Source: Massariosphaeria phaeospora (lineage: Eukaryota; Ascomycota; Dothideomycetes; Pleosporales). From it: a stretch of DNA of 64,000 bases. Position numbers and translations under genes: made by a program. The notes beneath the pieces are model-generated. The model did no database searches, was not told the origin of the DNA, and worked only from the letters and a program-made list of their open reading frames with translations. This document shows positions 1 to 64,000 of the stretch, piece by piece. Each line of letters begins with the position of its first letter. The first letter of the stretch is position 1. The stretch spans positions 2,377,826-2,441,825 of the forward strand of contig JAADJZ010000002.1 in assembly GCA_011032825.1 (NCBI GenBank). Direction: 5' to 3'.

Positions 1-211
1 CGGATACCATCAGAATCCACGGAAGCCAGGAACGCCAGAGACAGGGCCAAGCACAGCTAGCTGCATTCTTGGCACATGGGCGATGAACAATCCCGAACCG
101 CCGTATGGCCACGACGCCATAATGGCTGTACGAAACGCCATGGAATACGCGAGGGAGATTCGAGATGTTGCCATTCAAGGTGCTATTGCACGGCACCGAG
201 AGGCTGCCTGA
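1..211 (+). CDS. 3' end of a PD-(D/E)XK-like family gene, cut by the window edge
   Basis: Only the C-terminal 69 codons are present, ending at TGA 209-211; the rest lies to the left of the window. The frame reads YHQNPRKPGTPET, then LGTWAM, then a helical tail AVRNAMEYAREIRD and ARHREAA. It aligns closely with the tail of the minus-strand gene at 1103-2687 (YHYNPPKPGTRET, LGTWPM, AFRNALEYAREIRE, SRHRDAA), so the two are paralogues. The tail follows the presumed nuclease core in this family and holds no catalytic residue I can name. Nothing shows whether the missing part is intact. Function is unknown; the family is fungal as far as I recognise it. Confidence 0.8.
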   Translation, partial: GYHQNPRKPGTPETGPSTASCILGTWAMNNPEPPYGHDAIMAVRNAMEYAREIRDVAIQGAIARHREAA

Positions 212-640
212 ATTTGTTGCCGCCGTGACTTGGAAGATTGATACCTTCGGTGAGCATGTTTTCACGCGCTGCATTCAAAGGAGTAGATCGGCACTCTCTT
301 TCAAAGATACCCTGGGTTGTTTATCTGGTCTCTTTGGGGTACACAGCGTATAAGTGCAGCACTTTCTTTACTCTTGCTTGCCCCCATAGTGTAGATTCGA
401 CTGAAATATGATCCCCAACCCCTAGCATCCTTCACCGGACTCTACTACCCGATGAATTTGACCAACAAAACAATTCACGTGTACCGCCTCGGAAGGGAGT
501 GCCTGGAGCTGAACACCTCGCCCCCTTATTGGACCCCACACCTTTGCCCACCAGCGTCACCACGTGTACTCTAACTTGAACTCCGCTTAGCTGTGTCCTA
601 CGTTTGAAACCCCTGACGTTGTTCCATGGCTAAGTATAGC
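212..640. other. Intergenic, no gene seen
   Basis: Spacer between the truncated gene and the exon-1 relic. Only short uncorroborated open frames occur, and I see no repeat or RNA gene. Confidence 0.5.
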
Positions 641-753
641 GACAGCAGAGCATGCAGTGCCTACAGCGCGCTCGGCGGACTTCATCTCGATCTCGACCCT
701 GCGAACCTCGCTAATTGTGCGCCAGTTTGCTAGACATGGCGGACCGGACTTCA
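641..753 (+). pseudogene. Decayed exon-1 relic of the PD-(D/E)XK-like family
   Basis: The + strand reads SALGGLHLDLDPANLAN and then, after a one-base frame change near 716-720, RQFARHGGPDF. These two pieces match exon 1 of the gene at 4112 (LGGLDLDLDLD, NLRRFALSGGPDHADIRG) and of the gene at 1103 (LRRFARLGGPDLTDIRG). Read straight through, the first frame meets a TAG inside the motif. No exon 2 follows in the next 300 bases. I infer a dead fragment of a fourth copy. It is short, so the identification rests on the RxFAxxGGPD motif and on local similarity to the 4.1-kb copy. Confidence 0.65.
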
Positions 754-1102
754 GCTCTAGTACTAATACATAACAAGTCAAGACTGGAAGAGTATGTTAT
801 ACTGCAAGTCTGTGCATTCTCTATTAATCTACACTTCGCACGCACGCAAAGAGCAAAGCAATTTCCGCTGTTATACACACGTAGCAAGACGAAATCAAAT
901 CCCAATGTCCTACGCCTCGCTGACCTGATATCAGTGTGAACTAAACCAGTAAAAGAGCCCGGGTATCGTGATGTCCCCTAACGCCTTCCATATGCAGAAT
1001 AAAAAGGAAAATGACCATCGACGATCTCGCCGGTCATGAAGGTAAGCCACAAACGCAAGGAAAAAGCCATCCCAGAAGCACTTGCAGGATGAACGGACTG
1101 AT
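754..1102. other. Intergenic, no gene seen
   Basis: Downstream flank of the 1103-2687 gene. Overlapping small open frames on both strands lack support. Confidence 0.5.
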
Positions 1103-2687
1103 TCAGGCAGCATCACGATGCCGTGAGATGGCACCCGCGAGGGCGGCCTCCCGGATCTCCCTTGCGTATTCCAGGGCGTTGCGGAAAGCCACTATACCTT
1201 GACGTGCCCAGTTGGGATTGCCTAGCATCGGCCACGTGCCGAGGCTGTTCATAGCGATGCTTGGCCGCGTCTCCCGTGTGCCCGGCTTGGGAGGATTATA
1301 GTGGTATGCGTAGATGTTGAGGGTGTCGTTCACAAAGGTAGCGCAAAGGGCTTTGACGTCTCCGATCGCTGCAGGGCCATTGAGACCATAAGACTCAAGT
1401 TCGTGAATGGCGCGGAGGCCAATGGCGCCGTCATGGAGCGCCTGTCGCTTGACAACTTCCCCGGTTCCGTTGTCGCCCTTCACCTCCATGCAGAAGTTTG
1501 GCGCGGCTGGGAAGTGCTGCTGGTTTCCAGGGATGATGTAATGGAACAGTTCATCGATGATGGGGCGGGGAATGGTTTCGGGCGCAACGCCCCAGTACAA
1601 GTCTGGCACAGCGGCTGTAGGAAGGGTAATCCCGTTCCTCTCAAACCTGGCACAATTATTGAAATGCATGCCACCATGCCTCCTTCCGCCGTTTGCTTTG
1701 GCAATGCCGGTTCCCTCTAATTCCGAGGGCACAGTCATCTTCAAGGTCTCAGCAGATGCCTGCTCCACAAGGTCAGAAAAGGCCTCGTAGGTCTCCGTGG
1801 TCCACTGCGGGGTCGAAGGCCGATGGCTGGTCAGGCGTTGTACAACGTAAGCGCGGTCGCGGGCAGGCACAGGTCTGGAACCGTCCGGGTACCGGTATGC
1901 AGGGAGATAGATAAAGGCCCCGATGAAGAATTGGACAAAATTTTGGTTGTAGGGGGAGCTGCCGGTAGTCAAGCTGGTGTTTGCGCGTGGTTGAGATGCT
2001 CTCGTCGGTGGGTTCGTCACAGAGCGTCCGGCTGGAGCTCCACGGCCCCGCCTACCCCTTCCAGAACCTCGACTAGAAGCCCTGGCTCTGCTGCCGGATG
2101 TGCCGCTACGGGTGACCGGACCACCATCACCATTGGGCTGGCCGTTCGCCCGAGTCCGACTCCGGGTGACACGGCCGCGATCGGATTCACTGCCCGCTCC
2201 AGGTTGGGCTCGAGATTTAGGCGGCATGTCGTAGTAATATTCGCACTGGGTATCGTTGAGTTAGCAAAGCAAGACAGCATGGGAGGGGAAGTGGAGAACA
2301 TACCCCGCGGATATCGGTCAGATCAGGCCCTCCTAACCTGGCGAAGCGGCGTAATTCGGTGAGGTGGAGATCAGAGGCACAATCGAGGTCGAGACTGCTG
2401 AGCCCGAGGCTCGACCTCGCCTCAGACGAAGGCTGCGGATGTGGAGGGCGGAGATGAGTGGTGCGCCGTTCGAGTTCACGTAGGGCGTCTGGAGTTAGCC
2501 AGATCTTGCTGAGAGAGTCCCAGAAGGCGGCGGAGGGGTCGTTGTCGAAGTGGGACTCCGGCGGAGCGACCGAGTCGAGGGCCTTGAGTCGCTTCGGCGA
2601 GGATCCGTCCTTGCTTGCATACGTCGAGTCGTGATTTCTGGCTCGAGGTCGGGGGCGTTTGCGGCGCGAGGTGTTGGGCAGTGGCAT
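1103..2687 (-). CDS. Fungal protein with candidate PD-(D/E)XK nuclease-like core, 508 aa
   Basis: Two exons: 2687-2304 and 2245-1103. The intron (2303-2246, 58 bp) has donor GTATGT, branch GCTAAC and acceptor CAG, and splices in phase 0. I chose ATG 2687 because it opens a basic start (MPLPNTSRRKRPRPRAR) followed by the conserved FWDSLSKIWLTPDALREL; an upstream ATG at 2855 would add low-complexity residues encoded by a tandem repeat. Exon 1 ends in LRRFARLGGPDLTDIRG. The C-terminal half has VPDLYWG, then about 40 residues later NFCMEVKGD, then VKRQALHDGA. This is the order PD...E-V-K...Q expected of a PD-(D/E)XK core, but that fold is inferred from the motifs. A Gly/Arg/Ser-rich linker (about residues 129-200) separates the halves. 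Paralogues lie at 1-211 and 4112-5235. Substrate and localisation are unknown. Confidence 0.75.
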
Positions 2688-2756
2688 ACCCGGTGAGAGT
2701 GGATAGGCGGGAGCGTTGGCAGCGGCGGGCTTATATAGATGGGGGTGGAGGCAGCA

Positions 2757-2860
2757 GTTGTCGTTGTCGAGTCGCAGGTGAAGGCAGCAGTGGTCGTTGT
2801 CGTTGTCGTTGTCGAGTCGCAGGTGAAGGTCGAGGTGGAGGTCGAGGCCAGCCACCTGGC
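2757..2860. repeat. Imperfect tandem repeat (GTCGTT/GTCGAG units)
   Basis: GTCGTT runs alternate with the block GTCGAGTCGCAGGTGAAGG, which occurs twice (near 2768 and 2810), followed by GTCGAGGTGGAG. It sits just upstream of ATG 2687 of the minus-strand gene, so it is probably 5' leader or promoter DNA rather than coding. Confidence 0.7.
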
Positions 2861-3639
2861 CACGCAGGGACCCGAAGACGCGGAGGCGTGCGCTAGTCCG
2901 TGCGCCAATCCGCTACACGTCCACGGTCCACGTCACAACAAGACAGACGACTTCGCCATCCGCCATCCTTGTGTCAACCTCGGCGTTTTCAGCAGTAGGT
3001 AGGTAGTCCACTCCTGTCTTCACAAGGCCTATTTTATCCAGTGTCTAACCGCTCTCAGTCCAGACTACCCGATTCCACTAACTGGAAGAGCCGGCTGGCG
3101 CTGCACGTGAATCGCAGACCGGCAAGGCTGCAGCGAAAATATGTACAGTCGCTCCACCGGCTCGGGTGCATAGTGCAGCCACCTGGCCGGGGTGAGGGAG
3201 ATCAACAGGGGGGGATCCTACTTCCTCTCGCTTCTTACAATCCGCACACGCTGAGTAGTTAATCTGACTCCTATAGACCACAGAGTACCTCTGCCGCTGT
3301 TAGCATACTCTTACAGGCAATATTTTAGCGTTGTTTATAACCTTACAGGCTCCGAAGGCCTCTCTATTTAACTCTGTTAGTTAGTTTAGCCTTACCTACC
3401 CCTTTACAGAGGCTTGAGGGCAATTGATGGATTAGCTAGAGCTCCCTGCTAGGTGGCTGCACTATGCACCTGAGCTGGGGGGCGACTGTAATGAAAGTTT
3501 GCGCCAATGCGCAAGGGGAGCTTTCCGATACTCCTGTACCTGACTAGACTGCATCAGGTCTTGTGTCTCTATATCACCTAGGCACTATACCTCCTACAGT
3601 TATCTTATGAATGGTTTGATTGTTTTGGGCATCCAAAGA

Positions 3640-3950
3640 GGGGGTTGTTACCCCGCACTCTAACAGCGCAATATCGCGCACCCCAATAAGGATCTGGCTA
3701 CAACGAAGACACTTTTCGAAGCAGAACAAGTTCAGATATAGAAACATTGCCTACCCAAGGTGAGTTGTCTTTTTGAAGAGAAATCTTCAAATCTGAAGGT
3801 GTTTTCTCTCATTTGAATTAGGACAAAAACGACGCTTTTGGCCTTGCGAGTAGCTTCAATCTATGTGGCGTTGAAGGCAGACACCTTAATTGGTGAACAA
3901 GGCCATATTAGGGTGCGCGATATTCTGTAGAGTGCGTGGTAACAACCCCT
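3640..3950. mobile_element. MULE-like MITE, 311 bp, with 9-bp target duplication
   Basis: Imperfect terminal inverted repeats of about 45 bp lie at 3640-3685 and 3906-3950. Both begin GGGGTTGTTACC and continue through GCACTCTA and ATATCGCGCACCC when the right end is read on the minus strand. The element is flanked on each side by ATCCAAAGA (3631-3639 and 3951-3959), a perfect 9-bp target-site duplication. Long TIRs plus a 9-bp duplication are the usual signature of Mutator-like elements. There is no coding capacity, so this is a non-autonomous element. Confidence 0.85.
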
Positions 3951-4111
3951 ATCCAAAGACGCCTGTCCTATCCTGCACCTGTCCGTCATCTTGTCAACTT
4001 CCGGCCTCGTATCGGACTAGGCCGCATTGGGAATCACCTTAAGCTTAATCACTCTACGTTCTCTTACTCCATACTCCACCACTTCACGGAGTGACAATGT
4101 AGCGTCAGATG

Positions 4112-5235
4112 ATGCAGGATTCTGTCACTTACAGCACACTTGGCGGTCTCGACCTAGACCTCGACCTCGACCTCGACATCGCTAATCTCCGCCGCTTTGC
4201 TCTCAGCGGCGGACCAGACCACGCCGACATACGCGGTGTACGTTTTTCCACTTCTCATTTCCCCTGCTAATGCACTAAATCCAGTACCAAGCACTTATAA
4301 TGTCTGTCTGGGCCTCTATCACGCCACCACCAAGCTCGGAGCAGACAAACCCACGCCTGATGTCGTCAAATCGCAGCTCTCCGCCTAGTTACGACACGGG
4401 CACCTTGGCCGACCTTCGCGACGCATTCATCCATGGAATCAATTACGCCGACCTGTTAGGCGATAACGAACCAGTCCGTCCCAACGACTTCGCTGCTGTA
4501 AGACAGGGTCTACGGCGCGATCGAGACGGGATTTTAGCGTGGGACGGCGCGAAGGTGCAAGCCTTCCGAGCAGCCACCAGGCCATATAAATTGAAGACGT
4601 GGCAGCTTGCCGACGAACTGCCAGGTGGTACAGGAGACCCGACTACATCTTCGAGTGGGTTTCGCCATGGCCGCAAGGCGCGTTTCGAAAACCGCAAGCC
4701 GTTCGCAAACAACCTACCCACACCAGCGCCTGACTGGTACTGGGGGGCGGAGACTGCGGCCATCCCACTCGGTCTCCGCGACGCCCTAAACGAATACATC
4801 GTGCCGTTATCGCCAACCAGATCAGAGCCACCCTTTGCGCCCAACCTTTTCCTCGAGATCGGAGAGCCAAATAGCCGGCGTTACGGCATGCAAGCCCGGG
4901 TCCTGCACAATGGTGCCGTTGGCGTCCGCGCAATTCACAACCTTGAGATCCACCGACTAGGCTGTGCCGCGCCAATCGGTGAAGTTAAATGCATCGTTGC
5001 GATGTATACCAATGAGACTCTGTCATTATATAGCTTCCACCAAATGAACATCAAACGGGTAACCGAGGGCGACAGATCTGGAAGCCAACCGTGTTACGTT
5101 AGCACAATGCTTTGCGCATATGGGATGAATGACGATGAGTTCTGCTGCAGAGGCGTTTTGGCGTTTCGGAATGCGATGGATTTTACCTCGGGCGTTGGGA
5201 ATGCTGCTATTAGGGGCGCTGGAGAACGGAGTTGA
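4112..5235 (+). CDS. PD-(D/E)XK-like family protein with the predicted lysine replaced, 358 aa
   Basis: Two exons: 4112-4237 and 4285-5235. The 47-bp intron has donor GTACGT and acceptor CCAG and splices in phase 0. ATG 4112 opens MQDSVTYSTLGG, a run of Leu-Asp pairs coded by CTCGAC repeats, and LRRFALSGGPDHADIRG, the same exon-1 ending and intron position as the gene at 1103. Exon 2 carries APDWYWG and then APNLFLEIGEPN where the 1103 copy has APNFCMEVKGDN, so the predicted catalytic Lys of E-x-K is Gly here. Downstream, VRAIHNLEIHRLG and VLAFRNAMDF match the family. The protein is shorter than the 508-residue paralogue because it lacks the basic N-terminus and the linker. It is probably expressed but catalytically changed, or an early pseudogene without stops. 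Confidence 0.7.
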
Positions 5236-5247
5236 GTGTACTGAATA

Positions 5248-5556
5248 TTGGGGCTGCCCCTCTGGCCTCAGATGATGAACTTGATGGAAGCGGCGAAAAG
5301 ATTAAGGACGGCGAAGAAGCTCAGGAGAACGTCGGAGGACCCCATAGCGGCAAAGCTCGAAGATGGCAGAGTACTGGAGAGTAAGGAAGAGCTCAGGGAT
5401 GACGAAGAAGCTGGGAAGGACCTCGAAGGCCTCAAGGGCGACGAAGACCTCAACAAAAACGAAGGAATCCCCTCGTCATCACCATTCGTCGCCGCGCCCA
5501 ACCAGAAACTGGGATTCTTCAGGAAGGTCTTCAGTGCTCGTGTATCCAAAGCCTAG
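5248..5556 (+). CDS. Possible small charged protein, weak
   Basis: An open frame of 102 codons starts 12 bases after the stop of the gene at 4112. It is rich in Lys, Glu and Asp (for example SKEELRDDEEAGKDLEGLKG) with no recognisable domain. Other frames over the same bases are also open (5363-5758 on +, 5268-5549 on -), which is typical of GA-rich DNA. It could be an extra 3' exon of the upstream gene or nothing. I list it only because purine-rich charged frames are sometimes real in fungi. Confidence 0.2.
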   Translation: MGLPLWPQMMNLMEAAKRLRTAKKLRRTSEDPIAAKLEDGRVLESKEELRDDEEAGKDLEGLKGDEDLNKNEGIPSSSPFVAAPNQKLGFFRKVFSARVSKA

Positions 5557-6288
5557 CCTGGCCACCCACAAGCTCTCGGACCCCCCAGCAGCCTCGTTTG
5601 AGCGGAAAATCAGTTCGGCGTCATGGAAAGAGATAGAGTCGTTCTCTCGGGGCGATAGTGTTGAGTCTCTTCTCGCGATACCCGTGGAAGTGGGAAGGAA
5701 AATGACTCAAAACTGCATTGCGGAGATGCTACGGGCGGTCTGGCCTGCGGCATCTTAGCGCATGCGCGCTTTTGGTAAGTCTTACCTATTTCCTGCACAA
5801 TGAACCCAGAAAGCACACAATGGGTTGTTGGTAGATAGAGCGTTTCGGTCCAGGATTGATGCGAAGAAAGTGAAAAAGTATAGACTTGCCGAACTGACCA
5901 AAATAATTGTAAGAACCTGAGATCTCTCACTAGCAAGGAGAGTTCAATACGTAGTTGTAGGTAGTGGATTAGAACTTAACTCCGAACAAAACGATTGATC
6001 AAAGAGAGACATAGTAGAGTAAGCTAGTGGGTTGAGGCATCGTTGTCCCTGCTTTAAGATTGACATGGGTTTTGAAGCTCTACATGTGAATCTGCACCAA
6101 AGCCCGCTGGAAAATCAGAGCAAAATGAGTTGAAAGCCAAATGGGGGAACAAGCTTCCTTGGTCTTGATCACCACTTTGTTACATTGTCACTTGTTGTCC
6201 CTGGAGCCCACCTATCATCGAAGGTGAGGCTTGATAATCTCCCTCCCAACGCCAGCTAAGAAACCGAGATGGATAAGTCTGGCCCTCA
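5557..6288. other. Intergenic, no gene seen
   Basis: Low-complexity flank of the frame above, then ordinary spacer. No repeat or RNA gene recognised. Confidence 0.4.
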
Positions 6289-6895
6289 TTAGCATACCGT
6301 AAAGCACATTTTCCAACCCTGCGAGACATACCCAACCGCGCCCTGGAGCCCTACAGCAAGATTTCTCCACGGATCCGCACGGAACCCTCGATGTTCCCCA
6401 CCGTACCGAATTGCAGCTCCGAGATCCTCTTGAAGGCTTACGAGCCTCATCGATATGATCGCCGCAGTTACGAGACCGAATATGAAGACTTCAGTCATCG
6501 AAAGCACGAGGTTGCTTAGGCGCTTGTGTTGCTTCCAGAGGAGGAACATGGAGGCGAGATCAAAGACGAGGGTCCACGAAGCCTTGGTGTGTAATTAGGA
6601 GATGTACCATGTGGATGGAATGATCGAGATAAGAGCGTACTGAAGCATATCCCACGCCGAGCGTTACATCAAACTTCGCTGTGCAGTACAGGATGAAGAT
6701 GAGAGTAACCAGACTGCAGAGTGCAGCAACGGCTCGGAAGGCCAAATGGACGGCTCTTTGCGGGGGGGTGATATCGATGAGTATGCTAGTCAGTATCGAC
6801 ATGCTTACGGGATTTCTGACAGGATATCGCGTGGAGGATGGTGGTCGCAGGTAGTTTATGAGTAAGAAGAAAGGTTGCCAATCACGATAAGTCAC
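6289..6895 (-). pseudogene. Broken membrane-protein gene (MARVEL-like topology possible)
   Basis: Two minus-strand segments code for hydrophobic helices. The upstream one (6895-6560) reads TPPQRAVHLAFRAVAALCSL followed by VTLIFILYC. The downstream one (6549-6289) reads WTLVFDLASMFLLWKQ and TEVFIFGLVTAAIISM. The downstream frame extends upstream as YALISIIPSTWYIS, then meets an in-frame TAA at about 6600 before SWTLVF. The upstream segment is in another frame, so at least one indel or an unrecognised intron is also needed. The helix pattern and the TPxR..HL..R opening recall small fungal MARVEL-like proteins, but that is only a resemblance. The GTAAGC near 6810 could be a real donor. I read this as a decaying gene. 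Confidence 0.4.
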
Positions 6896-7251
6896 TGCTG
6901 AGGTTCGAACGTGGACATGTTGATGCGAACTTTAATGCGAACGTTCGATGTGAATGCTTGACGTGAAGGTCGGGTGCGAATGTTTAGTTTGCTCGCTTGG
7001 TGTGAATGTTTTGCCGTTGATAGGTAATAAATTATTCGAGTGTGAATGATATATGTCGATTTGTTGGAAGGATCAATGTGAAGGATCGACGTGAATAAAG
7101 GCACAACAGTGTATATACAGCACCTATCGAGGCAGATACCTAGCCAAATCTTTCCGTAGACGTCCTCCAGCGCGAGATGGACCCGCGCATGCAACCGTAA
7201 AAGAGCTTTTAATTCAAATCCACAATTTTCCTTGAACACTCTTGAACTAGA

Positions 7252-7878
7252 TTATAATGGGTTGCATTGCCACAACGAAACGCCACATACCTGGTCCCTT
7301 GAGGCATCGACGTGGCAAGTCCGAATTGCCTCCGTGTGGTATGACTGAGCATCTATCCAGAGCAGTAGCCTCGGACCGTCTCTCGTGTTCTGGCGCATCC
7401 TCAGGATCTTGAAACTCAGTCTCGAGTAGACCATCACCTGGACGTCTGCACTGAGCTGAGTGTGCGTAGGCTTCTCATGCGTACTAATCGCCTCGTCCAA
7501 AAGGGCCTTGTGTGATTTCCACCCCGCGGACGCATTTGGCCGTCCTAGAATCGATGAGTGGAAATCCCTCGAGGTGGTCGGGTCGCAGTGCCTGGGCCCG
7601 GTCTCCCCGAGGACTTGCAGAAACCGCATCGCTCGAGTTCGAGTCCAGCGGGGTTTTCTCTCTCGATGTATCTGGCTTTTCTGTCTGTGTCGGGCGGAGG
7701 CGTACCTGGTCTCAGAGCCTGCAAAGCATCGACTGCCTGCGTGCAGACGGCGGCGGCTGGCACCGCTTCCGGATCGCGCCGGCTCGCGTGTGGCACTGCA
7801 GAATCCGAGACCAAGAATGCCCGAGGCGCCCGTTCGCATGCAATCTGCCCGATGGACAAGTGTTGCGATGGAGGCCAA
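7252..7878 (-). pseudogene. Possible heterokaryon-incompatibility (HET) domain relic
   Basis: Near its 3' end the minus-strand open frame reads VYSRLSFKILRMRQNTRDG followed by PRLLLWIDAQSYHTEAIR. HET domains typically carry V..NL..ALR.LR and then RLLWIDAxCINQ, so the order and spacing fit, with the CINQ box degraded to QSYHTE. A GTATGT donor follows at about 7290 and the frame then ends after ten codons. The N-terminal 130 residues look like read-through Arg/Ala-rich sequence, and a + strand frame overlaps at 7460-7939. No downstream HET helices were found. I infer a truncated relic; chance resemblance cannot be excluded. Confidence 0.35.
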
Positions 7879-8674
7879 GGGCGGTGTCGTGATGAGTCCT
7901 GCTGGCGGTGATGAGGGAGAAGTTGCGAAGTTCGCTTAAATCCTTAGCTTGTCACGTGCTTGTCTATGATTTCACTGCCGCGACCCCGCGGCGTTTCATC
8001 CACGTTCTGACCTGAGCACTTCACTTACTCCGAAACTTGGGCTGGGAGCTCCGCAAAATGTGGTTTGAAGCAGCTTCGGTCGCTCATTCACCCTCTTGAA
8101 GAACCTAAAAATGACATCAGTGCGATATCGGGATTGGAAGGTCGATGCCCACTTCCAACCGGAATAAGATCCGAACATGCGCTGGGTTTATCGGACCCAT
8201 GAGAGGCTGATTTATTCTGATGCAGGTACATCGCGAATGGGGATGAGTCGTAGTTTGGGCTACGGCCGCACCAGCTATGCGGCGTTTGATCGCGAATCCA
8301 CGATAGGGCTGCCGGTTTTCTGGCGCCGACTGTGTCCACCAGTAAGCCGCCGATGCATCTCGGACCTCGTACAGGTACTTTTCTTGGACCTTAAAATGCG
8401 GCGAAGAAACAGGACATGACCGGAGTCAGCTCTTCCATACATCCTGAGGGCCACTCCAAGATCAAAATAGCACGTAAATACGCCAGTATCACGGTACGAG
8501 TTGAAGCAGCTGAATATCCGAGCGTGGCAGCAATCAGCAGCAATAACAAGTACTCCTATTACAAAAGTGTTGTGCGCTGTAGCGACTCTCGACTCTCAAT
8601 CGTTCTGTTAGCTTATATGTCAACACTTTTTTACTTTCTCTGACTGCAGCCATATATATCTCAATCCAGCTGTC
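7879..8674. other. Intergenic, no gene seen
   Basis: Upstream region of the secreted-protein gene. Short open frames at 8177-8419 and 8416-8643 lack any supporting motif. Confidence 0.4.
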
Positions 8675-10572
8675 ATGCACTTGTGCCTTCTTATTGGCCT
8701 TGTTGGTTTTGCGGCTGCTGACGGCGCAGTCCAGAATGCAACCGCACCCTCTCCTTCCAACGGTGTACTCATGCTCCTTCCAAGACCGGAGGCCTCTCCC
8801 CCGGATCGCAATACCCTCTCTCAGAAAAGACTACAATCATGAGCGCATTCCTTTCATCTACCGGGCTTCCTGACATCTCAGTCAAGAATCCGATGATCGA
8901 CAGTACGCTTCCAGAGGCCGAATCATTTGGTCCAACTTCCGCTGGCTCGAGTTCATTTAGCAGGGTAGGCCCCATTCACATCGTTAACTGATACGCAAAG
9001 CATTTCCGGGTCGACAACTGCGGCCTCTGATATTCCCATGGCATCTCCAAGTATTCCAGACAGTAATTCACTTGCCCCATCCTCGCCGACTCAATCCGAA
9101 AGCCCTTCCCCAGCGGATACAAAAGAAACACGACTACCCGAGGAAACACAAGTTTCGCTCCCGCCAACAGAAGCGCCACCTCCACCAGAGGAAACCGAAG
9201 GTCCACCTCCAGCAGAAAAGACCGAAGCCCCTCCACCTGATAACTCGGACATTCCACCCGCACCTACCGAAACAGGAAACCCACCACCTCCACCTCAAGG
9301 CTCTACCAATCCAACACCCACCGCGGGAGACAGCCTCCCTGCACAACCAACATTTGGACCAGAGTCCACGGAGCCTTGGGACTGTAAGCATGGCGACCCG
9401 GCCACACGATGCATTCAGACCTGTTCGTCTACTGACATACCTGCACCCACGACGGCATGTAAGGATCCAAGCTGTGTGACTGCTCTCCCGGCTGTCATCA
9501 ACTCTTGCAGTCAAATAGCCACAACTTCTACCACCTTTGAAACTCCTATCCCGTCGGCCCGATGCGCCTATAAAGGCCCTAAACCCACGAAGTCTATACC
9601 GTTCCCTTTGCCGACTTTTACATACTGCCCAAACCCTGCACACGGGAAACTTACCCTGCCTCGGCCAGCGAATATAAACAATTTCATCTTCAACGAACTG
9701 ACTAAAGCGGATCACCAGGGTAACATCGTACCTTTCGCAGGTAGTGTCCACGCCTTCAATGCAATGGGCGGTTTATCTTCGAGCAAACTTCTTGCCTTGA
9801 ACCATGTGCCACTCAATGCTGGCGTTGATGGGATGCGTGGGTGTACTTCAGGTACGTTACCTTTCCTTAAAAGCTTCCCAGCCTTTAGCTTCTGCTAATC
9901 TGCTTCACTACTTCAGTCATCGTAATCGCAAAACGTGGCATTTGGATGTCGCACTTGTGGGAGGTGCCCGGATTTTTGAATATGGAGATCGATCCGGCCA
10001 GCAACAGGGTCTTCAAAGGCTCCGAAACACCTGTTAGTCCTGAAGAGTTCCAACATCGTGTACTGGATTTCCTCAGACATGGTCTCGATACGGATGATCC
10101 CGTGAACCCGGTAAGATTTACAGGTCTACGGGAGTTAACCGGCCCTACTGGAATCTTCGAGGTGCCTAGCGAGATATTAAAGGTCATTGTTGTCACTCCA
10201 TTATTCACTCAAGATGTTCATTTCGCTGTCATTCCTACATCAAATACTATCAGGTTTCCGGTACACGTAAATCAGATCATCGATGAGATCAAAAGCACGT
10301 TTCCAGGTGCCAGCCCTGTCATCAAGGCGTACGCTGCGATTCCGAGTACTGATCCTCTTCATCTTCTTGAGGAGTTCAGGCACGGCAAGATTGTTGTACA
10401 ATACGATCCAAATCATCATCCACTTGGCCAACTCTATCCCAGGTCTATCGTCAGAGTTTGGGTGCAAGGAGAGCAAGTAGGTGATGATATCACATGGAAT
10501 CCACTCCCACATCAACTGCTACAGAGGAATTCTCCACGCCAGGATCAGGATCCTTGTGCGGATACCGAGTAA
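8675..10572 (+). CDS. Secreted proline-rich protein with a conserved fungal C-terminal domain
   Basis: ATG 8675 opens a clear signal peptide (MHLCLLIGLVGFAAADG). The main exon is open from 8969, passes the in-frame ATG at 9038 and runs to 9851. It holds a Pro/Thr/Glu-rich stalk (repeats of EAPPPPEET and EGPPPAEKTEAPPP), then a Cys-rich segment. An intron at 9852-9916 (GTACGT...CTTCAG, phase 1) leads to the last exon, 9917-10572. Across that junction the protein reads GMRGCTSVIVIAKRGIWMSH and LWEVPGF, a pattern I know from uncharacterised secreted fungal proteins. The join between the signal-peptide exon and the main exon is not solved: an exon 8825-8964 coding LSSTGLPDISVKN fits a GTGTAC donor at 8763, but I could not splice it onward in frame. 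An alternative 3' end through GTAGGT at about 10475 into SLCGYRVIHHNG is possible. Likely extracellular. Confidence 0.65.
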
Positions 10573-11699
10573 TCCACCACAATGGTAACACTACCAAGTC
10601 CTACTCTTACGTCCGAGAAATCTCCATCTTCCTTTCCTGCAATCGAAAGCAGACCCTCATCCCCAGTACCGCTTTCTCCTGCAGAACCAAACAAATTTCA
10701 GATTCGCATCCACCGATTGGTGAAGGGAAATAGCTCCTCTGTGAAATGGACGCTTCTGGACTCTAATGGTCAGGTTGTTGAAGGGCCAGACACTACGAAC
10801 ACAATACCTGGTAGCAGTGAAGGCGACGGTCGCAGTGAGGTTCGGATCTAAGTAAAAGATCCGTCAAACAAAGACGGGATTGACGTTTTGTTTACGATGC
10901 AGGAGGGAAGCGGGAGCTGCACCCCTCATTTGTCGAGGAACAGGAGGAGATATGGAGAAATTTCGTGCGGTACGCCCCTGGCAAATGAATATGGGTGTGA
11001 TGAAGAAGGCAAATCATCGGACTGGAAAAAAGTCAACGGAGCGTCTGAGAGGACATTCGTGTGCTGGTGGCTTGACGTGTCCAAATTGTGGTGCAGTTAT
11101 TGCTGACTACAAAGACTTTATTGGAGTCATCCTGACGAACCATGGTTTTGAGAGGCTCCACAAAATGGCCACCCATTCAGCTTCCACTGAATACAAATGA
11201 GGCTCCCCTTGAGCATTCGCGCAAACTTTGTCCTACAGAGAGAGAGATAGGGGGCGGAGCAGGGGGAACTCTCTCTATGCAGATCACTGCCCTTGAGCAT
11301 TCGCGCAAACTTTTTATTGTTGACTACCCACTAATATCAGACGCAACAGATATGATTCGCAACAATATTTTTTTGCAGATGCTGCGCAACCACAGTTGGC
11401 AGGTGTTGAAGTTAGGCTCCATAACCCGAAACAATATTTAGAACCATGGATCAGATGCGCCCTTATGAAAAAGGCTTATCTACATATTGACACTTGTCAT
11501 GAGGAGTTGAACGAATAAAAGGGTGAGTTCTGCCGACTATTCATGATGGTTTTCCCGTGGCGTGGTTGCTTTGCCTCACTTCCGTCGATTGTAAATTCCG
11601 CTCGGAGTTGATTCGTTAAGCGCCCTACTAAGCCACGCGCCCTGCCTTAGCCTTCCTCGCCTCACTTCTTCGCCACACAATTTCTATATAGCCGCAGAG
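10573..11699. other. Intergenic; possible alternative 3' exon at 10582-10851
   Basis: A frame at 10582-10851 (FQIRIHRLVKGNSSSVKWTL) looks protein-like and could be a further exon of the secreted-protein gene or its own small gene. CCTTGAGCATTCGCGCAAAC occurs twice (near 11207 and 11290), a short direct repeat. The rest shows nothing. Confidence 0.35.
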
Positions 11700-12710
11700 A
11701 TGCCTCATGATACTCTTGTGGACCTCCGCGACCTTTCCGACTTGGAACTCATCGATCCTGAACCTCTCCAAATGACGAATATTCTCAGCTCGGGCCGAGT
11801 CTTACTCGCTCCAGCAAACCCGTTGAACCCCGAGCTGGCACCGGACCAATGGCATGGACTGTGTCAGAGATGCAGCACCAACGATCCTACGAACTTCGCC
11901 GCATACGTATCGAGTCTCCTCCCGCTGAGGCCTTGCTAGGGAGACCTGAACTGGTGTCTTCGCGAAGCCATCAATCGTGGCCCTTTCTACGTCATGATGG
12001 ATTATCTCGTCGTCCGGCATCGGGCCAGTGTGAACAAGGATCTGCTTCAGGAAGTTGTGCGGTTGAGCCTCCCTTCCTTGGAGAAAAGAACACTGCTCGA
12101 CTGGATGTATACGAAGGGGCTCTGGGATGTCAACGAGAATATTGAATCTGGGTTTACTATTCTCAGGTATGCTACCATAGACGTCAACGTTGTCGGATAT
12201 TTCCTCGATCGCGGGGCAGATCCAAATCTCGGGAGACACTTGGACATCTGGCGCGCGTACTGGGGAGCTGACCGCCTTGTCCATACTTCAGGGGCTGCCC
12301 TCGACGCAGCAGTCCGTCACAGGAATGTAGAGACGGTCGAGATACTTGTACAGCGTGGCGCGACGATGGATAACGCAGATGTGATTCATGCTGCCATAGA
12401 GAACGACGATGAGATCATGCTAAAGAAATTGCTGGAACTGGGTGCAGATCTGTACCGTATCGAGCGGTTCTCGTTGGACTCCGGCGATGCCCCGCTGCTT
12501 AGTGCAATTACACAGGGCAAAGTGCGCATGGTGAGAGTACTGCTTGAGTGGGGGGCTGAGCTGTCTCGGAGTGGTAAACACGGTGTCACGCCGTTGGAAA
12601 TGGTGACCAAGGGCTGGGTAAATCCGCAGATCAGGCAAATGGTTGTGCAGGCGTCTAGGGAAGAGCGATCGACTTCGACCAACGCTAGAGAGAGGTTAAC
12701 TAGTCAATAG
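11700..12710 (+). CDS. Ankyrin-repeat protein, with an in-frame TAG or a 33-nt intron
   Basis: ATG 11700 and the main frame ending at 12710 are in the same phase and would form one reading frame except for a TAG at 11937-11939. The later part contains ankyrin-type helices: FLDRGADPNLGRH, GAALDAAVRHRNVETVEILV, VIHAAIENDDEIMLKKLLEL followed by GADL, and PLLSAITQGKVRMVRVLLEW followed by GAEL. A GTATCG...TAG segment at 11907-11939 would remove the stop in frame and join NFAAY to GDLNWCLREAINRG, but 33 nt is shorter than normal fungal introns. Alternatively CAG became TAG, or translation begins at ATG 11994. Role is unknown; such proteins mediate protein-protein contacts, and no transmembrane segment is seen. 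Confidence 0.65.
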
Positions 12711-13509
12711 TAGTGCGTGCTTAGTCTTTGATGCTGTACCCCTTGTATACCATTGGTCTTCGTCTAGTTTCCTCGTCTGTTTGCGTTTACTAGATTTTCC
12801 AAGAGTCCCCAAGTGCGCACGCATCTCAAGGTCTAGAAGCAGAGAAGAGGAAAGAGGAAACGACATGCAATACCTGTGGGAGATATACCGGTAATAAGCT
12901 ATCCCGCGCTCGCTCAATCTGGGGTGAATCGTTAAGCGTTCAAAGACGAATTTGTCGTTAATCGATAACATACACTCCGTATGAGTATGTAGAACGCTGG
13001 GGTTTGCATGACATGGTTCCAATGGTCTTTCAAACAGGGAAAAACTAGTGGCATTCCAAACTCAACAATCTTGCAAGGAGTGAAGATTCGGTGGGTCGCA
13101 CGTATGCAGTCGTGGAAGGACCATTTGAGTAAATTCCAGCCGAGGGCTATCACCATTAGGAAGTTGATATCCCTTGTAGGAGTATGTGAAGGTATTCAAT
13201 GATCAACACAAGCTAGTGGAATGCTCATCTCGAAATATCGGCTAACACATGGAAAATCAACAGACAGTTTCTCAAATGCACAGAAAATTGATTTCTCTCG
13301 TCTACCATCCCTGCAATCCCTCATTCACATCCTCTGTCCACCAACAGCATGCGATCGGCTATCATTGCACTCGATCAAAGTGTACGGTACTTCGAGTCCA
13401 GCCTTTCAAACTATCCGTACATCCTGAGAAACATCTTGGCCGTCGTCGATTTTGTGGGCACTCGCGGATCTCTCTGCGATGCCAGATCGTTGCTCGGAAG
13501 CTTCCAGTA
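12711..13509. other. Intergenic, no gene seen
   Basis: Convergent spacer between the ankyrin gene and the minus-strand coiled-coil gene. Small frames at 13221-13661 overlap each other and lack support. Confidence 0.4.
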
Positions 13510-13869
13510 TTACTCTGTGGATAATATTGGCCTCACAAACTCCTGACATAGCTGCACATACTGCTCATGTTCCTCGTCCAAGACCCCTACGGGCCCTACC
13601 CCCGCGACTATTCTTATCGGCAATCGAAATCGGTTCCTGCATCTGTCGCGGTCGGCAGTAATGGTCTCGAGCTGGTGCCTGAGTTGGATCGCTACATCCT
13701 CAGCGGCATTGGCACGGTCTCGCTCACTGTCCAGCTGGCCGAGTAGAATGTCGTTTCTGTGATTCAGTTCGGCGATCTGCTGGACGAAGTGGTGGATGAT
13801 GTCGAAACGATCCTCCGGCGGTGCCACGGCGGCTATAACTGGACCTGATGAAAACAAGACTGGCGCCAT
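13510..13869 (-). CDS. Small coiled-coil protein, 119 aa
   Basis: Single open frame from ATG 13869. Residues of about 20-80 are strongly helical with heptad-like spacing (IIHHFVQQIAELNHRNDILL, GQLDSERDRANAAEDVAIQL, RHQLETITADRDRCRN), so a coiled coil is likely. The tail EEHEQYVQLCQEFVRPI is also helical. No signal peptide, membrane segment or enzyme motif is visible. It resembles in style the coiled-coil proteins at 17125-17859 and 36396-37040 (short Met-rich start, long Glu/Arg helix), though I see no clear sequence identity. I do not recognise the family, and it could be lineage-specific. Confidence 0.5.
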   Translation of the reverse strand: MAPVLFSSGPVIAAVAPPEDRFDIIHHFVQQIAELNHRNDILLGQLDSERDRANAAEDVAIQLRHQLETITADRDRCRNRFRLPIRIVAGVGPVGVLDEEHEQYVQLCQEFVRPILSTE

Positions 13870-14966
13870 GGGGCCGGAGATACTGTAAGAGTGTGCGGTC
13901 GGGGATGGAAGCTGACAGACGCTAGAAGAGTGGAGTTGCTAGCACTAAAACTTCTTATCAGCACCGCCAGGGAAATGGACGCAAGGGCGACCAACTAATC
14001 CACGGAATGAGCCATGGCGTGGGGGTCACGCATTGATCTCACCCAGGCGGAATTCATGCTACTATTTTGATAATTGGAGTTAGTCACGCATGTGAAAAAC
14101 GAACGGTAGCACCCAGAAGCCTGCCCCGGAGTCGTCGCAACGAGGTCGCGAGGATCTTCGATCTCAGAGCCCCGTTTTCCAGCATGTGCTCGGCTCGCTA
14201 AGTCACCCCAGGACCTCCCCTCAAGTGGCTAGTTTCCGGCCATAGGAATGTATGGAGTGGTCCTGCGGTCGAAGTTCAAGTCCTTTCGTTGGAACAAGGC
14301 TCGACAGGAGCCGCATGTCCACTTGCCGAAAATGGCACAAAAAGACTTTTTTCACCTGGCCCGTAGAATGAGTGATAGAGGGAGTGGTGGTGACGACCTT
14401 CACGTAGTGAATTCTGGGTTTAGATAATGCAGAAACACGGTTGAGCTATTAATATACACGAAAAACCGTTTCATTGGTAGCTCACTTCCAAGGCTCGTTT
14501 GTGACCATTCAAAAAGGGAATTTGTGCCGGCGGTGTTCATAGAGCCAATTCACTTGAACTGCGGCGGCATGAATTGGGGCTATGGGACGCCTCCGTAGGG
14601 AAACGATCAACTTTATGTGCGAAGGGGCAGTGCGGGGAGGTGCAGGTGCTAGTGTCGTAGAGATCTCAGCGCATGTGCTAGTATGATAGTTTCTGGTATG
14701 GGCAAGTATACAACGAAATCTTTTGAAAAGTGTATTGTTCAACAGCAAAGTTCGAGCTAAAGTGATTCTTATACTTTACTGTAGCAACACAATGAGTAGG
14801 TATGTATGCTAACAGTGCTAGTTATTCGGTATATAAGTACACATGCTCTTCGATACCATCCTACAGTACAACAGTCTTTTAGTTTTCTCTCTAGGGCTTT
14901 CTAAACATCCTCCACATCATCTAAGCTAGGGAATCCTTCGAGCAGTGAAGCAATCTCCCTACCAGA
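13870..14966. other. Intergenic / promoter of the small membrane-protein gene
   Basis: No convincing gene; the minus frames at 14221-14403 and 14509-14748 lack motifs. The right part is AT-rich promoter sequence with a TATA box at 14830 and a CT-rich stretch before ATG 14967. Confidence 0.45.
14830..14837 (+). promoter_or_regulatory. TATA box
   Basis: TATATAAG lies 130 bp upstream of ATG 14967. A pyrimidine-rich stretch (about 14876-14895) follows, as is common at fungal transcription starts. Confidence 0.5.
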
Positions 14967-15338
14967 ATGCAGGCTACCGCTAAATACTGCAACATGCCCT
15001 TCGAATTAGCTACAGCTGTCCACAAGTACGTTAAGGATACCAATGTCTATAGCGGAACCATTCTTCTCCTATGTGCCTTTTTCATTACGCATTGGAAATC
15101 TATTAGTAGCTACATCAAGAACTCTACAGTTCAAGATATGATCTTCGATGCATACTATGTCTTTAGATTGCCCCTTGTAATCGGGTTAGTAGGTGAGGTG
15201 TTTAGCTATATCTACTGCTACCTATACCCGGATCCTGCTCAGCAACCAGGTCCTGCAGATGTGAAAAGTGCTCGGCTGATAGTACTAATCCTCGCGTTGG
15301 TGTTGATGCCCTTTTTTCGTAGCAAGGGGGGATTTTGA
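14967..15338 (+). CDS. Small membrane protein, 123 aa, three predicted helices
   Basis: Single open frame with ATG 14967 and a TATA box 130 bp upstream. Hydrophobic segments lie at about residues 27-42 (YSGTILLLCAFFITHW), 58-86 (FRLPLVIGLVGEVFSYIYCY) and 100-117 (ARLIVLILALVLMPFF), with a Pro-rich loop before the last. There is no cleavable signal peptide and no catalytic motif. It is one of several small multi-helix proteins in this window (31325, 35181, 45226, 47348) that share size and topology but no obvious sequence identity. Function is unknown; the location is presumably a cellular membrane. Confidence 0.55.
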   Translation: MQATAKYCNMPFELATAVHKYVKDTNVYSGTILLLCAFFITHWKSISSYIKNSTVQDMIFDAYYVFRLPLVIGLVGEVFSYIYCYLYPDPAQQPGPADVKSARLIVLILALVLMPFFRSKGGF

Positions 15339-16294
15339 CGTACCTAGTGTTCGTAGTACTGGCAGTGTACATACAAGTGCTTAGGGTCCAAATTCGCCAT
15401 GGAGTTCCGTCTACGTTTCAGCTGTAGCCATGGTCCTCTCCGCGAGAGCTTGATGCAGAATGCAGATATCTGTATAAGGGTCAAATTTTACTAAGCCGTA
15501 ACACCGCGAACATCATGGAGTTTTGAACAAGATGTCGAAACATCATACATTCAACTTAGTATTGCAGAACATATATGCAACACCCGACATAGAATTAGTA
15601 GAACAATTGCTACAGTGTTATTAGCGAGAACGCAGTGAGTGTGAACGATAGGTAGGGTCGCAGGTCTCTGTAGGGCGCTGAATTCATCGCCATTATAGCT
15701 CTTAGATTAGAATGAACCAACTCGCTTCACATTACTTCATGCGTAATTTATCTCACTACGTGATCATATCTCTCTTCATTCCTCAATCTAGGTTTTGTCG
15801 ATCTCATTCGCTATTAATCATCAATTCAATTCATCAATTGGCAAACAACCTCGCATCACCGAACGCATCGCCAAAGGCACCGCCAACTCACGACCATAAT
15901 CATTCTCTTTCACCACGACCGTCCACCAAAACCCCCTCAGTTTTCTTCGTGCGAAGGGACGCTTGCGAAACTAAAGCACTTTACCTCTTTCCAAATCGAG
16001 TGGTTAATCGAACAACTTCCAGCGACCTGCTCTCGCCACACCCTGTCCGCATGCTACATCGCCCACCCGCTATACAAAAGTAACAACAGTTCAATCCCCA
16101 TAGCTTCGGTTGTCGTGAGTAAGTTCCATTCAGCAGATAAGCTATATCTTCCAGCCTCCGAACAATTTCGGTTACCTGTCTGGGATTTCCGAAGCTCAGG
16201 CTCCGTACCGCAAATAGAAACATTGTTAGTTTTAGAAATACAATGTGCTCTGATTAAGTAAGAGGAGGCGGAAGGTTGGTTATAGCGCTTCGGG
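15339..16294. other. Intergenic, no gene seen
   Basis: The open frame at 15712-16083 is AT-rich at its start with no motif. Nothing else recognised. Confidence 0.4.
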
Positions 16295-16681
16295 TCCAGA
16301 ATCAGCAGCGTTCTGCATGGACGGGGGCGGAATCCGCCCATAGCCCATGGAAAAAATCCATGGATTTCCAAGGGCGCCGCGCCGGATATTCCGCCTATAG
16401 TAACTTGTATAGACTAGCTATCTGTACAGTCTAAGAGGCAAAGAGGCAAAAAGGAAGAGAAGCGTGGGGAGGGGTAGAGAGGGGTAGAGAGGCTAAGGCA
16501 GCTATGAAGAGAGGCTAATCCTATTAAAGCTAGATTATATCCTACTACAGTTATGATAATGACGATATATGAGCTTAGTACCCATGGAAATTCTCCATGG
16601 TCAACGGGCGGAGGTGGGCGGAGACGGAAGCTATGGAATGTCCGTCCATGCAGAACGCTGAGAATCAGCCTGAATTCTGGA
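16295..16681. mobile_element. Inverted-repeat element with nested palindromes (MITE-like), about 390 bp
   Basis: CAGCGTTCTGCATGGACG at 16306-16323 is repeated exactly in inverted orientation at 16643-16660. Outside these, TCCAGAATCAG (left) pairs with TGAATTCTGGA (right) across a small insertion. Inside, each arm has its own CCATGG hairpin (near 16345 and 16582). GGCGGA/TCCGCC blocks also pair between the arms. The centre is AT-rich with GGGGTAGAGA repeated twice. No target-site duplication could be fixed, so the ends and superfamily are uncertain. Confidence 0.6.
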
Positions 16682-17124
16682 GCTGCCATGGAGAAGACGA
16701 TTATTTCTAGGGTTGCGAAAGTACGTGAGTTGGGGAGGAAGATGCTGTAGCCGACAGCTTGATGGTATTGAAGTTGCAGACAACTGTTGGACCATGTCGG
16801 CGCAGTACGTCAGATCAGAGTTCATCAAGACTATTTTGCTGAAAGGCCGGGGCGCAGGGGTTTAAGTGGCTTCTTACGCAGCAAGATGTATTATTTCACA
16901 ATCTTGTATTGATCCTAAGCAGCGCGGAAAAATCACTCGATCTATAGAAAAGCAGACCCAAACCCCTCCCGCATCTTGTCATTACAAACCAATATTGCAA
17001 TATCTACCATTTTAGCCCTCATTCAAGTCGCCAGTTCGCATCTATGCATGCATCATTGGGAATACTAGCTACCGTCGTTGAGCGCGTGTGTTCATAACCT
17101 CGTGTCAATTGGGACTAGGCTCAC
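16682..17124. other. Intergenic, no gene seen
   Basis: Flank of the inverted-repeat element and 3' side of the minus-strand coiled-coil gene. Confidence 0.4.
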
Positions 17125-17859
17125 TCATAGCTTCGGTCTGATCGTCCGGATTGGTGACCCCGAGGAATCCACCCTGTCGTTGCAGTGATCGTCGCGCATG
17201 GGCTCGCCGTCGTCGTCCTGGGACTGCAGCTGAGCGAGTCTGTTCAGGATTGCCTTGTGAATCAGGCTGATTTGGAGGTCTCTACTACAGAGATATGCCT
17301 CCAAAGTCTTGATCCTCTCGTTCTTCTCTCTGATGAGTTCAATTGCAGGTGGCAAGACTGAGTACGCTGCGTTTTGGTCCCTGCATACTGTGTTGAAGTT
17401 GCTGCATACCGTGTTGAAGTTCCTGGATGCAGTGTTGAAGTTCAGTATCATAGCATCCTTCATCTCCAAGTACGTTTTGTACACCTCCTTCAATGTCTCC
17501 ACGCTCTCCCTTAGCTCATCATCCTTTTCGGCCACAAGGCGTTCTGTAGCCTCCAAGTCTCTCTGGAGTTTGCGCTTTTCGACTTCGAGCCTGACGTTTT
17601 CGGCCACAAGACGTTCTTGTTCCAGCACATGGCTGATCTCCGCAGCCTCAATGTCTGTCTGGAGTTTGCAGTTTTCGACTTCGAGCTTAACGTTTTCGGC
17701 CATGACGCTGTCGAGCAAGACGTGGAGTCCGTCGTGCTCACTGTCCTCGATATGGGTCTTCAAGTTCTGGATCTCATCCTCGCGCTCTATCAAACACCAC
17801 CCTAGATATTGGATAGTAGCTTCGAGCTGGTTGATTCCGCCGGAGGCGTTCATGGCCAT
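17125..17859 (-). CDS. Coiled-coil protein with internal repeats, 244 aa
   Basis: Single open frame from ATG 17859 (a second Met is two codons in). Residues of about 10-125 form a long predicted coiled coil with a duplicated unit: AENVKLEVENCKLQTDIEA and AENVRLEVEKRKLQRDLEA, separated by a short linker. A second repeat is NFNTASR-NFNTVCS-NFNTVCR at about residues 140-160. A further helix follows (IELIREKNERIKTLEAYLCS), then an acidic tail. No signal peptide, transmembrane segment or enzyme motif is present. I do not recognise the family. The internal duplications suggest recent growth of the gene by repeat expansion, and the role could be structural or scaffolding. Confidence 0.65.
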   Translation of the reverse strand: MAMNASGGINQLEATIQYLGWCLIEREDEIQNLKTHIEDSEHDGLHVLLDSVMAENVKLEVENCKLQTDIEAAEISHVLEQERLVAENVRLEVEKRKLQRDLEATERLVAEKDDELRESVETLKEVYKTYLEMKDAMILNFNTASRNFNTVCSNFNTVCRDQNAAYSVLPPAIELIREKNERIKTLEAYLCSRDLQISLIHKAILNRLAQLQSQDDDGEPMRDDHCNDRVDSSGSPIRTIRPKL

Positions 17860-19428
17860 GGTCTGGTTACGCTTGGGGGTTGGAGGGATGGGAGATAGAA
17901 GACTAAGTATTTAATCTGGTGGAAATGGAATGCTAGTAGTGTGGAAGACCCAGCAATATGGAATAGGCGTGTCTATATACAGAAGGGACGTTTGACACAT
18001 CACGTCGTGGCACAAAGAGCTTCTGAGACATCTGTGACAGAAGAAGCAAACATCGTCCTCATGTTTGGTCAAGCAAGCTGTATCACAAAGGGGAGCCGAT
18101 GAGAACTATGATAAAGGATTCAAACATAGTTCTTGTGATCAGTCTAGCAAAGAAGGACGAATATCAATCTTGGTTACAGTAGCTTGAGTTATGCAGAAAC
18201 CGCCAAACTCTAGATGCTGTGTTGATTGTGCTCAGCCGAAGACTTCATGATTTCCCCAACGTCACTAGCCTCCGTCACGGCAACGTCGCCTCTACCGTGC
18301 ACGGAGCCGGCAGTTGCACATGACCTACCTGCCCTGGCATGCTGTCCGGGTTGACCTTGAGCCTCAACATCAGACAGAGAGCCTTCGCCCAGCCCTCGGG
18401 AGCCTCCGAAAGGGCTTGCGCGGAATCAATGAGAGTCGCGTTCTGGTTGCTGGAGATGGTAGCCCAGGATCCGTCATTCGCAGCGTGTCCAGATCACTTG
18501 AAATGCGTGACTACCCTCACGAGAACTACCTTGGTCTTCGAAATGTTGAATACCTGTGGTTCGGACTGTGTGGTCATAGTCAGGGGACGGGAGGATAGGG
18601 TAGGTGAGTTAAGAGAGAGGGGGAGAGGGTGCAGATTCGGGTCGTGAACCGAATGGTAGTAGTCATCGTCCCGCAAATCTTCGTGGCGGTGCGCGAAGCA
18701 CCACGTCTTTCGACGTTTAGCAAGAGCCAACAATTGCATGGGTGGCAGCTTAGGGACACAATGCATCCTTACTACCCCTTTTGCCCCTATGTAAACAAAA
18801 CGGCGTGCCTAACTTATAGCCGTATTTCCAAGTGACAAACAGGGGATAAGCATCCGTCATAATGAAGCTGCTGACCGTGTGAGATGTGTGCCAACAACAA
18901 ACGCTCGCAGCGCTGCCTTTCCGCCAATTCAACTTTCACCTTACACCGACCTGCCGTCCGCATGTCGTTTTTCTGTAACCTCGACAGCCCTACGTGCCCG
19001 CCACCCCCTCCGCCCAAGTTCGACGCTTTTGCCGCCGCCGTTATCCACCGGTGGCTCGCCTGCCAGCCAGACCTGAGAGGATGAAGGCCAGAGTATATTC
19101 CAAGAGTGATCGAAGCTAGAGTCACGTAATTGTCACTTTCACCCGTACCACACGGTACATTATCTGAAAGAAGATGGATGCATGCGACAGTTTTTTCCGC
19201 TCGAGTAAAAAGATTCCTAGTGACCTATACTTGCGGATGTGGTGCACTAGCTGGGAAGTGAGCTGGCTTTCTAGGAGCTGTTGCTCTACAAGGACATGAC
19301 GTCCGCCTCGCCTTGGCTCTGGCAAAGTTGTGTATATCTCTAATAGATCCGCTACCTCATTAGCAAGTTCCCAGACCCACGCTCTCTCTCTCTTCGAAGC
19401 GGTAGACAGAGGAGGTCGTCCCTGCCCA
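17860..19428. other. Intergenic, no convincing gene
   Basis: Overlapping small frames occur on both strands (18314-18647 on +, 18494-18766 on -) without motifs. The region 19122-19428 lies downstream of the peroxidase stop and is antisense-open only because of GC content. Confidence 0.4.
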
Positions 19429-20883
19429 TCAGCCATCCGCCAACAATCGCGCCACGCCGCGAAGCCCAGGCATAAAGAAGTAAGCGCCACCGCGCACAGT
19501 GACGAATTGCGGGAGGCCGCCAATAGCACGGGGCCACGCGCCAGAATCCGTGTAGCTGAAAGCGTCAGTCGGCTGCGCGCCCGCGAGCGGCAGCCGGTTA
19601 CCGAGCAGCGGGTCCTGCTCAGCGGCGAGCCCAGCGAACTTGGCGTTGGCAACCCAGGCGCCCTGCACGAACTCGAACTGGCGCGCGATGTTGGTGTTGA
19701 GGCACAGGAAATGCAAGCCGGATTCCTGGCCGGCGCCGGCGCCGGCGCCCGTGCCCTGCATAGCGGCGTGCGGGGCGACGACCGGGCCGTAGGGGCGGCC
19801 GCGACGGGAGAGGCGGTGGAAGCGCGCGGAGGCGACGGCATCGTGCATGGCGGTGCCGCTGAACCCGAGCGTGGAGATAAGGTTGCGTACGAAGCCGTGG
19901 CGCCCCTGCGGGTCGTCGGCGCTGCGCGGATTGACGCGGCGGATATGCGCGCCGATCGGGCAGACGAGGCCGTCGGCATCGTCAGCGAACAGGAAGGCGT
20001 TGCGCGCATCGTCGGTGCCCGTGATGGTGGCGGACTGAAGCCCGAGGAGGGGCGCGCCGTCGAGGCCACGGCCGACCATGCGTTCTGCTAGCGCGATGGC
20101 ACCGTCGTCGTCGCCGGCCTGACGCGCCAGCCATTGCCAGAAGCCAGCAACATCCTGCGCAAGCTGGCGGTAGACGAGGTAGGAGCCGTTGCGGCCCAGC
20201 TCGTCGGCGGCAGGGTAATCGTTGACGAAGCCGTACTCGTTGGGATAGCCGAGCAGCAACTCGCCCATGGCCAGTAGATTGCGATAGTCGCGGTCGCGGG
20301 CGCCGCCGGGGGTGAGGGTGCCACTCCAATCGTACTCGGGCTGCGAGACGCCGTCGGCAAAGCCAAAAGGTTCGCGGCCGAGGGGGGTGGTGGTGGTGGT
20401 CGGGGTATTGCCGCCGATGACCGCGCAGCCGGCGGCCACGGCAGCGCTGCATGTGTCCTTTGCCAGGCTGTTGATGGAGGTGTTTGCGGCCAGCAGGACC
20501 AGCAGGATATGCGGCTCTTGTTCGCCGACGCCCCAGTGCCAGTGAGCGGGGGAATTAGGGCCTTCGTCTCCCAGCTGGTGCGAGCGGCGCTCGTCGCCGG
20601 CCATGCCGTCGATGAATTGCGGGTCGAAGCCGGCCCCGGGGGTGACTTCGGTGCCCAGCGCGCGCAGGCCGGCGGCGGTGAAGGCCATCTGGCAGACTTG
20701 CGACAGACGCTGCGTGCGGGCTTGCGCCACCGAGGCGATGTCGACGGAGCGCAGCCAGGGTTTGGCTAGGGCGCGGTCTTGGATGCGCAGGAGCAGGTAG
20801 CAGGCGCCGGTGAGCGACCCGAAGCCGCGACCCGCTATCGCCTGAATATCGGCGGCTTCGTCGTTGGCGGCCATGCTCATCAT
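19429..20883 (-). CDS. DyP-type (dye-decolorizing) heme peroxidase, 484 aa
   Basis: Intronless GC-rich frame. The DyP signature GFADGVSQP lies at residues 174-182, giving the distal Asp177 expected to assist peroxide cleavage. CPIGAHIRRVNPR follows, with His313 as the likely proximal heme ligand, then FHRLSRRGRPYGP with the usual Arg-rich segment. No signal peptide is seen, so it is probably intracellular. Members oxidise dyes, phenols or other substrates with hydrogen peroxide. ATG 20883 overlaps the TGA of the upstream gene as ATGA (20883-20880), with both genes on the minus strand; this is the standard coupling of a bacterial operon. If ATG 20883 is not used, Met at codons 2 and 4 are alternatives within the overlap zone. 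Lack of introns, GC-rich codon use and this arrangement suggest transfer from a bacterium. Confidence 0.9.
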   Translation of the reverse strand: MMSMAANDEAADIQAIAGRGFGSLTGACYLLLRIQDRALAKPWLRSVDIASVAQARTQRLSQVCQMAFTAAGLRALGTEVTPGAGFDPQFIDGMAGDERRSHQLGDEGPNSPAHWHWGVGEQEPHILLVLLAANTSINSLAKDTCSAAVAAGCAVIGGNTPTTTTTPLGREPFGFADGVSQPEYDWSGTLTPGGARDRDYRNLLAMGELLLGYPNEYGFVNDYPAADELGRNGSYLVYRQLAQDVAGFWQWLARQAGDDDGAIALAERMVGRGLDGAPLLGLQSATITGTDDARNAFLFADDADGLVCPIGAHIRRVNPRSADDPQGRHGFVRNLISTLGFSGTAMHDAVASARFHRLSRRGRPYGPVVAPHAAMQGTGAGAGAGQESGLHFLCLNTNIARQFEFVQGAWVANAKFAGLAAEQDPLLGNRLPLAGAQPTDAFSYTDSGAWPRAIGGLPQFVTVRGGAYFFMPGLRGVARLLADG

Positions 20884-22163
20884 ATCTCAGCGATCCAGGC
20901 TCGGAGCTCGGAGCCGGTCAGGTTCGCGGTGAGCCCCTGGCGGATGCGGGTGTTGCGGGCCAAATCGTACGTAGTCAGGCCGGGCATGGCCTTGTACCAC
21001 ACCTGGGTTGGGATCTGGTGGTGGAACAGGTAGCGCTTGAAGTGCTGCTCGTGGCGGGCGCCGTCGAAGACCAGCCAGTTGGTTTGCGGGTAGCCGAGGC
21101 CGTTGGAGAAGGAGAGGTTGAGGCCAAAGGCCACCTTGTTGATGAAGTCGTCGTTGTAGGCCTCGCGGCTCCCGTCGTAGTTGCTGGCGAAGAACACCCG
21201 CCGCTTGTCGTCGAGGAAGGTCCAGCTGGCGAAGTGGATGGTGTTGACGCGGCCCAGTCGACCGGCAGTGTAGAGGTGGCGGCCGCTCCAGTCGATGAGC
21301 CAGAGGATGGCGACGCTCAGCCAGCGGCGGAAGCGGCCTGGTTTGAGCGAGCCGATAGTGCTGTACTGGTTGGTCACGTCGCGGTCCTCGGCCGCACTCA
21401 GCAGCTTGTTGCGCGCAATCGAGGGGACGGGGGCGAGCACCGGATCGTGGGTTTCGCGCCAGCGCAGCAGCAGGACGAGGGCCGGCAGCGCGGGGACGAG
21501 CAGCGGCGCCAGGAGCGCGACGTACAGCGGCAGCCGCAGGAAGTCGCCCATGTGCGCCACCCGCTCGGCGACGGTGCGGGCGGGCGGCGGGGTCAGCGCG
21601 ACGGTGCGGGCGGCGGCGAGCAAGACGGCGCGCAGCTGCTCGGGCGCGGCGGTAGGGTGGGCGAGACGGGCCTGTCGCAGGGCGTCGTGCAGCGCGGCCT
21701 CTTCGCGGACCTGGGCCATGGTGCGGCCGGGCCAGTTGGCGTAGGTGGCCGACGAGCGGATGCGGTGGGCGCGCAGCCAGGCGAGCAGGTCGGCGCGGGC
21801 GTGGGCGTCGAAGTCGCTGCAGTGGCCGAAGATGAGCAGCAGACCGGGGGTGGCGAGCTGGACGAGGTCGCGCAGCAGCCCGTCGGCGGTGCCGTCGCAG
21901 TCGGCGACGAAGGCCAGACGCAGCGGCTCCGCGGCGGACAGCTGGCGGGCGAGCTGGAGCTGCTGGCGGTCGGGCAGCGAGGGGTCGTCGAGCACCACGA
22001 AGCGGGCGACGTGGAGGCTGGCGATGCGGCCAAACGGCAGCAGCGCGTTGGCGGGGTCGGCGGTGCCCGGGGCCGCGTTCATCGAGGCAAGCACGCCCGC
22101 CAGCGCCTCCACTGCGCCCGAGCGCACCGGCGCGGCGACGAAGACGTGGGACTGGCCGGCCAT
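20880..22163 (-). CDS. Conserved bacterial-type partner protein of the DyP peroxidase, 427 aa
   Basis: Intronless GC-rich frame starting at ATG 22163 (MAGQSHVFV). The N-terminal half reads LLPFGRIASLHVARFVVLDD, LRLAFVADCDGTADG and GLLLIFGHCSD, a ferredoxin-like pattern that also recalls half of a DyP fold. A central hydrophobic stretch (LYVALLAPLLVPALPALVLL, residues about 214-235) may span or touch a membrane. The C-terminal half has DVTNQYSTIGSLKPGRFRRW, HFASWTFLDDKRRVFFASNY followed by DGSREAYNDDFINKVAFG, and NTRIRQGL. I recognise this C-terminal signature from uncharacterised bacterial proteins but know no function. It overlaps the DyP gene by four bases downstream and faces the 143-residue gene across a 735-bp divergent promoter. 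Probably acts with the peroxidase (inference from context). Confidence 0.8.
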   Translation of the reverse strand: MAGQSHVFVAAPVRSGAVEALAGVLASMNAAPGTADPANALLPFGRIASLHVARFVVLDDPSLPDRQQLQLARQLSAAEPLRLAFVADCDGTADGLLRDLVQLATPGLLLIFGHCSDFDAHARADLLAWLRAHRIRSSATYANWPGRTMAQVREEAALHDALRQARLAHPTAAPEQLRAVLLAAARTVALTPPPARTVAERVAHMGDFLRLPLYVALLAPLLVPALPALVLLLRWRETHDPVLAPVPSIARNKLLSAAEDRDVTNQYSTIGSLKPGRFRRWLSVAILWLIDWSGRHLYTAGRLGRVNTIHFASWTFLDDKRRVFFASNYDGSREAYNDDFINKVAFGLNLSFSNGLGYPQTNWLVFDGARHEQHFKRYLFHHQIPTQVWYKAMPGLTTYDLARNTRIRQGLTANLTGSELRAWIAEI

Positions 22164-22898
22164 GGCTGGCTGCTTTGGTTCAGGGAGTTGGGCGGGAGTT
22201 GCCGAGAGGGATAGAGCGGTTCGAACCAGCTGCTACTTCTATGGGACCAGGACGACCGCTGAAGCCCCCGCTGCTTTATGCTTGCCAGCTTAGAAGACGG
22301 CATGGCCCAGGTCTTTCGCGGGCATCGCGTGTGCAGCTATCGCATTGGCGGGGCCATTGGGTGGCGGCTTGTTCAACGTCCTCGGGCATGTCAGCTGGCT
22401 TTTGGCCCTCAACCACTTTCACATTTCAATTCCTGGAAGAAGCCGGCTGCCCAATCAGAGTTGGATGCGGCGCGTCGAACACGGTCCAGATTGCGTGATA
22501 ACGGTCCAGCCGCAGCCTAGCTCCTCACTCCGCAAGGACGCATCAGCATTCACAGCAGGACTGATATGGTGCCGTTGTGGATGCTCTTCAGCTCTGATGC
22601 CACCTAGTGTATATGTTAGAACATCCAGCCGAACCAACGAAACCGCCGCATCTAGCGAAACAAATCCAGCCGACGCAGCCCCGAGTAACTGCACGTGTAG
22701 CTTGTTGTTCGTCCGACATCAAGAGTGAGCGAACGCCATGGGCTGAGCTCATGCAGCTGGTGTCGACGAACAGGCAAAACATCACTGAGCCCGTGTAGCT
22801 GGTGCCGACAAACCAGCAAAACACCAACATCAACCCCCTCATCCTCACCACCAGTTGTCCCCTCTCCCTCCTCTTCAGGAATCAGACAAACCCCCACA
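22164..22898. promoter_or_regulatory. Divergent promoter region between the DyP pair and the 143-aa gene
   Basis: 735 bp between two outward-facing starts (ATG 22163 on -, ATG 22899 on +). The last 50 bp before ATG 22899 are pyrimidine-rich (CCTCTCCCTCCTCTTC), typical of a fungal start region. ATCCAGCCGA occurs near 22622 and 22667, and GAGC(C/T)..GTAGCTGGTG(C/T)CGAC near 22747 and 22790 forms a short direct repeat of GCTGGTGTCGAC and GCTGGTGCCGAC. A shared regulatory space would allow coordinated expression. Confidence 0.45.
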
Positions 22899-23330
22899 AT
22901 GACCTACACCCCCGAAAACCTCCTCACCATGTCCTCCTCCTCCCTCGCCACGCTCTTCTCCCACGCCCCCGCCGGCCCCATCCCCAACGGCTCCGCGCAA
23001 GGCACCGCCATCGTCGCGCCGGGCACCGCCTTCACTTCCGACATCGCCGCCTTCATCAACATCTTCGCCTGGCAGGGCAAGATCTTCAACGCCGAGAAGA
23101 TGGCGCTGGTGAACAACATCACCGTGTTCGGCCTCGATGCCATCCTCGCGCACATCTCGCGCGGGCCGAGCTGGATAGACGGCAAGGAGTGCATTGTCCT
23201 TGATTACTCGCAGACGTCGGTTGTGGCGCATTGGGTGCGCGATGAGATGCGCTGCATTGGGCCGGGGGTTTATCTAGGGAGGGTGTTTTGGAAGGAGAGG
23301 CATCTTATTTATTTTTCGCTGAGGTTCTGA
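22899..23330 (+). CDS. Conserved bacterial-type small protein, 143 aa
   Basis: ATG 22899 follows a CT-rich leader; an upstream GTG/ATG-less extension was rejected. The protein reads GPIPNGSAQGTAIVAPGTAF, then FAWQGKIFN, ITVFGLDAILAHISRGPSW followed by IDGKECIVLDYSQTS, and ends VRDEMRCIGPGVYLGRVFW then FSLRF. The ordered motif GPSW.DGKECI.LDYS.TS...HW.RDE..EI.PG.YLG is familiar to me from bacterial proteins of unknown function, likely a small beta-barrel or NTF2/lipocalin-like ligand-binding fold (inference). No signal peptide. It is divergent from the 427-residue/DyP pair and intronless, and probably belongs to the same transferred group. A bound small molecule, lipid or heme-related ligand would fit, but nothing in the sequence proves it. 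Confidence 0.75.
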   Translation: MTYTPENLLTMSSSSLATLFSHAPAGPIPNGSAQGTAIVAPGTAFTSDIAAFINIFAWQGKIFNAEKMALVNNITVFGLDAILAHISRGPSWIDGKECIVLDYSQTSVVAHWVRDEMRCIGPGVYLGRVFWKERHLIYFSLRF

Positions 23331-23675
23331 GCCGGGGCGCTGGGCCATGGCCGGTACTACGGGGAGCTGGTGGAGGGAGAGCGAGATCCTGTTGTGGACT
23401 ATTGTTCTGTAGGCAAGAACTTGCTCAAGAAGGTTGTCGCGGAAAGCGAGTTCGGGACATGTATATTCAGAAGAGAATCAACTCTGAACACGCAACGTAA
23501 TGAATAATTAACGGTATATACGCTTCCAGCCCCCGGGATAGTTCCAACATGTCAATCTCAGGCCAACGCCCCATCAAGCTTACAAGGCATTTGTCTCTAT
23601 CCCAGCGTACTGTTCAGATGCCGCTAGCTTCTCCCACAGTGCAAAAATACTCTCACTCTTCGCGATGACTGGTCC

Positions 23676-23700
23676 CAGTTCAGTTCAGTTCAGTTCAGTT
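23676..23700. repeat. Pentanucleotide microsatellite (CAGTT)5
   Basis: Five perfect CAGTT units, differing by one base per unit from the CAGCT array 570 bp downstream. Confidence 0.9.
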
Positions 23701-24269
23701 CGGGAGAGTGTCTAGCCAGGACATCTTATATTTCCTCGTCGTGCACTGCACCCAATGAAACCCTTCTGACCTGTAAGTAAGTCTCCGCGTCCCACTACAA
23801 AGCAATAAACCCGTCACTCTTTAGTCTTCTTACTCGACGCCATGAGGATGAAGATGTGAAATGCAGTATCTATCACTGAGGCCAAAGCCTTCTAGGCGCA
23901 GCGGAGCCTTGAGATTTTGGAGAAAATCCGGGTAGTTGTTGTTGGTGATGGCGCCAGGGTCGTTGCCATTGTCTAGCGGTCATGTGACTAATTGTCTCCG
24001 GGTGGGAGGGGAATGTCGAAAGTCCTCATCACTCTAATCACTCAACGTCAGTTTTCGAAATATAACTTTCCAATACACAAAACCTCGACCCGAACCATGC
24101 TCAGCGAGTAGACTGCCAGGGAGGTGACGTACAGATTCATGAACCACCCCGTCATGAATCTGGAACTGAATCTAGGCTGCGGCTAACAGGTTCAAAGATA
24201 CCAGTAGATAAAACCCTTAGCTTTTCTCTTCATAAACCGCTCGCTGACTACACGAGGATCCGGCGTCCA

Positions 24270-24299
24270 CAGCTCAGCTCAGCTCAGCTCAGCTCAGCT
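24270..24299. repeat. Pentanucleotide microsatellite (CAGCT)6
   Basis: Six perfect CAGCT units. The unit is self-similar on the complementary strand (AGCTG), so the array can fold on itself. Confidence 0.9.
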
Positions 24300-24778
24300 C
24301 TTCGTCAGTAGGTCTTTAAGTATGCTGTCGAGGAAAGTTGCACCCAAAGCGCATGCCAGCACAGCCCATGCGCGGAAGTTCCGCCGAAGTTGAATTTGCC
24401 ATGCGAGTTCCGCGCGTTCTGGAAACGCTGCTCTAGCAAGGATTCTTCGATTGCATTTCCGTATGCGGCCCCGGTCAGGTATGTATCATAGAGGCTTCAG
24501 GCCTGAAGCTCAACACGGAGAAATGAATGCAAGGTTCAAAGCTCCTACAATCGGAGGTAATCTGTGCCATGGAGCGTGTTTGTTGACGATCTTGAATAGT
24601 GAGATAAAAACGCGTTCGGCGAAAGACGGCCGGAACGAATATGACTCCATTGCCGTAATTGATCAGGATGTGAGAATGAAGAACAGTGGATACGAAGTAT
24701 TGAGTCCAACTCTTGTTACTGTATAAACCGGTTTGTCTCATCAACTTCGAGTAATCTCAGCCTGATCTAGAACCACGG

Positions 24779-24960
24779 TAAAATAACGCTATAAGATAAA
24801 CAGACACGTGCAGCTAGGCAGCGAGGAGCTGTCCACAGCTAAGCATGCTGGATATGGTGGCTTACCCTTTTTGCACCTGGACAACGCCTCGTTCGGCTAA
24901 ATAACGCCATTTCTGATGTTGTGCAGCTAGGCAGTGAGCTGACCCTCAGCTGGGCATGCT
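24779..24960. repeat. Imperfect direct duplication, about 65-70 bp units
   Basis: Copy 1 (24779-24849) and copy 2 (24897-24960) both begin AAATAACGC and contain GTGCAGCTAGGCAG followed by CAGCT(A/G)(A/G)GCATGCT. The gap between them holds GGTGGCTTACCC. This could be an old tandem duplication or two copies of a short element. Confidence 0.6.
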
Positions 24961-25335
24961 CACCTCATGCCGCGAAAGCAATGAGACATTTCTCAGATGT
25001 TCAAGCACAACAAGAACATGACGGTGTATAACAAAAACTCCAGGAGGGTGAAACAGACATTGTAAGAGCCTTCGAGTTGTTTTTAGTAAAGAGAACATTT
25101 GTTGTGTAAAGATATGATTGATCGGTAGAGCTTGCTTTGCCGAAGTAAGCCAGAGTGTCTTTTTTTCTTATTCAGCGTGAGGTGTGCTGAGTTTGGTGGC
25201 TTACTGTGCAGTAAGCTGAGTAGGTCTGAGGAAAAAAGCCTGCAGAGGCCCAAAAACGAGAAAGCTGAAAATCGACCGAACATTATGAGGCCTCGGTCGT
25301 TATAGTTACTGCGCTCCAAAACACCGACACACACA

Positions 25336-26120
25336 ATGGTGTTCGCTACTCTATTCTCTTTCCTGAAGGGCATCGTCAGTTTCAGGTCGCGGGAACGAAG
25401 TCAAGAGATTTCCAAAACCCAGCAAATGGATCATGAGTATGTTCGAGGGAACATTGACAATCGAGGTCCTTGTCCTGGCCTGAATGCACTAGCGAACCAG
25501 GGATACATGTACGTTGGCCGTCTTCTCCAGGCCTTCATTTTCATGCTGACAGCCATATGTACAGACCCCGAGATGGGAAGACCATCAATATAGCCCAAGT
25601 CGAAACCGCGTTGATGGCCGGCCTTCACATGAGCAGCACCCTAGCATCCACCCTGGCCCGCACTCTCCGCCCCCTCTGTCGAGCCGACGGCACATTTGAC
25701 CTGTACGACATGAGAAAGCACAATGTGATAGAGCACGACCGGTCCTTCACTCGCCTCGACTTTCGGCAAGGAGACAACTACACGTTCCAGCCCGCCATGT
25801 TCCAAGCCCTTCTCGACGATGCCGCGGGCGGACCCATCACGATACGGACCCTGGCCAAGACTTACGCCCGCCGCAAAAAGGAGTGCAAGCGTTCTGGTGC
25901 CCCTCGCCTTTCCCTCAAGCTCTGGGGCGTCAACCTCATTCAAACTGTTTCTTTCTATCACACCGCAGCCATGAACCCGCTTACTAAAGAAACAATGACG
26001 ACCTTCTATGTAGAGGAGCGGTTCCCAGATGCGATACTGCAGAACCCGAAGAAACGTACTCTACTTGGCTTGATATGGGATACAGTGGTTCTTTTGACCT
26101 ACATTGTGTTCAAGACGTGA
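25336..26120 (+). CDS. Heme-thiolate peroxidase (chloroperoxidase / unspecific peroxygenase family), 242 aa
   Basis: Two exons: 25336-25508 and 25565-26120. The 56-bp intron (GTACGT...branch CTGAC...TACAG) splits an Ile codon and restores LANQGYIPRDGK. Hallmarks: GPCPGLNALANQGY at residues 44-57 with Cys46 as the axial heme ligand, and VIEHDRSF at 112-119 with the EHD triad that supplies the metal site and acid-base residues. Length fits the short family I enzymes. These enzymes use hydrogen peroxide to oxygenate or halogenate organic substrates. The N-terminus is only weakly hydrophobic (MVFATLFSFLKGIVSF), and a hydrophobic C-terminal segment (LIWDTVVLLTYIVF) could anchor it in a membrane, which is unusual for the normally secreted family. 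It sits between the DyP group and the catalase-like gene and has a normal fungal intron, so it is native in style. Confidence 0.9.
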
Positions 26121-26377
26121 GGGTGCTTCAGGGATAGTAGTCGCAGATTGCGCAGCAGATATTTTCGTTCGAGTCCAGAATCAATTCCAGCTATGCCTAA
26201 ACCAATCCAACTTCACATGGCTCCTTTCAATCCATCTTGACCAAGGTCGCCTGTGAAAAAGACGGCTATTCCGATGTGGAGTCTGAGAGTTAATTGCCCA
26301 TTGTGATTTGCAGTCGCACGTCAATATACCTGACTTCTATATAATAACTCCCTGGATAGGGATACTCAAAATGTTCC
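26121..26377. other. Short convergent spacer
   Basis: 3' flanks of the peroxygenase gene and of the minus-strand catalase-like gene pair; nothing seen. Confidence 0.4.
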
Positions 26378-26572
26378 TCAATCAGCCCTACTCGTCTTCA
26401 AAGCAAATTTTTCTGTGCTTCCTTTGCCCAAGTGTTCCATGATAGGTAGCATCACGTCCGTGGTCTGCTTCACCCAATTCCGGATTTCAACCGCGGACTG
26501 CTTGTACTGCTCTGGGATCCACACTCGCTGCTGATGGTCGGCGGCGTGTACTCGTTCCATGTAACAACACAT
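26378..26572 (-). CDS. Small frame two bases downstream of the catalase-like gene, 64 aa
   Basis: ATG 26572 lies two bases after the TAG (26577-26575) of the catalase-like gene on the same strand (TAGGCATG). The product reads MERVHAADHQQRVWIPEQY and AVEIRNWVKQTTDVMLPIME, a well-formed helical peptide with no low-complexity sequence. I do not recognise the family. It could be a second cistron of a transferred operon, the 3' remnant of a neighbouring bacterial gene, or a C-terminal exon reached by splicing. No promoter or intron signal distinguishes these. Confidence 0.4.
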   Translation of the reverse strand: MCCYMERVHAADHQQRVWIPEQYKQSAVEIRNWVKQTTDVMLPIMEHLGKGSTEKFALKTSRAD

Positions 26573-26574
26573 GC

Positions 26575-27768
26575 CTACAGCGGCAACGGCGGGTCGAAGG
26601 TTTCGCTGCCGTCCGGCTCAACGTGCGGCGTGTCATTCATGTGCTGGCGCAACAGCGATAGCGCCTGGTAGATCTTGAGCCGTCCGCGGTTCTGGTTGCC
26701 CAGCGGGCGATGCGCCGGCAGGCAATGCCACGGGTTGATGGACAACCGGCTGGCGAAGGCGAGCTGGGCGTCAGTGTCGAAGCGCTGGCTTGGCAGTTCC
26801 AGCGTCGCGACAACCACGGGCGGGCTGTCGGGCGCGTCCCAGCGCACCGATGCATGCTCGACGGGCATGCGTTGCGCGTCACTCTGCAGTTGCAGCAACA
26901 TCTCGAAGCGCGCAGGCCGCGCGGTGAGGGTGCGTGCCATGGCATCGCGCAAGTAGTTGTCTGAAGGGCGGCCTGGCAAACCAGGAATGCGGCTGCGAGT
27001 GGCGCCCACGGGCCGGAAGTGGTACTGCATGGCCTGGCCTTCGCCCAGCAGGTAGGGCACGCAGCCCCAGTACTCGGTCTCAAGCGGGCTCGTCTGCGTG
27101 CGCGACCAAAGGGCCTGCATCAGCGCATCGAGGAAATGGCCGCCGGGGCCGACGAAGTAGAACAGCGGCAAGCCACGGGCGACGGCAGCTTGCAGCTTCG
27201 CGTTGGCGGTCAGGTCAGGCGTGGTGAAGACTGGGGTGCTGATGCCGGTGAAGTCCTGCGTGAAGCGCTCGTCGCGTAGCAGCTTGGGGCCCGGCACGCC
27301 CATGACCTTGACGCCGATGCTCAGCACGCCGACATCCTCGATATCAGGTGGCAGCGCTGGCCCGGGCCCGCTGAAGCGCACCCAGACTGGGTATCGGTGC
27401 GGCTGCTCGAAAAGGCCGTGGCGCAGGTTCTCTGGCAGGCCGTCGTGGATCACCAGCTCGCCGCGCACCACACCGTGGGTCTTTGTGTTGCCGCCGCGCT
27501 GCGCCGTGCCGGCATCATAGTGCGTGCGCAGGTACTGCGACATGTTGGCGATGATGTCGGCGATTAGTTCGTCCTCGCCCGCCAGGGGCTGCTCCTCCGC
27601 GAGCCCGAGTCCGTGGTCTGGGAGACGGGCACGGATTAGCGCCTGCACCAGGCGCGTGAGCGGCTCACGTGCAATCGCGTCGACGAACGGACGGAAGAAC
27701 GGATCGATGCGCCGCTCGATATACATGGCGCCGACGAAGAAATCGTGCAGGGCCCGTAGGGCGGCCAT
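26575..27768 (-). CDS. Catalase-like heme protein (y4iL-like group), 397 aa
   Basis: ATG 27768 (MAALRALHDFFVGAMYIERR) is the first ATG of the long frame; the frame is open further upstream, but only from a TTG, which is not a fungal start. The core has KTHGVVRGELVIHDGLPENL (distal His98), RYPVWVRFSGPG, VLSIGVKVMGVPG and, near the C-terminus, NPWHCLPAHRPLG then RGRLKIYQALSLLRQ with R363-x-x-x-Y367, where Tyr is the expected axial heme ligand. This fits the catalase-related heme proteins found mainly in bacteria, whose activity may be peroxidase or lipid-peroxide turnover rather than true catalase. It is intronless and GC-rich like the DyP group 4.4 kb away, and probably came with it. No signal peptide is seen. 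Confidence 0.85.
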   Translation of the reverse strand: MAALRALHDFFVGAMYIERRIDPFFRPFVDAIAREPLTRLVQALIRARLPDHGLGLAEEQPLAGEDELIADIIANMSQYLRTHYDAGTAQRGGNTKTHGVVRGELVIHDGLPENLRHGLFEQPHRYPVWVRFSGPGPALPPDIEDVGVLSIGVKVMGVPGPKLLRDERFTQDFTGISTPVFTTPDLTANAKLQAAVARGLPLFYFVGPGGHFLDALMQALWSRTQTSPLETEYWGCVPYLLGEGQAMQYHFRPVGATRSRIPGLPGRPSDNYLRDAMARTLTARPARFEMLLQLQSDAQRMPVEHASVRWDAPDSPPVVVATLELPSQRFDTDAQLAFASRLSINPWHCLPAHRPLGNQNRGRLKIYQALSLLRQHMNDTPHVEPDGSETFDPPLPL

Positions 27769-28605
27769 GTTGCGACCGGGCGTGCGGCCGCGGAGGCGGA
27801 GGTGGAGGAGAGCTAGGGCTGTCGACGACGGGACGTGCCAGGCCTTCTCGTCTAGAACTGTGTCTTGCAAAGTGTTGAAAGTACGTACTCCGCAGAAGCT
27901 CAAAGGTCAGCGAGCTGAACACTAACGGAAATACTAATGGAAAGCGCGGGCTGAAATGTTCATCAGGACGAGGAAAGCGATTTCAGCTGGCCTAGAATCC
28001 ACCCGTTTTCGTACTAGTGCTTCTCCATAGGCTTGGGATGTGAGCGCTGCTACCCCGCTCTCTACGAGTTGTCCTGCAAGCTTGTAGACGAAAGGTTTCC
28101 TGGCTGTCGCGTTTCGGGGTTTCTCGTACCGTTCGGCGCGGATAGGATAAGAGTCTGTAGTTGTTGTCGAGGGGGTAGACGTCGAGGAAGTAGAGGAGAG
28201 ATCTCCAGGTGCGATGCTGCACCTGCTGGGTCGAGTAGTACTGCTTCCTCTGGTCGAACCGATCCACATCGCTTTTGTGTGAACTGTAGCCATCTATCAT
28301 CTCGGTGTTAGCCGAGCAGAGGGCAGCTCGTCGTCGCCATTTCTGTACGGTTAGCCGCTAGTCGTGTCAGCAATGTGGACAATGAGTTTGGGAACTGCTG
28401 ATGTGTCGTAAGGATTGGACCCTCTCTTTTTCCAAACCCGGTATTGCGTGTGGCAAGTTACTCAGAAAGAAAGCGTTCCAGTAGCAGGAGCTTCCGTGCA
28501 GTCTGGTTTATATCAGGAGAACCATGCTGACGGGAGTCAAAGAATACTGCAGCTTTACACGATCCTAAAGCCCCACTCCACAAAGACAGTCGTCAAGCAT
28601 GGCAG
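27769..28605. other. Upstream region of the catalase-like gene
   Basis: Minus-strand frames at 27934-28293 and 27992-28300 overlap in different phases and show no motif. A spliced 5' exon for the catalase-like gene is possible but not demonstrable. Confidence 0.35.
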
Positions 28606-29483
28606 GTGGGAGCCTCGCAGTGCCTCGGTGAGCCAGTCGCCAAGCCGCCAAGCCGACCCCGCCGGGCCGATGTTTCCCCGCTAAAGCCGTTCGAAGGCGG
28701 CCACCATTTCCTCAACAGCATGGAGGATCTCCATCTCAACCACGACTTCATGCCGCCAATTGTGGACGAGTTCGTGAAAGCCAAGAAGGCAGCAATTCCA
28801 ATCGCCGTTCCCGACACCACCATTGGTTATACTATATCCCACCAAGTTTCCACGCCAACACCCTTCCTTTCACCCTGGCCCAGGAGCGCGTCATCAACAA
28901 TTCGTACGTCATTCCTTCAAGCTCCTGTTCTAGCTAACGTTATCCCTCCAGCTTGCTCGTGCATCCGCGAATGTACTTCCCGTTTATGACAGGGCAGTGG
29001 AAGCGCTCCCAGAACCACACCCATGCTCTACCTCAGGGCGCGCGCGACGGTGCTGTCATTGTCAATTATCTCCGCTCGTTCTTCAAGGAAGCCAGAGGGG
29101 ACAAAGTCGGCGAGCCAGGCGTGACCGAGACCTGCCACTTTTCTATCACCTTCGATGGCTGGCTGGTCATGGTTTGGGTGCACTGGTACGATGCTAAGTC
29201 TGGCGCATACAACATGGAATCGATTCTTGACGCTGCCGTCAACAACAAACTGTCCAACATTCCGTACCGGGCTTTCTTGCGGAACCTGCAGGATCACGCC
29301 ATGGGCTCACGGCTGGAGACCCTCAAGGACGCCGTGGACCAACTGCGGGAACATACCCTCGCCGAACAGGCACAGTCGTCGAAGCCAGCGCGGGCAAAGA
29401 GAGCCAAAACAAGCACAGATGCAGTCACCGATCTGCTGATCTCACCTCCGTCTAGCACGACACCCCCACCACCATCGGGTTGA
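28606..29483 (+). pseudogene. Conserved fungal protein gene with a frame break, 5' end unclear
   Basis: The second exon (about 28950-29483) reads LLVHPRMYFPFMTGQWKRSQ, then HALPQGARDGAVIVNYLRSF, CHFSITFDGWLVMVWVHWYD and LRNLQDHAMGSRLETLKDAV, a recognisable fungal domain of unknown function, with a Lys/Ser/Pro tail. An intron (GTACGT at about 28904, branch GCTAAC, acceptor CCTCCAG) joins it to SFHANTLPFTLAQERVINNS. That frame does not continue into the 5' segment MEDLHLNHDFMPPIVDEFVK, whose frame differs by one base near 28830-28840. So an indel or an unseen tiny intron separates them. The first in-frame ATG of the 5' segment is 28720. The protein is likely truncated at its N-terminus compared with relatives. 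Confidence 0.55.
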
Positions 29484-31324
29484 GACTCTGTTCAATGTGG
29501 GCGCGTCCGCGAGTCATCGAAGGCAAATACTCGACCTTTCCAACACTACTAGTTCGCTTCCACGACCTAGTTGACTTCATTTTCTCTAGCACTAACTGGG
29601 CATTACTTATAGAGTTCATCATCGGTTAACTTCCTTCTCGTGGCACTACCCGCGACTGTTCTCTGGTCTTCTTTTTTTTTCTGTGTGCATTCAATATACG
29701 TTTTCCTGTGTGGTTACGGGTGGGTTAGGCTGTGCATCTCGATCTTGGCTTGCATTTCCGAGTCGGACCTCTGGCTAGAGTCTATGTTGGGGTTTTTTCC
29801 GGGGTCGGTTCTTGGTGTCTGGTGTTTCAGAGGATAAATAGATACCCCCATATTTGGATCAATACACATTCGACTTGACATCTGAAACGGTCTAAGTGGG
29901 AAATCAATTCGTTCCAATTTGATCTGCAGAGAGCGGATTCCGAGCACCGCCTCCCTCGGGAACGTATTGCATAGTTCGTCCCCCAAGCTATTAGGGGTTT
30001 AACCGAACTGGCATCGTGTTCACTACACAAGTTTTCCCGCCAATTCAATAGCCATTCCCCGCGAAGCGCCTACACTGGTACCGTACCACGGAGAGGGAGC
30101 TCCGGCGTACGAGGATGATACATTCCTGCCAAGCTACTTCTATACTACTTACTCCCACTTCTACCCCCAAACTACACCTTGGACCAACATCTTACCCAAG
30201 CTATCATACATCAATCTCAATGTCCCTAGAAGATGTGACTTCCGGTTCAGGGGTATCCATTGCAACCTGTGTCTCGGCCGATTGTTGACGCAGGTGCTGG
30301 AGATGATGGATAACCTTGGAATAAGGACAGGAGGGGGAGGAGTAACCATCGGGAGATTGTTCATGCTGGCGATACGGTTCGTTTGGGTGTAGGAATAGTG
30401 TTGGTTTTGACGTTGCTAGCCCAAGATGTATATTCAAATGCATACCTAGAGGCGTAGTCCTTAGCGATGATATGCAACGGTACTAGAGTGCAGCACAATC
30501 TCAGCTTCTAGCTGGAGACTCTATACTTCGTTTCTTGGTGAACTATGCTAGTATCTTACATACGTTGTCACGCTCATTCAGTAGGAACTGGAGCTCTTGC
30601 CGGGTCTCACAATCTGATTATTCGCGGCCAGTTACTGACTTCATGTTCAATTTGTTCCTGGCCTGCTGCCAGAGGTTATATTACTAGATACGGGCTTCAA
30701 ACAAGTACAGTAGACATGGTTTAGGAACTTTCAAGAAGGGTGTATAAGAACGAAACGTTAGATATTCAGAGATGTCAACAAGCCGGCCAAGCCGAGCATT
30801 TGAGGTCGAGTCTAACCTATCAAAGTAACTGCTAGGCCTATATAGGCTGTCGCTAAACTCTAAAGGGTAATCATCAAGCTGAAGTTGACCCTCTGGCCGG
30901 CTTGTTGACATCTCTGTAGATATTAGATCGGAGATATTGCATTAGCTCTAGACCGCGGCTGACTGCTGCGTCGAGGATGTTGGGAAAACAAGAGTTGCAA
31001 AGGAATCTGTTCAGTTGCATCGAACCCTTCTGATTTATAGGAGATAGACTTTGGAGCTCCTCTGAGGGTTAGAAGAAGAACAGTTCCTCTTTGAGACCAT
31101 CTCCTATCCTTGGCTTCTCTTCGTGGGTGTCAATGACTTTGAACTTAAGCTAATGCCTGTGGGTTCATCAACGCGTGAGGACATTTCGAATTGAATTGTC
31201 AAGCCGCCTTGAAAATCAGTTTTGATGTAGACAGTTACAACTTACTGAGCCTAGTATCGTCGTAGTTTAACCAGCTTAGATGCATATGTGCATTCCCAGA
31301 TCGTCAATTGCTTTCGGTTCATGA
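29484..31324. other. Intergenic with an hAT-like MITE
   Basis: No supported gene. Short frames at 29640-29986 and 30161-30443 overlap without motifs. A MITE lies at 30767-30916. Confidence 0.5.
30767..30916. mobile_element. hAT-like MITE, 150 bp, with 8-bp target duplication
   Basis: Perfect 22-bp terminal inverted repeats at 30767-30788 and 30895-30916, beginning CAGAGATGTCAACAAGCCGG. The flanks are TAGATATT on both sides (30759-30766 and 30917-30924), a perfect 8-bp target-site duplication. Eight-bp duplications with a CAGAG start are characteristic of hAT elements. The 106-bp interior has no coding capacity. The identical ends and duplication suggest recent insertion. Confidence 0.92.
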
Positions 31325-31600
31325 TCACACGTCGAGATAGAGCAGCACTACTGCGCTAAGCGCTAACTGTATAGCTAACTGTGTGTCCAAGACTTCAAGG
31401 AAAGCAGTTATGAACCCTACCGCAAATACTGTGGCACTGAACCCAACATAGGTAACTATAACAGCAACAGATATAATCGCCTCGAAACTCTTGAAGACGT
31501 TTTGAACAATGCTAGGGTGGTATGGAGATGCGAATAAGGCGAATATGTACAACGCAATCCCTGCAAGGAGGAATTTCAGCACCGTATGAAAGAGGGCCAT
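31325..31600 (-). CDS. Small hydrophobic membrane protein, 91 aa
   Basis: Single open frame from ATG 31600. Almost the whole protein is hydrophobic, with segments FLLAGIALYIFALFA (about residues 9-24), ISVAVIVTYVGFSATVFAVG (about 43-62) and LAIQLALSAVVLLYL (about 74-89). No cleavage site, motif or known domain is visible. Its size and helix number resemble the proteins at 14967 and 35181. AT-rich DNA lies upstream. Function is unknown and chance openness is possible at this length, but three clean helices in one frame argue for a gene. Confidence 0.5.
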   Translation of the reverse strand: MALFHTVLKFLLAGIALYIFALFASPYHPSIVQNVFKSFEAIISVAVIVTYVGFSATVFAVGFITAFLEVLDTQLAIQLALSAVVLLYLDV

Positions 31601-34600
31601 GTCGAACTATCTTGGAGAGCTTGGATGCAGACTTTCAGGGAAGGTTGTTGAATGCGGTACAAGTAAAGTAGGTGGAAGTTTGCGAATGTTGGCAGATTTA
31701 TATCTAGCGTTTTGATAACGTTGTGCGTTTACGTGCTTTTAGTGTTAACATAACAATATATGTCAGGCTGATTGATGTTGGATTCCTCTACGGCGGGATA
31801 AACAGTCGGTTGGCTACGGATCCTCATATCATATATGCTATTTACTGACGGATCATCGGTTATCAATAGCTTACTAAAGCGGGTTCTCCCGACTTCCACC
31901 ATGTGTCTACACAATGCACAAAGTTCTGGAGGTTTCGAACACTCGCGTCTATTATATTCTCCTTCTTTGCGTTACGTATAGGCCATACCCTCTATCCAAA
32001 GAGAACTGGGTCTATGCAGTGATGGCATTGGATACGTGTACGAGGTTTGGGAATCTGAGTGCTGAAATGACATTAAACTTTGGGCCGTCGTGGGGAATGT
32101 TTAGATGCTAGCCGCCGTTGAGCTCGACTTTAAGGATATGGGTGTAAAATTGTTAGTGCTAAGACTAGAACAGGTGTGTCTGACATGTACAAAAGACGGC
32201 CGAACGAGAACTCCGGCTTCATAGCTGATCACTAGATGCGGTTACTTGGTGTCACTCAAGGGCCAAGGGTCGCGAAATCACGGCCGTGCAGTTTGCGTAA
32301 AATATTCCAAAGTTTGCCCGACGCTGCTGTTGGCACGTACTGAGAGAACAATTGTCATTTGATTGTGAACGCACCATCTTCGTGTTTATCTGAGACCGAC
32401 TGATTCCACCCTGAGCGCCACCCAAGGTTTGCGTCAAGTGTTTGCTCGACCCTGCCACTGTTCTCTTGACACTGCCTTTCTGAAGCTACTGTACGCACTC
32501 TACTACCGAGGGACGTACCCAACGCAGCCGTGGGTGGATATTCTTTTTGATGGCGGTTGAAAACAAATGTGGGTCCGGTTCCTGCATGCGGCTGGGGCCG
32601 CGTAGGAAGCTCCACGGAGGGGCGCTCTGACTGTAGTCGACTTAGGTGACCGAAACCCTCCGAGGAGACGGTCTGACTGTGGGAATCGCAGTGGATTTGC
32701 GCATTAACAAGAGGCGGGCTGCAGAGGGAAGCGCAGAGTCTTGAGGTGCTCTGAACGGGTGAAGTGAAGGCTGCTGTCATCACATGGCCATCTCTTTGAC
32801 CTCTACCCCTTCTTCAGCATCCTCCCAAATTTCCACCCCTTCCCCAGCATCCTCCTTCCATCTTGCACCGTCCCCAGCATCCCCTTCTTTAATCCCCGCA
32901 TAAGACCGCCACCGACGGCGCAGAGATTAGTCTCATCCCCTCCTCCTTAGGTACTCCAAGCGATAGTAAGGCTGGTACGTGCGGGACTCCTACGAGGAAA
33001 AGATACTGTCGTATACATGGTTCTGTGTGCACTGGGTGTCTTGATTCAGTGTCGTAACAACGGTGGCTGGATTGCATGGAGTGGTGTTGTGAGATCCTAT
33101 CTAAAGGGCTCGCCGGATTGCAGAGCAGTGATGCACGCATCCCTACTCTAAAACGGAAGGTGCGGATGCCACTAGAGTGTCCACTCACCATCCAGATCAA
33201 CGAATATATGCAAAACCAACCAACACTGAAGGATTCGCGCGCCCATACAAGGACCTGATAGGCCGACAGAAGTCAGCGGAGACGACGTAGGGGGGAATCG
33301 TTGATAGGGACTGGCCGCAGTTGTGAGGTACACAGAGGCTTCCAGCTGCGTCGACGAGGTGCGAGATTGAGTTTATAGAGGTAACGCAGTGGACTAAATC
33401 TCATGACCCACAGGCCAATTATCGCGACATGTTGAGCTGAGCAAATGACTCTCTCGCACTCTCTATTCGATCCGTTGATGTGGTGGCGCTCATAGCAAAT
33501 GCATTAGAGAGTTTCCAGAGCATTAGCCGGTCAAGATTATCGGAGCAGGCGTGCAATTGCGCGAGTGGCTTAGGGGTGCATATCGCGATTGGAACAAATA
33601 GGAGTTCATATCGTTTCCATTGTGCGAGCTTTTGGGAAACTTTACATGTGAAGTTTCAATTTGGGGCTTGCTCTTCGTAAGGGGCTACAAGAAACCGATA
33701 ACGAGCACATACGTTCAAGTCGTGTTTCCGCTTGCGCATTGATGCGGGAATCCCTGTTATAACGGTTCCCCTAACAGCAGTATTCTGGGTGCGATAATAA
33801 AGTCGATGGGCTCGCTTTTGGTCAGCAGACAGCACTATGCCTACTGCAGTAGCGACTGTCGCCACACTAACGTGACATTACCGCAGATCCTGTAGCTACA
33901 GCTCGTCGTTGGTCTCGAAAACGAGATCGCGCGGATTCGGCGTCGTGAGCGCTGCGCATTCGGTTTCGGCAATCAGCGTGCCATTGCACATCAGATGATA
34001 GGAGCTTCGAAGTCTCACCAGCACTTTGTTTGCTCGTGAGTTGAGTTGGGGGCACAGTGCGCGTCGGCATGTCGGCGAGCTAAACACTGGGACGACAACG
34101 AACCCCGAGCCGCGCCAAATTTCCACTCGAGCCTGTCCGTCTACTGCTGCAAAGACGTGAGTTTTTGCAGGTTCAGAGAGATTTTTCGCAAAACTCAAAG
34201 CTTCAGCGAGGGTGCCTCATTTGAAGGTTCGTGGGAGACGTTATTCGTATGCGCAACTTGATGTGATGTGCTGAGTGCCGCACTGGGTGGGTCGCGCAGC
34301 GCGGGGAAGCCCAGACTTCCGAACCCCAAGACTCTCGGTATGCCTTGCGAGCCCTGAGCCCTGAAGGGGACTGCCTCACGTAGTGGCAGTTGTTGATGCG
34401 GTCTTCGATAGTTCGAATACTTCTTATCTGCATTTAGAAGCGGTAATTTGTCGACATCTGCTCAACTCTATGCAGTCAAACACGAGAGACTTAGGAGTCA
34501 TCGCTCAGTTTAACATCTTATCGACGGGCTTGGTTGGATTTTACACTGTATCAATGACGAGTATAGATAGAACCACGGCAAGGGACGTCTTCTACTGAAC

Positions 34601-35180
34601 TACACATGTGGAAGGAACCTGTGGACGGCCAACCCCCTCGAGCACGTTTTGATCGACAAGAAATCAGACATGAGAGTGATTGTAGGGCTACATTTTCGTT
34701 CAAAGACATGAGTAACTTAAGTTAGTATCGATCTTGGGGTTTCTGTTTTCTGAACACGGAACCATTCCACGTTTGGGTTTGACATAACGAGATCCGAGAT
34801 AGATGGATGAAGTAGTGAAAAGAAAGCGGGGATAATAACCTAATATCCAGACCGAGGACCATGTGACAGTAAGGTTTGAACTTTGTTTAACAGCTACAAA
34901 AGCGAACTAGCGATGTGCAGAATTAGGAATATCAGGATAAAATGCAATATCTACTCCAGTTATCGGCATGAACACCGATTCCCGTTTTCCAGATCTACAT
35001 AGGAAATATGGTCTCCTCTTCTAACGTACTCCGCCATGTTGCGTTATCGGTGTGTTCGTGATAGTTCTGCACTCATGTTAGCACATTAGTACGTTACGCT
35101 TTGTATATCAAGCTTACTTATTTACCATCGATGTCAAGCCAGTTCGGGAGAGGCTTCTCTGGCTCTGACTCCAACCCTAT
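31601..35180. other. Long region without a convincing gene
   Basis: About 3.6 kb. Minus frames at 32355-32783 and 33896-34198 are the longest, and neither shows a domain or splice evidence. A pyrimidine-rich repeat sits at 32805-32886. The region is of mixed composition and may hold diverged or very short genes I cannot recognise. Confidence 0.4.
32805..32886. repeat. Pyrimidine-rich imperfect tandem repeat
   Basis: Three to four copies of ACCCCTTCYYCAGCATCCTCC with small changes. No coding role seen. Confidence 0.6.
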
Positions 35181-35468
35181 TTACACGACCATACGTACGG
35201 CAGCGAAGACGTACCAAAAGGCACAAGGGATGATGTGGAAGACGACGTAGATCAACAACAACATGTAAATAACCCAAGCACAGCAGCCAAGAACAGTCCA
35301 CACGTCGATTCTGTCGTCGTGATGATTCGGGCCGGTATTACCAGCTCCGAGGTCACCATTGTGGCCGTTGTCTTCGTCTTTGACCTTGACTTTGATTGGA
35401 GCTTGTAGCGGATCCTTGTTTAGCCCCTTGCCTGTATACCACGCCCATGGTTTGAAGAACTTAGTCAT
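35181..35468 (-). CDS. Small membrane protein with acidic linker, 95 aa
   Basis: Single open frame from ATG 35468. The N-terminal half is hydrophilic (KVKVKDEDNGHNGDLGAGN, NHHDDRIDVW), followed by a strong hydrophobic segment (VLGCCAWVIYMLLLIYVVFH, residues about 59-78) and a second (PCAFWYVFAAVRMVV) at the C-terminus. This suggests a tail-anchored or two-helix protein with a cytosolic N-terminus. No known domain. It belongs with the other small unrecognised membrane proteins of the window. Confidence 0.5.
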   Translation of the reverse strand: MTKFFKPWAWYTGKGLNKDPLQAPIKVKVKDEDNGHNGDLGAGNTGPNHHDDRIDVWTVLGCCAWVIYMLLLIYVVFHIIPCAFWYVFAAVRMVV

Positions 35469-36395
35469 GGTTGGAGATTTACAGTGTCTTGCTGTGGTTG
35501 AATGTAGAGGGGATGGACGCCAAGTGGGTGAACGTTCACTGGGGGCCGTTGCAGCTGGCTAGGGTTGAATGAAAGTTCACTTGTATCCGGTTGAGAGCGT
35601 GTGCTTACCAAGTTGGTTGGCCAAAGAGTGGTGTATGTGGTATGGGGTCCGAGTAGAAAGGTCCGACAGTACGGGTAAGTTTACATAAAGATTGACCTGT
35701 TTAAGTGAAGCATTCACTCTTAAGTGACTACACAAAGCGCGTTTGGAAGCGTTTGGGCTGCGAGAAGAGTACAAGTTGGACCACAGTTGCTAACAATCAA
35801 TTTGATCTGCACACCAATTTTTATCTTAGCATCCACGCAACACTTTCTAGCTTGTACTACCCTGCAAGTTCCTACATGTGGCCGTTCGTGTCGCGCGAAT
35901 CAATCTGTAATTCAGATCGATTGTTAGCAAACTGTTGCTATGCAACCAAACTCACCCGCTAGCATTCATAATTCCAAATACCAAAAGCGAACCACTGCCG
36001 ACATGATTTCCTACTTCAAAATGCAAGTTAGGAGGGAGGATATTAGTGTTCACCGCGATTCTCACAAGGTGGCTCTGGAGAGAGCTACATACGTCCGTAG
36101 TATATTGCTTAGGAGTAGCTTGAAACATACAAAGTCACGAATATTCTTGGAAATAGAAGATATTTGAAGGTTACATGTTTATTTTGGAATTATCCTAATT
36201 GATCAATGTTGAATCACAGACTCTCAGTAGCGCTAGCCCCTTAAGGTCATCACAACTAGAGATCTCTTTGCTCAACTCGACACTTTCCAACAGGCGGCTG
36301 AGCTTAGTCTAATGTGGTCGAGTGGGAAAACGGTTCTTACTTACAAGATGCGCAGTACTGTTCTCCGCCATCTTTGTGCCGTCCTTGGTGGTGGT
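35469..36395. other. Intergenic, no gene seen
   Basis: Short overlapping frames on both strands (35705-36167) without motifs. Confidence 0.4.
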
Positions 36396-37040
36396 TTATT
36401 CGCCATTGGCTTCTCCTAGCAGAGCTTTGAGCTCTGAGATCTCCGCTTGCTGTGCTGCGTTGCGCTCCTGCAGCTCTAGAACAATTCCCGTATTTGCATC
36501 TTCCGTGAACTTCGTCTCATTAGGCGGAGGGGGGTATTTACCCTTGTCCAGCTCAACCGTGAGTCCTATTATCTCCTTGTTTGTTCGAACACACAGATCC
36601 AGAAAGTCCAACTTCTGCTCCAGCGTCTCGAAATCGCCATCGCAGTCTGTCTTCACGTTGAAGATTGGTAAGTCCAAGTCTGGCCGGGCCGGTTGCGTAG
36701 CAGCAGCAGCGTCTACGGGGGTCATGGATAGTTCAATATGTTCGAGGAAGTGGATCCACTGCGACTCTTCCTTGAGTTCTTGTCGGAGAGTTTTCGCTTG
36801 TTTGCTCTGGCTGGTTTGGGTCAGCTTCTTGCAGTCTGCGGTGCGTTTTCCATGGCTTTGATGCAGGCTCTGAAGATGCGTTTGTGGTTGTTCGAAGAAG
36901 GGGTCCATCATTTCAAGCAACGAATCGAGACTGTGTAAGCCACCTTGAGCGTCAACAATGATTGCGGTCGGGTACTGGTTCTGGGTCTGCTTGTCTGAAT
37001 AATTGCTAGTATTCTCAGAGGAGCGGGTTATAGGGGCCAT
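36396..37040 (-). CDS. Hypothetical helical protein, 214 aa
   Basis: Single open frame from ATG 37040 (MAPITRSSENTSNYSDKQ), a polar start without a signal peptide. Residues of about 35-100 are helical and Gln/His/Lys-rich (LLEMMDPFFEQPQTHLQSLH, KTLRQELKEESQWIHFLEHI), and a second helical block follows a Pro/Asp linker (DFETLEQKLDFLDLCVRTNK). The C-terminus is a short coiled coil (IVLELQERNAAQQAEISELK). No enzyme motif is seen. Overlapping + strand frames exist but are less protein-like. I do not recognise the family. It resembles in build the coiled-coil genes at 13510 and 17125. Confidence 0.6.
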   Translation of the reverse strand: MAPITRSSENTSNYSDKQTQNQYPTAIIVDAQGGLHSLDSLLEMMDPFFEQPQTHLQSLHQSHGKRTADCKKLTQTSQSKQAKTLRQELKEESQWIHFLEHIELSMTPVDAAAATQPARPDLDLPIFNVKTDCDGDFETLEQKLDFLDLCVRTNKEIIGLTVELDKGKYPPPPNETKFTEDANTGIVLELQERNAAQQAEISELKALLGEANGE

Positions 37041-37512
37041 GGTGATAGCTTGTGGGGTTGTAACAGAAGACTAGTATATTTTACAGCGTCATCTTATATG
37101 CTACAGAACAAAGTTTGCAATAAACAGCTCACAAACAATGGTATAGTTGAGTGAACACAGTACCCGGCATTATAGTTGCACAATGTTGAACTGTGTGATC
37201 TGGAACTAAGTCTCAGAAAACGTAGCCTATTGCTTGCTCCAACGACCACGGAGATGCATGGACGGCCTGCATTGTGAAAAGCCCGAGTAGATATAGTACA
37301 GCAATCCCGACTTTTGGAGGATGATGGATTTTTCGGATCAGTTTCGCAGTTGATAACGACTATCATTGAAACAGAATGACAGGCATAATGGCAATGTGAG
37401 AGTGCATATCATGATTTCTAACTGACGAGATACCTGGACCTGTCTGAGTGAGCAGCTCCATGGACGGATTCTGGCCGCAATACCGCTCAACTGATCCAAC
37501 CCATCCAAGTAA
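37041..37512. other. Intergenic, no gene seen
   Basis: Spacer between the helical-protein start and the cutinase stop. Confidence 0.4.
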
Positions 37513-38489
37513 CTAGACCCGTGCCACGACGAACTGGGCCGCGGCGGGCGCATCAATCTCGTAGTTGCGGTGCTCAGGGGTGATGATGATGCCGTTGTCG
37601 CTGGAATCCTCGTTAGTCAATGGCCCTCACTCGACGGCTCAGTTCAGTTCCGGAAAAAACATACCAGATGTTGTCGCCCGAATGGCAGATGATGAGAACC
37701 TTGGACGCGGCAATGCGGCCGAACGTTTCGTCGCGGTCGGCATCGCCGAAGACGACGACTGTATGTGGGAGTGGAGTCAGCAGATGATCGATCGATTGCA
37801 AAGGAGATCAAGTTTTAACGTAAGGAAAGGATTAACTGACCGGCGTTGACTCGGGCAGCTGCTGTAGCGGAAAGCCTCTGCGCGGCGGTGTGAACGAGTT
37901 GCGCGCCCTGGCTGTACCCCGAGAGCACGATCTTGGTAGCGGGACAACGCGACACAGCCTTGCAAGTTGAGTCAGTCGGCGGCCAGGTTTACATTGCTAT
38001 CAGATAACGCCATGCCACTCGACTCACCGTGTTGACCAGATTGAACATGGTCGTGGCCCCCGCAGCATCACCGCCGAGCAGAAAACCCCCGACTGTCGCT
38101 GGATACGTCACGCCTTGGATGGCCAGCCGCGCCGTTCCCCCAAGGCGACCTGCTAGAGCATTGAAGAATGTCGGGCCCTCGGTGTCTGGCGCGCCGACAT
38201 TGCCGGCCTGTGTGGTGCCTCGGGCGTAGATGAGGGTGACTTCGCGGCAGGGGGTGCCGTTGGTGAGCTGGTTGTAGGTGTCACCAGCGTACTGGCGCTT
38301 GATTAGGGTTGTCGTATGTGTCTGCGCTTCGGCGTCGGCTTCGAGTTGCTGAGCGTATTCGGCGATAGTGAGGTTGGTGTCTAAGAGATCGGTGATGGGA
38401 AAGCTGGGACCCTTAGCGGGCGTGGGTGCGGTGAAGGCGATCGTGATGATGGTGGATAGAGCGAGGAAGGGGAGGGTGAGGAACTTCAT
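37513..38489 (-). CDS. Cutinase-family secreted serine esterase, 253 aa
   Basis: Four exons on the minus strand: 38489-38028, 37958-37841, 37758-37665 and 37600-37513. The introns (69, 82 and 64 bp) have donors GTGAGT, GTCAGT and GTATGT and AG acceptors, and all join in frame. The signal peptide is MKFLTLPFLALSTIITIAFT. Family motifs: TPCREVTLIYARGTTQAGNV with the first Cys and oxyanion region, KIVLSGYSQGAQ with nucleophile Ser170, and CHSGDNICDNG with Asp222 between Cys218 and Cys225, followed by His235 in ITPEHRNY as the third triad member. These enzymes hydrolyse cutin or other polyesters outside the cell. Length and residue set are complete, so the gene looks functional. The residue after GDNI becomes Cys only after correct splicing of intron 3, which supports the model. 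Confidence 0.92.
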
Positions 38490-39429
38490 CTTGTCGTGAT
38501 GTACAGAGGATGTGCGTTCGGGTACTTTTGATATTCGATGACAGTAATGTTCAAGCCGTTCTAGTCTCCCTATTTGTAGATTCTAGTGCACACTCACATC
38601 TCCATGCTTTTGCGACACGTTGCTGGCTTCTGCGCCGCTGAGATGGCTGCTGGCTTTAGTGGCAACTCCTCGTCCCGGCCATGTGTACCATCGCTCCTGC
38701 CTATGTCGTCTCCTTCTCCGTCAAGCACAAAGAGTGACCTGGCCAAGACGAGCGGAATGCCTAGTCAGTACCCAATCAGCCTGGGTGATTGGCTCACAAG
38801 GTCGAATTAGCCTAACAAAGTCGAGAGATCTGCATGCCGGCGTGGCTCGGCGCATCGGAGCCTTCTTTGACTTTGGGCACTTGTGGTTGAATGTAATAGT
38901 AGGCCGGACCTTCCTTTTGCGTTGGGCGGCTTACTTTGTGTCGTTGTTCGCACGTGGGAATCCCCCATTGTATGTTTGGATCGTCTGACTACATCTCACA
39001 GCGCGAGTTGGTAAACAGGTGTGGTGGTACAGGCGACGGGATTGACTGCGGAAGGATAGTCGCCGAAGGGAAGTCTCTCGCAGGCCAGGGACGTCGAGGA
39101 AAGCGAGCCGAGCCGCGGAGCACTTCGTTTCAGAGTATAAAGACCGGATGATGAAGATTGGACGACAAGGAGAGTTCCTGCAGCTGACCTCGAAGGTGGT
39201 GTGGCGTCTGAGTAGCATACGGGATAACATTACCCCGCATACCGAGGCGCTAGGGAACAGATCGCCCGCGCTGATCGCTGCACGTGATTGGTCGCTCACA
39301 ATGCCTGCAGTGCAAAATCTTTAGTTTCAATGCGCTTCAAAATACTAATAAACGAGGCTTGTTCATGGGCTCGCGAGAATCTTTCACGTTCAGTGAACTC
39401 AGAACTAGCATCTCTGGACGTGATTTAAT
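38490..39429. other. Intergenic, no gene seen
   Basis: Promoter side of the cutinase and 3' side of the kinase. Small frames only. Confidence 0.45.
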
Positions 39430-41250
39430 TCATGTATTGTCGCTATTACTGTTCAGCTGCAGCGCAGTCACCGGCGCGGCGGCGGCCGTCAGCTCTTCCA
39501 CCAGCTTACTCGCGGTAATCCTGCGCTCGGGGATGCCCTCCAGCATCATGGCTACTAACGCAAACGTCTGGTTCGACTCATGGTTCGACTCTGGTTCCAC
39601 CTCGCCCTGCGCTTCCCCTGCCCCATCTGATGTACTTGTCTCCATCTGCCGCACGAGGCCATTAACCTCTGCCACCCAGGCTGCCATGTTCCGATCTGCC
39701 TGCCTCCCACGCGCACCCCCTGCCCTCACATCCGCAATCACCCAGTGGTGTGCCGGCGCCGGCACCAGGCCAAGCACGAACAGCATTGTCACGCCAAACG
39801 CCCAGACATCGCCGGCCGCGCCGCGCTCGGGCACCGCGAGGAACTCAGGCGGGATGTAGGACGGCGTGCCGCTCTTGGGCGCGGGCTCGTGAATGCCCTG
39901 GGCCTGACCGAAGTCGCAGAGGACGGCGCGGGTAGGGGCGAGGAGGATGTTCTGCGGCTTAATGTCGGTGTGCACGACGTTGTGGCTGTGGATGAAGGCT
40001 ATCGCATGGCTGATTTCGCGTAGTATCTGCGTCTGGACGGCGGGAGCAAAGGGTGCGGCTCTGTTGAGATCGGGGCCGACGTATTCGAGCTCGAGACTGA
40101 GGTTGCGCGCGTCGTGGTGCAGGAGGCGCGAGATGAAGGGGGAGCGGTTGCGCAGCTGGGTGAGGATGCGCACTTCGGTTTTCCACTCGCGCGCCATGGC
40201 GGCGAGGGACGGGTTGCGGGCGAGCTTGACGGCGGTGATGACGCCGTCGCGGCGGCTCTTGTAGACGAGGGTGCGGGTGTTGGCGCTGATGTGGTCGTGG
40301 ATGACGGTGGGGGTGGAGACTTCGACCGTCGGGCTGCGTCGTGCCTGGGCCCGGTCGTCGGCGGGGGAAAGTACCGAAGCTTCGCGGTCTGGCTGTGGAC
40401 GCAGTCCAGATTGCGTGATGTCGTCTTCCACGTCTACGGTCAGCGCGGCTGGGTGGGATGGTGCTGCGGTGGGTAGTAGCCCCGCGCCCTCATAAGTAAG
40501 TGCCAAAGGCTCGGGCGAGGGGCTCCGCGATGGCGGTGGGCTGGCAAGCAGAGCATTTGTCTGCTTGAGATGGGCCGGGAAGCTGAGGTCGTAGACGAAT
40601 TTGGCGCCCAGATTCACGCGCCAGGCGCCGCGCTCCAGCCTGAAGCTCTGGCCGCGCTGCAACTCGACCCAGTCTGCAGTGAACGGGCGGGCGAGGGGGG
40701 AGAGGGGCGCCAGGCGGAAGACAGCGTGGGCGGAGACGTTGTGCAGCTCCAGGGCATCGTGGTCGGGGTCAGGGTAGAAGATGGCGTGGACGAAGTTGAC
40801 GTAGGGCCGGTAGCGATAGAGGGTGTCCCGTCTCGGCTCGCGGTCGTCGTCCTCAGCAAGATGGACGCCGCCGCCGTCGCCGCCCGACTCGGATGCAGTT
40901 TCGACGTCGTCATTGTCGGAACCCGCAGCGCCATCGTCTTCGTAATCCGTATCATTCTCATCGTCGGTCTCGTGTTCGTCGGAAGTCGCGTCGTCCCCGT
41001 CCCCCGCGCCTTCCTCGGTCGCGTCGGCGCGCGAGTTGTCCAGCAGGATGGAGCAGGATACGGCGCTGCCGAGTGTGAACTTCTCCGTATACACGTCCTG
41101 GCGCAGCTCGTAGACCAGCGGGCCCGCGTGGAGGAGCTGGGCGGCGGCGGCGATGGCCAGCGCAGAGACCGGGTGCAGGAAGGCGCGCACGGTGCTGCTG
41201 TCGTCTGGCGGCGGCTCGCTCTGGTCGCGTGACGAGCGAGAGTCCGACAT
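39430..41250 (-). CDS. Serine/threonine protein kinase with diverged N-terminal half, 606 aa
   Basis: Single exon from ATG 41250. The kinase domain spans roughly residues 325-592: VYKSRRDGVITAVKLA (Lys342), WKTEVRIL (Glu359), VVHTDIKPQNILL (catalytic loop with HTD, Asp429, Asn434), LCDFGQAQG (Asp446) and SGTPSYIPPEF as activation-segment end. No clear glycine-rich loop is visible before Lys342, and HTD replaces HRD, but the catalytic residues remain. The N-terminal 230 residues contain YELRQDVYTEKFTLGSAVSC and a second beta-rich part (VELQRGQSFRLERGAWRVNL) split by a long Asp/Glu-rich insert (about 72-125). This could be an FHA-like or other beta-sandwich fold (inference). Substrates are unknown. 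Confidence 0.85.
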   Translation of the reverse strand: MSDSRSSRDQSEPPPDDSSTVRAFLHPVSALAIAAAAQLLHAGPLVYELRQDVYTEKFTLGSAVSCSILLDNSRADATEEGAGDGDDATSDEHETDDENDTDYEDDGAAGSDNDDVETASESGGDGGGVHLAEDDDREPRRDTLYRYRPYVNFVHAIFYPDPDHDALELHNVSAHAVFRLAPLSPLARPFTADWVELQRGQSFRLERGAWRVNLGAKFVYDLSFPAHLKQTNALLASPPPSRSPSPEPLALTYEGAGLLPTAAPSHPAALTVDVEDDITQSGLRPQPDREASVLSPADDRAQARRSPTVEVSTPTVIHDHISANTRTLVYKSRRDGVITAVKLARNPSLAAMAREWKTEVRILTQLRNRSPFISRLLHHDARNLSLELEYVGPDLNRAAPFAPAVQTQILREISHAIAFIHSHNVVHTDIKPQNILLAPTRAVLCDFGQAQGIHEPAPKSGTPSYIPPEFLAVPERGAAGDVWAFGVTMLFVLGLVPAPAHHWVIADVRAGGARGRQADRNMAAWVAEVNGLVRQMETSTSDGAGEAQGEVEPESNHESNQTFALVAMMLEGIPERRITASKLVEELTAAAAPVTALQLNSNSDNT

Positions 41251-41819
41251 TGTCTATGGAGGCATGGCAGGAGATGAGAAAGATCGAGGTGCCAGTAACA
41301 GTGTGGCCCTACCCGTAGAAGCGCGGCGTCCGGCGTCGTGGTGTGTTGTGTGAAAGAGGCCCGGAGCCTGCAGAGAGGCCCACCCCCGCACCTTAACTAC
41401 GCTCCTCCACCTTTGTAAATTTTTACAGCACATTACCTAGTATACTAGATATAACAAGGCTTTGTAAAGATAAAAGCAGCTTATCTATCTATTACTAGAA
41501 CTTCCTATACTGTTAAGAGCATCGCCTAAAGCTCTCTCAAATCGGACCTGAATTCATGGACGGGTGCGCCGCCACTGCCCCCGCCGCCCCCGCACGGCTG
41601 CACGCCAAGACGCCAAGACGAGATCGCTTTCTCCCGACGTCAGACGTCTCCAAACACCACCAAGTCCACCACCAAACCACCAAACCACCACCAAACCATC
41701 ACCAAACTACCACCATCCATATTAGCGTCGCCATTTCCACCGCCATCGGTCTCCGCCTCACCCTCGCCCTCGCTCACACACCCCATCTCGCCGTCACACT
41801 CACGCTGCAACCCCTAACC
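41251..41819. other. Divergent promoter with an AT-rich patch
   Basis: Between the kinase (-) and the gene at 41820 (+). 41400-41530 is an AT-rich patch with TACTAG/CTAGTA pairs that stands out from the GC-rich flanks and may be transposon debris. 41660-41720 is a CACCAAAC-rich leader. Confidence 0.45.
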
Positions 41820-42590
41820 ATGGCAGCCGCCCATCTCCCGCCGAGCCCCCCCGCCTCCGAAGCGCGCTCCGTGTCGCCGGCGGCTGTGCTCGTCAACCTC
41901 AAGGAGCCCGGTGGCACGCAGTCGGCCGTCAGCAAGTGCGCTGGCTACCCCGTGTCCGACGCGCTCGTCGACAGGCTCCATCGGCGGCACAACCTGCGCG
42001 CCGTCCCGCTCCTGTCCGAAACCGACTTCGTCCGCCTCGTCGCGGCTGTCGTCGAGGACACTCCGCCGGCCGCCGTTGACGCCGAGGTCGCCCGCCGTGT
42101 GCAGCAGCAAGTCGACTGCGCGACCCAGCGAGCCAAACACGCAAAGATTTCGTTTTTCATCGACCCAGCACCACACCGCGACGACGTGCCCGAGCTGCTG
42201 TCTGCCATCGGCGAGCATTCGGTTCATGGCCACGCCAAATTCATCGCCGCAGTCCTGCCCCTGGTGCTCAGTTACTTGAATGGCCATGAGCACGGCAACG
42301 ACGGCAATGCAGCTTCGCCGGCGCCCGCAGAGCCCACACTTGCCTCGCAGGCCATACACGACACTCTGAACAACGAGACGGCGCCGAGGACGGCATCATC
42401 AGCGACGACGCCGAGTAAGCGACGGAATAACAAGTCGTCTGCCGCCGCTCCCACAAGCGGCATAAAGGGGAGCGGGCGGGTGGAGAAGAAGGCGCGGGTC
42501 AAGAAGCACTCCGGCCCCTCGCATCCTCGCGCCTTGCCAGCGGGTGAGGAGGGAGCCGCCCAGGCAGGAACGCATGCGTACTTGTCGTAG
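41820..42590 (+). CDS. Hypothetical Ala/Ser-rich protein, basic C-terminus, 256 aa
   Basis: ATG 41820 sits in a strong context (ACCATGG) after a CACCAAAC-rich leader; the frame is open back to an ATG at 41556, but the extra 88 residues are encoded by leader repeats. The middle part looks folded and helical: YPVSDALVDRLHRRHNLRAV, FVRLVAAVVEDTPPAAVDAE and LLSAIGEHSVHGHAKFIAAV. The tail is disordered and basic (TPSKRRNNKSSAAAP, RVEKKARVKKHSGPSH), suggestive of nuclear localisation. No known domain recognised. It is divergent from the kinase gene over 569 bp. Confidence 0.6.
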   Translation: MAAAHLPPSPPASEARSVSPAAVLVNLKEPGGTQSAVSKCAGYPVSDALVDRLHRRHNLRAVPLLSETDFVRLVAAVVEDTPPAAVDAEVARRVQQQVDCATQRAKHAKISFFIDPAPHRDDVPELLSAIGEHSVHGHAKFIAAVLPLVLSYLNGHEHGNDGNAASPAPAEPTLASQAIHDTLNNETAPRTASSATTPSKRRNNKSSAAAPTSGIKGSGRVEKKARVKKHSGPSHPRALPAGEEGAAQAGTHAYLS

Positions 42591-44224
42591 GGTACAGCAT
42601 CATATCCACTGTTTACGGGGCACACTCGAGGCACTGCGATAGATGGACGTATACAGCGGCGCGGAAACCCCATGCCTCACTCATGGTGACTACAACTCCT
42701 TCCACCAGCTTGGCCATACACTGACTCCTTGCAGCGCAGCTCCCATCAAGCTTCGCAGACGTCCAACGGGACAGTAGCAGATCTAATCGGCCCACGGCAT
42801 GTACCTACGCCCGGCGTACACAACCCTTTCGCAGTACATTGGTAGAATGCGCATCTTGACTGTGGGGCGATCCGTATCGATAGACGAGTCTCGAACCCAC
42901 CGGCAAAATCCATATCCCGATACACGTCGAGGCCAGTGTCATCTCATCCGCGCCCAAGCGCACGAACGCCAGGGTACGTAGTATGCTCGGCAGTGTCGGT
43001 TTTGATAGTTAGGAAGGAGGGAGGAGTGGGCGGAGCAGTTATACTCTGCGCACAACCCGCATAGCTATGAACGCTCGTTCCTTCCCATCTCATGTCCTAG
43101 GATGCTAGAATAGCGCAACACAACATCACTGCGGACCTTCTATCTCTAAGCAAGTGCGCTGAAAATCCTCTCGCGCCGTCGACGATGAGTTCTTGGGATG
43201 AGACGGTCAAATCTGGCGGGCGCTCTTGTAGATGATATTTATGCACTCGAGTAATTAATTCATCGCCAAGGCTGGCCTCGTTTCAATCGTGCTAGGGCAA
43301 ATGCGGACGTCTTTTGCCATCTCCATCGCTTTTCCATTTCTTCCTCTAGCATCAACATTTGCATCTACATCAACTTTCACATATCACATATCACATATCA
43401 CGTAACACTTACCACATATCATATATCGATACTCAGCTGGTTCTAGTTCAGTGACGCTTTTCTCTACCGTTCGTTCCGCGATGCTTTTTCTTCGCTCGCT
43501 CGCTTGCTTTTGTACCTGGAAAGGGATGGCGGACGACACTGCGGATGCAGTTGGGTCGTGTTAAGTTTGCTGGATCTCCTACCTCTCTATGCGGCGGCCG
43601 TACTAGCTTCTCTGTTTACAGTACAGTACAGTTCAGTTTAGTTCTACGGTAGATACTCGTCAGTTCCCTCCTTATGCGATGTCTTTTCGTGGACTCCAGT
43701 CCTCTCCAGAACCACTCTCGTGAACTACACACAAATCACTGGGTTGAAGCTCGACAGATACATCGACATCACCCCCACCGCGAGCATCCCCCGCCGCACT
43801 CCTCTCCACCAGGATCTTCGTCAACCAAGCCGCTCTCGCCCCCTCACAACCCACCACGTCCCAGCGAAACGCCCCTCGCCCCCTCAAAGCTGCCACGCTG
43901 CTAACATGCTGCAGCAACCTCGCAATTTCCAGCAGCTGCACTACCAGCAGTGCTCCCCAACGCTCATATAGAAGTGGATGCTGCGGAGGCTGTGGCCCGC
44001 GGGCAGTTCCCGGAAGACGGTGCGTCAGGCGGCCACGACGGGTGGGACGTTCGGGCCGTTGATGCCGCCGTTGAGCTCGAGTTCGGTTAGGGTGGTGTTG
44101 GATAGGGTGGTGTTGGATAGGGTGTGTAGGATGCGGATCCGGAGGTGGCGGATGGCTGGCGGGTACGACGTCTCTTGCATCACCAGTAGCATCACCACCA
44201 CCAGCTCTCCCACACCTCCAGTGA
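42591..44224. other. Intergenic and ambiguous coding stretch
   Basis: 42591-43670 shows no gene; a CACATAT-type repeat lies at about 43376-43430. At 43672-44224 both strands look partly coding. The minus strand has C-ending codons over AIRHLRIRILHTL and TELELNGGINGPNVPP with a TGA between segments, and the + strand reads VLPNAHIEVDAAEAVARGQF. Neither can be assembled into a gene, so a broken gene is likely here. Confidence 0.35.
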
Positions 44225-44856
44225 TGGGCGCGCAATAGCGATGACGCAGTGCCGCCGCAAGACGAGGTCTTCGTCAACGATAGCGAACTATACGCAAGCA
44301 TGGCCGAAGTGAAGAGACAACGGGACCTTAAGTAAGAAACCATGGCCCTACGGCTACGAAGACGAGCTAATAACAATGACACAGCGTACACACCGAGGAA
44401 GCGGTCAGGCTGTATGAGAGTCTTTACTAAGACTGCGACCCCAAGGAGCCCCCCGACTCTGATCTGCTCGAAGCGCAGCACGGCCATGGACAGCTAGCCG
44501 TGGCACTCCGCAAGAGTGCTTGTGAAGAGTATGGCCATAGAGACAGTAGAAAGGTCGCAAGGCAGCCACACCATTCACTTGCGGAGGATGCGCCGATAGA
44601 CGAAGAGCTTGAGCAATTGGAGCGTTATCTTGATCTAGCGACCAGAGCTCAGACTATAGCCTACGTGGATGCAGCCAAGTACAGTAACAGCGGGATTGAA
44701 GAGGTGCTCGGTCATGAGGGAGCGCAGGTCTACACTGATGCAGGCGAAGGGGGGTCCAAAGGAGAATTCGATGAAGATTTCACTAGCGAGTCTAAGGAAA
44801 ATAAGTACCAAGATGGAGAGGACGCGATCGAAACAGTAAAGGGAAACGAAAACTAG
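44225..44856 (+). pseudogene. Interrupted helical-protein gene
   Basis: The + frame reads AVPPQDEVFVNDSELYASMA, then a 53-bp intron (44332-44384: GTAAGA, branch GCTAAT, acceptor ACAG) leads to VHTEEAVRLYESLY, an in-frame TAA at 44428-44430, and DCDPKEPPDSDLLEAQHG in the same frame. It continues to 44856 with an acidic tail (GEFDEDFTSESKENKYQDGE). TAA may be a mutated CAA. Earlier exons upstream are unresolved. EAVRLYESLY...DLLEAQHGHGQLAVAL has the look of a TPR-type helical pair, but this is a guess. Confidence 0.4.
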
Positions 44857-45225
44857 CGAACGCAAAGCGCATTCGAACAGCGATGAGCATTCAACGAAGA
44901 ATTGACTCATCGAAGTCCCTTGCGTTTAGAGACTCTTTCGGGTTTTCTTGAATAGCCAACTACCTCAGATACTGAAATACAATCATTGTGTGGCTGTGAT
45001 AGAAAGACGTTTCCAGAATACGGGTTTCGGAAACCTACATGTATCGTCCTTTAGCAAACAATGCAGCGAATTCAACTTGCCCACACCCTTTGCTCATTGT
45101 ACAACGAGACCGCAGGATACCTTGTTTTTCCACAAGTCGTCACACTATCGAAGCTCCACTTGATAAGTATCAGCTCGTAACTTCCCATCCAAATTCAGTC
45201 TTGCATCCATCCATCCAGAGTCACC
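44857..45225. other. Intergenic, no gene seen
   Basis: Promoter region of the gene at 45226. Confidence 0.4.
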
Positions 45226-45855
45226 ATGCCGTTCAAGAAACAACACCAAGCGACCCGACCCGGCCTTTTCGACCTAGAAAACATGCAAAAACGGACCGAA
45301 GAACTAACCCAAGTCTACTCCGTTCCAGAGCATCATCCACCACCACCCATGCCAGGACAGTTCCCCGAAGACGCGACGAGCCAGCACGACGACGGCCCCG
45401 AATTGTCCACATACCACGAAGCCACGCGCCAAAACCCAACAACCACTTCTAGCTCGGAGTACATGCTCCCCGACTGGCTGTCCGCGTCCATGCTCGCCGC
45501 CCTCACCGCCACATACGTCTACGCCGTCAAACCGATCGCACGTCTCCTCTGGCCACTCCTTCTTGTCCTTCTGCGAAGTTTCGGCGCGCTCTTCGTGGTC
45601 TGGTGCGTTCTGGTGTATTCTAGCTTCCATATCGCGCTGTACACTGCCGTGCTGATGCTCGAGAAGCGCTATCCAACGCTGTTTGGTGAGATTGTCAAAG
45701 AGGTGCTGGTGTGGAAGATTGGGATGTTGGTGGGGGTGGAGCGGCGTATGGTGTATGAGATGCGCGGGGCGGGACCTGCTAGACTTGTTTGGATGGTCGA
45801 CAATGCGGTTGAGGCTGCTGCAAAGATTGTTGGGGAACACGTGTTAGGAGATTAG
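45226..45855 (+). CDS. Hypothetical membrane protein with Pro-rich N-terminus, 209 aa
   Basis: ATG 45226 has a good context (TCACCATGCC). The first 80 residues are polar and Pro/Thr-rich (HHPPPPMPGQFPEDATSQHD). Two or three strong hydrophobic helices follow: WLSASMLAALTATYVYAV, LLWPLLLVLLRSFGALFVVW and CVLVYSSFHIALYTAVLM. An amphipathic C-terminal part (LFGEIVKEVLVWKIGMLVGV, AVEAAAKIVGEHVLGD) follows. No signal peptide and no recognised domain. Probably an endomembrane protein specific to this lineage. Confidence 0.65.
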   Translation: MPFKKQHQATRPGLFDLENMQKRTEELTQVYSVPEHHPPPPMPGQFPEDATSQHDDGPELSTYHEATRQNPTTTSSSEYMLPDWLSASMLAALTATYVYAVKPIARLLWPLLLVLLRSFGALFVVWCVLVYSSFHIALYTAVLMLEKRYPTLFGEIVKEVLVWKIGMLVGVERRMVYEMRGAGPARLVWMVDNAVEAAAKIVGEHVLGD

Positions 45856-46908
45856 GTGGTCTGAATTGATTCGTCTTTCCGGGCACTCCGGCGGTGAGAA
45901 AAACTTTGGGCTCAAGTTATGGGAGCGCAGATTGTTCGAAGTGGGGGAAGTGTTCCGTTTTCGAATCCTGACGATAGGAAAGCATAAGTTAGGTTCATAT
46001 TGATGGAAGTGCATAGTATTCGAGAGCAGAAAGTAAGTTAGGTCCAGAGGGCTTTGACGTGACTGCACGGTAGTGGTAGGTGGCGATGAGGCTGCAGAAA
46101 GACACTAGGTCTCCTCGGGTCTCTTAAGAAGCGACTGGAAGTGATGAGCAGGTAGAGTGAGTGGATATCAATAAGAGACAGGAAATTTGATAACCTGTGT
46201 CAAAATAGAGGGAGGTCTTTCCAAGCCCCTTGCGCTGCTAGCAACAAGCTCGCTACTGGTGGTAGTGACTTGCGGTATCGACTCGGGCTCACAGTGCGGA
46301 TACACCAGTGTTCTTTTGAGAGGGGGTGGCTCATGTTTTTCGTCTAGGTTTTCAAAATGCTGGACTTGACATGGATTGTCCGATGCCATTTGACCTTGAT
46401 CAAAGCTCTAAGTCGTCGGAGTGAGGTATCCTTTAAATTACTCAGTTGGCAGAGTGCAGCGAGACTGTGGCATAACATCGAGAGACAATGTTGCCTACGA
46501 GCCATATCAGTCATCTGGGGAATCGTATGTGCGCGTATGTGTGTGAGTGTGGGTTTGGTATAGACGAGACGTGACCAGAATGTTACTTTGATGGCTCAGG
46601 AGCTGGCGGAGCTTTCAGATTGCCTTGAGAAGGAGGATAGAGGCTAGGCGCTATAATCATTATTCGCAATCGCTTCGGCGGCAGTGGTGGTGGCATCACT
46701 GATCGCAGTGAGCTGATCGCAGGTGCGGAGCCATCTTTTCATAGATTCTAGAGCAGAAGTAGCAACTCTCAGTGTGAATGTGGGTGCTCTTGCACACTGT
46801 ATTATGTAGGGAGGTAGGAGCATATTGGTCAAGGTCGTCCTAAGAAGTTGATCACGTCGGACTGCAAATGCTGCAGCTTTTGCTATCAATCACGATCAGT
46901 TAATCATC
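45856..46908. other. Intergenic, no gene seen
   Basis: Short frames without motifs; ordinary composition. Confidence 0.4.
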
Positions 46909-47394
46909 ATGGCCCCCGCCCCGCGCGCGCGCATCGCATCCCTCGAGTCATACACGTACGACACGATTACGATCGCCTGGTGGCTCCGCCAGGATGCAAG
47001 GGTACGATCGGAATACAAACGCATAAACGCTATCAACATGGAGAAGCTTGAGGGCGATAGGCACATACCACTGCAAGACCTCGCCAGGGACGCTGTTGAT
47101 CACAGAAACGAGGCCGTTTTGAATATGCGCAGGAAAACGAGCCCGTTGGGACTGCTGGTTGCATTGCGCCACAAATCCACGCTGCCGGAAGTCGAAACGC
47201 TCCGCGAGCGCAAGGCTCGCTCCATGTACAATTGCTCTTGGGAGCGCTGCAGCGCCGCAGACCGGGACATGGTATTTCAAATCCCGGCTTCCCTCTTTGC
47301 GATTTGGACCCCTGCGAACTTATCCTCATTAGATATACAAATCAATCATGGAGCGGAGCGGGTCCCCAAACGCCACCTTCAGCGCGTTGAGTGA
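46909..47394 (+). CDS. Hypothetical protein, 161 aa
   Basis: Open frame from ATG 46909 with GC-ending codons over much of its length (MAPAPRARIASLESYTYDT, WWLRQDARVRSEYKRINAIN, PLGLLVALRHKSTLPEVETL). No membrane segment, signal peptide or known domain. Its last 47 bases overlap the start of the next frame at 47348, which is in another phase. So either the true 3' end is spliced (no clean donor seen) or one of the two overlapping starts is wrong. Family not recognised. Confidence 0.45.
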   Translation: MAPAPRARIASLESYTYDTITIAWWLRQDARVRSEYKRINAINMEKLEGDRHIPLQDLARDAVDHRNEAVLNMRRKTSPLGLLVALRHKSTLPEVETLRERKARSMYNCSWERCSAADRDMVFQIPASLFAIWTPANLSSLDIQINHGAERVPKRHLQRVE

Positions 47395-47665
47395 ACTGCT
47401 TCCATACGTTTCGATGGCGATTTGGGCACTCACGTCAGTAATGGTGGCCTTGAGATGCAGCGTAGACGGATTAGGAGCACTGCTCATTGTTGTTGGATGT
47501 CTGGTTGGGCAATTTCTGGGGTGGAAATGTACCGCATGGATTTTGGCGTTTAGGAGTGAGAGTCTGTATACTGGAAGAGGCGCAATGTGGGGGGAATTGG
47601 GCGTGATATTGGCGACAATTGCTGGTGGACGGATCGGAAGAATAGTTGGCGGGTATATCTGCTAG
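47348..47665 (+). CDS. Small membrane protein, 105 aa
   Basis: Open frame from ATG 47348. Hydrophobic segments: LLPYVSMAIWALTSVMVA (about residues 18-35), LGALLIVVGCLVGQFLGW (about 42-59) and ELGVILATIAGGRIGRIVGG (about 83-102), Gly-rich as in small channel-like or holin-like proteins, though no family is recognised. Overlaps the 3' end of the frame at 46909 by 47 bases in another phase. Function is unknown. Confidence 0.5.
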   Translation: MERSGSPNATFSALSELLPYVSMAIWALTSVMVALRCSVDGLGALLIVVGCLVGQFLGWKCTAWILAFRSESLYTGRGAMWGELGVILATIAGGRIGRIVGGYIC

Positions 47666-48036
47666 TAGCTTGTGATGCACGCGGATGGACTATTGCAGTA
47701 CGACCGTAAACCACAGTAAGATATTGAGATGCATTGGGTAGTAGTAAGACCACCGCAAGTATCAAATGCTACGGGACCAGAGCCTCAGAAAGTATGATCG
47801 CGACGGTGCTGGAAGAATCGAGGCTTGTCGACGTTCGAATCGATGGCGCTATCTGTGCGGGTACGACGGTGCATACTGGCCCGCACCGGAACGCCCTCCT
47901 GCCCCTGCTGCTGCGGCGGCCGCCATTGTTGCTGTTGCTCATGCTGCTCCAAGCGCTCGAGATACCTGGTATTGGTGAACAATGCTCCATTGCCCCACGG
48001 TTTTTCAGATAGTACGGCAAGAGGGGAGGTTTGGGG
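47666..48036. other. Convergent spacer
   Basis: Includes CTG/GCTGCT-rich DNA around 47900-47955; open on several frames, no gene supported. Confidence 0.4.
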
Positions 48037-48438
48037 TTAGAAGGCCTCGGGTGCGACTTGATTTAGATTCAAGAGCACGAACCTCATCTTCACTCGCTTC
48101 CACGGCGCCGAAACGATGCTCGAAAACAGCAACCATGCAACAGGCACCCACAAGCGCTTCATCGCCCTGCTCAAGATGCTGGCTCGGCTGGCCGCAACAG
48201 CACTGCAGACTTCTTCCGTGTCGTACATGCCCCAGTGCCCGTCAAGCAGAGGCAGAATAAGCACGCCAAACAAATCGTTCCAGAAAAAGTACTCGATGTC
48301 CGCCATGGGGCAGTTGAGCGCAACAAGGTGGCGTGCGATGCCGTCGATTTCGTCAGCAGTGAGTTCAGTGTCAAGGAGCAGGTCGGAAAGGATGTCGCAC
48401 AGTGCGCGCTCGGTCGAGGAGAGTTGGACGTTGGCCAT
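48037..48438 (-). CDS. Protein resembling DUF7079 (LDTEL motif), 133 aa
   Basis: I chose ATG 48438 (MANVQLSSTERALCDILSDL); the open frame extends upstream to 48705 but only through AT-rich leader. The signature ALCDILSDLLLDTELTADEI followed by DGIARHLVALNCPMADIEYF and WNDLFGVLILPLL matches the pattern SDLFLDTELTxxDhxxIARxL...E.IL..E..PV. that I know as DUF7079, present in bacteria and some fungi. A C-terminal hydrophobic stretch (LWVPVAWLLFSSIVSAPW) is an addition. Function of the family is unknown. Confidence 0.6.
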   Translation of the reverse strand: MANVQLSSTERALCDILSDLLLDTELTADEIDGIARHLVALNCPMADIEYFFWNDLFGVLILPLLDGHWGMYDTEEVCSAVAASRASILSRAMKRLWVPVAWLLFSSIVSAPWKRVKMRFVLLNLNQVAPEAF

Positions 48439-50089
48439 GGTGAGTGAATTCGTTGTCCGGAAGAGGCGAGAGAGAAAGAGAGTGAGTGGGAACGAAAGAA
48501 ACCAGAGGAGGACGCTAGATTTGTAGTAAGCCAAGACAGTCCAAGTTTGGAACCAACGATCAAGAATTAAGATTCTTAGGGAAAGCAGGCCAATCACAGC
48601 AGTTGCATCGCAAGCCAAATGATCATTCTCGAATTCATCTGGTTTTGATTGGTTCCCAACGATCGGATTCATGGTTTGAGAGAGCGCGAAAAGTGAACCA
48701 GTCACTCAGCTCACACTGAACCCATGTGAGCAGAATCCTTAATCCTTACCGCGTTGTCTGTCTTAGACACGAAAAACGATTGTAGCAAACACCTCTCGCT
48801 ATAAGCGAGATGAACAAGACGACGTTCGGTAGATAGACTAACTCACTTCATTATATATTCACTCCTTTCTAGTCCAATGGCGGCGAACTCCGAGCTACCA
48901 ATGTCCATGATCCTCCAGTGGACATCGTTCCTCAAGTTGTGCAGCTATAATATTCTCAGAGCCAATTTTTATTCAACATTGTTCAGCCACATGGCGTCAA
49001 CTTTGGCATGTGGCCGCCCACAGCGCACGCAACCTCTCGTCACAATGGCTATACAGGCGTTCAGCGCTTTCGGGATTTCCTGTGGTAGGGAGTCCGAGGC
49101 GAAGGAGAAGAGGGGCGGGGTGGCGGCGAGTCGAAGAGGTGAAGAAACAGAAAGGTGATGACGGAGAGTCTATTGAGCGTACGATGTCATGATGCCGGTG
49201 ACGAGATCTGACATGTAAGACAAAATCTGCGATAACGGCCGGGGTATGTACACACTAAGGCCATTTCGCATGTCGCAAAGCGGGCGAGTACATCTGATAT
49301 TGAATGCCAGATGGTTCGTGCTCCCACTGCCTTTGTATCAATTCGGCCCGCGCTGCATTTAAAACTCAACGTGCCGCTCCACCACCACCCAGTGTTCCGC
49401 CCGCAGGCATGCGCGTAAAGCCAAGCCCTCTGATGTATATCGGCTCCGCTGCTCCGCTGCTCCGCTCCTCCCTCATTCTGTTTTTATTCAGGTTCCGCCC
49501 GCGATGCGGAAGCGACGATGCGCGCCGGAGCCACAAGCAGGTCGGTTGGTGTAGCTCCAGGAAGGCGGGCGAGGTGGTTGGACGTGGTGGTGCTGAGCAG
49601 CAGAGCACACCCACCCGTTTGTCGCTGTTCGGAGTATTGGCACGGCGCGCCGAATCTGTCAGTTTAGTTGGCAGTATATCTACATCTTCATGGAGGCGCG
49701 AGAAAGCTATGTCATCGTCGGTCCGAGCGGTGTCGCGTGCCGCCGGTTCATCGCTCGCCGGCGCGTGGAGGCATAAAGATCCGTGGAAAGAGTCGAGATG
49801 GGATCCGGGGCACCCGTCGATGGGACGCTGTTCGGTGCGGTCGATGATGAAGATTGCGCCGTTGGCCAGGGCGGGCAGTCGTGAGATTTAGGTTTGGCGC
49901 AGGGACGTATGCCAAGCTCCCAAGTCCGCTATGTCCGTCCGCTATGTCCGTCCGCTGTTGCTCTGTCGCGCGACAGGACGGAAGATAAATTTTGCGGGGC
50001 CCCGGACGCCCCTTTTGCACTTCACCGGCACCTGAACATCACCATCCATCACACCGGGGCCCACCAGTTCCAGCTTTTATAGTCCAACC
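48439..50089. other. Intergenic, no convincing gene
   Basis: The + frame at 49304-49891 and the minus frames opposite it are Arg/Ser/Ala-rich and look like GC-driven openness. GTCCGCTATGTCC is tandemly repeated near 49923-49950. 5' leader of the P450 lies at the right. Confidence 0.4.
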
Positions 50090-51845
50090 ATGGCGCGGCT
50101 CAGCATGCCCGCCATCGTCGCCGCTGTGGCTGGCGCCTTCGTCCTCTTTGTAGCCAAAATGATGGCTAACCGACAGCACGTAAAGAGGCTGCAAAAGTCT
50201 GGCGCGGTACGTCAACCTCTGGGTGCACCCACAGAGGTCAGTCTGATGATGATTGTAAGCCCATGCCGAAACACCACCCTGTGTTCGGCCATTTCATCGC
50301 GCTAAAACAGACCATCCAAGCACTACCGCGGAACACGGTCATGCACGTGGTAGTACGGCGACTAGCTGAGTCCTTTCCCGGCGGCGTCTTCTATCTTAAC
50401 TTGTGGCCTTTCAACGATCCCATCCTGGTAGTCGCGAACCCGCATGTTGCATCCCAAGTAGAAGCCACTTTCCTCAACAAGCCCGCCAACATATGCGCCA
50501 CTCTGGAGGTCATCAACGGCGGGCCATCACTAATAACGATGCATGGAAGCACATGGAAAACTTGGCGGGCGCTCTTCAATCCGGGCTTCGCTGCTGGCTA
50601 CATGACAGGACTTGCGCCAGCTATAGCAGACGAGGTCGCCGTCTTCTGCAAACTGCTGCAAGACCGCGCCAACGAGGACGTCGTGTTCCCTTTGGAAGAG
50701 CATACCCTGCGGCTCACATTCGACGTCATTGCACGCGTCACCTTGTAAGCTCCGGACATGACGCGCTCGCAGTGAAGTTCAACCGCTAAGGCAGACCCAG
50801 CGGCGCGCGTCTCCATTACCAGACCCAGGGAAGTTCTCTAGCGGACTGCCTCCGGAGACAGGTCTACTGGACTCCATTCGGAACCACCTTCAATCCGATC
50901 CGCCGCTATCTCAGTCCGCGTCCCTTGGTCCAGAAATACAACAGCTACCGCATGGACCAGTACCTGGACAAGGAGATTTACAAACGATTCGAAGAACTGG
51001 CTAGCTCTCGCGGCACGTTGCCGGGGGAGTCTCGCTTGCAGTCGAGGTCTATCATCGCGTTGGCCATGGATCGATACCTGGAGGACGTCAAGGACAAAGA
51101 CGAAGTATCCAAGTCGGCCTTCAAGCACCTCGCGAAGCCTCAACTCCGCTTGTTCCTGTACGCCGGCCACGACACCACAAGCAGCACATTACTGTACAGC
51201 TACCTGCTCCTTTCCCGGAACCCAGACGCCATGGAAAAAGTCCGCGCAGAACACGACAGAGTATTCGGGTCCGACTTCTCCATCGACAACCTGCGCCAAG
51301 TCATCACCAACGATCCCACACTCCCGAACCAGATCCCATACACGTTAGCAGTGATCAAAGAGGTCCTCCGCCTCTTCCCGCCCGCTGGCAGCATCCGCGC
51401 CGGCCGCCCCGATTTCTTCCTCGCCGACGAGACCGGCCAGCAGTACCCCACCGAGGGCTGCCACATCTGGACGCTCAGCCTCGCGCTGCACCACAACCCC
51501 GCCGTGTTCGCGCAACCCGAGGCCTTCTTCCCCGAGCGCTGGCTCGTCGATGCCAACCACGCCCTGCATCCGCCGAAAGGCGCATGGCGGGCCTTCGAGT
51601 GGGGACCCCGCGCCTGCATCGGCCAGACGCTCGCGCTGCTCGAGCTCAAAGTCGCCTTGGTTATGACGGCGCGGCTGTTCGACATTGCGCCTGCGTACGA
51701 CGAGTGGGATGCAAAGTATCCGAATCTGAGGGGGAAGGGGGGTGTTAAGACGGTCGATGGGAACCGCGCGTATCAGGCGGAGATGGGGGGTGGCGGTGCG
51801 CATCCGGTCGATGGCTTTCCGGTGAGGATAAAGCTCCGGAAGTGA
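50090..51845 (+). CDS. Cytochrome P450 monooxygenase, 550 aa
   Basis: Three exons: 50090-50206, 50260-50744 and 50795-51845. The introns (53 bp, GTACGT...GTAAG and 50 bp, GTAAGC...GGCAG) keep frame; the second acceptor was chosen to give VTLPSGARLHYQTQGS. The N-terminal anchor is MARLSMPAIVAAVAGAFVLF. All P450 hallmarks are present: I-helix LFLYAGHDTTSST (about residues 320-332), K-helix KEVLRLFPP (Glu390, Arg393), FFPERW, and the heme loop FEWGPRACIGQ with Cys475. The gene is intact and endoplasmic-reticulum bound. The I-helix and ExxR region recall fungal fatty-acid or secondary-metabolite P450s, but the substrate cannot be read from sequence. It is the last intact gene before the transposon-rich subtelomere. 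No other biosynthetic genes flank it. Confidence 0.93.
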
Positions 51846-52660
51846 TGACGAGGCAATGGGAAGTGGAAGCAGTCTGGAAAAGTAGATGTTGTATGCATAG
51901 GTTCATTGGGTTTGTTTCTTTTCCGCTCCCTGTCACGGGTTGGCCGGCCGGCTGGAGAGTAGATGAGAGATACTGAATCAACTAATTGCAGGAAAATGGA
52001 ATAGCATCGACATCGAATTGGATCGACCAACCGAGACGCACGCATTCTAGACTACCACTCAGCTCGGTTATTTTGTTTGCCTCGTAGTATCTTGCTGTTT
52101 GAAATGAACACGGCGCTGCGGAGAAATTGCTGCGGATCGGATCGATTTCAATATCAATGTCTAACTAGCTTGACTCACCTCGTATTCTGATGCTGCAGTT
52201 GTGCTTCATCGACGTACCAAACGCTCAGGGGTCTTCTGCGCCGTCTTCGAGGTTTCCGGCGACGACACGTGTAGACCTCGACTCGAGCTCGGGGCTGCAG
52301 ATTGACGTACACTGGAAGAGCAGAGTGTCCACGGCGGCATCCTTAGACACAAGCGAAACACGAAGTCACGGATGACACGGATGGACGAAGATATGTCCAG
52401 GCCTGAGCAGTGATTTACAGGGACGGATCGGATCGACTCCGGATCGATCCAGATTATCCATAGATTATCCAAGGAGCCAGAAGTAGTTAGTAATCATCAA
52501 TCTATACCCAAATAAGGCGTGCCGTGAATGTTCTAGTTCTAAGTGCGGCTCCCCACTTGATACTCCGGATAGCGGATTTCAACTACATCTTATCTCCGCA
52601 CCTACGCCCACTGCCTCAATACATGAGATTAAGTTGCCCAATTCACTCAGGCCTTTTTTG
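51846..52660. other. Intergenic, no gene seen
   Basis: 3' side of the P450, then a transition to repeat DNA. No 5' end of the hAT fragment could be located here. Confidence 0.45.
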
Positions 52661-52951
52661 ATGGCTAGAAAACAACCCAACTAACACTCTCGCACGCCTG
52701 TTAGGTCGCGGCGCAGTGCTGCCGCCGCTGCGACGCCTTCTAGCAGCCAGGAACTGGCTATACTCGATGACGCGGATACCGACGCACTCCTTACCGAACT
52801 CGATTCCGCTGACGTCCTTGTACCTACGCAGTATCAGCAAACAAACAAGGATAGCGTAGAGGTGCTATTAGACGGGCAGCCTGTTTTTCAAGCGCCTTTT
52901 AATTATACCTGGCTGCGATGGAGCGATCTAGCTTTAGATAGCTGTCGTTAG
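52661..52951 (+). pseudogene. hAT transposase N-terminal fragment
   Basis: ATG 52661 opens MARKQPN, then an in-frame TAA at 52682, then RSRRSAAAAATPSSSQELA, ILDDADTDALLTELDSADVL and PFNYTWLRWSDLALDS, ending at TAG 52949. This sequence is like the N-terminus of hAT-family transposases common in ascomycete genomes. BED finger, catalytic core and dimerisation domain are absent, so most of the element is lost. CAA-to-TAA and CAG-to-TAG type stops suggest RIP. Confidence 0.5.
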
Positions 52952-53089
52952 ATAGCTGCTCTATAGCTAAGCGACGTGGCCGTATAGAAGAGGCTACGGT
53001 TGAAGCTTACCTTTGCCTCAACAATTGAGGCAACTTAGGCCTTATATCTATTAGAGATCACGACGCTTAGTTACGCGGAGGAGAGGACG

Positions 53090-53102
53090 CAGAGATGTCA
53101 AC
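53090..53102 (+). mobile_element. Solo hAT-type terminus matching the 30.8-kb MITE
   Basis: CAGAGATGTCAAC is identical to the first 13 bases of the MITE TIR at 30767. No partner end was found nearby. It lies 140 bp after the hAT transposase fragment. Confidence 0.45.
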
Positions 53103-53228
53103 TATTACGGAATACTAGCGAGAGTATATACCGTGTCCGTGCACCCAATGCACGGATTCAGCCAATGCACGCCGAACACCAAACACGTCAAAACTCCCTA
53201 ATCTTCAACACGCGACAACTCCACCACT

Positions 53229-53456
53229 ATGGACCCTATTTAGGCTGCAATTGATAAAATCGAATCGCGAGAACTAGGAGAAGATTTCTTATATACAGAA
53301 ATTGCTACTAGACGTAGTGTCAATCGTAGTACACTATCGCGAAGACACTAAGGTGTTACAGAGTCACGTGCAGCTACTGCAAACAATCAACAAAAGCTTA
53401 ACTTACAGCAAAAGAAAGAGCTTGTGCGATATATTAAAGAACTTACAAAGAGACAT
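53229..53456 (+). pseudogene. Fot1/pogo transposase N-terminus, split by a later insertion
   Basis: ATG 53229 reads MDPI, stop, AAIDKIESRELGEDFLYTEI then RRSVNRSTLSRRH, stop, GVTESRA and LNLQQKKELVRYIKELTKRH. This is the typical HTH/CENP-B-like start of fungal pogo (DDE_1) transposases. The stops are TAG and TAA where CAG and CAA are expected. The frame is interrupted at TA 53456-53457 by the element 53458-55323 and resumes at about 55326 as ILSIKKIV before decaying. Confidence 0.8.
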
Positions 53457-53457
53457 A

Positions 53458-55323
53458 ACGTAAACCACCAGTAACCCGGCCAAACCAGTAACCCGGCCAA
53501 ACCAGTAACCCGGCCAAAAATGCTTGGCACAACCAACTCATCTCAAAGAACATCAAATTAATCGCTATCGAACAAGGAACCTGCGTACGTCGTGCTAGCT
53601 TTAGATTCAGAAGCTTCTTCTGTATCCTTTTGGCAGGTTCGGGCATTGTGCCCTGTATCACCACAGTTTCTACAGCGCTGTAGAGCTGGTTGTGCTCTTT
53701 CTTGACCCTCTCTACTACGCGCTTTCTTTGATAGCTGAGGCGCTGTAGACGCTTCAGCAGCTACTTGCGCTGATCCGTTACTGTACTCCATTGTACCGCC
53801 ATGCTGAATCCGCTTCCGTTTGCGCGATTTCCGCTTGGTTATCTCTGCTAATTGATCTTCAAGCTCCTTTTTTTGGTGGTCCTTGAGCGCGTTCTGATGC
53901 AGCATTAATTCAGCTCTTTTTACAAGCTGAGAGAAGCCACTCTGCGCTAAAGTAAGCGATCTAGTAATAGAATCGCGTACTAGCTTTGATTGCGATCCAA
54001 ATTCGAGTGTATTGCTTGGAGTCTTTGACTGCCACGGCGTCTCTAGTGCGGGGGGTAGTAGCGGGGTACGCAGCCGTACTTCAAGACGACCAAGGACTAC
54101 CTGCGCGTTGATAGGGACTAGCCTTGAAGCCTCAAAGGCTTTCTTGCAGTTCTTTGTTGTAAACACCTCAAAAAACGCGTCTCTAAAGGCTAGCAAGAAG
54201 CCTTCTTTGTTGATATAGAAGACGCGCCGGCGCGCTAAGTCTTGAACGCGTTGAGAGTACTTCAGCTTCAGCGGCGAGAAGCAGACCACATCTAGCAGCT
54301 GAAGGATATAAGATAAATAGGCCGGCATGCAGAGCGTGAGAATCTTGTTCTCAAGGCAATAGTCTTTGAAATCCTGAGATTGGTGGCTCTCATGGCCGTC
54401 TAAAATGAGCAGCCGATACCCCCCTACCTAACGCGCCTTTGTATGCGCGTCAAAGTGCTTCAACTACTTAAAACCAAGAGCGTTGTTTGTCTAGCCGTTC
54501 TTAGAGACTAAGAGCTTCTAATTGCTAGGTATAAAGTTCTCCTCGTACTATGCTAAGATGTAAACGCGCTTTTTGTAGATAATAAACGGCAGGATCGCGT
54601 ACCCTGCGGCGCAAATGCTCTAGATAACTGTTACCTACTCTCGATCGCCTAGCTGGATAAGATTAGGTTGAGTACATTTCTAAGAGCTTGTAACGACTTT
54701 TATAGAGCCAATTACGCCTATCTAGAAGCTAGTCTTGTTAAAGTTGTGCACGTCGTCGTTGTAGACGCTGTACTTGGCTTTAGTGTCCTCTACTAGCTTG
54801 AACTACGCGCCAATTATTTCTAGATTCTTTTGGAGTATTCTCTGCCTATCCTTGGCTCGATTAAAAGCTATTTTGAGCTTAGATAAACGCGTTACGAAGC
54901 GCGCAGGCTAGTTCTTGCCTACTAGCCTGCTACTACGCTCGCCTAGCAGTTTATCAGCTATATTAGCTACTTTAGATAGAAAAAGCGCAAATTCTTGCGC
55001 GTTAAGGTTAAGAATGTATTAGACAATTGTTTTTTCTTTAGTGCTTGTAAGTTTACGAAGAGTAGACGTAGTTTTTAAGCTAAAAAGTGTTTCTTTATTG
55101 CGTTTAGCAAGTCGACGGTGATTAACAGTAAAAAACTATGCAGCTACGCAAAGGCTTTAGAATTTGCTAGCTCTAAAAGCTTTAAGAGTAAAAAGAAGTT
55201 TGCTTTTGTGTTTACGTAATTGCGCGTTCGTAGGTGTAAGCATAGTAAAAGCAAGTTAGTATTCGTAGTCTTAGCGTTTTTTAGCTAGGTTACTAGTTTA
55301 GCTAGGTTACTAGTAGTTTACGT
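53458..55323 (-). mobile_element. Fot1/pogo element, 1866 bp, nested, TA target duplication
   Basis: Left end ACGTAAACCACCAGTAACCC; the right end on the minus strand is ACGTAAACTACTAGTAACCT, the same sequence with C-to-T changes. TA dinucleotides flank both ends (53456-53457 and 55324-55325). Subterminal repeats: CCAGTAACCCGGCCAAA three times from 53468 at the left, and its mutated inverse (TTTAGCTAGGTTACTAG) twice at the right. The element carries a minus-strand transposase and lies inside another pogo relic. Confidence 0.9.
53558..55243 (-). pseudogene. Fot1/pogo DDE_1 transposase with C-terminal zinc knuckle, decayed
   Basis: Reading from ATG 55243 (MLTPTNAQLRKHKSKLLF) to 53558 gives about 561 codons in one frame with many TAG/TAA stops in the first half. 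Recognisable parts: LNAQEFALFLSKVANIADKL, GVIGSIKVVTSS, YAILPFIIYKKRVYILA, and YRLLILDGHESHQSQDFKDY with the second catalytic Asp. Then come CMPAYLSYILQLLDVVCFSP and a long tail ending in CRNCGDTGHNARTCQ, a CCHC zinc knuckle. The last 257 codons (54328-53558) are free of stops, while the first 300 are heavily mutated. Missense changes such as expected Pro to Leu and His to Tyr fit C-to-T mutation. Not functional. Confidence 0.9.
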
Positions 55324-55429
55324 TATACTTTCTATAAAAAAAATAGTAACGTACTCTACAAGCAAGTAGGCTACACGAGCGAGTAAGCTACTTGCGCTAA
55401 AACTCTACTAAAACTCCCTCAACAACGCG

Positions 55430-55830
55430 ATGCCTTAACAAGAAAACTAGTTACTAGCTCTAAAGAAAGCTCGATTGCAGCTTGCGCTTTAAGCTATCGA
55501 AAGAAATGCGAATCTCTTTTAGCAACGCGCTGCAGCAATCTACAATGTACTTCGAAACACTTTAAAGCGTTAACGCGCTAACGTACCTTACGAGTTAGTA
55601 GATTACACGAGTTCGTAGATTACTTTTGCCAAGCTCCTACTAACTCTACCTATGCACGCGATGCTTTAACAACAACACTAGGTAGAGCCTTCTACAGAAC
55701 GTTAGATACAAACTGCCTTTTAGGCTCTTAAACAAGACGCGACACTTTCTTAGCAACGCGCTGCAGCTATCTACAACGTCGCTTAATTATTACTAAGCTG
55801 CTAACGCGTAGGATAGACTCTACAAGTAGA
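55430..55830 (+). pseudogene. HTH transposase fragments, two degenerate copies
   Basis: Treating TAG/TAA as former CAG/CAA, the + strand reads MPQQENQLLALKKARLQLAL, then QRAAAIYNV at about 55531-55557, and a second QRAAAIYNV near 55755. This RAAxIYNV box is part of the psq-type HTH of fungal Tc1/pogo transposases. A and T substitutions are frequent. No DDE core follows. Confidence 0.5.
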
Positions 55831-56312
55831 TTGCTAGCTTAAATCAAAGAATCTATTCTAGAGCGCGACTTGCACTTAGCTCTAAGTAGAAGCTAGCTAG
55901 GAACTAGATCTACGCGTACGCGCGTGCATATCTCATTACACTCTCTCTAAGTAGATTGAACTTTAAGGTATTAGTAAAAGTACATTTCTACGCTTAGATT
56001 AAGCTGTAATTTAGACTCGTTACTTAGTGCGCTGCGCTGTACTGTTGCTAGAATTTGCATTAAAATCGTACACGTAGTTGTAGTGCTTAAAGTTAAAATT
56101 ATAAAGCTTAGTAAAGCAACGCGGTAGAAAGAAACGTAGGTATAATGTTACGCAACTGTAACACAAACAACAAACGCAGTTCGCGCAAGCAGCGTGTTTG
56201 CACTGCAAAGGCAAAAAATAGATAGATTTGTAGCTAGTAAATAATACAAGCAGCATTTACACGACGCGCGATTTGCAACGCGCAACTTGCACTTGTTGCA
56301 AAATTTATCAAC
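55831..56312. other. Decayed repeat DNA
   Basis: TA-rich, with CTAG-containing motifs throughout. No identifiable element. Confidence 0.5.
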
Positions 56313-59300
56313 TTGTATCTGTCAACGCGCATCTACGCTATAGCAAAGACAAACGTTAAGCTGCAGTATTTTGAGCATCTCGCAGCGTACTCTATAGCTA
56401 TCTGCAAAGAGTGCAGGCATAGCGTGCTACCTAGACATATTAAAAGTTACCTGCAACGCGCGCATAAGGTTAAGCAGAAGCAGGCTAAAGATATAGCAAA
56501 GAGAGTGCGCAGCTAGCTAGGGCTAGTAGAGTATGCTAGCGAGATTTGAGTGCCTAGCTAGGTCGTTGCGCTGCTTAGCCAATTGCTAGTATATCTAGAC
56601 AGGTTATTATGCTAGCTAGACGCAGCCCGTTGTTACAAAGTGCTAAAGAGCGTTAAGGCAATAAAGAATTATTAGTAAGAAGTGCACGATTGGTTAGTAA
56701 AAAGCAAAGGCAGCTATCTTAGTCTAGCAGCGCAGAAAGAGATACAGCTACGCGTCGACGAAAGCTGCCGACGCGTACACTGCCAGCGGCTGCTCGTTTA
56801 AGGCCTAGGATCGCAGTACTTCGAGGTGCAGCCGCCCAACGACGACGACCTAGGAGTAGTACCCATCGACGGCGAGGCAGCGTGGGCGCGCGTAGGCGAG
56901 GCAATGGCTAAGGCGTAAGAGAGAGTAGAGAAGCGAGCGATCAGCACCATCTAGGCGGGCGAGCGCGATGAGGTTAACTCGTAGGTAGATCAGACGCAGT
57001 GGCTGCCGTACCTAGTAGGCATGGAGCGAGCGGATCTGCTAGCGTGTATCAAGGAGCTAGTAGCTAAGCCGGATTCAAGAAGCGACAACGAGGCCGAGCC
57101 GGTAGAGGCAGCGATCTGGGCGGCCATAGACGGGCTCATGCGCTTCAGCTAGGCGTTAGTAATTGAGCGCGTCGGCGTGTTCGTGCAGCTAAAGGCAATT
57201 TGTATTAAAAAGCACTAGACGCGGTACCAGCCGCTGCAGCTGTATATAGACAAGAAGGCAATTGTCAAGCACACGCGGCCGTAGCAGCAGGTGTTAATGT
57301 TTTTCGCGCGCACATAGAAAGAGCACGCATGGAAAAGCTCGTAGTACTAGTTTAGGCAGCAGCAGCGCGAGGCATAGAAAACGTTAGTCTACGAAGCAGA
57401 AAAAGCAGCAGAAGAAAAAGCAGAAGAGAGAGAAAACAAAGCAAACAAGCAGATAAACGAGAAAGCAGACAATAAGCTAAAAACAAACGAAGAAATAGAA
57501 GTTAACGAAACGAATTAGGCAATAGAGGTAGCACTTGATTAAAGCGCTGCAAGCGCTAAGCTAGAGAAGTTATCTAAAATCTAGAAAGCGTGTCTAGATT
57601 TTTGCATCGCGTTGCTAGACTACTGCATTACTCGCTAAGAGTACGACAGCTCGTTAGTGTGCGCGCTAGCAGTGCTAGGCGTTAAAGAGAAAAGCTAAAA
57701 AAAGCTAGAATAGTATTCGCCGATTTTGTTAGCCGTAATTAAAACAGTACGGTTTATAGTAGTGCAGCAGAAGCTAGAGCTATTAGGTGCAAATCTAGCA
57801 GATCCGCAAAATAGTAACGAGAAAATAAACAATTTTGACAACAGCGCGTACGAAAGCGGCTTTAGCGCTAGCTTACGCTGCTGCTTAAAAAGTTGTTTGC
57901 AGCTTGTACAGTAGATAATAGACTAGTTTATAGTGCGCAGCAGCTACGGGCTAATGTAGTAGATGCTAAACTTGCAAACGTATAAGCTAAAGATTTATTA
58001 CAATACTACAGCGCGCAGGCACGTAGAGTAAACTAGCAATAAGCTGCTATACAAAAAGCTGCACTTTAGCATAGCCTAGTTTTGCAGCATAGTTTACAAG
58101 CTAGCAAGCAAAAGCTAGCAGCTGTTAACGAAGAAGCTGTTGTTTAGCAAAGCTACGCTTGTACTTGCCGTGCTATAAAAGAGCATACGCAATAACCTAA
58201 CTAACGAGCAGCTAAAATAAAACTTTTTAAAAGACTAGCGCACACAAATGCTCGTTGACGGCGAGCAGTAGCTATTTAAGCGAGTAAAGCAAAAAGCTAG
58301 CATTCGTAGCTAGTTTATAAAGCTTAAAAGCTAGTTAGAAGTAAACTAGCAAGCAGTAAAGCAGTACATAAATCGAGTAGTTAAGTTCTGCAAAAAGCTA
58401 GCGGTATTAATGCATATTAGCAGCGGGCAGCTAGCGCAAAAGCTAGAAATATTAAGCGTGCAGCATAGCAACACAGTGCAAAGCAGCTATTGCAACGTAT
58501 TTATTAAAAACAGCATAGTAGTGTTCGTAACGCGGTACTACAAAAGCTACAACGTTAGTAGCAACGTTAAAATTATCTACTAGTATCTACTACGTAAAGT
58601 AAGCGAGCTAGTAGTGTAGTATATGTAGCTAGTGCTACCGTTCTAGCAGCAGCTCAAAGCGTTAGTGTAGAAGAAAAAAGCAGTAGCGTTTTACATGTAG
58701 CTAGCTAACTCTAGCAGCTGCAAATAAACAATAGATTAACTTCGCAAAGCGTTAAAGCGCGAGAGCCGAATTGCTATAAGCTAAAAATAAACGTTTGCTA
58801 GGTACCGCGAGATAGCGATTAGCATTAGCTAGCGATATTTGCGTAGATCTACTACGTTCTAAGCTAAAAAAAAAGAAAAAAAAAAGAAAAACGAAGATAC
58901 GGCAGAAGCGTTTATTGCTAATAAGTAAGCGAGCTATACGTCGCACGTCGCTAGGCTAGTGTACGCGCGAAAAATTATAAAGCAAGCTAGCGCCGTAGCT
59001 AACAAGCAGCAGCAATTTCAAGCATCTAGCACTAATTAGCATCGATTTTTAGGCTTCTAGCTAGACGTTAACTAGAGCGAAAAAAGCAGAAAGCAAAAGC
59101 AAGCGCCGTTTGAAAGCGAAGCGGACGAGGCAAAAATCGATTAATAGCAGCAGCTAAAGAAAATAGACAGCAGCAAGCAGCTTAAGCGGATAATAAGCAA
59201 CAAAGCCAAGTTTCGTAGCGTGCAAAAAAAAGCTATTAACGCTATTATAGCAGGCGAGAGCTTTGTCGTAGCCGTAATGCTTACTAGCGAAAGCAAAAGC

Positions 59301-60765
59301 TTGTTGTTTATGTTGCTAGCGTTTGCAAAGCAAAGCAGCACTACTATTATTGTCGTGCTGTTAATCGCGTTACGCAGCAATATAAAGCAGCGATGCTAGA
59401 AGCTAGAAATATCGTGTGTAAAGTAGAAAAGCTGCTACTTGCTTAACGCTACTGCCGTAGTGTTAGTAACGCTTAAGTTAGTAGTAAAAAAAGCGTTTAC
59501 TACGTTTTTAAACCGGCTTTAAGCAACGCAGCAGCTAGATTAAATTGTTATCGACAAGTGCTATATCGTGTTAAATTAGTAGTACACGTTTTGCAAGCAA
59601 ATGCAGTAGCTAAGCAAGCTAGTAGCTGCGAAAACGCAGATAGTTATGTTAACAGCAACGTTGCTACTAAGTAAAAAAAACGAGTTATTCTAGCGAATGC
59701 ATTTTAAACGAAATTAGGTAAAAATGTTTAGAGCGCTAACAGCGTAGACTAACATAGCGTATCGCATAGTTAAGCTAGGCAAGAAAGCGAAAAAGCAAAA
59801 AGCAAAGGCTATAGTGTTAAAAGCTGTAAAGCAGAAGCTGCGCAAGTATAAAATAAGCAAAATTATCGTGTACAGCAACTTAGTGCCTAAGGTTAAAGCG
59901 TTAGCAGCTAAGCTTGAATGCTAGGCGTATTACTACTACGTAGTTAGCAAAGCAAGCATGTTAAAAAAGTTTATAGCTAGCTAACAGCGTATTATTATTA
60001 CTACTAGCGCATTAAGCACAGGCGTTAACGTGCTTAACATTTAGTGCATTGTTTACATTAACTAGCTGTTTAGCGTGTTAGAGTACGCGCAGAAGAGTAG
60101 TAGAGCTAAGCAAAACAAACTGCTAAGCAAAGCAATTACGATTGTACAAGAAAGCAATTAACAAGTAGCTACTAACGCGCAAAGCGAAGCAAAGCAAGCG
60201 TTAGTACAATTGTATATAAAAGAAAGTAGCAGCGTACAGTGCTAAAAAGTAGTGTTAGACAAATATCTAAACTAGCAAGAAGCAAAGCGAGTAAAATGCA
60301 AAAAAAAAGAAAAAAAGTGTAACGTTTGTCAAAGAGAAGAAGCAAAAAAGCGAATAAATAAAAGCAAAGAAAAAAACAGCGAGAATCCTAGCGAGGTTAA
60401 AAAAATAGAAGCGAAAGAAAGCGTAGGCAAAAGCGAAGAAAAGAATGAAAAAAAAAAAAAGCAAAGAACGTTTGAGCAGCAGCAGCGAAAGCAACAAAGC
60501 TTACACTAAACGTTAATCTAGCAGCAACAGCACGAGTTTAAGAACGTTAAGTAGCTGCGCAGGTAGTTAGCGCAGTAAGCGAGCTAGTGCGAGATATGCA
60601 AAGTAGTAGGTAATAAGTACAGCAACTACGACGTGTAGCAATGTAAGCAAGCAAAAAGCACACAAGTCAACAAAAGTATTACAGCAATAAAAAAAAAAAT
60701 TAAGTTTAAGAATTATTTTAGGTGTTTTTGGTGCGAGGTGCTGCAAGAGATATGCTATTAGTAAA
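56313..60765 (+). pseudogene. Telomere-linked RecQ helicase (TLH-type) with OrsD-like zinc finger, RIP-decayed
   Basis: One long + strand frame with many TAG/TAA stops at former CAG/CAA/TGG codons. The N-terminal part reads YFEHLAAYSIAICKECRHSV then LPRHIKSYLQRAHKV, the C2H2-like finger of OrsD-type proteins. The middle reads YFEVQPPNDDDLGVVPIDGE and QWLPYLVGMERADLL. The helicase core starts near 59200: FRSVQKKAINAIIAGESF, then motif I MLTSESKS at 59278-59301 (TGGGKS expected), motif II IDKCY at 59550-59564 (DECH expected), LTATL, and SALSTGVNVLNI (GTGVN expected). A Cys-rich tail follows (CNVCQREE, CEICKVVGNKYSNY, CFWCEVLQEIC). Changes are G-to-A and C-to-T on both strands, the RIP pattern. 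It runs toward the telomere, as these subtelomeric helicases often do. Not functional. Confidence 0.9.
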
Positions 60766-60775
60766 GAAGTTAGGT

Positions 60776-60844
60776 TTAGAGTTAGAGTTAGAGTTAGAGT
60801 TAGAGTTAGAGTTAGAGTTAGAGTTAGAGTTAGAGTTAGAGTTA
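60776..60844 (+). repeat. (TTAGAG)n tract, telomere-repeat variant
   Basis: About 11.5 units of TTAGAG in the same orientation as the terminal TTAGGG array, 3 kb inside it and directly after the helicase relic. A shorter degenerate patch (GAGTTTGAGTTAGAGTTAG) is near 61180. Confidence 0.95.
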
Positions 60845-63800
60845 TATGTAAAGTAAAATAATTCGATTGAATTTAGTTTTTTTGCAAAGAAAAGTTGTTG
60901 AAATGCTTTAGTTCGCAAGACACTTTTCGTTTCTTGTTGTATCTATAGAAAGAAACTTATTAGAAGTAAAAAAAAAGCTGTTTATATACATTAGAATTAG
61001 AGAGAAGTTCTTTTAAGTTGTTTACTTGCTGCGCTGTTAGAAGCTTAGGTTTCTAGCTGCTGCCTAGCCTTTGCAAAAGCTAAGTGCGAGTAGAGAAACT
61101 AAAACAATGCAAAACGTTGTGCTATAGAACGAGCAGTTTTAAAAGTCTATTAGTAATTTAGTAGGTACTAGAGTTACTTAGAGTTTGAGTTAGAGTTAGC
61201 GCTTTAGCGCTAGGCTTTTACCCAAATCTTCTATTTCTAGAAACCGCAATAGTTAACTTAGATCAAAACAATACTTTTATATTACTAACAGACTTTTCCT
61301 ACAAGCTAGCAGCTTTTTTTTGAAACAAGTTGTTTTTACGCGTAGTTGTTTGCTGCGCAAGTGTTTTTTTAGATTTCTAAGCGTTCGCGCCGTTGCTAGC
61401 ACTTTTATTTATCTATTTAAGTACTTTACAAGCGCAGCAGTTGTTTTGCTGCTTTTTAGAGTTTTTGAATTGCAAAGGCAACGCTACTTTGCAACGCTTT
61501 CTCTTTAAGAAAAGTATAACACTTAAAAAAGCATGCGAAGTAGTGAAACTAGCAAGAGCAGCAACAAGTTTTACAAGTTTTACATTTTAAACCTAACTTA
61601 ACCTTTGCAACGTACTTCCTTTAGAAAAAGCGCATGCAGAAAAAGAGAAAAAAGCGAGAATGCTATGCGCTAAAGCTGCAACTGCTTGTTACTACAGCTT
61701 AGAGCAGAAAGTAGAATAATCTAGTATCTAAAAAAAACACATTTACTAACAGCTTTTTAATGTTAGTTTTTTTGATTTCTTTGTAAAGAATGCTTTGATT
61801 TACTGCTTAAACGAGGTTCTACATAGATCTAGTCCGTTTTTTAGCAACGATACACTGCGGTAGGTATAGTAAGTCTAAAAGTTTAGCTTAAACTTATTTC
61901 AATCGCATGTCGTTTTAGATAGCGAAGGAAAAAACTTAGTCCTATACAAGGTTGTATTTAGAAACGGCAATAATTGCATTACGCGCAACTCTAGTTTCTA
62001 GCCTAAAACTTAGAAAGTACAATTGCTATTGAACCTGCTGTTTCTAGAAGTGCAACACTTGTTTTAGCTAGCTGCGTACTTAAAGCCTCGACATAAATGT
62101 CGCTTTCTATGTTAGAAAGTATATTTTCTTGTAGCATATTGCGCGGATCTAGCAAAGCTCGCTTTTAACCAACTTTTTTTTAACCGAAAAAAAGTAGAAG
62201 CTTGCCTATAGGAGGTATTGATAGTAGTTTAGCATTTTGTTAAAAAGTGCGAAATACACTGCTGCTAACTCGAGGTGCGTATAAAAGCGTACGTTAAAAA
62301 ACAAAAGTTCGTAAGCAAAGTGCGTTTACAGAATTTGCAAGCCTAGAACGCGAATAGCTTCGAAAGCCTCGTCGAGTAGGTTAAAGACGAGAATATTATC
62401 AATATACTAGTAGTAAAACCGAGGCGTATGTTGATAAAAGTATAGCTATTTGTAATAGGCTATAAAGAAATTTGCAAAGACAGAAGCGCAATGTAACTCT
62501 ATTAAAACCTCGTTTACTTAGCAAACTAATTTAGACTCAATCTAAAATAGCGCTTCGTGCCAAATAAAATTGAAAGCTTTGAAAATCTAGTCTTTAGTTT
62601 GCTTATTATACTAGTTGCTGTTTTCAAAAATAAATCGAAAAGCATGCACGAAATTTCTTTAGCAGATATTTGTATACATGCTTGCAACGTTGCTAGTGTG
62701 CAGTCGCACAGAAGTTGTGTTGCTACTATTAAAAACTACAACTTTTAAACACAGATTCTAGCTGCTTTCGCATATCTACGAGAAAAAGCGTTAGACCGGT
62801 AGTAGCATAGCGTGTAGTATTCTGCCTAAAGGTTTCAACACATAGAAATGCATTGGTACAATAAGCTTAATTTTCTATAAGCTTTTGTAAATCTTAGAGA
62901 TGCTATAGAGAATTAAGATTGCTTTATTCGCATAAGCTAAACGCTAAAAACGTAATACTCGCTTCGTGTCTAGATGCGGGTAATATAAGCCGTTCTAACG
63001 CACGCAAAAAAGTTGTTGCTTAAAGTGTTAAACAGCACTTTAATAAAAATTAACAAACTCTACTTGTTCTTAGTGCTAAATTTGAATTTGTGGTATGTAA
63101 AAAAAAGCATTTACTTGTGTCTTGTACTACTTACAAGTAACAACTAAAACTCTAAAGTTTTTGTTAGTAATTAGTGCTAAAAGCTAAGCTTCTAATAGCT
63201 AATCTCGCAGATTTTTCGAAGAAACTACGACTCGAAAGAAAGCGTTGTTTCTAGAGTTAAGTTAAGGTATAGGTCGCTTGTAAAGCGCACAGCGCAAGGC
63301 TTTTCTTTTAACTCAAATGCCGTTTGCAAACTAATCGTCGTTAATGCCTGTGTTCTAGCTAGTTGATAGATACAAAATAAATTCCTGCTAGCTAGGCAGT
63401 ACGTTTGTACCGTTGCTCTAAAAATGCGTTATAAAACGGCACTTTTAACTTAGTTGTTCAAACTAGTCTAGCGCTACTTGTTGAGAAAGCAGCTTAAAAA
63501 ACAAAAACTTTAGATTTACGCTAAGCGTGTACTTAATGTCTATAAAAAGTTTAACACTATTAAGCTTGTGTACACTTAAGCGCTAGTTTATCAACGTTTC
63601 AAACTAGTGCGCAAGCTAGGTGCGCTAGATGTACATTATTTAAAATAAAAAATTCTAAAGTTCGAAGAACTCTAAGGGCAGCGCGCTGTTTGCATGTAGC
63701 AATAGTGCATTTAGCGCTTTTTCTACTGCTTCTTAGAAGAAGCGCTGCGTTTTTTGTTGCTTTCTTAGCAGCGCTTCGACACCTTAGCAGTGTTTTTCGT

Positions 63801-63877
63801 CTAGTTTTTGGTCTTCGAGAAACTAGCTTTTTTTTGACCTTTTCTCAATTTCGGCTTAGCGCGCTTATTCTGCGTGA
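60845..63877. other. Decayed subtelomeric DNA, unidentified
   Basis: About 3 kb between the variant tract and the telomere. No intact frame above 65 codons. On the minus strand near 62220-62480, reading stops as Gln gives LYFYQHTPRFYYQYIDNILV, then LLDEAFEAIRVLGLQIL and YTHLELAAVYFALFN, clearly an old coding sequence, family not identified. Base changes fit RIP. Confidence 0.5.
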
Positions 63878-63912
<35 letters not shown>

Positions 63913-64000
63913 GGTTAGGGGTTAGGGTTAGGGTTAGGGTTAGGGTTAGGGTTAGGGTTAGGGTTAGGGTTAGGGTTAGGGTTAGGGTTAGGTTAGGGTT
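63878..64000 (+). repeat. Telomere, TTAGGG repeats
   Basis: About 20 TTAGGG units run to the end of the window, with three variant units (an extra T near 63891, an extra G near 63920, a short TTAGG near the end). The G-rich strand points 5'->3' outward, so this is the right chromosome end. Confidence 0.98.

Follow-up and report, generated by a model that had tools for sequence, protein, structure and literature searches.

How does a fungus make the second protein of a captured bacterial gene pair when the start codon of the second gene overlaps the stop codon of the first? The question is raised by two genes, called A and D here, that lie on the reverse strand of the window, a 64000-nt stretch of Massariosphaeria phaeospora contig JAADJZ010000002.1. 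The first-pass annotation had pointed to the overlap as usual in translationally coupled bacterial operons and very rare in fungi, and had offered as explanations a bacterial operon captured whole and expressed from a dicistronic mRNA, a promoter acquired inside the first gene, or the expression of only one of the two genes.

The A–D overlap and the two proteins

The features of the junction are as follows.

22163..20880, reverse strand: gene A, the first cistron, an uninterrupted open reading frame of 427 aa
20883..19429, reverse strand: gene D, the second cistron, a DyP-type peroxidase, uninterrupted and 484 aa long from the overlapping ATG
20883-20880, reverse strand: the sequence ATGA, in which the TGA stop of A overlaps the first ATG of D
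20874..20872, reverse strand: an alternative ATG start for D in the context AGCATGG, 5 nt past the A stop
20889-20887, reverse strand: a TGA in the D frame, one codon ahead of the overlap, which blocks an A–D fusion by upstream frame change

The reported ATGA at 20880..20883 is indeed common to both open reading frames, as the stop of A and a possible start of D, and the ORF list and base composition confirm that the two genes are on the same strand, uninterrupted and GC-rich (GC 0.71 for A and 0.69 for D, with GC3 values of 0.935 and 0.829 respectively). In the context of the junction, GCTGAGATATGATGAGCATGGCC, A terminates in ATA-TGA and D can begin within these letters. The stop-to-stop open reading frame of D begins at 20886 and offers three possible starts, namely ATG 20883 (in the overlap), ATG 20880 and ATG 20874, the last of which gives a protein of 481 aa. 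As ATG 20874 is the called start (MAAND...) in eight of the 11 closest relatives of D (metagenome clusters P0123–P0133), the remaining three starting with MRMAAND..., the true start of D may lie just past the overlap.

Protein A has two ferredoxin-like α+β domains (ABM/SchA-like fold), in keeping with a dimeric α+β barrel fold, and long hydrophobic helices at residues 198–239; it shares 9–14% identity with its two best fold matches. DyP peroxidases are marked by the motif GxxDG, a proximal histidine residue in GxHIRRxNPR, and RR(x)nYG. Protein D aligns to PDB 8re3 with an E-value of 2.8e-37 and has GFADG, GAHIRRVNPR and RRGRPYG at these places, and it scores below the curated cut-offs of TIGR01413 (73.5 bits, cut-off 100.5), PF21105 (18, cut-off 27.5) and PF20628 (12.6, cut-off 20). 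Judged by its motifs and the PDB match, D is a divergent DyP-type peroxidase. Separately, we observed that the DyP proteins P0134, P0137 and P0142 (71–75% identity to D) carry a C-terminal extension of approx. 340 aa that looks catalase-like by eye; these tails were rejected as counterparts of gene C, described below, being too divergent in the tree, and the P0137 tail is without a Pfam domain.

A search of plasmids for A gave 44 records, all with less than 60% identity and none covering 80% of A. Three of these 44 records were opened, and each holds a single protein, in the range of 1423–1620 aa, made up of P450, A-like and DyP parts (L083:3814-8145, L084:3841-8112 and L085:2775-7637), the P450 match in L083 being below its cut-off. 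In L084, a Pararhizobium plasmid, the 1423-aa protein consists of a P450, A (residues 4–425) and D (9–482), and as the three are one polypeptide there, A and D probably work together.

Bacterial counterparts and origin of the locus

A profile scan for A confirmed 326 stretches in bacterial and archaeal genomes, and the 80 best of these were analysed; these loci were thus chosen by homology with A. In all 80 of them D is the next gene after A, on the same strand. A 4-nt overlap of the D start with the A stop, a feature that we read in the window and the bacterial loci alike, is possible in 38 of the 80 loci (35 ATGA, one GTGA and two TTGA), one further locus has a 1-nt overlap and the other 41 have some other spacing, the bacterial D starts having been placed mechanically and not proven. 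The eight best-matching loci (L003–L010) are all from Sphingomonadales, and five of them (L004, L005, L006, L007 and L009) have the ATATGA of the window letter for letter; in L003, L008 and L010 D starts 2–4 nt past the A stop and there is no ATATGA, and L026, a Sphingomonadales-labelled bin that matches less closely, lacks this overlap. The pair thus has a counterpart in the bacterial cluster of a hypothetical protein and a Dyp-type peroxidase found in Novosphingobium, Sphingobium and others, which has the same gene order and junction and shows 60–66% protein identity between the window and L003–L005. This cluster mostly has the order E–A–D with C nearby, a layout from which the window departs in the inversion of E and in the separation of C from the pair. 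Given that the fungal junction is homologous with the bacterial A–D junctions, the overlap is not, on the sequence comparison, due to chance.

The closest relatives of both proteins come from metagenome clusters, with 77–85% identity for A (P0003–P0012) and 79–91% for D (P0123–P0133), and further clusters follow at 70–75%. A partial protein from Melanomma pulvis-pyrius (P0115) has 77% identity with A over 66% of the query, and proteins of Novosphingobium, Sphingobium and Sphingomonas are next, at about 56–69% to A and D. Of 298 genomes from the family to which that of Novosphingobium lentum belongs, 40 match A at an E-value of 0.001 or less, and among those 40 only five match it over nearly its whole length (47–66% identity); long open frames around the A-like matches recur in that family search. 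No relative of A was confirmed in the viral contigs scanned. In the fungal assembly itself (42.08 Mb, 51 contigs) each of the four genes A, D, E and C has a single match, the copy numbers being lower bounds.

Phylogenies of both proteins had been proposed as a check, and in quick trees built from chosen rows (24 loci and 17 proteins for A, 24 loci and 18 proteins for D) A and D each group with Sphingomonadales, the window falling inside a clade that joins them with SH-aLRT values of 99 (A, 24 rows) and 100 (D, 27 rows). The Melanomma pulvis-pyrius protein, also from Pleosporales, falls inside the A clade. That the genes are widespread in bacteria and that the fungal branch is nested speaks for a transfer into the fungus from bacteria, and the synteny in 80 of 80 loci, the trees and the identical junction together indicate that A and D came as a unit. 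We therefore consider it very nearly certain, on these comparisons, that A and D derive as a pair from a bacterial operon with sphingomonad affinity and have inherited their ATGA junction from it.

The same homologues bear on the possibility that D is in truth produced as an A–D fusion, by frameshifting, readthrough or splicing, or that the split between the two frames is an assembly error. The natural P450–A–D proteins of L083, L084 and L085 make a fused product tolerable. However, the D-frame TGA at 20889-20887 confines any change of frame to about two codons, within which no slippery heptamer could be seen by eye, which leaves almost no room for a fusion by frameshifting or by one indel; moreover, AEI closes the A protein in all 18 bacterial and related sequences aligned, and the position at which D begins is shared as well. 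With this TGA and the conserved termini, frame fusion and an indel artefact were rejected, and the misassembly at the junction that the first-pass annotation had named as its possible undoing finds no support, the bacteria and relatives having the same two separate termini. Splicing was likewise discarded, as A contains no GTRWGY donor and offers a single weak frame-compatible intron candidate (21002-20841). Taken as a whole, we regard the fusion or artefact explanation as very improbable.

The rest of the captured cluster is arranged around the pair as follows.

22164..22898: the 735 bp spacer between the divergent genes A and E, presumed from its position to be a shared promoter region
22899..23330, forward strand: gene E, 143 aa, a β-barrel protein by model, homologous with the gene directly upstream of A in bacteria
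26575..27768, reverse strand: gene C, 397 aa, with relatives that carry the names heme-dependent catalase or catalase family protein

Both E and C are found within 8.3 kb in the window, with C 4.4 kb from A. They were sought within the fetched stretches of the 80 bacterial loci, some of which end at contig ends; a match to E was found in 78 of the 80 (weak at 24–26% identity in L016, L018, L021, L022 and L082, and partial in L024), directly upstream of A on the same strand in 68 and 2–191 nt from the end of the match, and a C homologue lies near A–D in 69. The structure of E gave one Foldseek match under 0.001 (4mve), and C had no Pfam match at an E-value of 0.1. E remnants are present as N-terminal extensions of the A proteins, directly before A, in P0007, P0009 and P0010 (best E-values of 1.8e-7, 1.4e-18 and 3.1e-6 respectively against 73 E proteins). 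The P0009 remnant is most like the Pontixanthobacter protein (L009, 68%) and less like the window E (51% over 35 residues), and no E remnant was detectable upstream of A in the window.

In quick trees of C (25 loci, 22 proteins and the three tails mentioned above) and E (45 loci), C groups not with sphingomonad C but with Polyplosphaeria fusca (85% identity), Burkholderiaceae-labelled bins and Leptothrix, and the window E is a long branch without a resolved placement. Among 399 genomes from the order of a Rhodoferax genome, E was found in two and C in 21, with no clear donor. Thus the proposal that a whole bacterial operon had been captured stands in part: capture of A and D as a unit is strongly supported, but the bacterial cluster also holds E and C, and capture that includes these two was rejected, since C has a separate bacterial affinity and E, on the other strand in the window, has a long branch. 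The inversion of E and the different affinity of C give the fungal cluster the look of a mosaic put together from two or more donors, and the bacterial-operon feature that it retains is the A–D junction. A and D came from bacteria and kept their junction, whereas the genes around them have been lost, relocated or replaced.

TTAGGG telomere repeats occupy the end of the window (63880-64000), whose last base is also the end of the 2.44 Mb contig, and the locus is therefore chromosomal and no contaminant. The A–D pair lies 42–45 kb from the telomere and the captured genes overall 36–45 kb from it. This subtelomeric site fits the retention of foreign genes in yeasts, where kept foreign genes are linked to chromosome-end regions (PMC13376923). 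The fungal homologues P0115 and P0253 likewise speak for a eukaryotic chromosome and point to a host in Pleosporales. The flanks hold a Peroxidase_2 gene, a kinase gene and a P450 gene in two ORFs. The first of these three (25500-26120, forward strand, chloroperoxidase/peroxygenase type, E-value 1.4e-27) is situated between C and E in the same 8 kb and encodes a heme peroxidase of a different kind from D, and the cytochrome P450 gene (50170-51842, forward strand), whose two ORFs are likely to be separated by a short intron, is 28 kb from A–D. Towards the telomere, the GC content falls to 0.34–0.47 between 55000 and 63880, perhaps marking a transposon-rich, mutated subtelomere, and an ORF adjoining this region (53558-54427) resembles a DDE transposase by eye. 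We also observed that a GMC oxidoreductase gene, a possible source of peroxide, adjoins C in two sphingomonad loci (L003:9872-11710 and L004:9898-11688); the L003 protein has no homologue in the window.

Constraint on D and its linkage with A

As eukaryotic translation in its standard form yields the first cistron alone, it might be that only A is expressed and that D is decaying. The 484 codons of D are nevertheless intact and its DyP motifs are kept, and we compared the two proteins with seven relatives of A and eight of D over the columns that are invariant in 16 chosen bacterial loci, a test made at the protein level. Between the window D and its nearest relative, P0123, none of the 107 invariant columns differ, as against 32 of 311 variable columns, and across the eight relatives the ranges are 0–4 of 107 invariant and 32–68 of 310–311 variable columns. 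The corresponding values for A are 0 of 80 invariant and 64 of 336 variable columns against P0004, and 0–2 of 80 and 59–90 of 336 respectively across the seven relatives. The window itself departs from the bacterial-invariant residue at four of the 107 columns in D and one of the 80 in A. Differences in D thus avoid the bacterial-invariant sites about as strongly as they do in A, and D is constrained about as strongly as A, which makes a dead D unlikely. The suggestion that only one of the genes is expressed is disfavoured accordingly by the constraint on D, and we hold a decaying D to be the remotest of explanations.

In addition, eight of the 14 closest A clusters (P0003–P0015 and P0066) match a D cluster whose longest contig is of equal size (P0004/P0124, P0005/P0125, P0007/P0128, P0010/P0131, P0011/P0130, P0066/P0123, P0013/P0139 and P0014/P0135). 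From this exact equality, by which placement on the same contig is deduced, A–D linkage seems to persist among the relatives, in which A and D are separate proteins. The presence of the Melanomma protein among these metagenome clusters suggests that they are fungal and, if so, the constraint and linkage speak for a D that is functional and translated in a lasting two-gene arrangement.

Expression of the second cistron

The reading that we favour for the expression of D is termination–reinitiation. One mRNA, starting in the A–E spacer, would carry both A and D, and A would be translated by ordinary cap-dependent scanning. At the TGA of A a fraction of the ribosomes would escape recycling, and these would reinitiate at one of two AUGs, the overlapping one or the well-placed one 5 nt further on, so that D would be made as a protein of its own, less abundant than A. 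Reinitiation on a dicistronic mRNA as the main source of D is, on the features of the locus described here, a proposition on which we stand evenly balanced.

The spacer has, on the A strand, CCAAT at 22360 and 22348 and ATTGG at 22455, with no TATA. Between the A start and the D start there are four internal in-frame ATGs and no out-of-frame ATG, so that ribosomes starting at any AUG in A would terminate at the TGA that touches the D start; none of the 80 bacterial A genes is free of out-of-frame ATGs. The codon use of A by itself accounts for this absence (null mean 1.08, P 0.71), which is unusual only when set against the codon use of its neighbours (P 0.003 for D, E and C together, 0.003 for D and 0.01 for the kinase gene). 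We therefore make no claim of selection against out-of-frame AUGs, there being no excess beyond A's own codon use. The GC3 gap between A and D, at 0.110, is larger than in all 80 bacterial pairs (maximum 0.097).

Precedents for this mechanism come from viruses and yeast. In victoriviruses of filamentous fungi the RdRp is made by stop/restart at an AUGA (PMC3597494 and PMC6631646), with the prototype victorivirus requiring an upstream RNA element (PMC6631646). The victorivirus CP/RdRp junction has in common with A–D the AUGA stop/start of coupled reinitiation, two long ORFs and fungal ribosomes; it is, however, viral, whereas A–D is a chromosomal gene pair in which no upstream structure above chance was found. 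This counts against the proposal: by simple models, the RNA ahead of the AUGA is not unusually folded (z values of 0.22, 1.40 and 0.60), nor does its best H-type pseudoknot stand out (P 0.41 against synonymous resampling), so that neither search for a special upstream RNA element gave anything above chance. For yeast, PMC11952965 reports that wild-type cells normally show no second-cistron translation and that selection can yield cells able to translate a second cistron, with lower efficiency when the spacer is longer. Dicistronic messages also have a fungal parallel in the polycistronic readthrough transcripts of mushroom-forming fungi (PMC4503453), which, like A–D, may place two ORFs on one fungal mRNA; those ORFs belong to annotated fungal genes, were scored as not overlapping and have their translation left open, whereas the ORFs of A and D overlap.

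The main rival is that D is transcribed from its own promoter, arisen inside A, so that the overlap would be a frozen relic. No unusual translation would be needed, the constraint on D is compatible with it, and in all the cases cited in PMC11952965 captured operons were rearranged into monocistronic units. On the other hand, the 1280 nt of A contain neither TATA nor CCAAT, and A is a coding sequence of 71% GC under constraint. Many fungal promoters are without TATA, and the absence of such elements is weak evidence. The linkage of A and D, which seems to be kept in the eight contig pairs although three relatives no longer have an intact E, also counts against an internal promoter, as an independent D would not require it. 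On balance we consider a promoter inside A to be unlikely, if far from negligible.

A second rival keeps the dicistronic mRNA and has ribosomes bypass the AUGs of A by leaky scanning and so reach the D AUG. Leaky scanning is expected of a message with no out-of-frame AUG upstream, a weak context at the first start and few in-frame AUGs. The first of these features is present here, there being no out-of-frame AUG between the two starts, but A has neither of the others: five in-frame AUGs would have to be bypassed over 1.28 kb, and the first of them is in GCCATGG, with one more having A at −3 and G at +4. The precedent is that green algae appear to translate bicistronic mRNAs in this way, according to PMC11952965. 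We judge leaky scanning to be improbable as the main source of D.

Returning to termination–reinitiation, a broader version of the proposal is that the fungal lineage has kept the coupled pair through its diversification and employs for a chromosomal gene the AUGA stop/restart known from its viruses, with A having lost every out-of-frame AUG in the host; we offer this tentatively, thinking it somewhat more doubtful than probable.

Transfers of bacterial operons into yeasts are already known, for thiamine salvage and enterobactin biosynthesis (PMC13376923 and PMC11952965), and they resemble the present case in that bacterial operon genes were captured by a fungus. According to PMC11952965, none of the transfers that it cites retained operon structure, whereas in the window, probably that of a filamentous ascomycete, the stop/start overlap is present. 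What appears to be new is a captured operon pair with the stop/start overlap still in a fungal chromosome. We found no description of the A–D locus or of an E–A–D–C oxidative system in the open-licence literature searched, nor anything useful there on Glarea operons or on DyP transfer in Pleosporales. The E–A–D–C cluster, together with the natural P450–A–D fusion proteins, draws attention to an oxidative system. The means by which eukaryotes express bacterial operons that they have captured are still debatable, and the A–D locus is a natural candidate for this question because the overlap is present, constraint acts on A and D alike and the remaining cluster genes have been rearranged around the pair. 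The junction offers a natural test of the way in which the second protein is produced in a fungus and, if reinitiation is true, it would be a cellular counterpart to the AUGA stop/restart of fungal viruses.
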